A stretch of 58,012 nt of DNA, taken from the NCBI GenBank assembly GCA_025360715.1, contig JANYBS010000052.1:1-58012 (forward strand). Reading direction: 5' to 3'. The position numbers and the translations under genes are program-made. This DNA comes from Candidatus Eiseniibacteriota bacterium. Its GTDB lineage: Bacteria > Eisenbacteria > RBG-16-71-46. Shown piece after piece: positions 1-58,012 of this stretch (its first letter is position 1; every line of letters begins with the position of its first letter). The notes under the pieces were generated by a model. It was not told where the DNA came from and did not search any database. It saw nothing but the letters and a program-made list of their open reading frames with translations.

Positions 1-3000
1 GTGCTCGATGTGGCGGGCCGCATCTGCGGCAACAACGCCACCGCGATCCTCGCCTACACGCAGACCGGCGGAACGGTCATCGTGAACGAGCAGGGCTCGA
101 CCGATGCCGTCTTCGCGCCGTTCGATCTGGGCGTGGCCGGCTCGAGCTTCACCATGTCGGCCGGCACGATCGTCGTGCGCAACCGCGGCGCGGCGCCCAC
201 GGACTTCAAGCTCGGCGCCGCCACGACGAACGTGACCGGTGGCGTGCTGCAGATCGGCGACGCGCTCACGAGCGACGCTCAGGTGATCCGCTTACAGAGC
301 AGCCGCACGCTCGGCGGCCTGCTCGTCTCGAGCGCGACGGCGCAGCCCACCAAGCCGACGGCGCAATTGCTCGGCTCGTCGCTCAATCTGACGGGCGGCG
401 TCACGATCCAGAGTGGCACGACGCTTGACATGAACGGATTCGGACTCTCGCTCGGTGGCGACTGGCTCGACCAGGGCTCCGTCACGAACGCGAATGCGGT
501 CACCTTCAACGGCTCCGGCGCACAGTCGGTCACGCGCAGCGGCGGTGAGACGTTCGGAACGCTCGGCGTGAACAAGTCCTCGGGCACGCTCACGTTGGGT
601 AGCAACCTCACCGTGAACGGCAGCGCGGTCTTCACGCAGGGTGCCATCGCCGTGGGCGCGAATACGTTCACGCTCAATGGCCCGGTCAGCGGCGCGAGCA
701 CGATCACGAGCGCCACGAACGGCACCGTGAACTACGCTCAGACGAGCGCGGGCCAGAGTGTGCTGGCGGGCGCGTACGGCAACCTGGTCTTCAGTGACTT
801 CGCAAAGGTGCTTCCCTCCGCGACGATCGGTGTGGGAGGCACGTTCACGCCGGGGGCGGGCAGTGGTCACACGTTGGCCGGAAGCACCTTCGACTTCACG
901 GGCGCAGCGCAGAGCGTACCGCTCTTCCCGTATGTGAATCTCACGCTCAGCGGTGCGGGAGCCAAGACCGGCGCGGGTGCGCTGATCGCGTCGGGCAACT
1001 TCACGCAAGTGACGGGCGTGAGCTTCACGGGTACGACGTCGCTGGAGCTGGACGGCGCCACGCACACGGTGGGCGGCACGCTCAGCACTGGCGCACTCAC
1101 GCTGGGCTCGGGCGCGACACTCACGAACAATGGCACGGTGAACACGGGCGTGCTCGCCGGCGCGGGCACGTTCACGCAGGGCGCGACCGGGGCGCTCACT
1201 GCCAGTGGTGCGGTCAGTATCACGTCGCTGCAGGCCGGCGCCGCGGGGAACACGGTCGCTTACACGGGCGCGGCACAGACGCTGGCCGCTTCGGTCTATC
1301 ATCATCTGACGCTCTCGGGCTCGGGTGCGGTCAGCCTGGCGCCGGTGAGCGCAGTACACGGCGATCTCGGCATCTCGGGCACAGTCGCGGCCTCGGCGGG
1401 CACAGGCCTTGCCGTTGATGGCAATACGACGGTCGCGGCCGGTGCCTCGCTTGATCTGGGCGTGTTTTCGCACACGTTCAAGGGCAACCTGAACGCCGCG
1501 GGCACGCTCACGGGAAGTTCCGCGGACGTGACATTCTCCGGCGCTGCTCCGCAGGCGTTCTCGGGCGGCAGCATCGCAAACCTCACGCTCGCCAATGCGG
1601 CTGGCCTACTGCTGGTCGGCAACACGAGCGTGAGTGGGCCGCTCACGCTCACCAGCGGCGCGCTGTCGATCGGCGCGCACACGCTCACGCTGAACGGCGC
1701 GTTGAGCACGGCGAGCGGCACGCTCGCGGGCGGCGCGACCTCGAACCTCGTGATCGGCGGCTCGGCGGCCGCGCCGGCGCTTCCGGCGCTCACGCTTGCG
1801 TCGTTCTCCATGGACCGCACCGCTGGTGCCACCCTGAACGGCGACCTGAACGTGCAGTCCGCGGTCACGCTCACGCACGGCGTGCTCGGCACCGGCGCCA
1901 ACAAGGTCGTCCTCGCGTCGGCGGCCACGCTCTTGGAAGCAGCGGGGCAGGTGGTCCTGGGCACCGTGACGACCACGCGCAATGTCGCCGCTACGAGCGG
2001 CACCGAGACCTTTGGCGGCATCGGCGCCGACGTGACGCTGCATGGCACGGCGCTCGGCTCGACCACGGTGCTGCGGCGCACGGGCGTCGCGTCGCTCGCG
2101 AACGGGCACTCGTCGATCCTGCGCAACTTCGACATCACGCCTACGGTGAACACGGGCCTCAACGCCGATCTCACCTATCACCACGATGCCAGCGAGGACA
2201 ACAGCCAGAACGCCAGCCTGCTCGAGCTCTATCGTTCGCGTGATGGCGGCGTCACCTGGAACAACCTGGGCGGCGTCGCGAACGCTGCCGCTCACACGGT
2301 GAGCGTGGCGGGCGTCAACGACTTCTCGCGCTGGACGGCGGCCGACACTTCGAACCACTTGGGCAACTCACCCACGCCGGTCATCGCCAGCATCACGCCG
2401 AACGCCAAGAATCTCGGCGATGGCGCTTTCACACTCACGGTCACGGGCAGCGACTTCGTGAGCGGCAAATCCACCGTGCGCTTTGGCGGGTCGGCGCGGG
2501 CTACCACGTTCGTCTCGCCCGCGCAGCTCACGGCGGCGATCCCCGCGAGCGATCTGGTGCTGCTCGGTTCGTTCCCGGTGACCGTGGCGACTGCGGACGG
2601 TGGCGGCGTCTCGAATGCCGTCTCGCTCACGGTGAACCCGATCCCGGCGTCGCAAGTCGCGGTCGAGACGGCTGTCGATGGCTCGGGCACGGTCGTGCCT
2701 GCTCAGAGCCTGGCGTCTGGCGCGAGCGTGACGGTCTATGCGATCTCGCGTGATTCGTTCCACAACTTCGTCGCCAACGTGACGGGCACGTGGAGCCTGA
2801 GCGCGCTCACCGGCGGCGGCGTCGCCGGCGACGTGGTCGCTGCGGTCGACGGCAAGAGCGCCGTGTTCACGGGCCATGTCACGGGCAGCGGCGTCATCAA
2901 CGTGGCCTCGAGCACGCTCACGGCCACGCCGTCGGGCGCGATCACGGTCACGCCGGGTACCGCGTCGAAGGTGCGCGTCGAGACGCTGGCGAACGGCGCG

Positions 3001-5781
3001 GGTGTCGTGGTGCCCGCCCAGAGCTTGACCTCGGGTTCATCGCTGACGTGCTTCGCGATCTCGCGCGACGCTTCGAACAACTTCGTCGCGAATGCAGCCG
3101 CCACCTCGTGGAGCCTTGGCGGCATCACGGGCGGCGTGGTGGCGGGCGACCTCGTGGCGGCCGCAGACCAGAAGTCGGCGACGGTCACGGGGCATGTGAT
3201 CGGCAGCGCGAGTGTGCAGGTGGCCAGCGGCGCGCTGGCGGCCACGCCCTCGGGCGCGATCACCGTCACACCGGGCACGGCCGCGAAGGTGCGCGTCGAG
3301 ACGCTGGCGAACGGCACGGGTGCGGTGGTGCCGGCCCAGAGCTTGGCGTCCGGTGCATCGGTGACGCTCTTTGCGATCACCCGCGATGCGTCGAATAACT
3401 TCGTTGCGAATGTCGCGGCGAGCAGCTGGGTACTCGAGAACTCCACCGGCGGTGTCGTGGCCGGGGACCTCGTCGCCGCTGCGGATCAGAAGTCGACCAC
3501 GTTCACGGGACACGCTGGCGGCAGTGCGGATATTCGCGCCACGTCGGCAGCCCTCACGCAGACGCCCTCGGGGTTGATCACCGTCACGAGCGGCATCGCC
3601 ACGCAGGTCGCTGTCGAGACCGCGGCCGATGGCTCGGGTACGATCGTCGCAGCGCAGAGTGTGGCCTCAGGCGCTGGCATCACGGGCTTCGCCGTGGCGC
3701 GAGATGCATCGCATAACTTTGTCGCGAATGTCGCGGGCACGTGGAGCCTGGGCAGCATCACCGGCGGCGTTGTGGCCGGCGATCTGGTCGCGGCGGCCGA
3801 TGCCAAGAGCGCGATCTTCACCGGGCACGTGACCGGTTCGGGCCGCATGCAGGTGAGCTTGGTGGCACTCACTGCCACGGCATCGGGCGTGATCACCGTC
3901 ACTCCGGGCACGGCCACGACGGTGCGCGTCGAGACGCTCGCGAACGGCGCGGGTGTGGTGGCGCCGGCCCAGAGCCTCACGTCCGGTTCATCGCTGACCG
4001 CCTTTGCGATCTCTCGCGATGCCTCCAACAACTTCGTCGCGAACGTGGCAGCCACGTCGTGGAGCCTGGGCGGCATCACGGGCGGCGTGGTCTCGGGTGA
4101 CCTCGTCGCGGCTGCGGATCAGAAGTCGGCCACGTTCACCGGCCGTGTGATCGGCAGCGCGAACGTGCAGGCGGGCAGTGGCGCGCTGGCGGCAACGGCC
4201 TCGGGCGCGATCACGGTCACGAGCGGTGCGGCGACCCAGGTCCGCGTCGAAACGCTGGCCAACGGCACGGGTGTCGTGGTGCCGGCGCAGAGCCTGGCGT
4301 CGGGTTCGTTGCTCACGTGCTTCGCGATCACGCGCGATGCCTCGAATAACTTCGTCGCCAATGTGGCCGCGACCACATGGGCGCTCGAGAACCGCACGGG
4401 TGGTGTCGTGGCCGGCGACCTGGTGGTGGCCGTGGATCAGAAGTCCGCCACGCTAACGGGACACGCGGGCGGCACGGGCGATATCCGCGCCACGTCGGCG
4501 GCGCTCACGCAGACGCCGTCGGGCGTGCTCACGATCGTCAGTGGCACGGCGGCCAAGGTCGCGGTCGAGACGTCGCCCGATGGCCTGGGAAGTGTCGTCG
4601 CCGCGCAGAGCATGGCCGCGGGCTCGTCGCTCACCGTGTACGCGGTGGCGCGTGATGCGTCGAACAACCTCGTTGCGAACGTGGCGGGCGCTTGGAGCTT
4701 GACGGCGATCACCGGCGGCGTCGTCGCGAGCGATCTCGTCGCGGCCGCCGATGCCAAGAGCGCGGTTTTCACGGCGCATGGAGTCGGCTCCGCATCAATC
4801 CAGACGGCTTTCGCGTCGCTGCCCTCGACGGGCAGCGGCACGATCACCGTGTTGACGGGCGCCGCGACGCAGGTGCGTGTCGAGACGGCGGCGAATGGCA
4901 CCGGCAGCGTGGTGGCCGCACAGAGCTTGGCTTCGGGTGCGCCGCTCACGGTGTTCGCGGTCTCGCGCGACGGGGCGGGGAACTTCGTCGCGAATGTCGC
5001 CGCCACCTCGTGGGGGCTCACGGGCACCACGGGCGGCGTGGCGCTCACCGACCTTGTGGCGTCGGTCGATAAGCGAAGCGCCACATTCACGGGGCATGTG
5101 ATCGGCACGACGTCCGTGCGCGCCCTGGTCACCGGTCTCACGGCGATCCCGACCGGAGTACTCACGGTGACGCCGGGTGTGGCAGCCAAGGTGCGAGTCG
5201 AGACTCTGGCCGATGGCAGCGGCGCGGTGGTCCCGGCTTCGCCATTGGCGACGAATGCCGCGCTCACGGCGTATGCGATCACGCGGGATGCTTCGAACAA
5301 CTTCATCGCCAACGCCACGGGCGCGGCGTGGAGCCTGCAGAGCATCACTGGCGGTGTCGTCGCGGCGAACCTCGTGGCTTTGGCCGACGGCTCGAGCGCC
5401 ACGTTCAGCTCCCACAATGTAGGCTCTGCCGTGATCGCCGCCACGCTCGGTGTGCTGACGGCGACGCCCTCGGGTGTCATCAGCAGCACCGGTATCGCGG
5501 GAGTCGGTGCGGCGCCGGTGGCGTTCGCACTCCAGCAGAACTTCCCGAATCCCTTCACGCGCGTGACGACGATCCGCTTCGCGGTGCCCAAGGTGGCCGC
5601 GGTGCGGCTGTCGGTGTACGACGTGGCGGGCCGCCAAGTGGCTCAACTTCTCGACGAGGTGAAGGCGCCCGGTGAGTACTCGGTACGCTGGGAGTCGAGT
5701 TCGGTCCGCAGCGGCACCTACTTCTACCGGCTCGAGAGCAACGGGCACCAGATGGTGCGCAAGATGCTGGTGATGCAGTAG
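1..5781 (+). CDS. Giant secreted surface protein, 5'-truncated, with Ig-like repeats and FlgD-like C-terminal module
   Basis: The frame is open from the first base, so the gene starts outside the window and the GTG at position 1 is not taken as a start. Residues 1 to about 780 are Gly/Ala/Ser/Thr-rich and full of short strand-turn repeats, as in beta-helix adhesins. Residues about 791-878 look like an IPT/TIG domain. Residues about 882-1835 are nine Ig-like repeats of 105-106 residues with a shared V-E-T start. The last ~85 residues (from NFPNPF at about 1845) match the FlgD Ig-like/type IX-style module (YDVAGR, SGTYFYRL) common on exported FCB-group proteins. It is probably a cell-surface or secreted adhesin or structural protein; the ligand cannot be told from sequence. 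A hairpin follows the stop codon. Confidence 0.85.
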   Translation: MLDVAGRICGNNATAILAYTQTGGTVIVNEQGSTDAVFAPFDLGVAGSSFTMSAGTIVVRNRGAAPTDFKLGAATTNVTGGVLQIGDALTSDAQVIRLQSSRTLGGLLVSSATAQPTKPTAQLLGSSLNLTGGVTIQSGTTLDMNGFGLSLGGDWLDQGSVTNANAVTFNGSGAQSVTRSGGETFGTLGVNKSSGTLTLGSNLTVNGSAVFTQGAIAVGANTFTLNGPVSGASTITSATNGTVNYAQTSAGQSVLAGAYGNLVFSDFAKVLPSATIGVGGTFTPGAGSGHTLAGSTFDFTGAAQSVPLFPYVNLTLSGAGAKTGAGALIASGNFTQVTGVSFTGTTSLELDGATHTVGGTLSTGALTLGSGATLTNNGTVNTGVLAGAGTFTQGATGALTASGAVSITSLQAGAAGNTVAYTGAAQTLAASVYHHLTLSGSGAVSLAPVSAVHGDLGISGTVAASAGTGLAVDGNTTVAAGASLDLGVFSHTFKGNLNAAGTLTGSSADVTFSGAAPQAFSGGSIANLTLANAAGLLLVGNTSVSGPLTLTSGALSIGAHTLTLNGALSTASGTLAGGATSNLVIGGSAAAPALPALTLASFSMDRTAGATLNGDLNVQSAVTLTHGVLGTGANKVVLASAATLLEAAGQVVLGTVTTTRNVAATSGTETFGGIGADVTLHGTALGSTTVLRRTGVASLANGHSSILRNFDITPTVNTGLNADLTYHHDASEDNSQNASLLELYRSRDGGVTWNNLGGVANAAAHTVSVAGVNDFSRWTAADTSNHLGNSPTPVIASITPNAKNLGDGAFTLTVTGSDFVSGKSTVRFGGSARATTFVSPAQLTAAIPASDLVLLGSFPVTVATADGGGVSNAVSLTVNPIPASQVAVETAVDGSGTVVPAQSLASGASVTVYAISRDSFHNFVANVTGTWSLSALTGGGVAGDVVAAVDGKSAVFTGHVTGSGVINVASSTLTATPSGAITVTPGTASKVRVETLANGAGVVVPAQSLTSGSSLTCFAISRDASNNFVANAAATSWSLGGITGGVVAGDLVAAADQKSATVTGHVIGSASVQVASGALAATPSGAITVTPGTAAKVRVETLANGTGAVVPAQSLASGASVTLFAITRDASNNFVANVAASSWVLENSTGGVVAGDLVAAADQKSTTFTGHAGGSADIRATSAALTQTPSGLITVTSGIATQVAVETAADGSGTIVAAQSVASGAGITGFAVARDASHNFVANVAGTWSLGSITGGVVAGDLVAAADAKSAIFTGHVTGSGRMQVSLVALTATASGVITVTPGTATTVRVETLANGAGVVAPAQSLTSGSSLTAFAISRDASNNFVANVAATSWSLGGITGGVVSGDLVAAADQKSATFTGRVIGSANVQAGSGALAATASGAITVTSGAATQVRVETLANGTGVVVPAQSLASGSLLTCFAITRDASNNFVANVAATTWALENRTGGVVAGDLVVAVDQKSATLTGHAGGTGDIRATSAALTQTPSGVLTIVSGTAAKVAVETSPDGLGSVVAAQSMAAGSSLTVYAVARDASNNLVANVAGAWSLTAITGGVVASDLVAAADAKSAVFTAHGVGSASIQTAFASLPSTGSGTITVLTGAATQVRVETAANGTGSVVAAQSLASGAPLTVFAVSRDGAGNFVANVAATSWGLTGTTGGVALTDLVASVDKRSATFTGHVIGTTSVRALVTGLTAIPTGVLTVTPGVAAKVRVETLADGSGAVVPASPLATNAALTAYAITRDASNNFIANATGAAWSLQSITGGVVAANLVALADGSSATFSSHNVGSAVIAATLGVLTATPSGVISSTGIAGVGAAPVAFALQQNFPNPFTRVTTIRFAVPKVAAVRLSVYDVAGRQVAQLLDEVKAPGEYSVRWESSSVRSGTYFYRLESNGHQMVRKMLVMQ
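2650..5490 (+). repeat. Nine tandem Ig-like repeats in a three-repeat higher-order unit
   Basis: The conserved GTCGAGAC/GTCGAAAC core (Val-Glu-Thr) begins at 2662, 2977, 3295, 3613, 3928, 4246, 4564, 4879 and 5197. Spacings are 315, 318 and 318 nt, repeated exactly three times, so units 1-3, 4-6 and 7-9 each span 951 nt (317 codons). Units 2 and 5 resemble each other, as do 3 and 6, more than they resemble their direct neighbours. This shows growth by duplication of a triplet, not of single units. Confidence 0.9.
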
Positions 5782-5825
5782 TTACGCTGCGGCGGTCCTC
5801 GCGCTGCAGATCGCCATCGGACGGG

Positions 5826-5849
5826 CGGCCACCTCGAAAGGGGTGGCCG
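5826..5849 (+). terminator. Hairpin after the giant surface protein gene
   Basis: An 8-bp perfect stem (CGGCCACC with GGTGGCCG) around an 8-nt loop starts 45 bases after the stop codon. No T-run follows, so it is a weak intrinsic terminator at best or a 3'-end stabiliser. Confidence 0.45.
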
Positions 5850-6119
5850 TTCGTGCTGCCGGACTGGGGCTTCTGGTGCCGTGTATCAGCGCAGGTCCGC
5901 ACGCCACCTGTGAAGACGAAAGGTGGCACCGGGACTTGCGCCTCAGGCATCTCACCCTGCATTCAAATCGTCGCGTGGTCCCGAAGTCACCTGCAACTTC
6001 GGATGTCACCCGTGCAGGCGAAGCGATGAAACGTCGCCGGTGCCTGGAGACTCCCACACTCACAGGGGGTGTTGTGGAGAGCGACCTTGCGCCGGCGGCG
6101 GCAGTCTTGCTCGCAGCCT
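5850..6119. other. Gene-free stretch between convergent genes
   Basis: The space between the two convergent stop codons is about 340 bases. Beyond the 5826-5849 hairpin it holds one more inverted repeat (GCCACCT at 5903-5909 with AGGTGGC at 5921-5927, 11-nt loop). No reading frame here has family-like content, and no RNA gene was recognised. Confidence 0.5.
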
Positions 6120-8828
6120 TCAGCGACCGGCGTCGAGCATGATCGGCGCGCTCATCGCCTGGCCTGGCACGTGCGAGTCGCTCGGACGCAGCCGCAGGCG
6201 TAGGGAATCCCGGGCGGCATCGGGGAGCGCGATGTGCAGCGAGTTCTGCGCCTTGCCGCCCACACGAGTGGCGAGCTTCGCCCAAGGTCCTTCGATGGCC
6301 GGGGCCCACTCGATATCGGCCAGCTCCGGGCCGGTCCACGTGAGCGAGCCGCCTTCACGCGGCCAGTGCGCGGCGTGTACAGGGTTCGAGATCGCGTAGC
6401 GCGGAAACTGGTAAACGAGGAATTGTCCGCCGGGCTGGGTCTCGGGCGCGCCTACGACGAGGCCCGGCACGCCGGGTCCGCCGAGTCCCGGGATGGTCGC
6501 GAGGTCGGTGCCGAAGTTGCCGATCTTCGATGGCCCGACCATGTGCAGATCGGGCGTGTCGTCCATCTGCGGGCCACCATAGAAGACCGAGATACTGCCT
6601 CGAACCGGACCATCGCTGCCGTCGCCGTAGGCGCCCACGAGGATGTCGGGGTGGCCGTCGCCGTTCACGTCGCACGCGGTGAACACATGTCCGAACTTGC
6701 TGTTCGAGCCCTTGCCGCGGAGCACATAGCGCGCGTGGGCATCCAGGTTCTGTCCGCCCAGATAGACCGACACCGTGCCTCCCCACTCCTCGAAGCCCAT
6801 CGCGCGCTCGGCGGCCACCGCATAGTCGTCGATGCCGTCGCCGTTGACGTCGCCGATGCCGCGGATGCAGCAGCCGTACCAGTCGCCCGGTCCGGCGGCG
6901 TACAACTGCAGATCCGGATCGCCGTCCGGATGCGCGCCGCCCAGATAGATGTACGCCTTGCCGGCGACACGGCCTGCCGTGCCGTCCGTGTTCGCGCCGA
7001 CTGCGAAGTCGTCGTACCCGTCGCCATTCACGTCGCCGATGCCCGTTGCGCTGATGCCGAACTGAGTGCCGACCCGGTTCGGGATCAACTCCAGGTCCGG
7101 GGTCGCGCTCAGGTGGGGACGTCCCAGATAGAGATACACGCGGCCGCTGGCCGCACCGTCGCGGCCATCGGTGGGCGCGCTCACCAGGAAGTCGGCGAAA
7201 CCGTCGTGATTGACGTCACCCGCCGACTCGATGTCGAACCCGAACTCGGCCGACGCCCGCGGCGAGCCCAGCTCGAGCGCCGGCAGCGAGTCAGGCTCGG
7301 GCCCGCCCAGATAGATGAACACTTCGCCCGTGCGCGGCACGCCGGCATGGTCGGCGTAGATCGCGCCGATCGCGAAGTCGGGATGATGGTCGCCATTCAC
7401 GTCGCCGATCCCCGCGACGCGGTAGCCGAAGAAGCTGCCGCCCGGCCCGCCGAACGACCGCCACTCGACGAATGTGCCATCGGCGGTGCCGCGCATGAGG
7501 CGCACACGGCCTGAGGGATTCTGCTCGCCCGGAGCGGCGACCAGCAGATCGGGATAGCCGTCTCCATCGACATCGCCCGGAGAGGCAACGCTGAAACCGA
7601 GCATGCCGAGATTCTCGTGGCCGGGCACGCTCTGCACCAGTCGGGACGCGGCGGCGACGCCCACCGGGTGCACGACGTAACGCGGCGCCAGCAGGCCCGG
7701 CAGATAGGTCATGGCGGCCCAGACCGCGGCCGTGAGCACGGCGCCCGAGCCCATGAGCGCAAGCTGCCGGCGTAGCGAGACGCGGCCGAGGGTGGGTGGC
7801 GCGGGTGGCGCGTGGACACCGGCGAGCGCGCGCTCCATCTCGCCGGCATCCGCAAAGCGCCGTGAAGCCGCCGGTTCGAGTGCGCGCTCGATGACTTGAA
7901 CGAGGGCACCGGGCAGATCGGGCCGCCAGTTGCGCAGCGGCGTGCGCTCACTGCGGGCGTGGCGAGCGCGCAGGTCGTCGAGCGAGATGGCTTCGATGGG
8001 GGCGTGGCCGCTCGCCATGCGGTACAAGAGCACGCCGAGCGCGTAGAGATCACTGCGCGTGCTGGCGCTCTCGCCTTCGAGCAGTTCCGGCGCGGCGAAG
8101 AGCGGTGTCGCCCCGGAGGGTCCATCGTTCAAGCCTGCGGTGTCGGTGCGCGAGGCCGCACCGAAGTCCATGAGTACGATGCGGCCCGAACCGGCGGCCG
8201 AGTTTCCGCCCGCGCTGCCCTCGCGCATGACGTTGCGCGTCTTCACGTCGCCGTGAATGAGGCCCGCGTCATGTACGGCCGCCAGCGCGGCGCACAGGTC
8301 CAGGCCCAGCGCGACGAGCTCGCGCGCGCCCATCGGGCCCTGTGTGAACAGGATCTCCTCGAGCGTGCGCCCGCGGATGAGCTCGGTCCAGATGCCGGCG
8401 CGGCCTTCGTGCAGGTCGGTGCCGTGCACCGTGAGCACATGCTCGTGGCGCACGCGCGCCAGGCGCTGGGCCTCGCGCAGCCAGCGCGTGGAGCGCGACG
8501 CGGGCTCGCCAGCGCGGTGCAGCTTGAGGGCTACTTCACGCTCGAGCGAGGAATCCCATGCGCGCCAGACCTCGCCGAAAGCGCCTTGGCCCAGCCGCTC
8601 GACCGCGCGCAGCGGACCCCAGACGAACGTCGCCCGCTCGCGTGTCGTGTTTTCACGCCGGCGGTGGAGCTCGCCTACGCTCTGCAGCTGGCGCAGCGTC
8701 TCGAGCGTGCTATCCAGGTCGCTCGCGCTCTCGCGAGTCGCCTCCCAGTCGACAGGGGCGTCGTCGGCGATCCGCAGTGCGAGTTCGAGCGCGCGCGGAT
8801 CGTCGCCGGCTTCGTCGTCAGGCGTCAT
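6120..8828 (-). CDS. Transmembrane Ser/Thr protein kinase with extracytoplasmic FG-GAP propeller
   Basis: The 902-residue product has a Hanks-type kinase domain: glycine loop GQGAFG at 80-85, ATP lysine in EVALKL (K102), catalytic loop HGDVKTRN at 192-199, DFG at 221-223 and APE at 246-248. The catalytic loop reads HGD where most kinases have HRD. A single hydrophobic segment at about 357-380 follows. Outside it lie seven FG-GAP/integrin-alpha repeats (about 410-800), six with clear D-x-(N/D)-x-D-G calcium loops and a degenerate seventh. The design suggests an external sensor that controls an internal kinase. Its start overlaps the end of the upstream sigma-factor gene by 11 bases, so the two are probably co-translated and functionally linked. 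Ligand and substrates are unknown. Confidence 0.9.
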   Translation of the reverse strand: MTPDDEAGDDPRALELALRIADDAPVDWEATRESASDLDSTLETLRQLQSVGELHRRRENTTRERATFVWGPLRAVERLGQGAFGEVWRAWDSSLEREVALKLHRAGEPASRSTRWLREAQRLARVRHEHVLTVHGTDLHEGRAGIWTELIRGRTLEEILFTQGPMGARELVALGLDLCAALAAVHDAGLIHGDVKTRNVMREGSAGGNSAAGSGRIVLMDFGAASRTDTAGLNDGPSGATPLFAAPELLEGESASTRSDLYALGVLLYRMASGHAPIEAISLDDLRARHARSERTPLRNWRPDLPGALVQVIERALEPAASRRFADAGEMERALAGVHAPPAPPTLGRVSLRRQLALMGSGAVLTAAVWAAMTYLPGLLAPRYVVHPVGVAAASRLVQSVPGHENLGMLGFSVASPGDVDGDGYPDLLVAAPGEQNPSGRVRLMRGTADGTFVEWRSFGGPGGSFFGYRVAGIGDVNGDHHPDFAIGAIYADHAGVPRTGEVFIYLGGPEPDSLPALELGSPRASAEFGFDIESAGDVNHDGFADFLVSAPTDGRDGAASGRVYLYLGRPHLSATPDLELIPNRVGTQFGISATGIGDVNGDGYDDFAVGANTDGTAGRVAGKAYIYLGGAHPDGDPDLQLYAAGPGDWYGCCIRGIGDVNGDGIDDYAVAAERAMGFEEWGGTVSVYLGGQNLDAHARYVLRGKGSNSKFGHVFTACDVNGDGHPDILVGAYGDGSDGPVRGSISVFYGGPQMDDTPDLHMVGPSKIGNFGTDLATIPGLGGPGVPGLVVGAPETQPGGQFLVYQFPRYAISNPVHAAHWPREGGSLTWTGPELADIEWAPAIEGPWAKLATRVGGKAQNSLHIALPDAARDSLRLRLRPSDSHVPGQAMSAPIMLDAGR

Positions 8829-9423
8829 CGCGCATCCTCTCCGCCAGCGCGAGCAGTCCGCGCGCGACCAGCATGCGGGCGGTGTTCGCAGAGTGTTTGC
8901 CCAGGGCGGCGGCGATCTCGGCGTGCGAGTAGTCCATCTCGAGTCGCAGGATCACCGCCTCGCGTTGTTCGTCGCCCAAGCTCTGCAGGCCGCGTTCGTA
9001 GCGCGCGTGCGTGTCGCGTCCGAGCAATTGCTCGATCGGAGAGGGACCGGCATCGGCGAGTGTCTCGGGCACCTCGTCGTGAGGCCGGCGCCGCGCGCCA
9101 CGCCGCGCTTCGTCGCGCGCCGCGTTGAGCAGGATGTGTCGCAGGTAGCCCAGGAACGCGCCTTCGCCGCGATGCTCGAAGTGATCCACGTGCTTGAGCG
9201 TGCGTAGCAACGTGATCTGCACGAGGTCATCCGTTTCGGACAAGTCGCGCGCGGCGTGCGGCAACTGCTGATGCGCCCAGCGCTGCAGGACCGGCAGGAA
9301 GCGCTGGTACAGCCGTTCCCGTGAGCGTTCGTCGCCGCCACGCGCACGTTCGAGCAGGTCGAACGTGTTCTCGAGCGGGTCGCTCGCGGTCTCGTGGCCG
9401 GGGCGTTCTTCTGGAGCTGACAT
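8818..9423 (-). CDS. RNA polymerase sigma factor, ECF-like sigma-70 family
   Basis: The 201-residue protein has a region-2 core (DLVQITLLRTLKHVDHF, about residues 67-83) and a C-terminal region 4 helix-turn-helix (LEMDYSHAEIAAALGKHSAN). The alanine-rich linker and length fit the ECF class. The ATG at 9423 is preceded by GGAG at 9432-9435. The gene overlaps the downstream kinase gene by 11 bases. Sigma factors of this kind are often paired with Ser/Thr kinases in Planctomycetes and FCB lineages, where phosphorylation may replace an anti-sigma factor. No zinc-type anti-sigma gene is adjacent. Its regulon is unknown. Confidence 0.88.
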   Translation of the reverse strand: MSAPEERPGHETASDPLENTFDLLERARGGDERSRERLYQRFLPVLQRWAHQQLPHAARDLSETDDLVQITLLRTLKHVDHFEHRGEGAFLGYLRHILLNAARDEARRGARRRPHDEVPETLADAGPSPIEQLLGRDTHARYERGLQSLGDEQREAVILRLEMDYSHAEIAAALGKHSANTARMLVARGLLALAERMRDDA

Positions 9424-9525
9424 CGGTCGTACTCCAGAGCCGTAGGCGGGAAGGTCGCGACAGGAACCTCAATTGAGCCTCGACTCCGGAGCGCGGTCAA
9501 GCGGATGGTCATGGGCGTGCGCCCC

Positions 9526-11337
9526 TCAGCGCCCGATCACCATGGATCCGCTCCACGAGCGGTACATGAGCGACTTGTTGAGGAGCGGCAACTCGTGGCT
9601 GGTCCCGGGCTTGAAGACGATCCCGCCGTCGGCCGGCGTTCCCGCGACCGCGGCCGCCACCGAATGGAACGGCGCGAGGAAGGTGCCGAGTTCCGAGCCG
9701 GCGGCGAGCAGGTCCACCCAACTGCCCGGACGGATGGCCACGGTCATGATAGCCGCGGCATCGCTGGCCGGGCGGATATCGATGCCGGTGGGGTAGTCGC
9801 CGTGCGTGTAGCTGTCCGTGGACGGCACGGTGGACTCGTTCAGGATGTGCACGCCGCTTGCACGATAGAGGTCGCCGGCGTCGCCATGAACGTGGCCGGC
9901 CCACGCCACCTTCTCCAGGTCGTAGAGGCCATCGGCTTGGAGCAGCGCGATGCCATAGTGGGAATTGTTCGCGGGCCAGCCCGGCTGCCCCGGGAAACCC
10001 TGCTGCTGGTTCACCGCATGGAGCGGATTCGTGAGCTGCTCTTCATCGATGTGCCAGACCGCAAGTCCGCCCTGCGGGATCTGCCGGTCGAAGCCCACCG
10101 GCTCGCGGTTCTCGATGAGCAGGTACTCGTTGGCAGGGAAACCGGCGGTGATCTTGAACATCGCCTGCGTCGTCTCGGCTTGAGGAAGCGTGTAGCTGCT
10201 AGGGCCCGAGATCAGCCCGGGTGTCGTGAAGTTCAGGCGCTGCTTGCACCACGCCGAGAGCTGCGGCGGATACTGCTGGCTTCCGTCCCAGCCCCACGAG
10301 TCGCCCATGAGGCACCACACGCCCGCGCCCATGCCGTCGTAGTCATAGTCATACAGATCCGGCAGGCCGAAGAAGTGGCCGGTCTCGTGCGCGACCACTC
10401 CTACGCGGCACATGTTGGCCCCTCCGCCGCCGAAGAGCGCGGCCTCCGTGTGGATGCGCGAGACCTTCACCAGCACGTTGTTCGCATTGCGGTCCTGGCT
10501 CACCCAGTCGGTGGCGAGGGTCCACTGCTGCGACCAGACGTTCTGCGTATTGGCGGTGGCCTCCGCGCCGTATCCCGAATGGATGAGATCGATCGCGTCG
10601 ACGTAGCCATCGTTGTTCTGGTCGTACAGCGCGAAGTTCACGGTGGCATCGAGCTGGTTCAGGGCGTCCGTGACCATCGAGTCGCGGCGACCCGAGTTGA
10701 AACCGGACGCGTTGGCGGAGTACCACGATTCATTGTTCGGCAGGATGGTCCACGGCAGCACCGTCGAGACCAGATCGAGCTTGTTGTAGGAATTCTCGCG
10801 CCACACATCTCGCACGCTGCCGGTGGGGGCCACTGCCGGGTCACCGCCGATATTATTCAGGAGCTTGTCGAAGTCGGAGGCCGGCTTGATCTGAGCGGCG
10901 CCTTGATCGGCGAACTGCGCGAGGATCACCAGGTTCTTCACCGTGCCGCTCGCCGGGGTGATCACACTGGGCCGGGTCTGCTGGCCGATGAGTGCGAAGC
11001 GCTGCGCGCGCGCGGCCCCTGTCTGGCGCAGGTGGGGCTGCAGGCCAGCCGCTGCGGGGTCCCCGCCGGCGCGGATCGCACCAGCGAGGAGATCGCCGTC
11101 GGCGCCGCGTACGGCGTAACGGTACTCTCCGTTGCCGGCCGGCATCACCACGAAGCCGTCCAGGTCCTCGAACAGATGACCGTGTTCATCGCCGATCATG
11201 TGCACGCGCAGTCGCGCACCGTCGGGTTGCGTGAACACGAATACTTCGGGGGAGGCAGTGATCGCGAACGCCGGCGCCGCGCAGGCCAACGCGAAGACGA
11301 GCACTGCCGCCGCGGAACTCCGCAGGGCGCGGCTCAC
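9526..11337 (-). CDS. Secreted M6-family zinc metalloprotease
   Basis: The 603-residue precursor starts with a signal peptide (hydrophobic 9-22, likely cut after APAFA). The zincin motif HETGH lies at 317-321, with a nearby GLPDLYDYD segment and a methionine-turn-like CLMGDSWGW, as in M6 peptidases (immune inhibitor A type) and the M6-domain proteases of FCB bacteria. The N-terminal part resembles the region that precedes the catalytic domain in these proteins. There is no C-terminal sorting module. The start codon is GTG, overlapping the upstream stop by four bases (GTGA), so the gene is the last of a three-gene operon. It probably degrades extracellular protein or processes exported proteins; the substrate is not visible. 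Confidence 0.88.
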   Translation of the reverse strand: MSRALRSSAAAVLVFALACAAPAFAITASPEVFVFTQPDGARLRVHMIGDEHGHLFEDLDGFVVMPAGNGEYRYAVRGADGDLLAGAIRAGGDPAAAGLQPHLRQTGAARAQRFALIGQQTRPSVITPASGTVKNLVILAQFADQGAAQIKPASDFDKLLNNIGGDPAVAPTGSVRDVWRENSYNKLDLVSTVLPWTILPNNESWYSANASGFNSGRRDSMVTDALNQLDATVNFALYDQNNDGYVDAIDLIHSGYGAEATANTQNVWSQQWTLATDWVSQDRNANNVLVKVSRIHTEAALFGGGGANMCRVGVVAHETGHFFGLPDLYDYDYDGMGAGVWCLMGDSWGWDGSQQYPPQLSAWCKQRLNFTTPGLISGPSSYTLPQAETTQAMFKITAGFPANEYLLIENREPVGFDRQIPQGGLAVWHIDEEQLTNPLHAVNQQQGFPGQPGWPANNSHYGIALLQADGLYDLEKVAWAGHVHGDAGDLYRASGVHILNESTVPSTDSYTHGDYPTGIDIRPASDAAAIMTVAIRPGSWVDLLAAGSELGTFLAPFHSVAAAVAGTPADGGIVFKPGTSHELPLLNKSLMYRSWSGSMVIGR

Positions 11338-12749
11338 TGCAGGCTCACGAGCACGAGCACGAGGCCGGTGCCGTGCTCGAGCGACGTCATCGCCTTGCCC
11401 AAGATGGCGCCTTGCGACTGATCACGGTCCTTGGCGACCATCGCGAAGCCCGCGCGGTCGGCGCTCGTGAGCAGGTCGCCCGCGTGGATGGCGCCATGAG
11501 CGGCGTCGCACTTGACCCACACGCGGCCTGTGAGTGCGAGCGCCACGGTGCCTTCGCGCTTCTCGTCTTTTGCCAGCTCGACGCCGGCGGCCAAGCCATT
11601 CGCGCCGCTCACGACGCCCGCGACCGTGCGGGCGTACGCGCGGTCACTGACGCGGATACGGCCGGGCGCCGAGGCATCGATCACCATGACCGTGCCGGGC
11701 TCGGTGCCATCGGGGGCTTCGAAGCGCTCCGCGAGATCGGCGCCGCCCAGGATCTGCACGGTCTTGATCTTGGCGAGGCCGTCGATATACATGGCGGTGC
11801 CGCCGCCGTCGTTGCGGAAGTAGCCGCCTTGGCCGGTCGAGGTATTGCAGAGACCGACCACGCCGGACTTGAACGGACCGGTGCTATAGCCCCACACGCC
11901 GTCGTTGGTGCTGCTCAAGCCGTACACGCCGATGCTGCTCACGCTCGTGCCGTACACGCCGTAGCCGCCGTTCGACGAGCCCCACACACCGTTGGCCGGC
12001 GCGGGATCGGTCACGCCGCCGTTGTTGCCGATACCGCGGATCGCCGCGTTCTCCGTGATGAACGCGCTACCGCGTACGGTGCTCTTGATGCCCAGGCCCG
12101 CGGTGCCGAGCACGTCGAGCTTCGCTGCGGGCGTCGCGACACCGATGCTCACGTTACCGCCCGGCGCGTTGAGCGCGAGCGTGAGTGGCGTGAACGTGTC
12201 GTAGTTGAAGGCGAAGACGTTGCCGTTCGTGACATTGCCACCCTCGATGAACACGCCCTTGCCGCTGGCAAACGGAGAGGAGCCGCCGGTGAAGCCGACG
12301 CCGCCGGTGGGATACGTGAGGTCGGGGCCGTCGGACACCCACTGGCTGCCGCCGGTACCGCCGTTGAGGGCATAGAGCGCGAAGGGCACTGGTGTGATGG
12401 GTTGCCGCGCGCCCATGGGCGTGTACGCCGCGTCGGCCGAGCCTTTCACCTGCACATCGAGCCAGCGCGCCTGGTTCGTGAACACGCCGGCGCCGAAGTC
12501 GACCGTGACGCTGAAGAGGCCGTTGGTCGCGATCACGCCGTTGAGCGTCTGCGACGCACCGACCTGCGTGCCCAGGGTGGCCGCGTCATACAGGCGCAGG
12601 ATCAGGCTGTACGTGTCATTCGCGGGGAAGTTGTTGCGGTCGATGCGGCCCTGGTAGGTGAACGCGGTGCCGACCGCGGCGGCGTGTGCGGCGGCGGCCA
12701 AGGTGCTTGTGGCGATCAGCAGTGCAAGCAGGAGGCGGCGAGGCGACAT
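11334..12749 (-). CDS. Exported protein with DLAE/VVSG-type C-terminal domain, function unknown
   Basis: I chose the ATG at 12749 because GGAG stands just upstream and it opens a good signal peptide (SPRRLLLALLIATSTLAAAA); the frame extends further up to 12833. The mature part starts with the F-T-Y-Q-G-R motif and a beta-rich domain (about 30-130). It continues with a Gly-rich repeat section (YGVYG, IGVYGLSS, GVWGYS) and ends in a conserved domain (DLAERFE, VAGVVSGANGL, GKAMTSLEHGTGLV). The same layout is common in Planctomycetes and FCB genomes and resembles trimeric tail or fibre proteins with a C-terminal chaperone-like domain. Assignment beyond an exported surface or fibre-like protein is not possible. 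Confidence 0.7.
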   Translation of the reverse strand: MSPRRLLLALLIATSTLAAAAHAAAVGTAFTYQGRIDRNNFPANDTYSLILRLYDAATLGTQVGASQTLNGVIATNGLFSVTVDFGAGVFTNQARWLDVQVKGSADAAYTPMGARQPITPVPFALYALNGGTGGSQWVSDGPDLTYPTGGVGFTGGSSPFASGKGVFIEGGNVTNGNVFAFNYDTFTPLTLALNAPGGNVSIGVATPAAKLDVLGTAGLGIKSTVRGSAFITENAAIRGIGNNGGVTDPAPANGVWGSSNGGYGVYGTSVSSIGVYGLSSTNDGVWGYSTGPFKSGVVGLCNTSTGQGGYFRNDGGGTAMYIDGLAKIKTVQILGGADLAERFEAPDGTEPGTVMVIDASAPGRIRVSDRAYARTVAGVVSGANGLAAGVELAKDEKREGTVALALTGRVWVKCDAAHGAIHAGDLLTSADRAGFAMVAKDRDQSQGAILGKAMTSLEHGTGLVLVLVSLQ

Positions 12750-12829
12750 GAGAGTTCTCCAGAAAGTAGGTGGAAGAGTGATCGAATAGCAGAAGGTGGC
12801 GCGCGGAAGGCGCGAATCGCGCGGACCGC

Positions 12830-13387
12830 TCAATCGAGTCGCACGATGCGGCGCGTGAGTTCGCGGCCCACCGCGCGCACGCGCACGAAGTACACGCCGG
12901 CGCTCACCGCGCGACCTTGCGTATCAGTGCCGCGCCAGTTCTCGCGGTAGCGGCCGGCGTCGCGCGTGCCGTTCACGAGCGTGCACACACGTTCGCCCTT
13001 CACATCGAAGACTTCAGCGGTCACATGCCCGCGCGCGGGCAGGGCGAACGCGATCATCGTGCTGGTCGCGAACGGATTGGGCGAAAGCGGCGCGAACTCG
13101 AGTGTCGTGGGCAGCGCGTCGCCGGCCGGCGCACCGAGCACACCGCCGGCGGGCAGAACCCAGACGCCGGCGCTCACGCTGTAGCTGCCGCCGGTGAGAG
13201 GTGCCGTGGCAGGTACACCGATCGACGCCGAGAGCGTGTAGATGCCAGTCGTGCGCTGGGTGTCGCCGCCGCCGGGGAATGCCCACCAGTCCATGGAGGT
13301 CTGGGCGGACGCGGCAGGCGCGTGGGCGATGCTCGCGAGCATCAGTGCCAGAAAGACGAGGGCTGTCGGGTGTGGATGCGGACGCAT
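12830..13387 (-). CDS. Small exported protein with FlgD-like/type IX-style C-terminal module
   Basis: The 185-residue protein has a signal peptide ending near APAASA. A short beta-rich region (GIYTLSASIG, GGSYSVSAGVW) follows, then a C-terminal module from about residue 95 (LSPNPFATSTMIAF, EVFDVKGERV, SAGVYFVRV) of the FlgD Ig-like family used as a sorting or attachment signal. A strong GGAGGAG site precedes the ATG. It is first in an operon with the fibre-like protein and the M6 protease, 80 bases upstream of the next start. The central segment resembles the short secreted proteins that often sit beside such fibre-like proteins; no enzymatic motif is visible. Confidence 0.75.
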   Translation of the reverse strand: MRPHPHPTALVFLALMLASIAHAPAASAQTSMDWWAFPGGGDTQRTTGIYTLSASIGVPATAPLTGGSYSVSAGVWVLPAGGVLGAPAGDALPTTLEFAPLSPNPFATSTMIAFALPARGHVTAEVFDVKGERVCTLVNGTRDAGRYRENWRGTDTQGRAVSAGVYFVRVRAVGRELTRRIVRLD

Positions 13388-13410
13388 GCGCTCCTCCGGT
13401 CATGGATCGT

Positions 13411-13428
13411 CCCCGTGCTGGCACGGGG
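13411..13428 (-). terminator. Hairpin after the serine hydrolase gene
   Basis: The stem CCCCGTG with CACGGGG (7 bp, 4-nt loop) lies between the stop of the serine hydrolase gene (13508) and the start of the small exported protein gene (13387), both on the minus strand. It lacks a U-tract, so it is a candidate terminator only. Confidence 0.45.
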
Positions 13429-13507
13429 GTTCATGGGAGGAAGCGACGACGGATCCAGAACCGCACGCGGCTTCTTTCGCGCCGCCTTGCAGCCGGGGCG
13501 TGTGCGG

Positions 13508-15259
13508 TTAGCGCTTGGCCGGACGCCCCACGAACACCTGGCCCTGGCCGCTCAGACGCAATCCGCGGCCCTTCGCATCGGCGAAGGGCGTGAGCGCGAC
13601 GCGCGTGCCATCGAGCAGGTCCCATGCGCCCAGGCCACCTTCGGCGAGGGGGGCCACGGGCAGGATCACCGGCGCAGGCCGTGCGTCATCGGCGGCGACA
13701 TCGATCAGGCCGCCTGCGAGCCACGCGAAGCTCATCTGCGAATCTCCGCGCTTGGAGTGCAGCGTCACATAGGTGCGAAGGCCGCGGTCGAGCCACGGGA
13801 GCGCCGCACTGCCTTCGAGCGCGGCGTCGATGAGTGGGCCATGTGCCTGCTCGTGTGCGGCGAGGATCTCGCGCAGCGCCCGCACCCAACCGCGCTCCAC
13901 CGGCAGCAGCGCATGCGCGAGCGCCGAGTCGTCGTGTGCGGCGGCGGCGCGCAGCAGGTCGGCGGCGCGGCCCTCGACGAGCGCGCGCGTGCCGCTGGAG
14001 TCCGAGCCGAGCACGAGGTTCATGGCCTCGGCGCCCGAGAGTTGCATGCGCAGCCCCGCGCCATCGCGCACGAGTGTCAGGCGGCCGGAGGGCGCGAGCT
14101 GCCACGTGCCGGTCAGGGCGTCGAGCCGGTCGGCGGGCCACTGTACCGTCTCGGGCGGCAGCTCCACCCGCCGGCCCTGCAGCACGCGCGCGATGGCGCG
14201 CTGCACGGCGGCAACCGGCAGCCGGCGGCCCCAGCGCACGCCCGCATTCGTGATGGCGATGATGCGGCGCATGCTGTCGCGCTCCACCCAGAGGCCCGCG
14301 TGGTAGCCCGGGATGTCGCCGCCGATCAACACGAGATCGCTCGCGCCCTCGCGCGGCAAGAGCCAAAGGCCGAAGCCGTAGAAGACCTCGGCGTTCACCT
14401 GCGAGCGGCGCGTGAGCAACGTATCGAGCTCTGCAGAGCCCAGAGTACCGCTGCCCTGCATGCTGCGTCCCCAGCGCCACAGGTCGTGCGCGGTGGTGAC
14501 CAAGTCGCCCGCGCCGCTGCCGGCCCACGGTTGGCGCCAGTCACGGAATGAACCGCTCACGTGCCACTCGTCGCGGCCTGTGGCGGCTTCGCGGCGCTCA
14601 CGCGCGTATGCGCTGCCCGCGCCGCTCTGGCGCATCTGCGCCGGCGCCAGCAGAAGCGAATCGCAGAGTCGCGGCCACGGCGCGCCGCTCACGCGCTCGG
14701 CGATGGCGGCCAGGAGTTGGAATCCGGCGTTGGAGTACACGAAGCGCTCACCGGGCGCGCTCACGAGTCTTGCGCGCAACGTGGCGCGCAGGACCTGGTC
14801 GCGCGAGTCGAGTTCGAATACGCCTTCGGCGTCCTCGGGTAGGCCGGAGCGATGTGCAAGCAACTGCCGCGGCGTGATCGCGGCTTTGTCGGTTGGCACG
14901 CCCGGCAGGAGGCGCGCGAGCGAATCGTCGAGCGAGAGCCGGTGTTCGTGCGCCAGGTGCACGATCAGCGCGGCGGTGAAGCTCTTGGTCACCGAGCCCA
15001 CGGCGAAACCGGTCGTGAGCGTGACCGGCGTTGCGCGGCCATCGGCGCGGCCGAGCGCGCGTTCGGCGAGCACGCTGTCGGCTTCGGAGACCGTGACCTG
15101 GCCGGTGAAGCCGAAGGCGCCCAGGCCGTCGAGATAGCGCGCCAGCGAATCCGCAGCGCCGGCGCTCAACGCATGCGCAGGTGGGGTCACGAGCATCAAG
15201 CTCGCGAAGGCGGCCGCGCACGTGAGGCCCCATGCCGATCGCCGGCGCGCGCGCTTCAG
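13508..15259 (-). CDS. Secreted beta-lactamase-family serine hydrolase, probable CTG start
   Basis: The protein belongs to the beta-lactamase/PBP4 (PF00144) family. Counted from the proposed start it has the S-x-x-K motif SVTK at 89-92, Y-x-N at 175-177 and a later HAG in GYHAGLWV in the KTG position. The frame stays open far upstream inside the preceding gene, but that stretch is an Arg-rich shadow. A CTG at 15257-15259 gives an almost ideal signal peptide (KRARRR, then about 20 hydrophobic residues to AHA). It has GGAG six bases upstream and overlaps the previous stop as CTGA. The next in-frame ATG would cut the signal peptide. The real role may be a D-aminopeptidase, esterase or similar hydrolase acting outside the cytoplasm. 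It is last in the dehydratase operon. Confidence 0.8.
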   Translation of the reverse strand: MKRARRRSAWGLTCAAAFASLMLVTPPAHALSAGAADSLARYLDGLGAFGFTGQVTVSEADSVLAERALGRADGRATPVTLTTGFAVGSVTKSFTAALIVHLAHEHRLSLDDSLARLLPGVPTDKAAITPRQLLAHRSGLPEDAEGVFELDSRDQVLRATLRARLVSAPGERFVYSNAGFQLLAAIAERVSGAPWPRLCDSLLLAPAQMRQSGAGSAYARERREAATGRDEWHVSGSFRDWRQPWAGSGAGDLVTTAHDLWRWGRSMQGSGTLGSAELDTLLTRRSQVNAEVFYGFGLWLLPREGASDLVLIGGDIPGYHAGLWVERDSMRRIIAITNAGVRWGRRLPVAAVQRAIARVLQGRRVELPPETVQWPADRLDALTGTWQLAPSGRLTLVRDGAGLRMQLSGAEAMNLVLGSDSSGTRALVEGRAADLLRAAAAHDDSALAHALLPVERGWVRALREILAAHEQAHGPLIDAALEGSAALPWLDRGLRTYVTLHSKRGDSQMSFAWLAGGLIDVAADDARPAPVILPVAPLAEGGLGAWDLLDGTRVALTPFADAKGRGLRLSGQGQVFVGRPAKR

Positions 15260-16263
15260 AGCGGGCGCTCCTCGAGGATTGCCGCGAGCTTGGCGGGATC
15301 CAGATTTCCGCCCGAGACCACGCACACGAGCGGGCCTTCGGGCAGCGGAAGTTGCGCGCCACCGATGGTGGTGGCGTCGCGGCCGGCGAACGCGGCGGCG
15401 AGCGCGGCAGCGCCGGCGCCCTCGGCGACGACACGCGCGCGCATGACCAGCGCGCGAATGGCGGCGGCGACCTCGTCGACCGAGACCACGCACGTACCGG
15501 CGAGCAGCTCAGAGGCCAGCGGCCACATCTCGGCCAGCACAGCGCTGCCGCCGATGCCGTCGACGAAGCTCGTACGATGCTCGATGCGCTGCGCCGAGCC
15601 GGCGCGCAATGATGCGGCCAGCGGCGCGGCTACGTCGACCTCGCACGCGAACGTGGGCACGCCGCTGCCGGTGGCCGTGAGCGCGGCGGCGATGCCGCAG
15701 CTCAGGCCGCCGCCGCCGTAGGGCACCAGTACCGCGGCTGCATCGGGCAGGTCCTCGAGGATCTCGAGCCCGACGGTGCCGTTGCCCGCGATCACTGCGG
15801 GATCGCTGACCGGATGCACGAAGTGACCGTCGAGTCCGTCGAAGCGGCGCTCGACCAGCACCTGCCACCAGCGGTCGAAGGGCACCACGATGCAGCGGCC
15901 ACCCAGGCGTTCGATCGCGTCGAGCTTGGCGCGCGGCGCGCGGTCGGGGACCACCACGCTGCACGGCACGCCTTCGAGCCGCGCGCACCAGGCGACAGCT
16001 TGCGCCATGTTGCCCGCGCTCGCGGTCCACACGCCCTTGGCGAGCGCGTCGCTCGGCGCGAGTGCGAGCGCGTTGGCGCCGCCGCGGATCTTGAACGAGC
16101 CGATCGGTTGCAGGTTCTCGAGCTTGAGCCATATCTCGCGCTCACCGCTGCGCGCGGGCAGCGCGATCAACGGCGTACGCACCGCGATGCCACGGACGTT
16201 CTCGCGCGCGGCATGGATCTGCTCGAGCGTCGGTGCGTTCAGGATGAAGGCGCCGGCGCTCAT
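15256..16263 (-). CDS. PLP-dependent threonine/serine dehydratase-family enzyme (second copy)
   Basis: The 335-residue protein is a fold-type II PLP enzyme. The Schiff-base lysine is in GSFKIRGG (K58), the substrate-loop ASAGN follows, and the phosphate-binding glycine loop is YGGGGLSCG. The C-terminal SGGN is also present. No ACT regulatory domain follows, so it is like the short catabolic dehydratases, racemases or hydroxyaspartate dehydratases rather than the biosynthetic IlvA. I chose the ATG at 16263 because it overlaps the upstream stop codon (ATGA); the frame could begin nine codons earlier. It is about as long as the paralogue at 17255-18229 but clearly diverged from it, which suggests a different substrate. 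Confidence 0.85.
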   Translation of the reverse strand: MSAGAFILNAPTLEQIHAARENVRGIAVRTPLIALPARSGEREIWLKLENLQPIGSFKIRGGANALALAPSDALAKGVWTASAGNMAQAVAWCARLEGVPCSVVVPDRAPRAKLDAIERLGGRCIVVPFDRWWQVLVERRFDGLDGHFVHPVSDPAVIAGNGTVGLEILEDLPDAAAVLVPYGGGGLSCGIAAALTATGSGVPTFACEVDVAAPLAASLRAGSAQRIEHRTSFVDGIGGSAVLAEMWPLASELLAGTCVVSVDEVAAAIRALVMRARVVAEGAGAAALAAAFAGRDATTIGGAQLPLPEGPLVCVVSGGNLDPAKLAAILEERPL

Positions 16264-17258
16264 GAAGCGGGCCCGCCCCATTCGAGCCACGTTCCGGTAC
16301 CGGTCGCCTGGGCGCGCGCGTGGATGAAGTGTGCGGCTGCCAGGTCCTCGAGCGCGATGCCAAGCGACTCGTACAGCGTCACGTCGTCCGCAGAGACGCG
16401 GCCGGCGATCTTGCCCGTGAGCACATCGCCCAACTCGCCGAGCAGGTGGGACTCGGTGATCGCGCCCTCCGCTAGCGGCAGGCGATAGTCACCCGCTTCG
16501 TTCACGCAGGACTCGCGGCAATCCGTGAACAGCCGCGCGCGCTGCACCGCATCGGTGTCGAGTTCGCGCGCCAAGGGGAAACATGCGCCCACGGCGTTCA
16601 CATGCGTGCCGGCACTCAGCCACGCGCCCTTCACGACCGGTTCGCGCGACGACGTGGTGGTGCACACCAAGTCGGCGCCGCGCACGGCTTCCTCGGGGCT
16701 GGCCATGACTTCGATGGGTACGGGCGAGAGCGCCGCGTGCGTGCGGGCGAATCGTTCGCCGTTCTCGCGCGCGCGGCTGTGCACGCGCACGCGCCTCAGG
16801 GTGCGCACGCACGCCATGGCCTGCAGATGCGTTCGCGCCTGCGTGCCGGTGCCGATAAGGGCCAGATCGCCGGCATCCGCGCGTGCGAGAACCTGCGTGG
16901 CCAAGCCCGAGGCCGCGGCCGTGCGGATGGCGGTGATCGCAGTCGCGTCGAGGATCGCGATGGGCTCGCCATGCAAGGCGCCGAAGAGCATCACCACGCC
17001 CTGATGCGAGTCGTACGCGGTGCCATGATTGTGCGGCATGACGCTCACGACCTTGAGCCCGAAGGCCTGCGGATCGCCAAGATAGCCGGGCATCAGCCCG
17101 AGCAAGCCGGACTGATCCGGCAGCCGCATGAGGCTGCGAAGCGGCAGCACCACATGGCCATTGGCGAGCGCGGTCAATGCCTGGCGCATGAGATCGATGC
17201 AGTCGCGCATGGGCAAGAGTTCCTGTACGCCCGCTTCGTTCACGAACAGCACCTTCAC
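16260..17258 (-). CDS. Ornithine cyclodeaminase / mu-crystallin family NAD(P)-dependent enzyme
   Basis: The 332-residue protein has the family's N-terminal substrate domain (PLRSLMRLPDQSG) and a Rossmann domain with the dinucleotide loop LIGTGTQA (about 134-141). SGTHVNAVGA-like (here SAGTHVNAVGAC) and the C-terminal YESLG element are also typical. Family members include ornithine cyclodeaminase, alanine dehydrogenase, ketimine reductase, iminosuccinate reductase (BhcD) and the ectoine-pathway EutC. The gene overlaps both neighbours by four bases (ATGA at each end) and lies between two dehydratases. That context favours an imine-reducing or deaminating role on the amino acid handled by the dehydratases over a role in proline synthesis, but the substrate is not fixed by sequence. 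Confidence 0.87.
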   Translation of the reverse strand: MKVLFVNEAGVQELLPMRDCIDLMRQALTALANGHVVLPLRSLMRLPDQSGLLGLMPGYLGDPQAFGLKVVSVMPHNHGTAYDSHQGVVMLFGALHGEPIAILDATAITAIRTAAASGLATQVLARADAGDLALIGTGTQARTHLQAMACVRTLRRVRVHSRARENGERFARTHAALSPVPIEVMASPEEAVRGADLVCTTTSSREPVVKGAWLSAGTHVNAVGACFPLARELDTDAVQRARLFTDCRESCVNEAGDYRLPLAEGAITESHLLGELGDVLTGKIAGRVSADDVTLYESLGIALEDLAAAHFIHARAQATGTGTWLEWGGPAS

Positions 17259-18229
17259 GCGGCACCTCCGGAGGTGGAGAACAGTGCCAGCAGCCGTTCG
17301 GGATCCACGTTGCCGCCCGAGACGATCGAGACCACACGGCTGCCGGGGGCCACCGACTTCACTTTGCCCGCGAGCAGCGCAGCCGTGGCCGCGGCGCCAG
17401 AGCCTTCCACATAGAGTTTGGCGCGCAGCAACAGCATTCGCATGGCGTGCATGATCTCGTCCTCGGTCACGAGCACGATCTCATCCACACATTCGCGCGC
17501 CACCTGAAGTGGATGCGCGCCTACGAACGGCGGCGTGAGCCCGTCGGCGAGCGTACGGGGCCGTGGCACCGGGACGCTCTTGCCTGCGGCGAGCGCCGGC
17601 GTCATGCCCGGGCCGGCCTCGAGTTCGACGCCGACCACCTTACATTGCGGGCGCAGCGCCTTGATGGCGCATGCGACGCCGGCCATGAGTCCGCCGCCGC
17701 CGATCGCGACGACCACGACGTCGGTCTGTGGCGCCTGCTCCAGGATCTCGAGCCCGGTCGTGCCCGCGCCGGCCAGACCGGTGAGGTCATCGAAGGGGTG
17801 CACGAAGAACGCGCCGCTGCGCGCTTCTTCCTCACGCAGGCGGTCGAACAATGTCGCGCGGTCCTCGTGCGCGATGATCGTGGCGCCATACCCGCGCACG
17901 GCGTCCATCTTGGACCGCGGCGCATCGCTGGGCATGACCACGGTGCACGGCACACCGGCTTCGCGCGCGGCCCACGCCACGGCACCGGCGTGGTTTCCGG
18001 CCGAGACGGACACGAGACCCTTGGCGCGCCTCTCGGGCGTGAGCGAGAGGATGATGTTGAGCGCGCCGCGCGGCTTGAACGAACCGGTCTTCTGGAAGCT
18101 CTCGCACTTGAGCTGCAGCGCCACGCCGGCGGCGTCGCCCAAAGTGCGCGAAGAGAGCATCGGCGTGCGGTGCAGCCGCGGCGCGATACGCGCTGCCGCT
18201 TCACGGATCGACTCGAGGGAGATGAGCAT
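17255..18229 (-). CDS. Threonine ammonia-lyase-family PLP enzyme (first copy)
   Basis: The 324-residue protein is a fold-type II PLP enzyme with the lysine in KTGSFKPRGA (K52), the SAGNHAGAVA loop, the glycine phosphate loop IGGGGLMAG and the C-terminal SGGN. The sequence is closer to catabolic threonine dehydratase/serine racemase (TdcB type) than the second copy in this operon. There is no ACT domain, so feedback control by isoleucine is unlikely. It is the first gene of a run of four on the minus strand whose coding regions all overlap by four bases, which implies strict co-translation. Expected chemistry is beta-elimination of threonine, serine or 3-hydroxyaspartate to an oxo acid and ammonia. 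Confidence 0.87.
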   Translation of the reverse strand: MLISLESIREAAARIAPRLHRTPMLSSRTLGDAAGVALQLKCESFQKTGSFKPRGALNIILSLTPERRAKGLVSVSAGNHAGAVAWAAREAGVPCTVVMPSDAPRSKMDAVRGYGATIIAHEDRATLFDRLREEEARSGAFFVHPFDDLTGLAGAGTTGLEILEQAPQTDVVVVAIGGGGLMAGVACAIKALRPQCKVVGVELEAGPGMTPALAAGKSVPVPRPRTLADGLTPPFVGAHPLQVARECVDEIVLVTEDEIMHAMRMLLLRAKLYVEGSGAAATAALLAGKVKSVAPGSRVVSIVSGGNVDPERLLALFSTSGGAA

Positions 18230-18262
18230 GGGCGGCGAGGCTCGCAGGCCGCGCCGCTGGAA

Positions 18263-20617
18263 TCAAGGCTTTCCGCTGCGCTCCGGGTACGGTCGCTGCG
18301 GACCTTTGATCATGGCCCACAATTGGCGATTGAATCGGTCCTCGTCGCGCGGGTCCTCGCGGCGCAGGTCGAGTGGCTCCAGCACGCCCGTGCGAGCGGG
18401 CTCCGGCGGGTTGCGATCCTGCAGCGGCACACCCGGCGTGATCGCGGTGTACGGCGTCAGGTCGGGTGCGGCGGCGAAGACCCCGGCGAGCGAGCGCGCG
18501 AATCGGTCGTAGTGCGACAGTGGATGCAGGTGCAGGATGCGGCCGATGGCGGCGAGCACGTCGGTCGTGTTCGCGAAGTCATGCTGGACGCCGGGGCGGT
18601 TGTACGGCGAGACGACGAACAATGGCGAGCGATGCGAGTCCACATGGTCCGGCCCGTCCTGCGCGTCATCCTCGAGCACGAACACCACTGTGCGCGCCCA
18701 GAACCGAGAGTGACTGAGCGCGTCGATCACCCGGCCCAGCGCAAGGTCGTTGTCGGCCAGCATGGCGCGCGGCGTGGGCATGTCGGGAGCGCTGCCCGCG
18801 GTGTGGTCGTTCGGCAGCCGCATGATGGTGAGTTGCGGCATGCGGCCCGTGCGCTCCTGATCACGGAATTCCGCGAGCCAGGCGTCGGCGCGCTTCTGAT
18901 CGGGCACCTTGAGGTCCCAGCCCGGGCTCGAGGCGCTCGTGAACGGCGCGAGCGATCGCTTGTCGGCGACCCAGCGACCCAGCGAATCCTGATGCGTGAA
19001 CTCACCGTGGTTGCGCAGGCTCACATGCGCACGGATCGCGGCGTCCCACAGATAACCCTGACCCGGTTCGGCGGCATCGTCGTCCGTCGGCTGGTCGCGG
19101 TTCACGCCTTCGAAGTCGTAGCTGCGGCCGCGATCGGAATAGACACTGGGGATCGTCTTCTCGACGTAGTCCGAACAGTAGGCCGCGGTCGACCAATTGT
19201 GACCCTGCCCGCTCACCTCGGCGTTCACGTGGAAGCGGTCGAAGAGACCGAAGCGTTCCGCGAGAGAATGGTGATTCGGCGTGACGCTACGCGGGAAGTA
19301 GACCAGCGAGGTGTCGCCGTCACCTTGGCTCATGTCCCCAAGGATCTGGTCGTAGGTGCGGTTCTCCTTGATGATGTAGACCACGTGGGTGAAGGGCGGG
19401 TACTTCGCCCCTTGGCGCGGCACGTTCCAGCCCTGCGAGCGGCCGACTCGCGGGGTGAGCGCGCGAAGCGACTGCCGATCGGGCCGGTCCATCACCAGGA
19501 GCGACCCGGTCAACTGTCCCATCGCTGTCTGTCCGGTGGGATGGACTCGGTGATCGCCCGGCTGACCGTGGCCCGGATTCGGCGCGGAGCCGGCGCCCTT
19601 GCCGTCGATCACCAGCACGCGCCCGCCGCGCTCGATGACGCCGGTGGGATACCACTCGACCGGGATGCGGCCGAGCAGGCGCGTTGCGGGCCTACTCGTC
19701 GCATCACCCACAGCGAATATGGCGACAGCGTCGTGGTCGGCTTCGGCCACGTAGAGCCGCCGGCCATCGGCCGAGAGCCCCAAGCCGTCCGGAGTCGCGC
19801 CTTCGCTGGGTGCGCCGGCGAGCGTGTCGCGGATCTCGCCGATGAGCTGGTGGCGCTGCGTGTCGATGATCGCGATGCGGTCGTAGCTCGCGCGCGCGGC
19901 GTAGAGGCGTGTGCCGTCGGCGCTGAGCGCCAACGCCGACGGATGCTCGCCGCACGCGATGAACGCTCCGGGCGACAGGCCCGCGGTGCTGCGAGTGAAG
20001 GTCGCGATCGCGTTGCCGCCCCACGCGGATACGTACACGCTGCCGTCGGGGCCGCTCAACACGCCGTATGGATAGCGCCCCGTGGCGAACCGCTGCACGA
20101 CCTTGGCAGTTGCGAGGTCGATGACGGCCAGGGAGTCGGCCAGGTTCTCGGCCACGAACAGGAACCGTCCGTCGCGCGAGACCGCGAGTCCCGCAGGGTA
20201 GCGGACGCCGAGTGCGGCGCTGTCCGCAGGCGCCAGCGCAAGGCTGTCGCGCAGCGTCGCGGCGCCGCCTTTCCAGTCGTAGCGATAGATCACATCGCGA
20301 TAGCCGCCGCTGGCATAGAGGACGCGGCCGTCGGGCGAGAAGGCCAGACCGAAGAACGCCGCGGGCTGCGCCAAGGTCTGCGTGACCTGCCCGCTTGGGA
20401 TGTCGACCACCTGGACGCCCTGCGTGCCCCGGCCACAGAGCAGCACCACCACACGCGAGGAGTCGGGACTGGGGATGACGCGAAGCGGCATGGCCCCGAG
20501 CGCGATGCGTGTGCCGGCGGGATCGAGGCGCGCGCCGGTCGGCAAGCGGTGCGGCGCCGGCGCTGCGTGCGCGGTGGCGAGCACCGCCAGCAAGCCGAAG
20601 CCCGCGAGTCGCGCCAT
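18263..20617 (-). CDS. Secreted YncE-like beta-propeller fused to a phosphoesterase domain
   Basis: The 784-residue protein begins with a short signal peptide (ARLAGFGLLAVLATAHA). The ATG at 20617 has GAGG upstream; another in-frame ATG exists at 20659. Residues about 40-370 form a lactonase/YncE-type beta-propeller with repeats such as FSPDGRVLYASGG and LSADGTRLYAAR. From about 400 the sequence is a phosphoesterase of the alkaline phosphatase superfamily (PF04185 type: THVVYIIKENRTYDQILGD, GHNWSTAAYCSDY, VVFVLEDDAQDGPDHVDSHRSP). Metal ligands would be the Asp/His residues of the last motif. This fusion is known in Acidobacteria and FCB lineages and may hydrolyse phosphate esters outside the cell, but the substrate is unknown. 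The small DUF2934 gene lies directly upstream on the same strand. Confidence 0.85.
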   Translation of the reverse strand: MARLAGFGLLAVLATAHAAPAPHRLPTGARLDPAGTRIALGAMPLRVIPSPDSSRVVVLLCGRGTQGVQVVDIPSGQVTQTLAQPAAFFGLAFSPDGRVLYASGGYRDVIYRYDWKGGAATLRDSLALAPADSAALGVRYPAGLAVSRDGRFLFVAENLADSLAVIDLATAKVVQRFATGRYPYGVLSGPDGSVYVSAWGGNAIATFTRSTAGLSPGAFIACGEHPSALALSADGTRLYAARASYDRIAIIDTQRHQLIGEIRDTLAGAPSEGATPDGLGLSADGRRLYVAEADHDAVAIFAVGDATSRPATRLLGRIPVEWYPTGVIERGGRVLVIDGKGAGSAPNPGHGQPGDHRVHPTGQTAMGQLTGSLLVMDRPDRQSLRALTPRVGRSQGWNVPRQGAKYPPFTHVVYIIKENRTYDQILGDMSQGDGDTSLVYFPRSVTPNHHSLAERFGLFDRFHVNAEVSGQGHNWSTAAYCSDYVEKTIPSVYSDRGRSYDFEGVNRDQPTDDDAAEPGQGYLWDAAIRAHVSLRNHGEFTHQDSLGRWVADKRSLAPFTSASSPGWDLKVPDQKRADAWLAEFRDQERTGRMPQLTIMRLPNDHTAGSAPDMPTPRAMLADNDLALGRVIDALSHSRFWARTVVFVLEDDAQDGPDHVDSHRSPLFVVSPYNRPGVQHDFANTTDVLAAIGRILHLHPLSHYDRFARSLAGVFAAAPDLTPYTAITPGVPLQDRNPPEPARTGVLEPLDLRREDPRDEDRFNRQLWAMIKGPQRPYPERSGKP

Positions 20618-20666
20618 GAGGGAGGACCTCGTAGCGTTGCGTCGCGGGCTCAGGTTCATCGCCGGC

Positions 20667-20954
20667 TCAGCGCGCGAGTTCGGCGAGCAGCTGCCGCTCG
20701 GCCTCGAGCCAGAACTCCTCGTCGCGGCCGGCCGGGTTGCCCGACTGCTCGTAGAGCGTACGGGCGCGCAGCGCGATCTGGTCAAAGGAGGGCGTGCGCG
20801 TCTGGACCGTCGTGGTGGCTTCGGTCCTGGTCGAGCGCTTGGCGCGCGGCTTGGTCGCCGTGGCCGTTCCCGTTGCGAGCGTCGTCGTGGTCTTGCGGGC
20901 CGTCGTGGCCTTGGCCGTCGTCTTCTTCGACGGCGCCTTCGTCGTATCGGACAT
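20667..20954 (-). CDS. DUF2934 protein with a basic histone-H1-like tail
   Basis: Of 95 residues, the first ~50 are almost only Thr, Ala, Lys and Arg, resembling the basic tails of bacterial histone-H1-like proteins. The last ~40 match the DUF2934 module (IALRARTLYEQSGNPAG, EEFWLEAERQLL). A clear AAGGAGG site precedes the ATG. The tail suggests nucleic-acid binding; the DUF2934 part has no known activity. It sits immediately upstream of the phosphoesterase gene, and upstream of it is the divergently transcribed tetR. A much longer reading frame that runs through this gene in another phase is not real. Confidence 0.78.
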   Translation of the reverse strand: MSDTTKAPSKKTTAKATTARKTTTTLATGTATATKPRAKRSTRTEATTTVQTRTPSFDQIALRARTLYEQSGNPAGRDEEFWLEAERQLLAELAR

Positions 20955-21051
20955 GGAGTCCTCCTTGAGGTGTCGATCGTGAATGCTGACACAGGCAACG
21001 TATCATCTGGACCGTGAACAGGAGGTGAATACGGCATTCCGAAAGGAATTC

Positions 21052-21086
21052 TTGACCTTGACTTCATACCTACCTACTGATAGGTT
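21052..21086 (+). promoter_or_regulatory. Probable tetR promoter overlapping the operator
   Basis: TTGACT (21058-21063) and TAGGTT (21081-21086) are 17 bases apart, a fair sigma-70 -35/-10 pair; a second TTGACC lies at 21052. Transcription would begin near 21087-21093, right at the candidate ATGs, implying a leaderless or nearly leaderless message. Confidence 0.5.
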
Positions 21087-21089
21087 ATG
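21066..21089 (+). promoter_or_regulatory. TetR operator site 1
   Basis: The interrupted palindrome ATACCTACCTACTGATAGGT shares the pattern ATACCTAyCTACnnrTAGGTw with site 2 at 21741. It lies between and over the putative -35/-10 of tetR and reaches its start codon, a position suited to autorepression. Confidence 0.7.
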
Positions 21090-21689
21090 GTCATGCAAGT
21101 CACCGGAACTGCCACCCAGATTCTTGATGTCGCTCAGGAACTGGTCCAGACACGCGGATACAACGCGTTCAGTTACAAGGACCTCGAAGCGCGAGTGGGG
21201 ATCCGCACTGCGAGCATTCACTACCATTTTCCGACCAAGGCCGACCTGGGCACCGCGATCGCCAAGCGGTATCGTGATTTCGTCAACTCCAAGTTCGCGG
21301 AATACGAGGCCAAGGAAGTCACGGCGCCCAAGCGTCTCCAACGTTATGCGGGCTTGCTCGAGAGCGTGCTCACGAAAGGCAACCGCATCTGCGTCGGCGG
21401 CATGCTGGCGAGCGACTATGCCACGTTGCCGCTCGAGGTGCAGACCGAGGTGAGCGCGTTCATCCACGACAACGAGCGCTGGCTCGCGCGCGTTCTCAAG
21501 GAGGGGCGTGCGGCAGGGGAGTTGGCGTTCGATGGCACCCCCGAGGTGTTGGCGACCACGCTGTTCTCGGCGCTCGAAGGCGCGATGTTCGTGGCCCGCA
21601 GCACCGGCGACCATGGCCGCTACCGGCGCACCGCGGAGTGGTTGATCGGTACGCTGATGTCGCCGCGAGTCGCCGCCCGGCGGCGCTGA
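21087..21689 (+). CDS. TetR/AcrR family transcriptional regulator
   Basis: The 200-residue protein has the TetR N-terminal DNA-binding domain: helix-turn-helix at about 29-53 (FSYKDLEARVGIRTASIHYHF). The remainder is the helical ligand-binding and dimer domain (CVGGMLASDYATLP, ALEGAMFVAR), similar to the group containing NemR/AcuR-like regulators of reactive electrophile responses. Two starts are possible, 21087 and 21093, both inside or beside the operator. No good ribosome-binding site is present, which fits a leaderless message. An identical operator pattern upstream of the next gene implies that it represses itself and the 21828 operon. The inducing ligand is unknown. Confidence 0.88.
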   Translation: MVMQVTGTATQILDVAQELVQTRGYNAFSYKDLEARVGIRTASIHYHFPTKADLGTAIAKRYRDFVNSKFAEYEAKEVTAPKRLQRYAGLLESVLTKGNRICVGGMLASDYATLPLEVQTEVSAFIHDNERWLARVLKEGRAAGELAFDGTPEVLATTLFSALEGAMFVARSTGDHGRYRRTAEWLIGTLMSPRVAARRR

Positions 21690-21740
21690 GGAGCGCGAGG
21701 GGTCGCCGTCACGAAAGAAAACTCGAATCGTTTCGCTGCG

Positions 21741-21763
21741 ATACCTATCTACAAGTAGGTAGG
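21741..21763 (+). promoter_or_regulatory. TetR operator site 2, upstream of the CMD-like gene
   Basis: CCTATCTAC and GTAGGTAGG form a 9-bp inverted repeat (one mismatch, 2-bp centre) inside ATACCTATCTACAAGTAGGT. It matches site 1 at 17 of the first 20 positions and lies 65 bases upstream of the 21828 start. Confidence 0.7.
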
Positions 21764-21827
21764 CATGCCATGAAAAACTTAAAACCATCGTCCCACTCCC
21801 ACGCAACATCCCTCGAAGGAGGCCGTC

Positions 21828-22379
21828 ATGTCCCGCATCCACCCACTTGCACTCGAGAACCCCACGCCCCAGGTGAAGCTAATGTTCGATGCCGTCCAGC
21901 GCGCGCTCGGCACCGTGCCCAACATGATGCGCACGATGGCGCAGAGCCCCGCGGTGCTGAATGGTTATCTGTCGCTGAGTGGTGCGCTCGCCAAGGGCAC
22001 GTTGGGTGCTAAGGCGGGCGAGCAGCTCGCGCTGCTCACAGCCGAGGAGAATGGGTGCCTGTACTGCGCCTCTGCGCACACGGCGCTGGGCCAGCTGCAT
22101 GGCTTGGATGAGAACGAGATCAGCGAGGCGCGTGAAGGCCGCGCGAGCATCGCCAAGGTGCAAGCCGCGCTGACGCTGGCGCGCTCGGTGATCGAGACGC
22201 GCGGTCACATCGGCGATGCCACGTTGCGCGCGGCTCGCGAGTCTGGCCTGACCGACGGTGAGATCGGCGAAGTTGTTGCCCACGTCGCACTGAACGTGTT
22301 CACGAATTACTTCAACTCCGTCGCCGCCACCGATGTGGATTTCCCTGCAGTGCGCGCGCCGAAGAACCTCGTCGCCTGA
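21828..22379 (+). CDS. Carboxymuconolactone decarboxylase (AhpD-like) family protein
   Basis: The 183-residue all-helical protein carries the AhpD/CMD signature: E65, then EENGCLYCASAH with C77, C80 and H84. That is the Cys-x-x-Cys-x3-His catalytic set of peroxidase-type members, so thiol-dependent reduction of peroxides or other electrophiles is more likely than muconolactone decarboxylation. An AAGGAGG site lies 5 bases before the ATG. TetR operator 2 lies 65 bases upstream, so it is very likely a target of the neighbouring regulator. The following PNPOx-like gene is 94 bases downstream on the same strand. Confidence 0.9.
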   Translation: MSRIHPLALENPTPQVKLMFDAVQRALGTVPNMMRTMAQSPAVLNGYLSLSGALAKGTLGAKAGEQLALLTAEENGCLYCASAHTALGQLHGLDENEISEAREGRASIAKVQAALTLARSVIETRGHIGDATLRAARESGLTDGEIGEVVAHVALNVFTNYFNSVAATDVDFPAVRAPKNLVA

Positions 22380-22473
22380 GTCCACGCGCGTGATACTCGC
22401 GCCGCTGCCGCTGCACGAGGCGGCGCGGGTCACCGGCGCTTGGCCCCTTCATCACCTTCGAACGGAGTCCTCC

Positions 22474-23451
22474 ATGCCGCGCCGCAACACAGCTTCGCCC
22501 TTCCATCGCGGCGAGATCGCCATGCAGACACGCGCCGGCGTGCTGGAGTCTGCTCGCCGGGTGGGCGGCATCATCGGCCCGAGCATCTCGGCGATGTTCG
22601 CGGAGTTCCTGGGCGAGGTCCGAATGGCCGGGATCGGCGCTGAGGACACCGAAGGTCGTCTGTGGGCGACTGTCTTCACGGGCCCGGAGGGTTTCCTGCA
22701 GGCGCAGGGGCCTCTGGATGCTCGTGACCGATTGCATGTGGGCGCGCTGCCCGCGCCTAGCGACGCGCTGGCGACTCGGCTCACGAGTGCCGCGTGGACG
22801 GGTGCTCCGGTGGGCGTCTCGGCGATCGACCCGGCGACGCGCCGGCGCGTGCGCGTGAACGGCATTCTCGCCCGGCTTGAGCAAGGCGACGCGCCGGGCT
22901 TCGCGATCGAAGTGCGCGAAGCGTACGGCAACTGCCCCAAATACATCACGGCTCGTGAGATGCCCCAGCCGCCGGCCGTTCTGTCCGCGGCGCGGGCCGC
23001 TGGCACGCCGCGGTTCTTGCACGCGCTCGACGATGCTCAGCTCGCCCTTGTGCATCGCGCCGACATGCTCCTCCTTGCGAGCATCGGCCCCGGCCAGCGG
23101 GCGGATGCGTCGCATCGTGGCGGACGGCCGGGCTTCGTGCAGGCTCCGGACGCGACACATCTGGTGATTCCCGACTACAGCGGCAATCGCATGTTCAACT
23201 CGCTCGGCAACCTGCTTGTGGATCCGCGCGTCGGTCTGGTGTTTCCGGACTTCGAGCGAGGCGCGCTGTTGCAGATCTCGGGCCGCGCGAACGTGAACGA
23301 AGCGCCGGAGGCCCGCGCGACGTTCCCTGGCGCGGAACGCGTCGTCGAAGTCACGATCGAGCGAGTGAATGAGGTGCCCGAGGCGCTGCCCGCGCACTGG
23401 CATCTGCTCGGCTATTCTCCGTTCGACCCGCCGCCTTCCGGTGCGGCATGA
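22474..23451 (+). CDS. Pyridoxamine 5'-phosphate oxidase-related flavin-binding protein
   Basis: The start at 22474 has GGAG six bases upstream; the frame also reads further back into non-coding sequence. The 325-residue protein has two halves related to PNPOx-like split barrels: residues about 35-170 (LWATVFTGPEGFL, NCPKYI) and about 185-310 (ADMLLLASIG, VIPDYSGNRMFNSLGNLLVDPRVGLVFPDF). These resemble FMN-binding domains of oxidoreductases often found next to AhpD-like proteins. It probably works with the CMD-like protein in the same TetR-controlled operon on an oxidative or electrophile stress substrate; the substrate is unknown. Confidence 0.82.
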   Translation: MPRRNTASPFHRGEIAMQTRAGVLESARRVGGIIGPSISAMFAEFLGEVRMAGIGAEDTEGRLWATVFTGPEGFLQAQGPLDARDRLHVGALPAPSDALATRLTSAAWTGAPVGVSAIDPATRRRVRVNGILARLEQGDAPGFAIEVREAYGNCPKYITAREMPQPPAVLSAARAAGTPRFLHALDDAQLALVHRADMLLLASIGPGQRADASHRGGRPGFVQAPDATHLVIPDYSGNRMFNSLGNLLVDPRVGLVFPDFERGALLQISGRANVNEAPEARATFPGAERVVEVTIERVNEVPEALPAHWHLLGYSPFDPPPSGAA

Positions 23452-23464
23452 GTCCATCCCAGGG

Positions 23465-23850
23465 ATGGCGCACATGCCGATGCGCGACGAACAAACCGCC
23501 ATCCCCGATACCGACGTGCTGCCCGCGGCGGTGACGCTACTGCAGCACGCGATCGACACGTACGCGAGCGAAACGAACAAGATCGTATCCGTGTGGCGTG
23601 ACTTCCGCGACGAGGATCTGGCCTACGGGCCACACGCGCGCGCGCACCGTGCTCGAGGTCCTGCAACATCAGTTGCTCTCGGAACGCCGCTTCTTCGCGG
23701 AGTTCCTGGAAACGTTCGTGTCCGCTCCGGCCGACATGCTGCCCCCCGAGTCGAGCGTGAGCGCCTACGCTGCGCGTTGCGTCGTGCTTGCACGGCCGCG
23801 TGTGAGGAGTTCCACCTGCGACGAGATCGCCGTTTGTCCCGGTGGGGCAC
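23465..23850 (+). pseudogene. DinB-family remnant, frameshifted and truncated
   Basis: The frame from 23465 (MAHMPMRDEQ) encodes a DinB-like N-terminus (LLQHAIDTYASETNKIVSVW, DLAYGPHAR). At about 23635-23646, inside a run of alternating C and G, the match moves to the frame that contains RTVLEVLQHQLLSERRFFAEFL and continues to about 23815. After that no frame resembles the family. The end runs up to the 3' end of the convergent propeller gene at 23858. DinB/YfiT-type proteins are about 160-170 residues, so the C-terminal third is lost. The first lesion could be a sequencing error in the GC repeat; the missing C-terminus is harder to explain that way. It would be the third gene of the TetR-controlled operon. 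Confidence 0.65.
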
Positions 23851-23857
23851 CGGTCCG

Positions 23858-24898
23858 TCAACGCGTCACGCGCCATCGCCCGACGCATAGTCCGTCGTTC
23901 AAGGATTGCAGCGCGACCCAGCCGCCGAAGCTGGCGAATTCGATCTTCGTTGCGTCGGGAGCGCCAAGCAGCGGGATGCGCGCATCCCCCTCGACGGCGA
24001 CCAAGAATACCGGGGCACGAGCGATGTTGTCTCCATCCGGCGAATCGACCTCACAAAAGCCCCCAACGTAGAGCCCGTCGCTCGTGACGGAACACGCGCT
24101 GAAGTACTCGAGCGAACGACCACCACGAGGGTCAGGGAACTTGCCGTCGAGGTGTTTCAGGATCTTTCCCGTGGAATCCAGCACCAGATTCCGCTCCTTC
24201 GGATCGGAGGCCATGCGTGAGACCAGATAGCGCTTGCCGTCGGGGAATCCTGACCGCTGAAACAACATGTCGAAACCCTCGACCGCTTGAACAGTGGGCG
24301 GGTCGCCGGGTGTGAACCGTAGGAGGGGCCGTACCGCGTGAGTGATCAAGGTCTGCTCGCGCAGGTGCGAAGCTGGGGCATGGGCGGCCGGCGCGAGCAG
24401 CCGAATCGGGGCATCTTCATCCCGAGGGCTCGTCCATCCGTAGAGTCCGCCATCGGAAGCCCAGAAGAACGGCCACACCCAGCCCGCGTGGACGAAGTGC
24501 CGAGCTCCCGATGCGACGTCGATGAAGAAGAGGGAGTCATCGGGCGCGCCGGGCCGCACGGGGAATGCGACGAAATGCATGAGACACGCCAGCGATCGGC
24601 CGTCGGCAGACCATGCGACCTTGTACTGAACGAGTTTGGCGCTCGTGCACAGTAGCCTCTGGCGCGGTGGCAGGGTGTCCATGTCGAGCAGCGCAAGGCC
24701 TTGCGAAGTCGCGAGCGCGAGCAAGTTCGCACGGGGCGACCACGGCGACGCGCCGATGCTGCAGTTCGCGATCTGGTCGGTCGAGTGGATCGCTGACGTG
24801 AATGTCGCTCGGGTTTCGCGAGCGGCCGGTGCACTCGCTGCACGGGCGGGGCAGAGGTCAGTTGCCAGGAGAAGCAAGATCACCGCGAGTTGTCTCAC
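23858..24898 (-). CDS. Exported beta-propeller-like protein, function unknown
   Basis: The 346-residue protein starts at a GTG with GGAGG seven bases upstream and has a signal peptide (LAVILLLLATDLCPARA). The body contains WD/TolB-like blade motifs (SPWSPRANLLALAT, AWSADGRSLACLM, FFWASDGGLYGW, GFPDGKRYLVSR), so a six- or seven-bladed propeller is likely. No catalytic or metal motif is evident. It is transcribed towards the DinB remnant and its upstream region abuts the ABC-F gene (34 bases between). I do not recognise a specific family. Confidence 0.68.
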   Translation of the reverse strand: MRQLAVILLLLATDLCPARAASAPAARETRATFTSAIHSTDQIANCSIGASPWSPRANLLALATSQGLALLDMDTLPPRQRLLCTSAKLVQYKVAWSADGRSLACLMHFVAFPVRPGAPDDSLFFIDVASGARHFVHAGWVWPFFWASDGGLYGWTSPRDEDAPIRLLAPAAHAPASHLREQTLITHAVRPLLRFTPGDPPTVQAVEGFDMLFQRSGFPDGKRYLVSRMASDPKERNLVLDSTGKILKHLDGKFPDPRGGRSLEYFSACSVTSDGLYVGGFCEVDSPDGDNIARAPVFLVAVEGDARIPLLGAPDATKIEFASFGGWVALQSLNDGLCVGRWRVTR

Positions 24899-24932
24899 CG
24901 ACGTTCCTCCCTTGGTCGGACCGCGTCACCGC

Positions 24933-26744
24933 CTACTTGGCTCCGCCCGCTTCCATGGCTTCGAGTGATTCCCAACGCTGGTAGGCCACGGGGATCTCGC
25001 CTTCGATCGCCGCGAGCCGCGCCTTGGTGGGCGCGACCTCGGCGGTGCGCGTCGTGTAGAAGTCAGGGGACGCCAGTAGCGCGAAAAGCGCCTGCTTCTC
25101 GGCCTCGAGCTGCTCGATGCGCGCGGGCAATTCGGTGAGCTCGCGTTTCTCCTTGAACGAGAGCTTGCGCGGCTTCTCGCCCGAGGCCGCGGCCGCATCG
25201 CGCGCGGCTTTGCGCGCGGGGCCTTTGGCCGGCGGCGCATCGGCGGCTGGCTTGCGCTGCCGCAGCCAGTCCGCGTAGCCGCCTACGTATTCGCGCCACT
25301 CGCCGGGGCCTTCGCTCACGATCGTGGACGTGACCACGTTGTCGAGGAACGCACGGTCGTGGGAGACGACCACGAGGGTGCCTTGATATTCCATGAGCAG
25401 GTCCTCGAACAGCTCGAGTGTCTCCAAGTCCAGGTCGTTCGTTGGCTCATCGAGCACGAGCACGTTGCACGGGCGCGAAAGGATCTTCGCGAGCATCAAT
25501 CGCTTGCGTTCACCGCCGGAGAGCCGCGTGACCGGGCCTTGGATCTGCTCGGGCGAGAAGAGGAAGTCTTTCAGATACCCCACGACGTGCTTCTCGACAT
25601 TGCCCACCTGGATGCGGTCGCGGCCTTCGCTGATGTTGCCGACCACGCTCTTGGTCTCATCGAGCACATCATGCAGCTGCTCGAAGTGCGCGATCTCGAG
25701 CTTGGTGCCCGGCGTGACCTCTCCCTGTTGCGGGGCGCGCTCGCCGAGCAGCAACTGGATCAGCGTCGTCTTGCCGCAGCCATTGGGGCCCAGGATGCCC
25801 ACGCGGTCGCCGCGCAGGATCGTGGTGGAGAAGTCCTTCACGATGCTCTTGTCGCCGTAAGCGAAGCCGAGGTTCTCGATCTTGAGCACGCGCCGTCCGG
25901 AGCGTTCGGCCTCTTGCAGCGTGGCCTTGACCACGCCGGGGTCCTCGCGCCTTGCGCCGCGCTCCAGTCGCAGTGCTTCGAGCGCGCGCACGCGGCCCTC
26001 GTTGCGCGTGCGGCGCGCCTTGATGCCACGCCGCAGCCACGCTTCTTCCTCCGCGAGCTCTTTGTCGAACAACGCGGCTTGCTCGGCCTCCACCCGCAAC
26101 TCGTCTTCGCGCGTGACCAGGTACGGGTCATAACCGGAGCGATAGCTGCGCAGTTGGCCGCGGTCCAGATCGAGGATCCGTGTCGCGATGCGGCGCAGGA
26201 ACGCGCGATCATGCGTGACGAACACGATCGCGCCACGGCGGCGCATGAGTGCATCTTCCAGATGGTCGATCGTATCGACGTCGAGATGATTGGTGGGCTC
26301 ATCCAGGATGAGCACATCGGGGTCGCGCACGAGCGCGGCCGCGAGCAACACGCGGCGCTTGGTGCCCGCGGAGAGCGACGGCAGATCGCTTTCCAGATCC
26401 AACGAGAGATCCTGCGCGGCCTGATCGATCAGGGCGTCGATACGCCAGCCCTCGTCGCTCGTGTGCACGCCGCAGACGTCGTGCAGGTATCCGCGCACGG
26501 TCCCGGCCAGATCCAGCGGCACGTCCTGTTGCAGGCTCGCGACCCGCACGCCCGGTGCGCGGATCACATCGCCGGCATCGGGCGGCAACGTGCCCTGCAG
26601 CACCTTGAGCAGTGTCGACTTGCCGGCGCCGTTGCGGCCGAGCAGGCCCAGACGTTCGCCAGCCTCGATCTGCAGGTGCACGCCATCGAGTAGAGGGGGG
26701 CCCGCGAACGTGACGCGGACCTGGTGCAGGCTGAGCAGAGGCAT
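24933..26744 (-). CDS. uup: ABC-F family ATPase, Uup type
   Basis: The 603-residue soluble protein has two ABC domains with no membrane segment. Walker A sequences are GRNGAGKST (36-44) and GPNGCGKTT; Walker B are LILDEPTNHLD and LVLDEPTNDLD. Signature motifs are LSAGTKRR (first, with Ala replacing Gly) and LSGGERKR (second). The inter-domain linker with the Uup-type EEEAWLRRGIKARRTRNEGRV element and the C-terminal coiled-coil domain (about 540-600) support Uup over EttA or YbiT. Uup proteins act on ribosomes or branched DNA intermediates and reduce transposon precise excision in E. coli. The start is ATG with GGAG four bases upstream. It is a housekeeping gene. Confidence 0.9.
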   Translation of the reverse strand: MPLLSLHQVRVTFAGPPLLDGVHLQIEAGERLGLLGRNGAGKSTLLKVLQGTLPPDAGDVIRAPGVRVASLQQDVPLDLAGTVRGYLHDVCGVHTSDEGWRIDALIDQAAQDLSLDLESDLPSLSAGTKRRVLLAAALVRDPDVLILDEPTNHLDVDTIDHLEDALMRRRGAIVFVTHDRAFLRRIATRILDLDRGQLRSYRSGYDPYLVTREDELRVEAEQAALFDKELAEEEAWLRRGIKARRTRNEGRVRALEALRLERGARREDPGVVKATLQEAERSGRRVLKIENLGFAYGDKSIVKDFSTTILRGDRVGILGPNGCGKTTLIQLLLGERAPQQGEVTPGTKLEIAHFEQLHDVLDETKSVVGNISEGRDRIQVGNVEKHVVGYLKDFLFSPEQIQGPVTRLSGGERKRLMLAKILSRPCNVLVLDEPTNDLDLETLELFEDLLMEYQGTLVVVSHDRAFLDNVVTSTIVSEGPGEWREYVGGYADWLRQRKPAADAPPAKGPARKAARDAAAASGEKPRKLSFKEKRELTELPARIEQLEAEKQALFALLASPDFYTTRTAEVAPTKARLAAIEGEIPVAYQRWESLEAMEAGGAK

Positions 26745-26811
26745 CGGACTCCGGATGGTGATGGCGGCGGGGAGGGTTCTTGGCGCGGCAGCTTACTCGA
26801 CATCATGCGAA

Positions 26812-26838
26812 TCGGCGTCCGTGGGGCACGGACGCCGA
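26812..26838. terminator. Strong hairpin between the aminotransferase and uup
   Basis: A perfect 12-bp stem (TCGGCGTCCGTG with CACGGACGCCGA) around a 3-base loop follows the minus-strand stop of the aminotransferase gene by 24 bases. There is no U-run; strength and position suggest a terminator. Confidence 0.6.
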
Positions 26839-26861
26839 CTCGGCACTGCGCAGAAGAGAGG

Positions 26862-28238
26862 CTACTTGCCGGTGTAGTGCTGGTCGGCCACGTCGAGCGC
26901 CTTGTCGATGGCGGCCAGGCCCTCGCGGACCTCGTCGTCGCTCGTCGTGCACGGCGGCGTGACTTGCAGGCGGTTGAAATGCGCGAAGGGCCATACACCA
27001 CCCTTCTTGCATGCGCCCATGAGTTCCATCATCGGCTTGGCCGCAGCACCGCTGGCGTTGAACGGCACGAGCGGCTCGCGCGTGCCGCGGTCCTTGACCA
27101 ACTCGATCGCCCAGAACACGCCGAGTCCGCGGACCTCGCCGACGCTTGGGTGCTTGGCCATGATCTTCTGCAGCTCGGGCCCGATCACGTCGGTGCCCAG
27201 GTGCCGCGCGTGCTCGATGATCTTCTCTTCCTTGAAGATGCCGATGCTCGCGACGACCGACGCACAGGCCAGCGGATGGCCCGAGTACGTGAGACCGCCA
27301 TGGAAAGGGCGCTCGCGGAACGTTTCGGCGACCTTGCGGCTGATGACCACGCCGCCGATCGGGACGTAGCCCGAGTTGGAGCCCTTGGCGAACGTGATCA
27401 GGTCGGGGACCACGTTCCATTTGTTGACCGCGAACCACTCGCCGCAGCGTCCGAAACCCGCCATGACCTCGTCGCAGATCATCATGATGCCATGCTGGTC
27501 GCAGAGCGCGCGCACACCGGCGAGATAGCCATCGGGCGGCACCAGGATGCCGTTCGTGCCGACGACCGTCTCGAGGATGATCGCCGCGACGGTGTGCGGG
27601 CCTTCAACCATGAGCACGTTCGCCAGATGCTCGAGCGCGCGCTGGCACTCTTCGGCGGCATCCTTGGCGTAGAACGCGGAGCGATATGGATAGGGCCCCC
27701 AGAACTTGACCGCGCCGGCCGCGCCCGGCTCGTTGGCCCAGCGGCGCGGATCGCCGGTGAGCGTGATCGACGTGCCGGTGGCGCCGTGATAGCTGCGGTA
27801 CGCGCTCATCACCTTGTGGCGGCCCGTATGCACGCGCGCCATGCGCACGGCATTCTCGACGGCCTCGGTGCCACCGTTCGTGAAGAACACCATGTCGAGG
27901 TCGCCCGGCGCGAGTTCGGCGATCAGGCGCGCGCATTCGCTGCGCATGTCATTCGCCATGCTCGGCGCGATCGTGCACAGGCGGCCGGCCTGTTCCTGGA
28001 TCGCCGCGACCAGCTTGGGATGCTGGTGGCCGATGTTCACGTTCACGAGCTGGCTCGAGAAGTCGAGCCACGAGTTGCCCAAGGCGTCCCACATGCGCGA
28101 GCCCTTGGCTCCGGCGATGACGACGGGATCGATCAGGCCCTGCGCCGACCACGAATGGAACACATGCTTGCGGTCATTGGCGTGGGCATCGGCCAGATAC
28201 GGCGAGGCCGGCGTGGACAGCATGTCGGTAGGGTTCAT
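26862..28238 (-). CDS. Class III (omega) PLP-dependent aminotransferase
   Basis: The 458-residue protein is a fold-type I, class III aminotransferase. It has the N-terminal HVFHSWSAQ region, the cofactor phosphate loop NGGTEAVENAVRMAR, the aspartate of the MMICDEVMAGFGR segment and the Schiff-base lysine in FAKGSNSGYVPIG. The sequence is closest in style to taurine-pyruvate/beta-alanine-type and generic aspartate aminotransferase family proteins; amino donor and acceptor cannot be fixed. It is a single gene bounded by a strong hairpin downstream and a divergent secreted-protein gene upstream. Confidence 0.87.
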   Translation of the reverse strand: MNPTDMLSTPASPYLADAHANDRKHVFHSWSAQGLIDPVVIAGAKGSRMWDALGNSWLDFSSQLVNVNIGHQHPKLVAAIQEQAGRLCTIAPSMANDMRSECARLIAELAPGDLDMVFFTNGGTEAVENAVRMARVHTGRHKVMSAYRSYHGATGTSITLTGDPRRWANEPGAAGAVKFWGPYPYRSAFYAKDAAEECQRALEHLANVLMVEGPHTVAAIILETVVGTNGILVPPDGYLAGVRALCDQHGIMMICDEVMAGFGRCGEWFAVNKWNVVPDLITFAKGSNSGYVPIGGVVISRKVAETFRERPFHGGLTYSGHPLACASVVASIGIFKEEKIIEHARHLGTDVIGPELQKIMAKHPSVGEVRGLGVFWAIELVKDRGTREPLVPFNASGAAAKPMMELMGACKKGGVWPFAHFNRLQVTPPCTTSDDEVREGLAAIDKALDVADQHYTGK

Positions 28239-28348
28239 GCGGCAACTCTAGCGCAGATACAAGGTGACTGCAGGTCGATGCCGAGCGCGGCGACCGGCAG
28301 GGGCGGGAAGTCCGAAGCTCGCCACTCTCGCGGGAATCCCATCTCACC

Positions 28349-28375
28349 GGGCCAATTCCCACAGGGCCAATTCCC
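28349..28375. repeat. Direct repeat of GGGCCAATTCCC in the divergent promoter region
   Basis: GGGCCAATTCCC occurs at 28349-28360 and 28364-28375, a 15-base period, between the divergent aminotransferase and sugar-dehydrogenase-like genes. It could be a tandem operator, but nothing else supports that. Confidence 0.4.
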
Positions 28376-28465
28376 CCATTGTCCGGCGCGGGCGGCAACC
28401 TCTAGAATCATGGGACCCGTTCCTCCTCTGGCCAGTCCGCCTTCTTCCTCCCGGAGTCTCCCTGC

Positions 28466-31400
28466 ATGCGCAAGGGGCTGGCATCACTCTGCTTGCTGAT
28501 CGGCGTCGCGGTGTCCTCGCTCGCCGCGTGTTCCTCCATCGCCGTCGCGCTCCCGACGAATTTCGTCTGGGACGACGCCGCTCCCGGCGCGGGCTTCGAC
28601 ACGCCCACGGGCATGGCGTTCTTTCCCGATGGCCGCATGATCGTCCTCGAGAAGCAGGGCGTCGCGTGGGTCGTCCAGAACGGCATCAAGCTTCCCGTGC
28701 CGCTCTGGTCGTCGACCGACGAGATCCTGAACAACGGCGACCGCGGGCTCATCAGTGTTGCGGTCGACCCGAACTACGCCAGCAACCACTTCATCTATTT
28801 CTCCTACGTGGTCGACCCCGACTCGAACGGCGTCGATGACAACGATGTCGCGTTCGGCCGCGTCACGCGCTACCGCACCAGCGCCGCCGACTCGAACGTC
28901 GTCGATCCCACCAGTCGCACGATCCTGCTTGGCGCGAGCTGGGCCGACGGCGTGTTGAGCGGTTCGGACTCGCACACGATCGACGCGCTGCGCTTCGGCA
29001 CCGATGGCAGCTTGTTGCTCACCGCCGGCGAGGGCGCGCTTTACACGCAGGTCGATCAAGGCGGCGCGACGCCGAACCTGTTCCTGCCCGGCCGCGGCGA
29101 TCCGTACGAGGACATCGGCTCGTTCCGCTCGCAGTCCGTGAGCAGCTTCGGCGGCAAACTGATCCGCATCAATCCGCTCACAGGGCAGGGATACCCGAGC
29201 AACCCGTTCTACGACGGCAACCTGAACTCCAAGCGCTCGAAGATCTTCGCGTACGGCTTTCGCAATCCGTGGCGCTTCAGCATCAAGCCCAACACGGGCA
29301 GCACGAACGTGACGGCGGGATCGCCCGGCACGATCTACGTGGGCAACCTGGGCCTGAACTCGTGGGAAGCGCTCGATGTGGTGCGCACCGGTGGCGCGAA
29401 TTTCGGATGGCCCTGCTGGGAGGGGCCCGAACAGCGATTCGAGTTCTCGATCGCGACGCCCGCGCACAACGATTGCAGCTCCATGGGCACAAGCGACAAT
29501 CCCTTGCAGCGCACGGCGCCGGCGTTCTACTACAACCACACCGATTCGTCGTTGTCGTCGCCGTCGGGCCTGCTCGGCAACGGCCTGACGGGCGGTATCT
29601 TCTACAATGGCCCGTACTATCCCACGCAATATCGCGGTGCCTACTTCTTCGCCGACTTCGGTCAAGGCTGGCTCAAGGTCGCCACCGTGGACGCGAACGA
29701 CCACATCACCAGCGTGGCCGACATGGAACCGTGGCTCGCGGGCCCGGTGGACTTCGCCGCTGATCCCATCTCGGGCGATATCTTCTACGTGTCGATCTAC
29801 GATCAGGTCGTGCGCCACCTGCGCTGGACCGGGCCCGTGAACGGCAACCTGCCGCCCGTCGCCGTGGCCACGGGCACGCCGACGCTGGGCGTGGCTCCCC
29901 TGAACGTGACTTACAGCACCGCCGGCTCTTCGGACCCCGATGGCAATCCACTCACGTTCAACTGGAACTTCGGTGACGGCACCGGCTCCACGAGCAGCGC
30001 GCCATCGCATTCCTATTCGACGCCGGGCACTTACTACTCCGTGCTCACCGCGAACGATGGCAGGGGCGGGACGTCGAAGGACACCGTGATCGTCGTGGCG
30101 GTGCAGGCCTCCATCTTCCCGACCACGAATATCCTCGACGACTTCAATCGCGTCGACGGTGCAGTGGGTCCCGCGTGGGATGGCGGCACGCAGGCGATGG
30201 TGATCAGCGCCAACACGCTCGCGCTGACAGGCGGCGGAGGCTGGGGTCTGTTCGATTCGCCGATCTTCTCAGCGAATCAGGAGGCCTATTACACTTTTGC
30301 CACGGCACCTTCGGCCACAGGTCAGCACAATCTGTATCTCAAGGGCCAGGGCAAGAACCTTTTCGACGGTTGTGTGAAAGTCTCGTACGATTCCGCAGGA
30401 ACGACGGCATCGGTGTGGACCTACGATGGGATCGCCGGCTGGGTGAAGCGCGGCGGCCCGTATGCCGCATCATTCGCCGCCGGAGACCGCTTCGGCGCGC
30501 GCGCCTATGCGGATGGCTCGGTGCAGGTGTTCAAGAATGCCACCTTGCTGGGCACGGCCAAGATCACCACTTGGCCGTTCTATGCGGTAGGCGGCCGCGT
30601 CGGGCTCGAGATCATCTCGACCACCGCGCATGTCGATGACTTCGGTGGCGGCGATGCGGTGGTGAACGGCAACCTGCCGCCGACGATCGCGATCCTGACG
30701 CCCGCGAACGGCCTGTTCTACACCGCCGGCGACAGCATTCGTCTCACGTGCAGCGCGACCGATGACAAGGACGCGACTGCGGCACTCAAATACCGTTGGG
30801 ACGTGGACCTGAACCATAACAACCACGTGCACCCGGGGCAGTTGACCTCTACCAACAAGACCGCGGCATTCATGGCGCAGAATCACGACGACGGCAGCGG
30901 TGTGTCGTACACGATCCGGCTCAAGGTGACCGACAGCGGCGGCTTGAGCACCACGAAGAGCGTGCAGATCTGGCCGAATGTGGACCTGCGTTCCACGTCG
31001 CTGCTGAACCTGCCGGACACGGTCACGACCTCGCAGGCGGCGACCTACCGATTCACCGTGCGCAATTCCGGCACGATGCCGGCGCCGTTCTCGCACTGGC
31101 AGCTCACGGCGTCGAACGGCGTCACACTGGCGCAGGGCGATACGGCGGTCGCAGCCGGCGCGACGGTGACGATCCAGCGTATCGTTCCGCCGGTCCTGCC
31201 TGCGGGCAAGTACACGCTGCGCGTGACGCTCGACACGCTCATTGCGGTCCATGAGTCGGTGGAGACCAACAACTTCCGCACGAAGGTCCTGGTCGTGAGG
31301 CAGACGACCACCGGCGTCGACGACGTGATCGACCGCTTGGCACTTTCGGCGGTGTATCCGAATCCGGGCCACGGCGAAATCGGGCTCGCGCTCGACCTGC

Positions 31401-31609
31401 CGAGCGAAGCCAGCGTCGCGATGAGCGTGTTCGACCTTCAGGGCCGCGAGGTCTATCGCGCACCCGCGCAGGTGCGCGCTGCCGGCCACTGGAATCTCAC
31501 ATGGTCCGGGCGCAACGCCGTTGGCGCCCCGGCGCCCGCCGGCTTGTACCTGGCGCGCGTGCAGGTGGGCAATGACTCCTACACGCGGCGTTTCGTGCTC
31601 GTCGAGTAG
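28466..31609 (+). CDS. Secreted glucose/sorbosone dehydrogenase-like protein with PKD and CARDB domains and C-terminal sorting module
   Basis: The 1047-residue protein has an N-terminal signal (LASLCLLIGVAVSSLAAC, possibly a lipoprotein). The GSDH-type six-bladed propeller follows at about 40-450 (FFPDGRMIVLEKQG, DRGLISVAVDPNY, SFGGKLIRINPLTG, FAYGFRNPWRFS, GWPCWEG). A PKD domain (about 462-545), a concanavalin/laminin-like region (about 550-725), a second Ig/PKD-like region (about 730-840) and a CARDB domain (about 850-940) come next. The FlgD-like C-terminal module follows from about 955 (SAVYPNPGHG, VFDLQGREVY). The propeller is the quinoprotein dehydrogenase fold. Extracellular sugar oxidation is plausible, but PQQ dependence is not shown. 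ATG start has GGAG nine bases upstream. Confidence 0.88.
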   Translation: MRKGLASLCLLIGVAVSSLAACSSIAVALPTNFVWDDAAPGAGFDTPTGMAFFPDGRMIVLEKQGVAWVVQNGIKLPVPLWSSTDEILNNGDRGLISVAVDPNYASNHFIYFSYVVDPDSNGVDDNDVAFGRVTRYRTSAADSNVVDPTSRTILLGASWADGVLSGSDSHTIDALRFGTDGSLLLTAGEGALYTQVDQGGATPNLFLPGRGDPYEDIGSFRSQSVSSFGGKLIRINPLTGQGYPSNPFYDGNLNSKRSKIFAYGFRNPWRFSIKPNTGSTNVTAGSPGTIYVGNLGLNSWEALDVVRTGGANFGWPCWEGPEQRFEFSIATPAHNDCSSMGTSDNPLQRTAPAFYYNHTDSSLSSPSGLLGNGLTGGIFYNGPYYPTQYRGAYFFADFGQGWLKVATVDANDHITSVADMEPWLAGPVDFAADPISGDIFYVSIYDQVVRHLRWTGPVNGNLPPVAVATGTPTLGVAPLNVTYSTAGSSDPDGNPLTFNWNFGDGTGSTSSAPSHSYSTPGTYYSVLTANDGRGGTSKDTVIVVAVQASIFPTTNILDDFNRVDGAVGPAWDGGTQAMVISANTLALTGGGGWGLFDSPIFSANQEAYYTFATAPSATGQHNLYLKGQGKNLFDGCVKVSYDSAGTTASVWTYDGIAGWVKRGGPYAASFAAGDRFGARAYADGSVQVFKNATLLGTAKITTWPFYAVGGRVGLEIISTTAHVDDFGGGDAVVNGNLPPTIAILTPANGLFYTAGDSIRLTCSATDDKDATAALKYRWDVDLNHNNHVHPGQLTSTNKTAAFMAQNHDDGSGVSYTIRLKVTDSGGLSTTKSVQIWPNVDLRSTSLLNLPDTVTTSQAATYRFTVRNSGTMPAPFSHWQLTASNGVTLAQGDTAVAAGATVTIQRIVPPVLPAGKYTLRVTLDTLIAVHESVETNNFRTKVLVVRQTTTGVDDVIDRLALSAVYPNPGHGEIGLALDLPSEASVAMSVFDLQGREVYRAPAQVRAAGHWNLTWSGRNAVGAPAPAGLYLARVQVGNDSYTRRFVLVE

Positions 31610-31753
31610 CGCCGACAGGTCCATAACTCCCCGTCAATCCCGCGCCTGTACTGGCCGAAAACCCCTCTGTGGCCAGGGCCGGCCGCTGGGGATCCTCCCC
31701 GCGTACCGGCGCTTGGCGTGACGTCGACCGCGACGAGGGCGAGGGGGCCCGCG

Positions 31754-33871
31754 ATGGCGAGCGCATCGGTCATCCGCGCCGAGCTCGACCGCATCCAGAC
31801 ATGCCTTACGCTCGGCGATCACTCCCGGGCGGCGGCGCTGGGTGAGGCGCTTCTCGAGCGCGCGCCCGGGCAGACGCAGCTTCGAGCCTTGCTGGGCCGG
31901 CTTGCGCTCCACGCCGGCGATCCGGCCCGCGCGGCCCGGCACCTGAAGCTCGCCGCGGCGCTGGCACCGGGGCAGGCGGACGTGTACGCCGATCTCGCTG
32001 CGGCGCTCGCGGACGGCGCGGATCACGACGGCGCGGAGGCAGCGGCGCAGACCGCGCTCGAGATCGACGCCGGTCTGGTGAGCGCGCTCAATGTGCTGGG
32101 CAACATGCTCTCGGCGCGCGGTGAGCATGAACGTGCGCTCGAGGCGTTCGCGCGCGCGCTCTCGCGCGAGCCGCGTATCGCGCTTCTGCATGCGAACCGG
32201 GCCGCGGCGCTGCGGCGCGCGGGCCGCTACGACGACGCGTTGCACGCGCTCGCGCAGGCGGCCGAACTGGCGCCGGGCGAGCCGGCGTTGCGATTGCAGC
32301 AGGCGGCGCTGCTGCAGGAGTGCGGCCGTGCGAGCGAAGCGCTGCCATTGGCGTTGGCGCTCGCGCAGGCGCAACCGTCGTCGCCGGCGGCGTTCCAGTG
32401 CCTCGCGCGCGTGCTCGCGGATCTGGCAGATCAGGAAGCCGCCGAGGCCGCGTGGCGCCAGGCGATCACGTTGGCACCCGACGACGCTGCGCTGCACTAC
32501 GAGTTCGGGTGCTGGGCGCATGCGCAGGGGCGCTTCGCGGATGCGCGCGAACTCGCCAGCGCGGCGGCCCGGCTGGCGCCGCAATGGTTCGAGCCGCACG
32601 TGCGCGCGGCGCAGGCTGCTCTGGAACTGGCGCTCCCGGCCGAAGCGCTCGCACATGCCGAGCAGGCGCTGGCGCTGCAGCCGCGCCAGGTCGATGCGCT
32701 GCAGGCCATGGGGCAGGCGCTGCGCGCACTTGCGCGGCCCGAGGAAGCGACCCTTGCGTGGCGCGCGGCGGCCGAGCAGGCGCCCGGGCGGATCGAGACC
32801 TGGTGCAACCTCGCTGCGGCCGCGCTCGATATGGGCCGGCTCGACGATGCCGAGGGTTTCGCGCGTGAAGCCCTCGCGCGCGATGCGTCGTGCGCCGAGG
32901 CGCAGTGGTCGCTCGCGCACATTCAGCTCACGCGTAACGAACTCGCGCCGGGCTGGGACGCGTACGAGTCGCGCGTTCGCCGCTCCAGTGCGCGCGAGCT
33001 CGCCCATTCGTATCCACACTGGGACGGCGCGCCGCTCGCGGGCAAGGTGCTGCTCGTGACCGCGGAGCAAGGCGTGGGCGATGAGCTGCAGTTCGCCTCG
33101 TGTGTGGGCGACGTGGCGCAGCTGGCCGCGAAAGTCGTGCTCGAGTGCGACGCGCGGTTGGTGGCGATGTTCCAGCGCGCGTTCCCGCAGACGCTTGTCA
33201 TCGCCCGGCTCGCGCGCGCTGAGGACTATCCCGCCGATGCGCCCAGGCCCGACGCCCAAGTCGCCATCGGCAGCCTGCCGCGCTTCTTCCGCCGCAGTGA
33301 AGCGGCATTCCCGTCGCGCTCGGCGTATCTGAGCGCCGACCCCGCGCGCGTGCAAGCGTGGCGCACGCGCCTTGCCGCGCTCGGGCCCGGCCGCAAGGTG
33401 GGCATCGCGTGGCGTGGCGGCAAGGAAGCGCTCGTGCAACGCGCACGTTCGATCGCGCTCGAGCGCTGGGCTGTGCTCGCAGGCCTGCCCGATGTGCAGT
33501 GGGTCTGCCTGCAGTACGGCGACCGCGCGGACGAGATCGCCCGGGCGCATGCAGTGGGATTGCATGTGCAAGACTGGGCCGACGCGGATCCGCTGCGCGA
33601 TCTGGACGGGCACGCCGCGCAGATCGCCGCACTCGATGCGGTGATCTCGATCGACAACGCGACTGTGCACATGGCCGGCGCACTTGGCGTTCCGACATGG
33701 GTGCTGCTGCCGTGCGTCAGTGACTGGCGCTGGCAAGTCGGCCGCGAGGACTCCCCGTGGTATCCGTCGTTGCGCCTCTTCCGCCAGCACCGGGCGGGCG
33801 ACTGGGATGACGTCTTCGCGCGCGTGCGCACGGCGTGGAACGTGACGCCGGCGGGGGTGCCGGGGCGCTGA
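31754..33871 (+). CDS. TPR protein with C-terminal glycosyltransferase-9-like domain
   Basis: I chose the ATG at 31754 because GAGGGG lies upstream; the frame extends to a GTG at 31718. Of 705 residues, about 1-400 form roughly eleven Ala-rich tetratricopeptide repeats (LGRLALHAGDPARAARHLKLAAAL, VLGNMLSARGEHERALEAFARAL). From about 420 the sequence switches to a GT-B fold typical of the TPR-glycosyltransferase family 9/heptosyltransferase-like group (LLVTAEQGVGDELQFA, GIAWRGG, DAVISIDNATVHMAGALGVPTWVLLP). The donor-binding segment near IDNATVHMAGAL is well preserved. Proteins of this type modify flagellin, pilin or surface glycans; the partner here is unknown. Confidence 0.85.
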   Translation: MASASVIRAELDRIQTCLTLGDHSRAAALGEALLERAPGQTQLRALLGRLALHAGDPARAARHLKLAAALAPGQADVYADLAAALADGADHDGAEAAAQTALEIDAGLVSALNVLGNMLSARGEHERALEAFARALSREPRIALLHANRAAALRRAGRYDDALHALAQAAELAPGEPALRLQQAALLQECGRASEALPLALALAQAQPSSPAAFQCLARVLADLADQEAAEAAWRQAITLAPDDAALHYEFGCWAHAQGRFADARELASAAARLAPQWFEPHVRAAQAALELALPAEALAHAEQALALQPRQVDALQAMGQALRALARPEEATLAWRAAAEQAPGRIETWCNLAAAALDMGRLDDAEGFAREALARDASCAEAQWSLAHIQLTRNELAPGWDAYESRVRRSSARELAHSYPHWDGAPLAGKVLLVTAEQGVGDELQFASCVGDVAQLAAKVVLECDARLVAMFQRAFPQTLVIARLARAEDYPADAPRPDAQVAIGSLPRFFRRSEAAFPSRSAYLSADPARVQAWRTRLAALGPGRKVGIAWRGGKEALVQRARSIALERWAVLAGLPDVQWVCLQYGDRADEIARAHAVGLHVQDWADADPLRDLDGHAAQIAALDAVISIDNATVHMAGALGVPTWVLLPCVSDWRWQVGREDSPWYPSLRLFRQHRAGDWDDVFARVRTAWNVTPAGVPGR

Positions 33872-33878
33872 GGCAGCC

Positions 33879-34196
33879 TCAGCGCTTGCCACCCTCCTTG
33901 TATTTGTCGCCGCGCACGACGGCGACGTCGGTCGTCCACGCCACCATCGCGTAGTGGGGGAAGTACTCCGTGGCCAGGTGCTCGAGCACCTGCTCGGCCA
34001 CGCGGTCCTCCATGAGCGACTCGATGCGCACGTTCTCGCCCGGCGTGGGACTCATACGCACGCCGCGCGCGCCGTCGCCGCGCGCATCGCTCACGGTCCA
34101 GCCAGATGCACCCATGCGCCGAAGGGTCTGTGTGAGGCGCTCTTCCAAGACCGATTCACAGACGATGGTGATCAGCCGCAGATGCATGGTGTGCAT
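33879..34196 (-). CDS. sbtB: PII-like signalling protein, probable SbtB
   Basis: The 105-residue protein has the PII-like ferredoxin fold: the core strand RLITIVCES, a T-loop region (ARGDGARGVRMSPTPGENVRIESLM), and the C-terminal YFPHYAMVAWTTDVAVVRGDKY. It starts one base after sbtA ends, with GGGAG six bases before the ATG, a fixed SbtA-SbtB gene pair. SbtB binds adenyl nucleotides and controls SbtA. The redox CGPxGC R-loop found at the C-terminus of cyanobacterial SbtB is absent. Assignment as sbtB is by sequence plus neighbour. Confidence 0.85.
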   Translation of the reverse strand: MHTMHLRLITIVCESVLEERLTQTLRRMGASGWTVSDARGDGARGVRMSPTPGENVRIESLMEDRVAEQVLEHLATEYFPHYAMVAWTTDVAVVRGDKYKEGGKR

Positions 34197-34197
34197 G

Positions 34198-35160
34198 TCA
34201 GACTCCCTTCACGGCGCGCGCGATGGCGTGGTAGAGCGGGATGCCCGCGACAAGGTTGAACGGGAACGTGATTGCCAACGCCGCGGTGAGCGAATAGGTG
34301 GGATTCGCGCTCGGCAGGTTGAGACGCGTCGCGGGCGGCGCGGCGATGTACGAAGCGCTGGCCGCCATCGCTGCAAGCACGGTGCAGCCGCCGACCGACA
34401 AGCCCACAAGCGCACCGAGCGCAGCGGCGATCGCGCCGTGGATCGCGGGCATGACGATCGCAAAGCCGAAGAGGAACGGGCCGACCTTACGCAGGTCGCC
34501 GATGCGGTCCGCGGCAACCACGCCCATCTCGAGGATGAACAACGTGAGGGCACCCTTGAAGCCGCCCTCGAAGAACGGCTGCACGGCCTTCCAGTGGGGC
34601 TCACCCATCAAGACGCCCACCATCAGTCCGCCCACGAGCAGGACCATCGTGCGGCCCGTGAGCACTTCATGCAGGGTCTCGCCCACGGGGCGGCCACCGC
34701 CGGTCTGCAGCAGCCCGATCGCGAGCGCGATATGGATGCCCGGGCTCTCGAGCAGCGTGAGCAGCGTGGGCATGAATCCCTCGGCAGGGGTGCCCATGGA
34801 CGTCACAAAGGTTTGCGCCGCGATGAATGTGACAGCCGAGACCGAACCGTAATGCGCCGCGATCGCGGCGCTGTCGGGGATCGTGAAGCGCCCAAGGTGG
34901 CGCAGGACCAGATAGCTCGTGATGGGCGTCAGTGCGCCGAGTAGGAGCGTGGCGCCGGCGGGACCTGCGAACTGATGCAGGTTCGCGTGGCTCAGCTCCA
35001 CACCGCCCTTCAGGCCAAGGGCGAAGAGCAGGTAGATCGAGAGCGACGCATACAGGTCCTTGGGAAGCTGGAACTCGCTGCGCGCCAGGCGCGCGACGAC
35101 GCCCAGAGTGAACGCGAGCACGATGGGCGAGAGCAGGTTCGTGCGCAGAACATCGAGCAT
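34198..35160 (-). CDS. sbtA: Sodium-dependent bicarbonate transporter SbtA
   Basis: The 320-residue protein has about ten membrane segments in two inverted halves, matching SbtA (former DUF897). Typical stretches are LSPIVLAFTLGVVARL, LSIYLLFALGLKGGVEL, AAHYGSVSAVTFIAA, FILEMGVVAADRIGDLR and AASASYIAAPPATR. I set the start at the ATG at 35160, which has GGAGG ten bases upstream; the longer frame is not family-like. SbtA imports bicarbonate with sodium in cyanobacteria, and homologues occur in many non-phototrophs. The downstream gene is its PII-like partner. A palindromic sequence upstream may bind a regulator. Confidence 0.92.
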   Translation of the reverse strand: MLDVLRTNLLSPIVLAFTLGVVARLARSEFQLPKDLYASLSIYLLFALGLKGGVELSHANLHQFAGPAGATLLLGALTPITSYLVLRHLGRFTIPDSAAIAAHYGSVSAVTFIAAQTFVTSMGTPAEGFMPTLLTLLESPGIHIALAIGLLQTGGGRPVGETLHEVLTGRTMVLLVGGLMVGVLMGEPHWKAVQPFFEGGFKGALTLFILEMGVVAADRIGDLRKVGPFLFGFAIVMPAIHGAIAAALGALVGLSVGGCTVLAAMAASASYIAAPPATRLNLPSANPTYSLTAALAITFPFNLVAGIPLYHAIARAVKGV

Positions 35161-35220
35161 GCCGCTTGATCCTCCGGTGGGAGACGGGCACGCCCACACG
35201 GCGACCCCATACGGATAATG

Positions 35221-35252
35221 TACGACATATAACACCTGAAAAACAAGTCGTA
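35221..35252. promoter_or_regulatory. Inverted repeat in an AT-rich spot upstream of sbtA
   Basis: TACGAC (35221-35226) and GTCGTA (35247-35252) flank a 20-base AT-rich spacer in the otherwise GC-rich DNA between the crotonase stop (35263) and sbtA start (35160). The position suits the sbtAB promoter and a dimeric regulator; no regulator is encoded next to it. Confidence 0.4.
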
Positions 35253-35262
35253 TTTTGAGGTC

Positions 35263-36108
35263 CTATTCGAACGCTCTGACGGCGGCGCTGGGCGGTGGGT
35301 CGGCCGCAGGGGCCGGCGCGCCGGCGCCGAAGCGGGGCTCGCGCTTCTCGGCGAACGCGCGGATCCCTTCGGCAGCGTCGCTCGAGGCCCAGCAGTCCGC
35401 TTGGGCCGCGCTCTCGGCCTCCAGCGCCTGCGCCAGCGTGCGGTGTTCGGCGGCGCGCAAGTTGGCCTTGAGCGCGCGCACGCTCGTCTGCGGCGCCGCC
35501 ACGAGACGCGCCGCGTAGCCAAGCCACATCGCATCGAACTCGGCCGCCGGCACGACGCGCTCGACGAGTCCCAGGCGCAACATCTCGGCGGCGTCGATCA
35601 GCTCGCCGCTCCAGCACAAGTCGAGCGCCTTGGCCACGCCCACGGCGCGCGTCAGCGACCACGAGCCGCCCCAGTCCACGTGCAGGCCGATGCGGATGAA
35701 CGTCTCGCCGAAGCGAGCGGCATCGGACGCCAGGCGCACGTCGCAGGCCAGCATGAGATTGGCGCCCGCGCCCGCAGCGACGCCGTTCACCGCCGCGATC
35801 ACCGGGATCTCGAACGCCGAGAGCCGGGTCACCAAGTCACGGCCGGCGTCGACCAGCGGCTGCAGGCCCTCGTAGCCCGCGCCGCGTCCCACCAGGTCGC
35901 GCATGAAGCCGACGTCGCCGCCCGAGCAGAACGCCTTGCCGGCACCGGTCAGCACGAGCACGCGCGCATCGCTTGTCGCCACCTGCTCGAGCGCTTCGAG
36001 CAACCGCTCGCGCATGTCACCGGCGAACGCGTTGAACTTCTCGGGGCGGTTCAGCGTGATGACGGCGACACCATCGTGGAACGCGAGCAGGATGTTCGAC
36101 TCCGGCAT
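35263..36108 (-). CDS. Enoyl-CoA hydratase/isomerase (crotonase) family protein, PaaG-like
   Basis: The 281-residue protein has the crotonase fold: ITLNRPEKFNAF, oxyanion-hole loops FCSGGDVGFM and GVAAGAGANLMLACDVRLAS, and FGETFIRIGLHVDWGGSWSL. The last motif lacks the hydratase glutamate pair and keeps an Asp, as in 1,2-epoxyphenylacetyl-CoA isomerase (PaaG), so an isomerase is more likely than a hydratase. The C-terminus ends in an Ala/Pro-rich tail not seen in the family core. The ATG has GGAG nine bases upstream. It stands alone among unrelated genes; no other beta-oxidation gene is near. Confidence 0.83.
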   Translation of the reverse strand: MPESNILLAFHDGVAVITLNRPEKFNAFAGDMRERLLEALEQVATSDARVLVLTGAGKAFCSGGDVGFMRDLVGRGAGYEGLQPLVDAGRDLVTRLSAFEIPVIAAVNGVAAGAGANLMLACDVRLASDAARFGETFIRIGLHVDWGGSWSLTRAVGVAKALDLCWSGELIDAAEMLRLGLVERVVPAAEFDAMWLGYAARLVAAPQTSVRALKANLRAAEHRTLAQALEAESAAQADCWASSDAAEGIRAFAEKREPRFGAGAPAPAADPPPSAAVRAFE

Positions 36109-36148
36109 GACGGGGCTCTCCGAAGACCTTGGGTGGCGGGTGTGTGGA

Positions 36149-37483
36149 TCAATGTCGCAGTGAGAAGCGCATCAGGACGAGTGCCGCGCGCTTGGCATCG
36201 AGCGCGAGCGTAGGCAGGTCCGCGGTTTCTCCAACGGTGTGGCCACCGCGGCCCATGAGGCCCACACCGTCGATGGCCATGGGCGTGATCCCGCCGGTCC
36301 ACGATACATCTGCGGCGCCCGCGTTGCGGGGATCGGCGGCCGTGAGTGCGCCCGCGCCCAGGTCGCGGCTGGCCTCGTCGAAGCGCGCGAGCAACGCTCG
36401 GTTGCCGGCGCTGGGCGAGAGCGGCGGGTAGCCGTCGTCGAACTCGAGCGTTGCGCTCGTGTGGCTGCCGCTGCGCTGAACGATACGCAACATGGTCGCC
36501 TTCGCCCGTTCGCGCTGCTCGACTGAGATCGCGCGCAGGTCGCCCTTCACGAACGCGGTGTCGGCGACGATGTTCGCCTTGCCCGCGGCCTTGCCGCTGC
36601 TGGCGTCGCTCTGGTAGGTGAGCGACGTGCCGCCGAGCAGGAGTCCGGGATTGAGCGTGAGCAGCGGCTCGCCCGCGAGCGAGTCGCGGAAGGCGACCAG
36701 GATCCGCGCGGCTTCGTGGATGGCGCCAGAGCCCACTTCTTCGCGGCCGATCTGCGAACTGTGCGCGGTTTTCGAGTGAACCCGAAGTTGCCAATCGCTC
36801 GCGCCGCGCCGTGCGATCACGGGGGTGCGCGGGTCGCCGGCGCCATCCTCGAAGCCGATCGCCACATCGGCGCGGTGCGCGGCCTCGAGCAGGTCGGCGC
36901 GCGAGAGCGAGAACGGGCGGCCGGCGGCTTCTTCGTCGCCCGTGAATACGATCGTCACATCGAGCTTCTCGAGTTCGCGCGTGTCGGCCAGCGCGCGCAG
37001 CGCGAGCAGCATCACGACATCGCCGCCTTTCATGTCGCACACGCCGGGCCCGGTCGCGGTGGAGTCGTCCAGTCGCTGGAAGCGCTGGAAGGGGCTCGCA
37101 GGCTCGAAGACCGTATCGAGGTGCCCGATCAGTAGCACGCGCGGCGCACCCTTGGGCCCGTGCCGCTCGCCGATCAGGTGGCCGGCCCGTTCCCACGCGG
37201 AGCCGTCGACCCAGCGCGCGCGGAAGCCTAGCGCCGCGAGTTCAGGCGTGAGCATGCGGCCGACCTCGCGCACCCCTTCGGGATGGTAGGTGCCGCTGTT
37301 CACGTTGACGAGCTTCTCAAGCAACGCCAGAGACGCCGGCTGGTGGGCGTCCACCGCGGCGACCACGCGTCGCTCGGGTCCCGAGAGCGCGGCGAGAGCC
37401 GGGCGGGTGGGTGCGGCCGAAAGGGCGAGAGCGGCCAGAAGAAGGCCGCACAGAACCGTGGACTGCGAGCGGAATGGGCGCAT
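36149..37483 (-). CDS. Exported M20-family metallopeptidase, carboxypeptidase G2-like
   Basis: The 444-residue protein carries a signal peptide (LCGLLLAALALSAAPTRPALA). It has the di-zinc M20 motifs: H121-x-D123 in IGHLDTV, D150 in CDMKGGD, catalytic E184 and E185 in DEEAAG, and a late GRGGHTVGE histidine. The segment between residues about 235 and 350 is the dimerisation domain. Length and motif set fit the glutamate carboxypeptidase branch. Expected activity is release of C-terminal residues from peptides or folates in the periplasm. It is a single gene between the crotonase and the divergent DUF2911 gene. Confidence 0.87.
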   Translation of the reverse strand: MRPFRSQSTVLCGLLLAALALSAAPTRPALAALSGPERRVVAAVDAHQPASLALLEKLVNVNSGTYHPEGVREVGRMLTPELAALGFRARWVDGSAWERAGHLIGERHGPKGAPRVLLIGHLDTVFEPASPFQRFQRLDDSTATGPGVCDMKGGDVVMLLALRALADTRELEKLDVTIVFTGDEEAAGRPFSLSRADLLEAAHRADVAIGFEDGAGDPRTPVIARRGASDWQLRVHSKTAHSSQIGREEVGSGAIHEAARILVAFRDSLAGEPLLTLNPGLLLGGTSLTYQSDASSGKAAGKANIVADTAFVKGDLRAISVEQRERAKATMLRIVQRSGSHTSATLEFDDGYPPLSPSAGNRALLARFDEASRDLGAGALTAADPRNAGAADVSWTGGITPMAIDGVGLMGRGGHTVGETADLPTLALDAKRAALVLMRFSLRH

Positions 37484-37637
37484 CCGTGCAGTCTAGCCGA
37501 ACCGACTGCCGCTTCCGAACCGCGACCGGGGCCCCCCGTGCCGCGTTCGTGCTGGGCGGCCGGGCGCGCGCAGGCGCGAACGGCTACGCTGCGAGCGTTC
37601 GTTCCCCACTCCATTCACCACACCTTCGGGAGATCCC

Positions 37638-38795
37638 ATGCTCCGTCTTCGCATCGCTGCTGCCACCTTGATGGCGTTCGCGCTCGCGAGTCCTGCGTTC
37701 GCAGACGACTCCGCCAGTTTCGTCGTACGCTTGGGTGAGGACACCACGAGTGTCGAGCACTACACGCGCACCGCGAGCCAGGTCGTCATCGACCAGGTCG
37801 GCCGCGCGCCGCGCACGATGCACCGGCATTTCGTGTATGACTTCGACAAGGGTGCACTCACGGATCTGTCGGTGACGGTCGCGCCGCCGCTCGCGACGAC
37901 ACCGACGCAGACGATCTCCGGCAAGGTCGTCGGCGACTCGCTGCAGCTCGACATCAAGAACGGCGCCGCGCCCGCGATTTCGGTGCATGTGCGCTACACG
38001 CCCGGACTCGTCGTGGCGGCGAGTTCGAGTCCGTGGTCGGCGTACGAGAGCCAGACGATCAAGCTCGCGTCGTCCAAGAGTGACAGCCTGCGCACGAACA
38101 TGTACTTCCTGGGCGCGCAGGGCGTGAACTGGCTGAGCCTGCACAAGCTCGGTCGTGACTCGGTGAGCCTGATCAACGAGCACCAGGACCAGATGCATCT
38201 CAAGATCGACAAGACCGGCCGTATCCTGGGCGTGTTGCCGATCGCGGGTACGGGCAAGGTGAGCGCGCAGCGCGTGGAGAGCGTGGACCTGGACGCCCTC
38301 GCGGCGGGTTTCGCGGCGCGTGAGAAGCAGGGCGCGGGCATGGGTGCGCTTTCGACGCGCGACACCGTCAAGGTCGATGCGGGTGGCGCGAGCGTGTGGA
38401 TCGACTACGGCCGTCCGGCCAAGCGCGGCCGTGTGGTGTTCGGCGGCGTGGTGCCGTTCGGCGAGGTCTGGCGCACGGGCGCGAATGCGGCCACGCAGTT
38501 CAAGACCGACAAGGCGCTCGATTTCGGCGGCGTCACCGTCCCGGCCGGGTTCTACACGCTGTGGACCATCCCTTCGCCCAACGGCTGGAAGTTGGTCGTG
38601 AACAGCGAGACCGGTCAGTGGGGCACCGAGCACAAGGCGGAGAAGGATCTTTATACGATTCCGCTCACGGTGGGCGCGCGTGGCGAAACGGTGGAGCGGT
38701 TCACGATCGGCGTGCAGGCCAGCGGCTTGGGTGGCACGATCACGCTCGATTGGGACACCACGCGGGCGTCGGCGCCGTTCACGGTCAAGAACTAG
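37638..38795 (+). CDS. Exported DUF2911 protein
   Basis: The 385-residue protein begins with a signal peptide (AAATLMAFALASPAFA). GGGAG lies five bases before the ATG. Residues about 20-220 are beta-rich without a recognised family. Residues about 235-385 match DUF2911 (VWIDYGRPAKRGR, FGEVWRTGANAATQF, GVTVPAGFYTLWTIP). DUF2911 domains are secreted, beta-rich and of unknown activity, and are frequent in FCB and Acidobacteria genomes. The gene ends 15 bases before a very strong hairpin shared with the convergent lipoprotein gene. Confidence 0.82.
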   Translation: MLRLRIAAATLMAFALASPAFADDSASFVVRLGEDTTSVEHYTRTASQVVIDQVGRAPRTMHRHFVYDFDKGALTDLSVTVAPPLATTPTQTISGKVVGDSLQLDIKNGAAPAISVHVRYTPGLVVAASSSPWSAYESQTIKLASSKSDSLRTNMYFLGAQGVNWLSLHKLGRDSVSLINEHQDQMHLKIDKTGRILGVLPIAGTGKVSAQRVESVDLDALAAGFAAREKQGAGMGALSTRDTVKVDAGGASVWIDYGRPAKRGRVVFGGVVPFGEVWRTGANAATQFKTDKALDFGGVTVPAGFYTLWTIPSPNGWKLVVNSETGQWGTEHKAEKDLYTIPLTVGARGETVERFTIGVQASGLGGTITLDWDTTRASAPFTVKN

Positions 38796-38810
38796 TCTCG
38801 CAACGCAGGA

Positions 38811-38847
38811 CAACGGCCGGCTGCCCATCCTGGGCGGCCGGCCGTTG
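38811..38847. terminator. Bidirectional terminator hairpin between convergent genes
   Basis: A 17-bp stem (one G-T pair) around a 3-base loop links CAACGGCCGGCTGCCCA (38811-38827) to TGGGCGGCCGGCCGTTG (38831-38847). It sits midway between the stop codons of the DUF2911 gene (38795) and the lipoprotein gene (38865). Confidence 0.75.
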
Positions 38848-38864
38848 CGGTAACTCCAACAGGA

Positions 38865-39977
38865 CTACTTCAGCGCACATCCATAGAAGTAGTCATACGG
38901 ATTCGCGCCGTTGAGCGGCAGTACCGCCTTGTACGACGAGAACAGTACGGCGCCGTTGAGGAAGGTACAGAACACATCCTGCTGCGACGTGCCCGTCGTG
39001 GTGCGTAACGTGAACAGGCCATTGCACGGGTCGCTGATCTTGCCGGCGGCCACCAACGATGTGTCATCCGCGACCGGGACGAGAGTGCCGGCGGCAAGGA
39101 CCGTGCTGCCGGCGTCGGTGATCGTGACGTCGCCCGTGGACGTGAGCACGATCGTGCCGTTGCCCTGCGACGCCGTGCCAGTCTCCACGTTGCCCATGCC
39201 GGTGTGCGCGCCGGTCTTCTGGTAGAAGATCGCCTTGTAGGTGCCGGCGTTCGAGGCCACGAAGTCCTTGGACGCGGCTTTGATGAAGCTGAGGATCGCG
39301 CCGTTCTGCGTGTCGACGGCAAAGACGCCGTTCGGCGTGCCGAAGACGTAGTCGTAGCCGCCGCCGCCATCGGACAGGCGCATGAACGTGCCACCGGAAT
39401 CCGGCACGAACGGCGTCTGGTTGACCTGGTTGTTGTGGAACGCGGTCTGGCCGTTCATGGCGCCGAAGGGCCAGTACGAGGACACGTTCACATCGCCGGT
39501 GCCGTTGATGTTCACCGAGCCGAGCTCGATGCCACCAGCAGCCGTACGGAACTGCATGTAGTTGTACTGGTGGTTCTCGATCGTGGCCATGGAGATCGGC
39601 GAACTCTGCACCGCTGTGATCAGCGACGCTTCGTCATGATTCGGACCCGTCTTCGCAGCCTGGATCATCATCACGAAGTTCGGTACTTCGTATGCCGCAA
39701 CCAGATTGCCGGTCGGATCGGTAAGCGCGTACGTGCCGTCGGGATTCACGGTATAGGCGACCGTGGCGCTGTCCCCATTCGAGTGATTGTCGTAGTGGAT
39801 GGTGTGCGCGTTGGCATCGATCGCGATAGTCATGAAATCGCCGACAGACGCGGTGCCGTTGTAGGCGCGCGATGTGGGGATGGCGGTCGATGTCGTGGCT
39901 GGCTTTGTGACTTTCGAGGAACAGCCGCTCAGGGCGATCAGCGTGACGGTGGCGCAGAGCATCAGGTTCTTCGTCAT
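38865..39977 (-). CDS. Lipoprotein, function unknown
   Basis: I placed the start at the ATG at 39977, which has GAGGAGG six bases upstream. The frame reads seven codons further to 39998. A lipobox LSGC follows a 14-residue hydrophobic stretch (LMLCATVTLIALSGC), so the product is a lipid-anchored envelope protein of about 370 residues. The mature part is beta-rich and Gly/Thr/Asn-rich (SVGDFMTIAIDANAHTIHYDNH, GGGGYDYVFGTPNGVFAVD) and ends in a Cys-containing segment. I do not recognise a specific family. Confidence 0.68.
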   Translation of the reverse strand: MTKNLMLCATVTLIALSGCSSKVTKPATTSTAIPTSRAYNGTASVGDFMTIAIDANAHTIHYDNHSNGDSATVAYTVNPDGTYALTDPTGNLVAAYEVPNFVMMIQAAKTGPNHDEASLITAVQSSPISMATIENHQYNYMQFRTAAGGIELGSVNINGTGDVNVSSYWPFGAMNGQTAFHNNQVNQTPFVPDSGGTFMRLSDGGGGYDYVFGTPNGVFAVDTQNGAILSFIKAASKDFVASNAGTYKAIFYQKTGAHTGMGNVETGTASQGNGTIVLTSTGDVTITDAGSTVLAAGTLVPVADDTSLVAAGKISDPCNGLFTLRTTTGTSQQDVFCTFLNGAVLFSSYKAVLPLNGANPYDYFYGCALK

Positions 39978-40228
39978 GGGTACCTCCTCTGGCGGCAAGT
40001 CTCGGCTGCGGCGAGGAGCACTTGAGCGTTACCGGGCAGCATCGTTTCGGCCTGGGGGCCCAACCGGCCGGGGAAGTCCCGGTATACCGGAGGGATGGCG
40101 GGCAGCAGGGGGCGATAGGGGAATACCCTGCGCGGATGTAGACTGCCGGGGGCACCCCCCCCCGCTTTCGCGACCTTCGCCCGTCTGCTCTTGGGTCGCG
40201 AGCAAGGCCACTTTCAGCTGGGGATCCC

Positions 40229-42148
40229 ATGAACGCTGCCCTATTGCTCGCGATCGTGATGTCGACGCTGAATTTCACGAACGCGATGCTGCACATGGTG
40301 ATCTCGCGCGCACCCGGCTGGCGCTCAGCGCGGGCCTTCGCGCTGATCGCGCTGACGGCGGCGTTCTATAGCGCCACCAATGTGGTAAGCGACCTGCCCG
40401 GCTTTTCGGTGCACACGTATTTGTGGGCGGCGCGCCTGGGGTACTTCTTCGCCAACCTGCACGTGATGTCGTGGTACCCGTTCGCCTGGGGCGGCTCTGA
40501 GATGCGCTGGGATGCGATCCCGACGCGGCGCAAGCGGGTCGTCGGCGCCTTCGCAGTGATCGGTGTCTTCTTCCTGATCACCGGTCTGCATATGCGAGAG
40601 GTGATGGCGCCCGTCGAAGTAAGGTGGGCGCATATCACTTATCACTACATGCAGACCACGAGGCTCGGGGACCTCTACGGCTTGCTGATCGCGGTCATGC
40701 TTTTGGACCCGTGTGTCCGCCTCTGGCAGCGCATGCTCGCGGGCGAGAAGGGGCTATGGCTGATCGCTGCCGGGTTCGTGATCTTCTTCATGTGTGCATT
40801 CATCGAGATGCTCGTCGTGAATGGCGTCATCGTATTCGTGACGCCCGGTGACGTGGGTTTCCTTGCGGTTGTGGTGCCGACGTCGGTGATCGTGCTGCGT
40901 CGTTTCATCGATGATGCGAACCGCCTGAACACACTCACCGGGCGCCTCGAGATCGAAGTGCACGATCGCACCGCCGAGCGCGACCGTGCTGAAGCCGCGT
41001 TGCTCGAGTCCGAAAGGCTCGCGGCGCTGGGGCGGCTCGCCGCTGGTGTCGGGCACGAGATCAACAATCCGCTCACGTACCTGCAACTTTCGCTCGCGCG
41101 AGTGGGCGAACATCTCGATGCGACGCGCGCGCCGGAGCCCGTGCGCGACGCCCTGGCCGATGCCCTGGATGGTTCCTGGCGCGTGCAGAAGGTGGTCGAG
41201 GGCCTGCGCACGTACTCGCGCCGTCATGAGGCCCGCCGTGAAATCGATCCGCGCGAAGCGGTTCACGCCGCACTCAAGGTCGCCGGTCCGCACCTGCGCC
41301 ACGCTGCCGACGTGAAGCTCGTGCTCGAGCCCACGCCCTACGTACTCGCCGACGAGCCGCGTCTCGTGCAGGCCCTCGTGAACCTGCTTGTGAACGCCTC
41401 TCAGGCTTTGAGCGGTCGCGAAAAGGGGGGGCGGATCGACGTGCGCACGTGCGTGATGGTCGATGGCAGCGTGGCGATCGAGGTTGCCGACGACGGACCG
41501 GGCATCCCCGATACACAGCGCGCCCGGCTTGCGGAGCCCTATTTCACGACGCGCGCGCAGGACGGCGGCCTGGGCCTGGGGCTTTTCGTCACACGCGGCA
41601 TCGTGGATGCGCATGATGGCCGGCTGGTCTTCGACGTGCCGCCAGGTGGCGGAACGCTTGCACGGATCGAGCTTCCAGCACTCGCGACGTCGCCGCCGGT
41701 CGCTTCGGCCGCGAGCCATAGCCGGGTGCCCGTGGTCACGGGGGGCGGCCCGCCGCCGCCCGAGGGAGGCGCACCGCTATTGCTCATCGACGACGAGCCC
41801 ATCGTCCTGCGCCTGCTGGCCACCGTGCTCGAATCCGAATGGGACGTGGTCTCGGCTGCGGACGCCGACGAGGCGCTCCGTCTGCTCGGCACGCGTTCCT
41901 TCGAACGCATCTTGTGCGACCTGATGCTTCCCGGCATGAGCGGTATGGAACTCGCCGACCGCATCGCCGCCATTGATCCCGATCTGCGCCGGCGCATGGT
42001 GTTTCTCACGGGCGGCGCGGTCACCGCGGACGCCCAAGCGTTCCTGAGCCGCGAAGATGTCGTGCACCTGATGAAGCCGGTCGACATCGTGCAATTGCGC
42101 GCTGTCCTGCGCGCTGCGCTGCCAGTGGTGGCGGAAGGAACGGCCTGA
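40229..42148 (+). CDS. Membrane hybrid histidine kinase with C-terminal receiver domain
   Basis: The 639-residue protein has about seven hydrophobic segments in residues 1-225 with no large periplasmic loop, so it probably senses within the membrane. A coiled-coil linker (LEIEVHDRTAERDRAEAALLESERL) leads to the HisKA domain with phosphorylated H276 in GVGHEINNP. The ATPase domain shows N (LVNLLVNASQAL, 383-394), G1 (ADDGPGIP) and G2 (GGLGLGLF) boxes. A receiver follows after a Pro/Gly-rich linker, with D564 in CDLMLPGMSG and HLMKP near the end. The output partner is not adjacent. GGGGA lies five bases before the ATG. Confidence 0.9.
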   Translation: MNAALLLAIVMSTLNFTNAMLHMVISRAPGWRSARAFALIALTAAFYSATNVVSDLPGFSVHTYLWAARLGYFFANLHVMSWYPFAWGGSEMRWDAIPTRRKRVVGAFAVIGVFFLITGLHMREVMAPVEVRWAHITYHYMQTTRLGDLYGLLIAVMLLDPCVRLWQRMLAGEKGLWLIAAGFVIFFMCAFIEMLVVNGVIVFVTPGDVGFLAVVVPTSVIVLRRFIDDANRLNTLTGRLEIEVHDRTAERDRAEAALLESERLAALGRLAAGVGHEINNPLTYLQLSLARVGEHLDATRAPEPVRDALADALDGSWRVQKVVEGLRTYSRRHEARREIDPREAVHAALKVAGPHLRHAADVKLVLEPTPYVLADEPRLVQALVNLLVNASQALSGREKGGRIDVRTCVMVDGSVAIEVADDGPGIPDTQRARLAEPYFTTRAQDGGLGLGLFVTRGIVDAHDGRLVFDVPPGGGTLARIELPALATSPPVASAASHSRVPVVTGGGPPPPEGGAPLLLIDDEPIVLRLLATVLESEWDVVSAADADEALRLLGTRSFERILCDLMLPGMSGMELADRIAAIDPDLRRRMVFLTGGAVTADAQAFLSREDVVHLMKPVDIVQLRAVLRAALPVVAEGTA

Positions 42149-42156
42149 GCAGCGGA

Positions 42157-45018
42157 CTAACCCTGCCGGCCGGAGTCCTTGGGCTGCACGAACTGCCATC
42201 CGAAGCGCCCCTTGATGCACAGGTTGCCCAGCGTGATGGCGTTATCGAGCGGTGAGGTGGCCTTCACCAAACGGCCGTCCTGCGCGTGCAGGCGCAGCGT
42301 GCAGCCCACGCCGCAATAGGGGCAGATCGTGTCGGTCTGCGTCTGCTTCTGCTCGTCCCACGCTTGCGTGGCACGCAGGTCGAACTCCGTCTTGGCCATG
42401 AGCGCGCCGGTGGGGCAGACCGCGATGCAGTTGCCGCAGTAGACACACGCCGAGTCATCGAGCGGCGCGTTCAATTCGGTCGAGATGCGCGCATCGAAGC
42501 CGCGTCCGGCGACCGCGATCGCGAACGTGTTCTGGTGGTCCTCGCCGCACGCCTCGACGCATTTATAGCAAAGCACGCACTTCGAGTAATCGCGCACGTA
42601 GAGGTCGTTGTCGATCTTCACGCCCTGCGCGACCGTGGCCGCGAAGCGCGGATCGGGCGGCGCGTGATGTCCGGCCACCGCTGCATCGCGGTCACTCGCG
42701 GGCGCGGCATCGCCGTAGCGCGACGGCTTGCACTGGTATTCGTCGATGAGTTCGGCGAGTCCGGGTGCGGTAGACAAGTCCACGGAACTGGCGAGCATCT
42801 CGAGCACCATGCGGCGCGCGCGCACCACGCGCTCGGAGCGCGTGTGCACCTTCATGCCCTGCTCGACCTTACGTGAGCAGCTGGGCGCGAGCACGCGGCC
42901 GCCCTCGACCTCGACCACGCACAGCCGGCAGGCGTTCACCGGCGCGAGTGTCTCGAGATAGCAGAGCGTGGGGATCGTGAGCCCCGCCTGCTTGCAGGCA
43001 TCGAGGATGGTCGCTGCGGGCGCGACCGTCACATCGCGGCCGTCGATGCTCACGCTCACGCGGCCTGCTTCTTTGGCAGCAGGCGCTGGCGAGGGCGGCG
43101 TGGCGGCTGCAGGCGCGGCTGCCGCCTTGTCGCCGAATAAGCCCAGACGCTGGATCGCCGATTCGACCACCGCGTAGGCGGTCTGGCCCAAGCCGCAGAT
43201 GCTCGCATCGCGCATGCCCTGGCCGACCTCGGAGATCAGCACCAGCTCATCTTGCACGCTACCGCGCGCACAGCCCTTTGAGAGCCGGTGCAGTGCCTCC
43301 TCCTGGCGCACGGTGCCCACGCGGCACGGCACGCATTGGCCGCACGACTCGTCGCGGAAGAACGCGGCGATGCGCAGCACGGCGTCCATCACGTCGGCGG
43401 TGTCGTCGAAGACCACGACCACGCCGGAGCCCAGTGTGGTGTTCGCGGCGCGCGCATCTTCCATGGTGAGCGGCAGGTCGATCTCATCGGCGCGCAGGAA
43501 CGTGCCGGCCGCGCCGCCCATGAGGATCGCCTGCAGGCTGCGGCCGGCGGGAAGTCCGCCCGCAAGCGCGAGCAACGCTCGTAGCGTGGTGCCGAAGGGG
43601 ACTTCATACACGCCGGGCCTCTGGACATTGCCGCTCAGGCAGAAGAGCCGCGTGCCGGTGGACTGCTTCGTGCCCACTTGCGCGAACGCTTCGCCGCCAC
43701 GCAACAGGATCGGCAGCACGTTCGCAAGCGTCTCGACGTTGTTCACGACCGTGGGCATGCCGAACAGGCCCTGCTCCACGGGGAAGGGCGGCTTGCTGCG
43801 CGGTTCGCCACGATAGCCCTCGATGGACTCGAAGAGCGCGGTTTCCTCGCCGCAGATATAGGCGCCCGAGCCGCGGCGGATCTCGATATCGAACGCGAAC
43901 AGCTTCCCGGCGGGCGCGCCGGCGATGTTCGCGCCCAGCAGGCCGGCCGCGCGCGCCGTGTCGATGGCGTGCTGCATGCGCTCGTGCGCCAGCGGATATT
44001 CCGCGCGCACATAGAGGAAGCCCTTCGAGCAGCCGGTCGCGAACGCCGCGATGGTCATGCTCTCGACGATCGCGAAGGGATCGCCGCACAGCAGGACGCG
44101 GTCCTTGAACGTGCCGGGCTCGGATTCGTCGGCGTTGCATACCAGAAAATGCGGCGTGGCCTGCTGCTGGCGCACGGCGTCCCATTTGCGGCCGGTGGGG
44201 AAGGCGGCGCCGCCGCGGCCGACCAAGCCCGCACGAGTCACTTCAAGAATCACGCCCTCGGCGCCCAGCTCGAACGCTCGCGCGAGCGCGGCATAGCCGC
44301 CCGCGGCGCGATACGCGTCGAGGCTCGTGGGATCGGCGACGCCCACGCGCGCGAGCAGCGACAGCGCCGCATCGCCGCGCTGCGGTAACGCGATCGTGCC
44401 CGAGGCGTCGGCCGCCGGGATGCCACCTTGCACGAGCAGGCGGATGCTCTCGGCGCTCACCCCGCCTTGCAGCGACTCGAGCGGTTGGGTACCGGCTTCG
44501 ACCACGAGCGCTGCGGGTGCCGCGTCGCACAGGCCCAGACAGGGCGAGTGCATCCACGCAGGGCCGCGTTCCGTGAGCACTTCGTGGTCCGTGGGTGCCG
44601 CGTGCGGCAGCGCGGGCCCGAGCGTGCGCTCGAGTTGTTCGCAGAGACCCTTCGCGCCGCGCGCACGGCACGCCACGTCGTCGCACACGTGCACCACGCG
44701 GCGCGGGCGCGGCGACGTGGCGAGCTGCGCGTAGAATGTGGCGACCGACCAGGCTTCCGCGGGCGGGATGTTCAGCCGCTCGCAGACGTGGTTGAGCCCG
44801 CCCTCGCTGATCCAGCCCACGCGCAGTTGCAGCGCCTGCAGCGCGGGCAGCAGCAGGTGCCGGCGGTCGCGCTGCGACTTGCCGCCTGCGGCCGTGAAGC
44901 GGTCACGCCCATCCTTGCGTTCGCCCCCATCCCAGCTGGACGCGGGCGCGCCCAGCAGCTTCTCGACTGCATCGCGTTCGTCGGCGCTGGGTTCAGCCTG
45001 CAGCAGTCGGATGTCCAC
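42157..45018 (-). CDS. NAD-linked formate dehydrogenase electron-transfer fusion (FdsG-FdsB-FdsA N-terminal domains)
   Basis: The 953-residue protein joins several modules. NuoE/FdsG-like thioredoxin-fold [2Fe-2S] comes first (C112, C117, C160, C164). NuoF/FdsB-like NADH/FMN domain follows (GRGGAAFPTGRKW at 268-280, CNADESEPGTFKDR at 294-307), with its [4Fe-4S] (C559, C562, C565, C608). A [2Fe-2S] ferredoxin (C686, C697, C700, C714) and two [4Fe-4S] sets (C814-C824, C858-C868) come next. The C-terminal Mo-enzyme [4Fe-4S] domain has C899, C902, C906, C934 and K936. The NuoG-type His-Cys3 cluster site is absent: its place reads MLASSVDLSTAPGL. The start is GTG with AAGGA upstream. It lies 21 bases after the catalytic gene. 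It moves electrons between the Mo centre and NAD. Confidence 0.88.
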   Translation of the reverse strand: MDIRLLQAEPSADERDAVEKLLGAPASSWDGGERKDGRDRFTAAGGKSQRDRRHLLLPALQALQLRVGWISEGGLNHVCERLNIPPAEAWSVATFYAQLATSPRPRRVVHVCDDVACRARGAKGLCEQLERTLGPALPHAAPTDHEVLTERGPAWMHSPCLGLCDAAPAALVVEAGTQPLESLQGGVSAESIRLLVQGGIPAADASGTIALPQRGDAALSLLARVGVADPTSLDAYRAAGGYAALARAFELGAEGVILEVTRAGLVGRGGAAFPTGRKWDAVRQQQATPHFLVCNADESEPGTFKDRVLLCGDPFAIVESMTIAAFATGCSKGFLYVRAEYPLAHERMQHAIDTARAAGLLGANIAGAPAGKLFAFDIEIRRGSGAYICGEETALFESIEGYRGEPRSKPPFPVEQGLFGMPTVVNNVETLANVLPILLRGGEAFAQVGTKQSTGTRLFCLSGNVQRPGVYEVPFGTTLRALLALAGGLPAGRSLQAILMGGAAGTFLRADEIDLPLTMEDARAANTTLGSGVVVVFDDTADVMDAVLRIAAFFRDESCGQCVPCRVGTVRQEEALHRLSKGCARGSVQDELVLISEVGQGMRDASICGLGQTAYAVVESAIQRLGLFGDKAAAAPAAATPPSPAPAAKEAGRVSVSIDGRDVTVAPAATILDACKQAGLTIPTLCYLETLAPVNACRLCVVEVEGGRVLAPSCSRKVEQGMKVHTRSERVVRARRMVLEMLASSVDLSTAPGLAELIDEYQCKPSRYGDAAPASDRDAAVAGHHAPPDPRFAATVAQGVKIDNDLYVRDYSKCVLCYKCVEACGEDHQNTFAIAVAGRGFDARISTELNAPLDDSACVYCGNCIAVCPTGALMAKTEFDLRATQAWDEQKQTQTDTICPYCGVGCTLRLHAQDGRLVKATSPLDNAITLGNLCIKGRFGWQFVQPKDSGRQG

Positions 45019-45039
45019 GGGGCGATTTCCTTGTCGGCG

Positions 45040-46962
45040 CTAAGGCACGAGCGCCAGCGCGCGTTCCACGCGCACCGCGCAGGCTTTGAACTCGGCGGTG
45101 CCCGACTTGGGGTCCGCGACGTCGATGGTCAGCACGTTGGTCGCCACTTCGTCGGGGAAGTGCAGCGTCATGAATACCAGCCCGGCACGCAGCGCCGGGT
45201 CGATCCGCGCCGGCGCGGTCACTTGGCCGCGGCGCGAGATCACGCGCACGGGATCACCCTCGGCGATGTCCATCCGCGCGGCGTCCTCTGGGGACAAGTC
45301 GAGCGTCTCGCCGAAGTGCAGCGGCGACGCGTAGCCACCCGATTGCACGCCCGTGTTGTACGACTCGAGCCGGCGTCCGGTCGTGAGCAGCAGCGGGTAC
45401 TCATCGTCGAGCACCTCAACGGGGCCTTCATGCTGGGCGAAGATGAACGGCGCGGGCCGCCCGCCACAGGGCTTCTCCCACAGCCGCGCATGCAGGAACG
45501 GCGTGCCGGGATGCGTCTCGTCGGGGCACGGCCACTGGATGCCGCCCAATTCTTGAAGTCGCGCGTAACTCATGCCGCCGGCGAAGTCCGGCGCCACGGC
45601 GCGGAACTCGTTCCAGATGCTCTCGGCGTCGGCTGGGCCCAGGTTTTCACCCATGCGCTTGGCGATCTCGGCGATGATCCACAACTCGTCTTTGGCACCT
45701 GCTGGCGGTTCCACTGCCTTGCGGACTCTCTGGACCCTGCGCTCGCTGTTGGTGACCGTACCTTCGCCTTCGCACCAACTGGCGCTGGCGGGCAGAACGA
45801 CGTGCGCGAGTTCGGCCGTCTTGGTGAGGAAGATCTCCTGCACCACCAGGTGATCGAGTCCGCGCAGCACCTTCTCGACGTGATGCGCATCGGCGTCGCT
45901 CTGCACCGGGTTCTCGCCGATGATGAACATGCTCGTGAGCTCGCCGCGGTCCATCGCATGCAGCATCTCGGTGAGGTTCCACCCGCAGCGCGGCTGGATC
46001 TTCACGTTCCAGTGCTTCTCGAACGCGCCTCGCACCGCGGGGTCGAGGATGTCCTGGAAGCCCGGCATGCGGTTGGGGATCGCGCCCATGTCGCCGCCGC
46101 CTTGCACGTTGTTCTGCCCGCGCAGCGGATTGCAGCCCGAGCCCCACTTGCCGATGTGGCCGGTGAGCAGGCACAGATTGATGAGCGAGATCACGTTGTC
46201 GACCGCGTTGTGATGCTCGGTGATGCCGAGCGTCCAGCAGATCATCGCGCTATCGGCCTTGGCGAACGCATGCGCCGCTTCGCGGATCACGTCGGCTGGC
46301 ACGCCGGTGAGCTTCTCGCCGCGTTCGGGCGTGAATGGCTCTACGGCCGCTGCGAAGGCCTCGAAGCCCGATGTGCCGTTGGCGATGAAGTCGGCGTGCG
46401 TGAGTCCTGCGTGGATGATCTCGCGCGCCATGGTGTTGGCCAGCGCGATATCGGATCCCACGTCGAGGCCGAGCCACACGTCGGCCCATTGGGCACTCTC
46501 GGTGCGCCGCGGGTCCATGACGTAGAGCCGCGTGCCGCGATGGATGCCCTTGAGGAGGTGGTGGAACCAGATGGGGTGCGCGGCGCGCGCGTTCGAGCCC
46601 CAGAGGAAGACGACATCGGTCTCCTCCACCTCGCGGTAGGAGTTCGTCCCGCCGCCTGCACCGAAGACCGTCGCCAGACCGACGACGCTAGGGGCGTGTC
46701 AGGTTCGGTTACAGCTGTCTATATTATTTGTCCCGAAGACCGTGCGCGCCAGCTTCTGCGCCAGGAAGTTCACCTCGTTGGTGGACTTCGAGCAGCTGAA
46801 GATGCCCAGTGCATTCGCGCCGCGTGCCTCGAGGTTGCGGCGGAAGCCCTGCGCGGCGGCGTCCAGCGCTTCGTCCCACGTGGCGGGGCGGAGCGCGCCG
46901 TTCTCGCGCACCAACGGCTGCGTGAGGCGGGCATACGGACGGGACTTGTGTGAGCGAGCCAT
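45040..46962 (-). CDS. fdhA: Selenocysteine-containing formate dehydrogenase catalytic subunit (TGA at codon 88 read as Sec)
   Basis: The 640-residue protein starts at an ATG with AGGAGG five bases upstream. Codon 88 is TGA (46699-46701). The sequence before it (GTNNIDSCNRT) and after it (HAPSVVGLATVFG) matches the formate dehydrogenase active site, where Cys or Sec precedes His. Both parts share one frame. A SECIS-like hairpin follows. The rest has the bis-MGD domains (VFLWGSNAR, MDPRRTESAQWADVWLGLDVGSD-type region, NPLRGQNNVQGGGDMG, GENPVQSD) and the C-terminal dinucleotide-binding domain (LLLTTGRRLESYNTG). The usual N-terminal [4Fe-4S] domain is missing here and is found at the end of the next gene. 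Expected reaction: formate to CO2 with electrons to NAD, or the reverse. A standard pipeline would call two ORFs. Confidence 0.88.
46669..46687 (-). promoter_or_regulatory. Bacterial SECIS-like hairpin in fdhA
   Basis: Read on the minus strand, CGUCGUC (46687-46681) pairs with GGCGACG (46675-46669), seven pairs with one G-U, closing the loop GGUCU (46680-46676). The loop begins 18 bases after the UGA (46701-46699). Known E. coli fdhF SECIS has the same loop core and the same 18-base spacing to the UGA, as required for SelB binding. Confidence 0.85.
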
Positions 46963-47080
46963 GGAACCTCCTGTGAAGGAACAGGTTGCCGCTTGGCAGC
47001 ATCGCGCAGGGACGGTGGGGAATCAAGACGGCGATCGCTTGCGTGCAGCGCTGGCCCGCGCGGGCCGATAACCCGCGCGC
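46963..47080. promoter_or_regulatory. Divergent intergenic region between fdhA and the small lipoprotein gene
   Basis: It holds the fdhA ribosome-binding site (AGGAGG complement at about 46968-46973) and a GC-rich stem (GCGCGGG 47058-47064 with CCCGCGC 47072-47078). Both promoters must lie here, but no convincing -35/-10 pair was seen on either strand. Confidence 0.4.
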
Positions 47081-47710
47081 ATGCGCACCTCCTCCATGTG
47101 GTCCAGCCCCGCGCGGGCCAGCGTTGCCCGGATGACGTTCGCGTTGTCGATCCTACTGGCCGTGGCCGGTTGCGATCGCCGGCACCCGCCGGGCCGCATC
47201 GCGCCCGCGACGCCGCTACAGACGGCGGTGGAGCCGGGCGTGGCGCATCATGCGCATGGTGCGTATGACATCGCGCCACTTGCGCACTTTCACATCGAGG
47301 CGCGGGTGCTGTCGGCCACGCGCTACTGGACCGATCGCGAGTCGCAGCTGGCGCCGGTCGATCTGGCGTTGGGCTGGGGGCCCATGAGCGACAGCTCTGT
47401 GCTGGACCACATCTCGATCGGGCAGATGAGCCGCTTCTACACGTGGTCCGAGCACGATGCGCCCGGTCACGCGCCGATCGAGCAGGACGACATCGAGGCG
47501 TTCAGCGCCAACATGCACATCATCCCGGCGGACGATCGCGTGCGCGCGGCATTGCTGCGCGTGCATAAGGGCGACCTGGTCACGATCGACGGCGACCTCG
47601 TGCAGGTCCAGGCCCCCGACGGCTGGGCGTGGGCAAGCTCACTGACGCGTCTCGACACCGGCGACGGCGCTTGCGAGGTGATCTGGGCAGAGAAGCTCGA
47701 GATTCGCTGA
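47081..47710 (+). CDS. Small conserved lipoprotein-like protein, function unknown
   Basis: The 209-residue frame has ATGs at 47081, 47096 and 47132, none with a good ribosome-binding site, so the start is uncertain. The hydrophobic stretch FALSILLAVAGC has a lipobox ending in AGC, implying lipid anchoring. The later part (LSATRYWTDRESQLAPVDLALGWGPMSD, SANMHIIPADDRVRAALLRVHKGDLV, GWAWASSLTRLDTGDGACEVIWAE) belongs to a conserved family of uncharacterised proteins that I remember from proteobacteria and others. It is divergent from fdhA and shows no enzymatic motif. Confidence 0.72.
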   Translation: MRTSSMWSSPARASVARMTFALSILLAVAGCDRRHPPGRIAPATPLQTAVEPGVAHHAHGAYDIAPLAHFHIEARVLSATRYWTDRESQLAPVDLALGWGPMSDSSVLDHISIGQMSRFYTWSEHDAPGHAPIEQDDIEAFSANMHIIPADDRVRAALLRVHKGDLVTIDGDLVQVQAPDGWAWASSLTRLDTGDGACEVIWAEKLEIR

Positions 47711-47790
47711 GGCCCGGCGGACTGCGGCCCCGGCTTGTCTGAAAGCCGCCTCTGGGTGAGACTGGCGGCCCCGCGCAGAGGCGCCGGGCC
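47711..47790 (+). other. Structured intergenic stretch before the YebC gene
   Basis: Nested inverted repeats occur: GGCCCGGCG (47711-47719) with CGCCGGGCC (47782-47790), CGGCTT (47731-47736) with AAGCCG (47743-47748), and CGCCTCTG (47747-47754) with CAGAGGCG (47776-47783). It may be a terminator for the lipoprotein gene, a leader for the next gene, or both; no riboswitch class was recognised. Confidence 0.4.
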
Positions 47791-47831
47791 AGCCTTCTGG
47801 ACCCACTCTCCCTTTCTCGCCGAGTTCGATC

Positions 47832-48554
47832 ATGGGACGCATCTTCGAGACTAGAAAAGCCACGATGTTCGCGCGCTGGGACAAGATGTCCAAGGCGTTC
47901 GCGCGCATCGGCAAGGAAGTCACCATCGCCGTCAAGGCGGGTGGCCCGGATCCGGTCCACAATCCTTCGCTGCGCCGCGTCATCCAGAATGCGCGCGCGA
48001 TCAACATGCCCAAGGACAAGGTCGAGTCGGCGATCAAGAAGGCGTCCGGCCACGATACCGCCAACTACGACGAGATCATCTACGAAGGCTACGGGCCGCA
48101 CGGCATCGCCGTACTGGTCGAGTGCGCGACCGACAATCCCACGCGCACCGTGGCCAACATCCGCTCAGCGTTCCACAAGTTCGGCGGCAACATGGGCAGC
48201 ACCGGCAGCGTCGCTTTCATGTTCAAGCGCATGGGCGTCTTCCGCCTCAAGCCCGAAGGCCTGGACGCCGAGTCGCTCGAGCTCGACCTGATCGATCACG
48301 GTCTTGAAGAGATGGGCGAGAGCGTGGGTGAGAAGGGCGACGCGCAGGTGATGATCCGCTGTGCGTTCCCGGACTTCGGTCGACTTCAGAAGGCGCTCGA
48401 GGACCGCAAGATCACGCCGATATCCGCGGAGTCCGAGTACATCCCCGCCGCCGGCACGCCGTTACCCGAGGACCAGGCGACCGAAGTGCTCAACATGGTC
48501 GACCGCCTGGAGCAGGATGAGGACGTGCAGAGGGTCTTCCACAATCTGGCCTGA
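47832..48554 (+). CDS. YebC/PmpR/TACO1-family protein
   Basis: The 240-residue protein shows the full family layout: N-terminal basic three-helix domain ([43 protein letters not shown]), domain 2 ([25 protein letters not shown]-like [13 protein letters not shown]) and C-terminal domain ([16 protein letters not shown]). Members bind DNA as regulators or aid translation of proline stretches. The variant [16 protein letters not shown] in place of the canonical NIQHRK start is typical of the YebC-2-like subgroup. The ATG at 47832 has only a weak upstream ribosome-binding site. Confidence 0.92.
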
Positions 48555-48559
48555 GCACC

Positions 48560-48579
48560 CGCGGGCCCTGCGGCCCGCG
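48560..48579. terminator. Bidirectional terminator hairpin
   Basis: CGCGGGCC (48560-48567) pairs with GGCCCGCG (48572-48579) around a 4-base loop, between the convergent stops of the yebC-like gene (48554) and the CopD-like gene (48582). Confidence 0.6.
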
Positions 48580-48581
48580 CG

Positions 48582-49472
48582 CTATTCGCCTGGCCCGGGC
48601 AGGCTCACCAGGATCGAAGTGACGATCAGCACGGCGGTGGCGAACCAGAGCTCGAGTTCGGCGGAACGCCTCAGCATCTGCGCGCCCTCGAACGTGCCCA
48701 GCTTGGGCTTCTGCTTCTTCCAGTTGATCGCGCCCAGCGCCACGACGCCTGCGACGATCACCAGCTTCACGATCAGCGCGAAGCCGAAGGGAGTGGTCCA
48801 GAGCGCATCGAGCTTCTTGAGATTCGTCCACGCGGTGATCACGCCCATCACGCCCAGCACGGCGAACCCGCCCAACGCGAGCGGGGAGAACGCGTCGACC
48901 ATGACTTTGGCAAGCTTCGCGCGGCGCTCTTCGCTCAGGCTGCTCTTCAGGACCGGCTGCAAGCCTGTGCGCACCATCACGAACAGCGTGCCGATCCACA
49001 GTGCCCCGGCGAAGCGGTGCACGGGATTCACCAGGCGCTGGAGAGGCGTACCCGTGAGAAGCGCGCGGAACGGGGAGAGCAGCACGATCATGGCGAGCCA
49101 CCAACCCAGCCCCACGCGCGCGCGGGCGAGCGCGAAGCCGACGACTGCTGCGACGGAGAATGCGACGGCGATTTCCATGGGCGGTTGGCTGCGGACGAAC
49201 TCCACGAGCGCGACGTGTTTGCCTGCGGCGCGCTCGGCCAGATTCAGGTAGAGCAGGCCCGCAGATCCCAGCGCGCCCGCGAGTCCGATCGTGGACGCGC
49301 CGATACTGGCGCGCGCCAGCAGGCCGCGCTCGGCGTCGTCGCGCACTTCGCCCGCCGCGGCACGGCGCGACGTCAGCCAGAAGCCGGCCGCGCCCACCGC
49401 CATGAACTGCGCCACGAATCCTGCCAGCTCATGCCATACATCCGAGAACTCCAGAAGCGGACCAGCAGCCAT
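48582..49472 (-). CDS. CopD-like multi-pass membrane protein
   Basis: The 296-residue protein has about eight hydrophobic segments. The region from VNPVHRFAGALWIGTLFVMV through FGFALIVKLVIVAGVVALGAINWKK matches the CopD/copper-export (PF05425) domain, including the conserved His in VHRFAGALWIG and the N-terminal HELAGFVAQF histidine. Family members handle copper or heme-copper assembly in the inner membrane, but without CopC or copA neighbours the metal is unproven. The ATG has GGAG six bases upstream. The stop of the upstream tricorn-like gene (49488) is 16 bases before this start, so they may form an operon. Confidence 0.82.
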   Translation of the reverse strand: MAAGPLLEFSDVWHELAGFVAQFMAVGAAGFWLTSRRAAAGEVRDDAERGLLARASIGASTIGLAGALGSAGLLYLNLAERAAGKHVALVEFVRSQPPMEIAVAFSVAAVVGFALARARVGLGWWLAMIVLLSPFRALLTGTPLQRLVNPVHRFAGALWIGTLFVMVRTGLQPVLKSSLSEERRAKLAKVMVDAFSPLALGGFAVLGVMGVITAWTNLKKLDALWTTPFGFALIVKLVIVAGVVALGAINWKKQKPKLGTFEGAQMLRRSAELELWFATAVLIVTSILVSLPGPGE

Positions 49473-49487
49473 CGCAAGCTCCTTCGC

Positions 49488-52400
49488 TCAGTGCTTCGTC
49501 TTGACGGGGAACGGCGGCGGCGTGGGCATCACGACCGGGTCGCTCTTGAGCTTCGCTTTGAGATATTCGATCGCGCGGTCCAACTGCGGGTCGCGGCCAG
49601 CGAGCACCGCCGCAGGATCATCGGGCACCATCATGTCGGGCTTGACGCCGGTGCCTTCGATCACCCAATGGCCATCTGCCACCCACTCGCCGTAGTTGGG
49701 GATATACAGCGCGCCGCCGTCCATGAGCGGATAGCCGCCGCCGCTGCCGACCTCGCCGCCCCACGTGGGCACGCCGATCACCGGGCCCATCTTGAGGCGC
49801 TGGAACGCATCGCTGAACTCTTCTGCGTCGGAGCCGCTGTTCTCGTTGCAGAGCGTGGCTGCGTGCCCCGCGAACGCCCAGTCCTGGCGCGTCCACGACG
49901 CGCCGAACCGGGGCTTGAACCACGAGTACGGCTTGCTGCTCATCTGCAGAAGCAGCATGGCGTCGATATAGCCGCCGCCGTTCTCGCGCACGTCATAGAC
50001 GAACGCATCCTTCTGCAGGTTCGGATAATAGTGCTTGCCGAACTCCACAAGGCCCGGCTCGCTCATGCTGGGGATATGCAGGTAGCCGATGTTCTCGCCG
50101 CCATTCTTACGCACGTATTCGGTCTTTGCGGCGACCCAGTCGAAGTAGCGCAGCTTGGCTTCGCTCGGGAGCGGCTTGATGCGCACCTCGCGCGCGCCCG
50201 TGAAGCTCGCCTTGGAGTTGATCGTGAGGCTCGTCACCTTGCCCGCCGTGCCGACGAGCAGTGCCTGTAGGTCCTGATCCGCCCGGACCGGACGGCCGTT
50301 CACCGCCAACAGGTAGTCGCCGGGCTTCACGCCAACGCCGGGTGCCAAGAGCGGCGAACGCGCATCGAACTCGAAGCCGTCGCCCGGAAGCAGGCGTGTC
50401 AGCTGGTACGCCGGGCTCGCGCCCGGCACGAACTCCACATCGACGCCCAGGAAGCCCATCGGTAGCACGGGGGCGGTCACGAGATCGCCGCCGCGCACAT
50501 ACGCATGGCCGCAGTTGAGCTCGGCGATGACTTCGCCTTGCAGGAACAGCAGGTCGCTACGGTCGGCCACAGCCGGCAGCATGGCCTCGTACTTCTTGCG
50601 CACGGCCGGCCAGTCGGCGCCGTGCATGGCGGGGTCGTAGAAGAAGTCGCGCGCGATCCGCCACGTCTCGTGAAAGAGCTGCTTCCACTCGGCCGCCGGG
50701 TCCACGTCGAGCACCCACGCGTCGGTGGGCACGGTCTTGTCGCCCAGGCCATCGGCGCTCGCGTCGAGCACGCGGAACGTGTGGCCATCCTGCACGAGGA
50801 TCTTCTTGCGGTCGGCCGAGACCTGCACGTCGGTGATCTTCTTGGCGATCGTCGAGACCTCGAGTTTCTTCAAGTCGAACGCCCGCAGTTCGCTCGACTC
50901 GCCGTTGCTCACCTGTAGCAACAACCGGCCTTCGACGGGCAGCACGCGCACGTAGTGGTCGGCATCCACGGGCACGTCGATCAGGCGCTCGGTGATGCCG
51001 GCGAGATCGACTTTCGTCACCGGCAGCGGTGTGCCGACCTTCTTGGCGTCCTTCTTGTCATCGCCGTCCTTGCCCGGTTTCGCTTCACCCGGCAGCTCTT
51101 CGTCGTTCTTCTCCAGGAACGGCGACTTGGTGTCGGCCGCGAGCGTCACCAGCGTCACGCGCGTGAACTTGTCGAACGTGAAATACCGGTTCGCATTCAC
51201 GGTCTTGGGATCGAACGCGCGATCCGCCAGGAACGCGATGAACTTTCCCTCGGCATCGAAGACGGGTGCCGAGGCCTGCATCTCGGGGCTCGAGATGCGC
51301 GTGCGCGTGCCTTTGGCGATGTCATAGAGCCACACGGAGTAGTTCCAGTTCGCCCCAGCCTTCACATACGTGAGCCAGCGGCCGTCGGGGCTGTACTGCG
51401 GGCTGTCGTTAACGTAGTCGTACGAGCCCGAGCGGTCGGCCTGGTCGACCACCGTGATCGCGCCCGTCGTGGCGTCGACCAGCAGCACGCGCATCTCGCG
51501 GTCGCTCGTCACCAGCGTCTTGCCGTCGGGCGCCCACTGGATGGGGCCCAGCGGGCCCTGATGATCGCTCGTGAGCTTCTTCGCTTCGCCGCCGTTCGCG
51601 GGCGCGATCCAGACCTGCTCTTCGCCCGAAGCATCCGATACGTAGGCGCAGCGCTGAGCGTCGGGCGACCACGCCGGGTACTGGCAGCGCGCGCCGCTCT
51701 GCGCCGCCACGACGCGCACATCGCCATTCTCGGCGGGCGCGTTCAGGATCTGCCCGCGCGCGGAGACCAGCATGCGCTTACCCGTAGGCCCCAGTACGAC
51801 GCTGGCGAGCTGAGTCGCCGCCTGCACGCGCTTGGGCCGCGCATGCACGCGATCCGAATGCAGCTGCACCGCCAGCTCCGTGGTCTTGCCGGTGGCCGGG
51901 TCGTACAGCCCCAAGCCGTCGCCGTGCTCGTACACGACGCGCGCGCCATCGCTACTGGGGTAGCGCACGTCGTAGTCGGCGTAGTGGGTGACCTGCGTGG
52001 CGGCGCCGCCTTGCGAAGGGATCATCCAGAGGTTCGCATGGCCATCGCGCTCGGAGACGAAGTAGACCTGATCGCCCACCCACACCGGCTCCGTGTCGAT
52101 GGCCGGGTCGGTGGTGAGGCGCTGGAAAGTGTGCGCGCTCAGGTCCGTGAGCCAGATGTCGTCGGCTTCGCCGCCTTGATAGCGTTTCCAGTGCTGCCAT
52201 TCGGCGCTCACGGGCACGTAGGCCAGCCGGTGACCATCGCGGTTCATGCTCGCGAACTCGGCGTACGGCACAGCGAGGGCGATCGCTTGCCCACCTGTGG
52301 CCGGCACGGCCCACAACCGGAAGTCGCGCGGAAAGCCCTTCTGGCCGCGGAAGAGCACCTGCTTGCCGTCGGGCGTCCAGCCCTGCGTGCGCATCGGGCC

Positions 52401-52724
52401 GGCCCACCAGGTGAGGCGCTTGGGCGGGCCGCCGTCCAGGTCCATCACGTACGCGTCGGTGCCGCCGTCGTATTGGCCGGTGAACGCGATCGACCTGCCG
52501 TCGGGCGAGAAGTAGGCCGCGCTCTCCACGCCATCATCCGACGTGATGCGCTGTGCGACGCCGGTCGTGACCGACGCCAGCCACAGGTCGCCTTCACTCG
52601 TGAAGACGATCTGGTCGCCATGGATGTCGGGGCGGCGCAGGAACTGGGACGAGGCCCGAACCGGGGCCGCGCTGGCCAGGGTCAGGACGGCAACCAGAAG
52701 GACGGCAGCGTTGCGTGCGCGCAT
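49488..52724 (-). CDS. Tricorn-like serine protease with PDZ and S41 domains
   Basis: The start at 52724 (GAGG six bases upstream, signal peptide NAAVLLVAVLTLASAAPVRA) gives 1078 residues. The first ~640 are two beta-propeller domains with WD40/PD40 blades (YFSPDGRSIAFTGQYDG, WAPDGKTLVTSD). Then come the C1 helical domain (about 690-760) with H740 in CGHAYVRG, a PDZ domain (about 780-860, GVKPGDYLLAVNGRPV), and the S41-type C2 domain with S965 in ENSGSDAEEF. The catalytic Ser number equals that of Thermoplasma tricorn, probably by chance of length. A Lys/Asp-rich insertion (KPGKDGDDKKDAKK) splits the two halves. It likely degrades peptides and, with a signal peptide, acts outside the cytoplasm. 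Confidence 0.9.
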   Translation of the reverse strand: MRARNAAVLLVAVLTLASAAPVRASSQFLRRPDIHGDQIVFTSEGDLWLASVTTGVAQRITSDDGVESAAYFSPDGRSIAFTGQYDGGTDAYVMDLDGGPPKRLTWWAGPMRTQGWTPDGKQVLFRGQKGFPRDFRLWAVPATGGQAIALAVPYAEFASMNRDGHRLAYVPVSAEWQHWKRYQGGEADDIWLTDLSAHTFQRLTTDPAIDTEPVWVGDQVYFVSERDGHANLWMIPSQGGAATQVTHYADYDVRYPSSDGARVVYEHGDGLGLYDPATGKTTELAVQLHSDRVHARPKRVQAATQLASVVLGPTGKRMLVSARGQILNAPAENGDVRVVAAQSGARCQYPAWSPDAQRCAYVSDASGEEQVWIAPANGGEAKKLTSDHQGPLGPIQWAPDGKTLVTSDREMRVLLVDATTGAITVVDQADRSGSYDYVNDSPQYSPDGRWLTYVKAGANWNYSVWLYDIAKGTRTRISSPEMQASAPVFDAEGKFIAFLADRAFDPKTVNANRYFTFDKFTRVTLVTLAADTKSPFLEKNDEELPGEAKPGKDGDDKKDAKKVGTPLPVTKVDLAGITERLIDVPVDADHYVRVLPVEGRLLLQVSNGESSELRAFDLKKLEVSTIAKKITDVQVSADRKKILVQDGHTFRVLDASADGLGDKTVPTDAWVLDVDPAAEWKQLFHETWRIARDFFYDPAMHGADWPAVRKKYEAMLPAVADRSDLLFLQGEVIAELNCGHAYVRGGDLVTAPVLPMGFLGVDVEFVPGASPAYQLTRLLPGDGFEFDARSPLLAPGVGVKPGDYLLAVNGRPVRADQDLQALLVGTAGKVTSLTINSKASFTGAREVRIKPLPSEAKLRYFDWVAAKTEYVRKNGGENIGYLHIPSMSEPGLVEFGKHYYPNLQKDAFVYDVRENGGGYIDAMLLLQMSSKPYSWFKPRFGASWTRQDWAFAGHAATLCNENSGSDAEEFSDAFQRLKMGPVIGVPTWGGEVGSGGGYPLMDGGALYIPNYGEWVADGHWVIEGTGVKPDMMVPDDPAAVLAGRDPQLDRAIEYLKAKLKSDPVVMPTPPPFPVKTKH

Positions 52725-52863
52725 GAGAAGCCTCGGAGGTGGCGCCAGTGGGCGGCTGAAGGAATGCCGCACCTTAGCACCGAGGCCGGGAGCCGCGCCT
52801 GCCGCAAATGGCTGCGGGGCGGCCCCGGGCAGGGGACGCCGCGCGAAGGGGCACTGCGCCGGA

Positions 52864-54162
52864 TCAGGCGCGTTCGAGCAGCGCCTGCAGGCGCACCAAG
52901 CCGTCCCTCACGGCCTGCACGGAGACGGCTCCGACCGAGAGCCGCACCCAGCCCGTCTCGGCGGCAAGGCCAAAGGCCTGGAAGGGCACCACGCCAAGGC
53001 CGGCGCCCGCGAGCAGCACGCGGCGCAGGTCGTCGTTCGTGCGGATCGTGATGCCGTCGATCGTGCGGCCGAAGAGATCGAAGCGCACCGACAGATACAG
53101 CGTGCCCTCGGGCGCGATGGACTCGACCTTGTGGCCGGCAGCGGCCATGCAAGTGATGCCGTCATGCAGCAGCGTGAGCCGCTCGCGCAGGCGCGACTGC
53201 ATGCCGGCGCGGAACTCGGCGAACGCGGCGGCGTCGTCGAGGAACTTTGCGCTCGCGACTTGTTCTGCGCGCGGCGCCCATGCGCCGACGTGGCCCAGGA
53301 AATCGCTCATGCGTTGCATCACGGCCGGCGCGCCGACCGCCCAGCCCACACGCAGGCCGGTGGAGGCGAGCGACTTGGATATCGCGTCGAGCATCACGGT
53401 GTAGGGCGCGATCTCGGGCACCAGGCTCATCGGTGTGACCGGTACCGTGCGGCCGAACTCCAGCGCCCAGTAGACCATGTCATACATGAGGAACACGGGC
53501 CGCTGGCCCGCCGCCGCCCTGCGATGGTTCTCGCTGATCAGGTCCCTGCAGATCTGCGCCAGCACGTCGGGGTCGATGGCCGTGCCGGTCGGGTTGAGCG
53601 GCGTGCAGAGCGCGAGCATGCGGATGCGCGGCAGCACGGCGCGAACCGCTTCGGCCGTGGGATGGAAGCGCGAGTCGCGGTCCACCTCGAGCATGATGGG
53701 CTGCGCGCCGACCAGGTTGCAGTAGTGATTGTTGTTCCACGACGGCACCGGAAACGCCACGGCTTCGCCCGGGTCCACGAGCGTGCGGTACGTGCCATAG
53801 ATGAGCGGCCGCGCGCCGCCGGCGATGAGCACGCTTTCGACCGGATAGGAAAGCGCGAACTCACGCTGCAGGAATCGCACGATCGCCTGGCGCAGCTCGA
53901 GCATGCCATTCGATGGCGGATAGCCGGTGTGCCCTTCGCGCAGCGCCGTGGCGATGCCGTCGAGCAGCGCGGCCGGTGCGGGATACTCACGCGCATCGAA
54001 ATCGCCCACGGTCAGGTTGCAGACCGGGTCGCCCTTGGTGATCAGGGCGCGGATCTCGCCCGAGATGCGCAGCACTTCGGAACCTGTGAGTCCCTGCGCG
54101 AGCCGGGAAAGCGAGGTGACATCCACCGAGGCGAGGTCGAGCGATGGCGTGGGCTGCGGCAT
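52864..54162 (-). CDS. PLP-dependent aminotransferase, class I/II fold
   Basis: The 432-residue protein is a fold-type I aminotransferase. It shows the substrate segment GHTGYPPSNGMLELRQAIV, the PLP-Asn/Asp region (LCTPLNPTGTAI, VFLMYDMVYWAL) and the Schiff-base lysine in DAISKSLASTGLRVGW. C-terminal LFGRTIDGITIRTNDDLRRVLLAGAGLGVVPFQAFG is the family end region. It resembles aspartate/aromatic or generic alanine-type aminotransferases; no substrate is fixed. GGAG lies six bases upstream of the ATG. The gene starts about 90 bases after fabH ends on the same strand, so co-transcription is possible. Confidence 0.86.
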   Translation of the reverse strand: MPQPTPSLDLASVDVTSLSRLAQGLTGSEVLRISGEIRALITKGDPVCNLTVGDFDAREYPAPAALLDGIATALREGHTGYPPSNGMLELRQAIVRFLQREFALSYPVESVLIAGGARPLIYGTYRTLVDPGEAVAFPVPSWNNNHYCNLVGAQPIMLEVDRDSRFHPTAEAVRAVLPRIRMLALCTPLNPTGTAIDPDVLAQICRDLISENHRRAAAGQRPVFLMYDMVYWALEFGRTVPVTPMSLVPEIAPYTVMLDAISKSLASTGLRVGWAVGAPAVMQRMSDFLGHVGAWAPRAEQVASAKFLDDAAAFAEFRAGMQSRLRERLTLLHDGITCMAAAGHKVESIAPEGTLYLSVRFDLFGRTIDGITIRTNDDLRRVLLAGAGLGVVPFQAFGLAAETGWVRLSVGAVSVQAVRDGLVRLQALLERA

Positions 54163-54251
54163 GGTCTTCTCCAGTCGAAGCGCAGCTCGGCGAAGGTCCC
54201 GCCCTGACCGAGGTGCGTCCTATCGTGCGTCGGAAGCACGCACTGTAGCCT

Positions 54252-55244
54252 TCACCAGCGCATCGCGCATCCCGCCCAAGCGAACCCGGCGCCGAACGCC
54301 GCCAGCACGATCAGGTCGCCGCCCTTGACCAGCCCCGCATCACGCGCCTCGGTGAGCGCGATCGGGATGCTCGCTGCAGTCGTGTTCCCATAATTCTGGA
54401 TGTTCTGGAAAACTTTCTCTGGTGGCACTTGCAGGCGCGCCGCGACCGCGTCGCCGATGCGCTGGTTCGCTTGGTGCGGCACGATGAGTGCGACTTCCTC
54501 GAGCGTGTGGCCCGCATCGCGAAGCACTTCCTCGATCACCTCGGGAAAGCGCGTCGTGGCGTTCTTATAAACCTGACGGCCATTCATGGTGGGTAGGTGG
54601 CGGCCCGCTTCGAGCATCTCGGGTGTCACGCGGCCGGGCACCATCGACGAAGGCGCCTCGCACCAGAGCTCCTTCGCCAGCGCGCCCTCGGCGTGCAGCG
54701 CCCACGACAAGATGCCCTGTGGTGCCTGGCACGGCTCGACCACCGCAGCGCCGGCGCCGTCACCAAAGAGCACGGCCATGTCGCGGCCGCGCGTGGTCAG
54801 GTCCAGGCCGGTGCTCTGCACCTCGGCGCCCACGACGAGCACGCAGCGGTAGCGGCCGATGCGCACGAATGCATCGGCCACGGAAAGCGCATAGAGAAAA
54901 CCGCTGCAGGCGTTGCGCACATCGAGCGCGCCGATGTGGCCCAGGCCGAGTTCGTGCTGCAGCAGCACGCCGTTGCCCGGGAACATGTAGTCGGGCGTCG
55001 TCGTGGCGTACACGATGAAATCGATGTCGCCGCTCTCGCGGCCTGCGTCGGCGATCGCGCGGCGCGCGGCCTCCAGGCCCAGCGCGCTCGAGCCCACGCC
55101 AGGGTCTGCATAGTGACGCTCGCGGATGCCGGTGCGTTCGATGATCCATGCATCGCTCGTGTCCATCATCTTCTCGAGGTCCGCATTGCGGACCACGCGC
55201 GGCGGGACATGGAAGCCGATGCCGGTGATACGCGAGCGGGTCAC
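54252..55244 (-). CDS. fabH: Beta-ketoacyl-ACP synthase III
   Basis: The 330-residue protein has the complete KAS III catalytic set: C113 in RNACSGF, H257 in VPHQAN and N287 in YGNTTAAS, with the EVQSTGLDLTTRGRD-type region and GDGAGAAVVE. I start it at the GTG at 55244, which has AAGGAGG five bases upstream. The reading frame continues to 55745 but that stretch is the shadow of the prepilin peptidase region. It condenses acetyl-CoA or another starter acyl-CoA with malonyl-ACP to begin fatty-acid synthesis. No other fab gene is adjacent. Confidence 0.92.
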   Translation of the reverse strand: MTRSRITGIGFHVPPRVVRNADLEKMMDTSDAWIIERTGIRERHYADPGVGSSALGLEAARRAIADAGRESGDIDFIVYATTTPDYMFPGNGVLLQHELGLGHIGALDVRNACSGFLYALSVADAFVRIGRYRCVLVVGAEVQSTGLDLTTRGRDMAVLFGDGAGAAVVEPCQAPQGILSWALHAEGALAKELWCEAPSSMVPGRVTPEMLEAGRHLPTMNGRQVYKNATTRFPEVIEEVLRDAGHTLEEVALIVPHQANQRIGDAVAARLQVPPEKVFQNIQNYGNTTAASIPIALTEARDAGLVKGGDLIVLAAFGAGFAWAGCAMRW

Positions 55245-55411
55245 GAAGCCTCCTTCGGGATGGACGAACCGGGCGAAGGAGGAAAGATGCGGCGGGCGCA
55301 CGGCGGGGTCAACGGCGCATGGACGAACGTCGCCGGCGCCTCGCGCGGGAGTTGTCTCGTGCATAACCCGCTCGTCGGCCGACGTGAGGCTCGGCCGGAG
55401 GCGGGCGGCAC

Positions 55412-56185
55412 TCAAGGTCGCAACAGCCTCGTGTACATCGCGATCCAGTGGTCGCCCCACAGGTACGCGACCATCGCAGCCGGGCAGAGCAGCGTGCCAA
55501 AGGGCAGCGCCGTGAGCCCGTCGCCGCGCTTGCGGGCCATCAGGATGCCGCCCCAGATGCTGCCGGCGAAGGCGGCCAAGAAGATGGTGAGCAATGCCGC
55601 GCCCGGGCCCAGCAATGCACCGAACATGGCCGCGAGCTTCACGTCGCCGCCGCCCATGCCTTCGATGCGGCGCACGCGGAAGTAGACCTCGGCCACGAGC
55701 CACAGCAGGCCTGCGCCCACCAGCATGCCCGTGAGTGCGTGCCACCAGCCGGGACCCAGAAGCGCGGCGCCGATCGCCACCAGGGTTCCGGGGAGCGTGA
55801 GCTTGTCGGGCAGCAACTGAAAGTCGAGGTCGATGAACAGCAACGTGACCAGCATGAAGCCCCAGAGCGCCACCAGCGGGTAGCTATAGGTAAGTCCGTC
55901 GCGCTGGTAGACGAGCAGCGCCCACGTCCCGCAGAGCAGTTCGGTGAAGGGATAGCGGAAACTCACCTGGGTCTTGCAATGCCGGCAGCGGCCGCCCGAG
56001 AGCGCCCACGAGAGCACGGGGAAGAGGTCGAACACGCCCAGCACATGGCCGCAGCCGGGGCAGCGCGAGCGCCCGTGCACCCACGACTCGCCGCGCGGCA
56101 TACGCCAGGCCAGAGCGGTGACGCCGCTGCCCATGACCAGGCCGAAGAGTGTGGCGCAGATGCCGATATAGAGTTCAAGGCTCAC
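55412..56185 (-). CDS. pilD: Type IV prepilin leader peptidase/N-methyltransferase
   Basis: The 257-residue protein has the A24 prepilin-peptidase layout: an N-terminal methyltransferase-type zinc domain with CPGCGH (C42, C45) and CRHC (C67, C70), about eight hydrophobic segments, and the catalytic aspartates in FIDLDFQLLPD and GMGGGDVK. It cleaves and methylates pilin-like proteins in the inner membrane. The start is GTG with GGAG about eight bases upstream. It lies near the pilus secretin and a PilP-like gene, so it belongs to a type IV pilus or type II secretion system. Confidence 0.9.
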   Translation of the reverse strand: MSLELYIGICATLFGLVMGSGVTALAWRMPRGESWVHGRSRCPGCGHVLGVFDLFPVLSWALSGGRCRHCKTQVSFRYPFTELLCGTWALLVYQRDGLTYSYPLVALWGFMLVTLLFIDLDFQLLPDKLTLPGTLVAIGAALLGPGWWHALTGMLVGAGLLWLVAEVYFRVRRIEGMGGGDVKLAAMFGALLGPGAALLTIFLAAFAGSIWGGILMARKRGDGLTALPFGTLLCPAAMVAYLWGDHWIAMYTRLLRP

Positions 56186-56291
56186 GCTTGGGACTCCAGA
56201 CGGGGTGCTTTTCAGTCATTGAGACCGGGGCTGGGCTCTGACAATATCGGCAGCCGGGCTCACGAACTCGCACATTCCTCGCAGGCACCGT

Positions 56292-56612
56292 ATGCAGACC
56301 GTGCTCTTCCTGGCCGTGGTCGCCAACAGTATCGACCTGTTCGCGACAGCGATCGGCATCCATCTCTTCGGGAATCGCGAGGGCAATCCGCTCCTCGCTG
56401 GACTCGCGCACGAGCACTGGCTCGCGTTCGTGTTGGTCAAGGGCGTGATCGTGCCCCTGCTCATCTGGCGCCTGTACCGCTATCGGCACCAGACCCCCTG
56501 GCTCAGCAACGCCGGCTTGGCGCTGGTCACCATCGCGCTCACGGTGGCGGTGGGGCAGTGGGTGGGCTGGATTGCCGGCGTCATCGAGGTGCACGGGGTG
56601 CGCGCGTTCTAG
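56292..56612 (+). CDS. Small three-helix membrane protein, DUF5658-like
   Basis: The 106-residue protein has three hydrophobic segments (LFLAVVANSIDLFATAIGIHLF, LAFVLVKGVIVPLLIWRLY, AGLALVTIALTVAVGQWVGW) and the N-x2-D-L-x-A-T and N-P-L patterns of DUF5658-like small membrane proteins. No function is known. It stands between the prepilin peptidase and secretin genes but on the opposite strand, so it is not part of their operon. Confidence 0.65.
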   Translation: MQTVLFLAVVANSIDLFATAIGIHLFGNREGNPLLAGLAHEHWLAFVLVKGVIVPLLIWRLYRYRHQTPWLSNAGLALVTIALTVAVGQWVGWIAGVIEVHGVRAF

Positions 56613-56645
56613 AGACGCTGCGCCCCGTGCAGCCCCGTCACTCGC

Positions 56646-57926
56646 CTACTGCGGGTCGGCCAGGATGTGCGGCGTGATCTCGATCACGAGATCCTTCTTC
56701 GCCGTCGTCACGACACGGTGCTGGAAGAAGTAGCCCAGGCCAGGGATGTCGCCAAGGATCGGCACCTTGGTCATGCTCGTGGACTTCTCTTCGCTCAGCA
56801 GGCCGCCGATGATGATGCTGCTGCCGTCCTTCAGGCGCACGGTCGTCGTGGCTTGGCGCGTGTCGACCACGGGCAGGTCGTTGTTCTGGCCCTTGAAGCC
56901 CACGATCGAACTGACCTCGGGCGTGATCTGCGTGGTGATGTAGCCATCGGCATTGATGACCGGCGTGATGCGCAGCTTCACGCCCACCTCTTCCTTCTGG
57001 ACCTGGGTGACCTGCGCGGCGCCGCCTCCCGCGAACGTCGTGCCGCTCGTCTGGTAGGGCACGCGCGAGCCGATCAGGATGCTGGCTTCCTTGCCATTGA
57101 GCGTGGCGATCTTGGGATTGGCCAGCACACGAGCGTTGCCGTTGTGGATGAGAAGGTCGAGCGTCACGTTGAATGTTTTCGCGATACGGCTGAAGTCGCG
57201 CAGTTCCAGAAGCCCCTTGCCGTCGCTCTTGTTGAACACCTTCAGGCCCGAGAAGTCGGTGGTGGAGCCGGTCGCCGAGCCGCTCAGCGAGTCGTACTTG
57301 CCCTCGGCGAAGATGAACGTCTGCTTGTTGAGCAGATCCCAGTCGATGCCGAGCCTCTTCAAGTCATCGGTCGACACTTCGGTGATGCGCGCCTCGAGCA
57401 TGACCTGACGCGCGGGCTTGTCGAGCTCCGCCACCACGTTCTCGATCTCGGCGATGATGCGCGGGCTTGTGACCACGATCAGGCGGTTGCCCGTGTGGTC
57501 GACTTCGATCTGCTCGCACAGGCCGTGCAACGCAGCTTTGGCCTCGTTCGCGTCGGCGAACTTGAGCGGCACGATATAGGACGACAAGCCCGTCTCGTCC
57601 TTGAGCGACTTGGCCTCGGCCACCAGCACCGAGTTGCCGATGCGCTCGTAGCCCAGCCCCGCCGCGCGCACGACCAGGTTGATCGCCTGATCCACCGGCA
57701 CGTCCTTCATGTGGATCGTCAGTTTGCCCGAAGCGACGCCGGGGCCCGTGATGATGTTCAGGTCGCCCTTCTCGGCCAGGATCTTGAGAACGGCCGGCAG
57801 GCTGGCGTCATCGGCGTCCAGGCTGATGAGCTTCGACATCGGCGCGGCGGTCGCGGGGCCCGCGAAGGCGGCGAGCGCGAGTACCGCGCAAAGGGTCAGG
57901 CGGCGAAAGACACGATGCACGGTCAC
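56646..57926 (-). CDS. pilQ: Type IV pilus/type II secretion secretin (PilQ-like)
   Basis: The 426-residue precursor has a signal peptide, an STN/N0-type domain (LISLDADDASLPAVLKILAEKGDLNIITG, about 33-62), an N1 domain with GNRLIVVTSPRII, and the secretin channel domain from about 200 (VMLEARITEVS, ARVLANPKIATLNGKEASILIGSRVPYQ, VGVKLRITPVINADGYITTQITPEVS, GSSIIIGGLLSEE). It is short: no AMIN domains and no extra N domains. Two GTG starts are possible, 57926 (overlapping the upstream stop as GTGA) and 57920 (GGGAG seven bases before it). It follows the PilP-like gene directly, as in pilMNOPQ. Confidence 0.87.
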   Translation of the reverse strand: MTVHRVFRRLTLCAVLALAAFAGPATAAPMSKLISLDADDASLPAVLKILAEKGDLNIITGPGVASGKLTIHMKDVPVDQAINLVVRAAGLGYERIGNSVLVAEAKSLKDETGLSSYIVPLKFADANEAKAALHGLCEQIEVDHTGNRLIVVTSPRIIAEIENVVAELDKPARQVMLEARITEVSTDDLKRLGIDWDLLNKQTFIFAEGKYDSLSGSATGSTTDFSGLKVFNKSDGKGLLELRDFSRIAKTFNVTLDLLIHNGNARVLANPKIATLNGKEASILIGSRVPYQTSGTTFAGGGAAQVTQVQKEEVGVKLRITPVINADGYITTQITPEVSSIVGFKGQNNDLPVVDTRQATTTVRLKDGSSIIIGGLLSEEKSTSMTKVPILGDIPGLGYFFQHRVVTTAKKDLVIEITPHILADPQ

Positions 57927-58012
57927 TCTCCCTGCGGCTTACGAGTAAGGGTGATGCTCTCGTCGCCTCGTCTGAGGACGACCTGTTCACGCGTGATACT
58001 CACGACCTGGAA
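57923..58012 (-). CDS. 3' end of a PilP-like pilus lipoprotein gene (partial)
   Basis: The last 29 codons on the minus strand read FQVVSITREQVVLRRGDE followed by SITLTRKPQGE and stop. The V-x-I-x4-V-V-x-R-R-G pattern is typical of the PilP C-terminal homology domain. The gene overlaps the secretin start by four bases (GTGA) and continues outside the window, consistent with the usual pilMNOPQ order. Confidence 0.65.
   Translation of the reverse strand, partial: FQVVSITREQVVLRRGDESITLTRKPQGE

Follow-up and report, generated by a model that had tools for sequence, protein, structure and literature searches.

One question raised by a contig of a Candidatus Eiseniibacteriota bacterium (a stretch of 58,012 nucleotides, hereafter the window) is why two PLP-dependent dehydratases should be encoded on either side of an enzyme of the ornithine cyclodeaminase family, and whether the secreted serine hydrolase that follows takes part in the same chemistry. 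In this analysis, we explore which of the four genes form a conserved unit, what their residues and relatives suggest about their reactions, and how the unit relates to pathways already known to pair these families.

Gene order and co-inheritance

The coordinates and minus-strand orientation were confirmed on the Eisenbacteria contig for all four genes. These are TD1 (17255..18229), coding for a TdcB-like fold-type II PLP dehydratase of 324 aa; OCD (16260..17258), coding from a GTG start for an enzyme of the ornithine cyclodeaminase/mu-crystallin family of 332 aa; TD2 (15256..16263), coding for a diverged fold-type II PLP dehydratase of 335 aa; and a gene (13508..15259) for a secreted serine hydrolase of beta-lactamase fold, 583 aa counted from a CTG start. 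Together with the family matches (both dehydratases match PALP, OCD matches OCD_Mu_crystall and the hydrolase matches Beta-lactamase), these coordinates bear out the original prediction of two PLP dehydratases flanking an ornithine-cyclodeaminase-family gene. The further claim of a four-base overlap at every junction is solid where the TD1 stop meets the OCD start (GTGA, 17255..17258) and where the OCD stop meets the TD2 start (ATGA, 16260..16263); the CTGA overlap between the TD2 stop and the hydrolase (15256..15259) requires the possible CTG start and is uncertain, because before this CTG the hydrolase frame stays open as far as a GTG at 15493. On the same strand, a gene of the beta-propeller and phosphoesterase families (18263..20662, start uncertain) ends 33 bases before TD1 and may share its transcript; it does not adjoin the module in related loci, which hold only two weak matches to it, of 26%, elsewhere (L063, L098).

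TD1, OCD and TD2 are a conserved module, inherited nearly all-or-none in these bacteria. Of 59 genomes compared, 14 held all three genes, 41 none and 4 some, with identity thresholds (at least 60% for TD1, 50% for OCD and 55% for TD2) that were chosen after viewing the gap between orthologues and paralogues, and with matches limited to E<=1e-60, such that short fragments were possibly missed. Co-occurrence of OCD and TD2 gave Fisher p values of 2e-11 across the 59 genomes and 0.002 within the window's own family (20 genomes), both of which overstate independence because the compared genomes are related. In 5 of the 14 genomes with the full trio one gene is located elsewhere: one genome keeps OCD and TD2 together but carries TD1 on another long contig (G027), and four keep TD1 and OCD together but carry TD2 elsewhere (G019, G030, G033, G043). 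A further genome (G007) was left out of this count; there the end of the TD1 contig and the end of the OCD-TD2 contig share an exact 141-base stretch, so that they probably form one locus with about 1.5 kb from TD1 to OCD.

The association extends well beyond the family. Of 80 named loci, 40, from eight or nine phyla, carry OCD immediately before TD2 on one strand, always in this order; six more are truncated at a contig start. The full TD1-OCD-TD2 order recurs in KSB1 (L064) and Bacteroidota (L085, L101, L103), whose TD1 proteins form a single clade (95/87). The grouping of the trio thus goes beyond chance, since its members are conserved together in other genomes. A conserved-neighbour search over 89 loci returned the TD cluster (86) and the OCD cluster (45), then ABC-transporter ATPases (14), then a cluster of 9, and no conserved neighbour naming a substrate was found around the module. 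Likewise, the candidates from 30 OCD-TD2 or TD1-OCD-TD2 loci included no neighbour recurring beyond near relatives; several of these loci gave zero candidates, many candidates were doubtful reading frames, and the lists are incomplete, since many genes in this high-GC DNA escape a simple ORF caller, whereas TD1, OCD and TD2 themselves were placed by tblastn.

Residues and relatives of the three enzymes

Both dehydratases keep the PLP lysine, the GGGG phosphate loop and the SGGN motif, as is appropriate for threonine/serine dehydratases of fold-type II. In TD2 these are K58, residues 183-186 and residues 317-320, accompanied by an SAGNMAQ loop at 82-88 and the pair W132-W133. The first three features are retained in 35 aligned TD2 proteins (one glycine of SGGN in at least 90%), and SAGNM is present in 80 of 82 TD2-type tblastn stretches. 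The Met and two Trp occupy predicted active-site positions, which suggests that the side chain of the substrate is hydrophobic, aromatic or of polyol type and does not carry a second carboxylate. By profile TdcB is nearest to both enzymes, and by fold to TD2, so that the dehydratases partly fall where ordinary TdcB enzymes would; TD2 nevertheless forms its own TdcB-like clade, separate from BhcB and EutB. Matches shorter than 250 residues were removed before any tree was built. The first dehydratase tree combined a random 32 of the 90 TD2 rows with the full set of 16 TD1 rows and references; it placed the Paraburkholderia sequence TD_Parab (GNF loop, long branch) inside the TD2 group with support 81, and the two TD1-type matches of L053 and L126 outside the module TD1.

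By single-sequence search TD1 is marginally nearer to maize serine racemase. We take an SSGNH loop and a metal-site Asp to be the functional marks of that enzyme. The loop reads SAGNH in TD1 and SAGNM in TD2, and Gly or Pro stands at the metal-site position, TD1 lacking the metal aspartate of the racemase/BhcB type. Racemase-like chemistry appears unlikely for either protein because the second serine of the racemase loop is replaced by alanine in both.

For OCD, the family models suggest an ornithine cyclodeaminase, a label that its residues contradict. The position of the cyclodeaminase aspartate, which we take to be the catalytic D228 of the Pseudomonas putida enzyme, is Cys in the window protein, and among 43 aligned OCD rows it is Ser in 30, Cys in 13 and Asp in none; the six reference rows, of which two are BhcD, three EutC and one from Deinococcus, all carry Asp. 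Since this residue is missing, direct conversion of ornithine to proline is unlikely. The nearest relative by both profile and fold is a pyrroline-2-carboxylate reductase (TM 0.95, rmsd 1.4), followed by mu-crystallin, and in the tree OCD forms a clade apart from BhcD and EutC. The protein lies on the ketimine-reductase side and not among proline-forming cyclodeaminases, the placement that would have counted against the original prediction.

A proposed dehydratase-reductase route and its alternatives

Beyond the observed gene order, co-inheritance, separate clades and active-site residues, we infer dehydratase and reductase activities, their sequential action and the class of substrate. In the reading that we tentatively prefer, at somewhat short of even confidence, the module removes the beta-hydroxyl of an amino acid while its nitrogen is kept. 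TD2 would dehydrate a beta-hydroxy-alpha-amino acid to an enamine/imine through PLP-dependent beta-elimination; TD1, as a second dehydratase with a different or overlapping substrate, would feed the same reductase; and OCD, as an NAD(P)H-dependent ketimine reductase, would convert the imine or its cyclic ketimine to a saturated amino acid. The net effect would be loss of the hydroxyl and retention of nitrogen. The trio is nearly all-or-none, is found in several little-studied phyla and belongs to neither known pairing pathway, and is therefore probably the sign of an as yet undescribed route by which hydroxylated amino acids are processed; no description of the trio was recognised in the open-licence literature as judged by titles and the starts of abstracts. 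A more ambitious version, which we regard as possible though rather doubtful, is a widespread undescribed pathway in phyla of soil and sediment, most of them uncultured. A single ketimine reductase would receive the products of two dehydratases that differ in specificity, and a range of beta-hydroxy amino acids, perhaps aromatic or derived from amino sugars, would become ordinary ones without release of ammonia; TD2 would then represent a new family of enzymes, its pocket lined with Trp.

TdcB releases a 2-oxo acid and ammonia and needs no reductase. The affinity of TD1 and TD2 to TdcB is accordingly consistent with an uncoupled catabolic salvage, a reading that we consider possible but on balance unlikely, in which the two are serine/threonine-type ammonia-lyases of different specificity, OCD is an independent cyclic-ketimine reductase or amino acid dehydrogenase, and the genes are grouped by the degradation of peptide-derived amino acids. 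TD2 stands without an adjacent OCD in 34 of the 80 named loci and has varied neighbours there, which argues that it can work in other settings. In seven of these loci a POT peptide transporter adjoins it and in two an alpha/beta hydrolase whose similarity to proline iminopeptidases stays below cut-off (one representative checked in each case), both of which would suit peptide degradation; some have a peptide transporter together with a gene of the creatininase family beside TD2, or an enolase resembling galactonate dehydratase. The near all-or-none trio and the fixed order of OCD and TD2 are, however, tighter than loose grouping needs.

The resemblance of OCD to the pyrroline-2-carboxylate reductase of T. 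litoralis also raises an alternative supply of proline, with OCD acting in bacteria that lack the glutamate route and the dehydratases making its substrate or being accessory. In its favour, proA is above cut-off in none of 47 genomes of the class, and the window genome (G000) has no proC match. This explanation is nonetheless improbable: proC is missing from 8 of 15 genomes with OCD versus 19 of 32 without it in the class (p=0.76; family p=0.34), a comparison in which G002 counts as proC-positive despite a split, below-cut-off match, and the absent aspartate again speaks against a direct route from ornithine. Moreover, the hydroxyproline partner PF05544 is absent from G000 and never full-length in the 14 genomes with the full trio, which also led us to reject hydroxyproline degradation as the role of OCD.

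The secreted hydrolase was originally proposed to free the substrate of a four-gene salvage operon. Read from its CTG start, the protein has an N-terminus resembling a signal peptide (KRARRR followed by a hydrophobic stretch and AHA) and the motifs SVTK (89-92, SxxK) and YSN (175-177, YxN), and these features, together with the possible overlap with TD2, would fit such a role. Against it, besides the dependence of that junction on CTG, no match to the hydrolase was found in 100 related loci (92 distinct), an absence that is incomplete proof as some loci end early downstream of TD2. Its part in the route is thus not supported; the hydrolase probably lies outside the conserved module, and we give the four-gene scheme little credence.

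Least probable of all is a synthesis of the 2,3-diaminopropionate type, as by SbnA/SbnB, with TD2 adding an amine to activated serine and OCD oxidatively cleaving the adduct: OCD has some SbnB similarity, and in a single genus (L032, L040, L045) the gene immediately before OCD-TD2 or TD2 encodes an SbnI/SerK-like free serine kinase, but this adjacency is confined to that genus, the kinase lies elsewhere in the window genome and occurs in relatives without the module, the model scores are far under cut-off (TD1 against SbnA, 71 of 350 bits; OCD against SbnB, 163 of 327), and TD2 is TdcB-type and not cysteine-synthase-type, SbnA being absent from the 25 of 33 families listed for it.

If the coupled removal of a hydroxyl is correct, the module would add a further couple of a TD-family dehydratase and an OCD-family reductase to BhcB/BhcD and the proposed EutB/EutC, spread over several phyla with few cultured members, and would give a function to a gene clade for which family models offer no more than the labels threonine/serine dehydratase and ornithine cyclodeaminase. 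Since the two enzymes are small and probably soluble, direct testing is feasible.

Comparison with known systems

BhcB and BhcD convert 3-hydroxyaspartate to aspartate within the beta-hydroxyaspartate cycle, and like the proposed pair they couple a TD-family dehydratase to an OCD-family imine reductase with the same chemical logic, which would extend to EutB/EutC as proposed and to 3-hydroxyproline dehydratase with its OCD-family reductase, the present proteins forming separate clades. BhcB departs from TD2 in its loop (SSGNH, against SAGNM) and in carrying a metal-type Asp in place of Pro and an Arg in place of Trp. The original prediction named these two pathways and called for a phylogeny, which sets TD2 and OCD apart from both pairs and leaves TD1 with EutB as an acceptable grouping. 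Approximately unbiased (AU) tests reject TD2 with BhcB (p-AU 2e-6), TD1 with BhcB (0.006), window-type OCD with BhcD (6e-6), TD2 with EutB (5e-6) and window-type OCD with EutC (9e-5), but not TD1 with EutB (0.14). The groups tested were named after the first tree had been viewed. The dehydratase AU tree comprised 14 random TD2 rows plus the window and Gemmatirosa rows, leaving out IlvA, TD_Parab, TDx_SmelpSymA and the second matches of L053, L126 and L115; the OCD tree comprised 17 of 43 OCD rows, and the tests held three window-type rows with BhcD or EutC. Model scores agree: against BhcB TD1 reaches 266 and TD2 154 bits (cut-off 550), against BhcD OCD reaches 162 (500), against EutB TD1 reaches 274 and TD2 206 (413), and against EutC OCD reaches 189 (472). 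The window genome (96% complete) has no match to PF14031, which we take as the domain marking the BhcC aldolase; its best match to ectoine hydrolase scores 52 bits (cut-off 613), and no ectoine genes were recognised among the window genes covered. The module is thus distinct from the beta-hydroxyaspartate cycle and, for TD2 and OCD, from the ectoine pair.

EutB and EutC resemble the module in being adjacent dehydratase and OCD-family genes, whose order matches TD1-OCD and is the reverse of OCD-TD2; EutB has an STGNH loop, and EutC, unlike OCD, keeps the cyclodeaminase Asp. In PMC5924519, the EutB/EutC reaction is proposed as dehydration followed by reduction and described as not biochemically evaluated; that paper and PMC4113996 provide precedent for a dehydratase combined with an OCD-family ketimine reductase. 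The window genome differs from the 3-hydroxyproline route in having no proline-racemase-family partner that makes pyrroline-2-carboxylate. The T. litoralis reductase (6t3e), for all its closeness in profile and fold, is only 36% identical to OCD, and mu-crystallin shares with most OCD rows a Ser at the aligned cyclodeaminase Asp position.

TdcB, the nearest solved structure to TD2 and best profile match to TD1, has the same start of the SAGN loop, and TD2 departs from it by its own clade, Met for His, the Trp pair and an identity of about 31%. Kynureninase-linked PLP enzymes of proteobacterial plasmids (L149, L150, L156) are 41-43% identical to TD2, with SSGNM and no VDG motif, and the stretches covered carry no annotated OCD, with kynU in one cluster instead; they are the sister group of TD2, with which they share GNM and the WW pair.

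Gene order and conservation of the locus

Four minus-strand genes lie between positions 18229 and 13508 of the window, in a draft assembly of 4.29 Mb with 96% completeness, whose nearest named relatives, judged by these genes, are Candidatus Eisenbacteria. They encode, in order of transcription, a fold-type II PLP dehydratase, TD1 (17255-18229; 324 aa; Pfam PALP, 262 bits), an ornithine-cyclodeaminase/mu-crystallin-family enzyme, OCD (16260-17258; 332 aa, GTG start; Pfam OCD_Mu_crystall, 260 bits), a second dehydratase, TD2 (15256-16263; 335 aa; Pfam PALP, 209 bits), and a beta-lactamase-fold serine hydrolase (13508-15259; 583 aa; Pfam Beta-lactamase, 159 bits). The original prediction saw here a four-gene set joined throughout by four-base overlaps. 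Such overlaps do connect TD1 with OCD (GTGA) and OCD with TD2 (ATGA), but the junction of TD2 with the hydrolase depends on a CTG start, from which the hydrolase acquires a signal-peptide-like N-terminus and which is uncertain because the reading frame stays open farther upstream. A beta-propeller/phosphoesterase gene on the same strand stops 33 bases ahead of TD1. Elsewhere in the window, a minus-strand gene at 8818-9423, ECF-sigma-factor-like from its appearance rather than from family matches, overlaps a 902-aa frame (6120-8828) by 11 bases.

The conserved module is TD1, OCD and TD2, three genes and not four: the hydrolase, taken originally as the fourth member, is unmatched across 100 related loci, of which 92 are distinct and some lie on short contigs, and is probably a local addition. 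Each gene of the trio was searched in 59 genomes, comprising the window's own, 46 of the same class and 12 distant ones, with orthologues separated from paralogues at identities of at least 55% for TD2, 50% for OCD and 60% for TD1. At these thresholds TD2 is found in 18 genomes, OCD in 15 and TD1 in 16; all three occur together in 14, none in 41 and some in four. These four are G009 (TD1 and TD2, the contig stopping within TD1), G011 (TD2 alone; genome 80% complete), G016 (TD1 and TD2, with a 45%-identity OCD relative at another place) and G018 (TD2 and OCD; genome 65% complete). The association holds among the 20 genomes of the window's own family (OCD/TD2, p=0.002; TD1/TD2, p=0.0005), where relatedness makes the p values overstate independence, and the remaining four genomes of the window's genus (G001-G004) contain none of the three genes at these thresholds.

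The order TD1-OCD-TD2 is unbroken in 7 of the 14 genomes with the whole trio (G000, the window's own, with G012, G023, G035, G037, G039 and G041); in G017 a divergent TD2 stands beside TD1-OCD, and G007 probably has a single locus in which about 1.5 kb separates TD1 from OCD. One gene lies away from the other two in the other five, namely TD1, on a separate long contig, in G027, and TD2, at another place from an adjacent TD1-OCD, in G019, G030, G033 and G043. Since some genomes thus retain the TD1-OCD pair and G027 the OCD-TD2 pair, OCD is linked to each dehydratase in turn.

Distribution and neighbours of TD2

A scan with the TD2 alignment, using one genome per species, yielded 416 relatives, of which the best 80 were kept. 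In 40 of these a same-strand OCD immediately precedes TD2, the contig start cuts six more, and 34 are without OCD there. By record titles the OCD-TD2 pair is spread over Eisenbacteria, Gemmatimonadota, Acidobacteriota, Planctomycetota, Chloroflexota, Bacteroidota, Actinomycetota and KSB1. Poribacteria would make a ninth phylum but is doubtful, because the OCD of L090, the record so titled, is nearly identical to that of L086, titled bacterium HR33. The cultured Gemmatirosa kalamazoonensis carries its TD2 on a plasmid. The complete order recurs in KSB1 (L064, with OCD as two tblastn pieces) and in Bacteroidota (L085, L101, L103). Over these phyla TD1 forms one clade (support 95/87; 85 by SH-aLRT alone in a larger tree).

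Counting against the coupled reading, TD2 also occurs with no OCD adjacent, in settings that fit a general dehydratase equally with a coupled one. A POT peptide transporter follows TD2 in seven Gemmatimonadota loci (L063, L098, L099, L102, L105, L106, L108), with a creatininase-family gene called immediately upstream in L063, L098 and L102. Six loci with Anaerolineae or Chloroflexi titles (L091, L096, L100, L104, L111, L119) carry in OCD's place, immediately ahead of TD2, a galactonate-dehydratase-like enolase-superfamily gene scoring under the NCBIfam cut-offs. For each of these three kinds of neighbour one representative was checked. No clue to the substrate was seen among module neighbours at the related loci. 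In one genus an SbnI/SerK-like free serine kinase, with no Pfam family at E<=0.1, lies directly upstream of OCD-TD2 or TD2 (L032:6627-7493, L040:1606-2481, L045:1130-2032); it has matches in 30 of the 59 genomes, the window's included (G000:C1:5407-6261).

Clades, active sites and alternative identities

No NCBIfam model exceeded its cut-off among the matches listed (25 of 42 for TD1, 14 of 14 for OCD, 25 of 33 for TD2). TD2 forms a clade (support 99/97) separate from BhcB, EutB and TD1, and its grouping with any of them is rejected (p-AU 2e-6, 5e-6 and 1e-5, respectively), as is that of window-type OCD with BhcD (p-AU 6e-6) or EutC (p-AU 9e-5). The phylogeny originally proposed therefore sets TD2 and OCD outside the Bhc and Eut clades, but it does not do so fully for TD1, whose grouping is rejected with BhcB (p-AU 0.006) but not with EutB (p-AU 0.14). 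The trio is thus not the beta-hydroxyaspartate cycle, every grouping with BhcB or BhcD being rejected, nor, for TD2 and OCD, the EutB/EutC pair (p-AU 5e-6 and 9e-5), in keeping with the original suggestion of a different route. An enzyme of Paraburkholderia on a long branch is placed within the TD2 group in the larger tree, which was built first.

Both dehydratases retain the PLP lysine, GGGG and SGGN in the active-site columns. The corresponding BhcB residues are SSGNH, an Arg and a metal-type Asp, whereas TD1 has an SAGNH loop and Gly in the metal position, and TD2 an SAGNM loop, Pro in the metal position and Trp in place of the Arg, the exact Trp column being uncertain by one because the alignment has a gap beside the two Trp residues. 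Catalytic roles are assigned to the second serine, the Arg and the metal site by analogy with serine racemase. SAGNM recurs in 80 of 82 TD2-type tblastn stretches, and an alignment of 35 TD2 proteins shows no variation at W132 and at least 90% conservation at W133. For the TD2 model (pLDDT 92.9) the nearest fold is that of TdcB (TM 0.85), which is also nearest to TD1 by profile; as a single sequence TD1 is marginally nearer maize serine racemase.

Other dehydratases were encountered. TD1 matches at 40-45% identity occur in many relatives, and a third dehydratase-type enzyme of the window genome (G000:C97:25252-26214) has SSGNH and a metal-type Asp, residues resembling those of the racemase and BhcB. 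Plasmids of Aminobacter, Diaphorobacter and Ensifer (L149, L150, L156) carry a TD2 sister clade (41-43% identity) with the GNM and WW features, sharing a cluster with genes for kynureninase and ABC transporters; we know of no role for a dehydratase in such a cluster.

The OCD model (pLDDT 93.7) most closely matches the T. litoralis pyrroline-2-carboxylate reductase (TM 0.95, 1.4 A) and next mu-crystallin, with iminosuccinate reductase at rank 14 and ornithine cyclodeaminase at rank 29. OCD could accordingly be imagined to supply proline by reducing pyrroline-2-carboxylate in bacteria devoid of the glutamate route, as proA is above cut-off in none of the 47 genomes of the class (G000-G046) and the window's genome has no proC match; we nevertheless consider this improbable, for OCD presence does not follow proC loss. 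These same absences leave proline synthesis in the class unexplained. Ornithine cyclodeaminase itself is rejected, the catalytic Asp (D228 in P. putida) being replaced in all 43 OCD proteins, 30 of which have Ser and 13 Cys.

Proposed reaction and comparison with known systems

A dehydratase clade and an enzyme resembling ketimine reductases here make up a module that is conserved and widespread, and we found no described function for it. BhcB and BhcD, a precedent for a dehydratase paired with an OCD-family reductase, act on 3-hydroxyaspartate. The hydrophobic or aromatic residues at predicted active-site positions of TD2 argue against a second carboxylate in its substrate. Conservation, clades and residues are observed here; in the activities, order of steps and substrate that we infer, TD2, together with TD1 of different specificity, would generate an imine, which OCD would reduce, so that a putative beta-hydroxy amino acid would become the plain amino acid. 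Unlike OCD, BhcD, EutC and a Deinococcus homologue keep the Asp at the cyclodeaminase position, where alignments show Ser for mu-crystallin and Val for the T. litoralis reductase. We propose such an imine reduction because dehydratases and OCD-family enzymes have precedents for it: one study describes dehydration of 3-hydroxyproline and tautomerisation to a ketimine, then reduced by OCD-family enzymes (PMC4113996), and for hydroxyectoine, dehydration by EutB and reduction by EutC are proposed in a review, which calls the step not biochemically evaluated (PMC5924519). Likewise, weak reduction of a non-native imine by mu-crystallin and iminosuccinate reductase, both of the OCD family, is described in a further report (PMC11876095).
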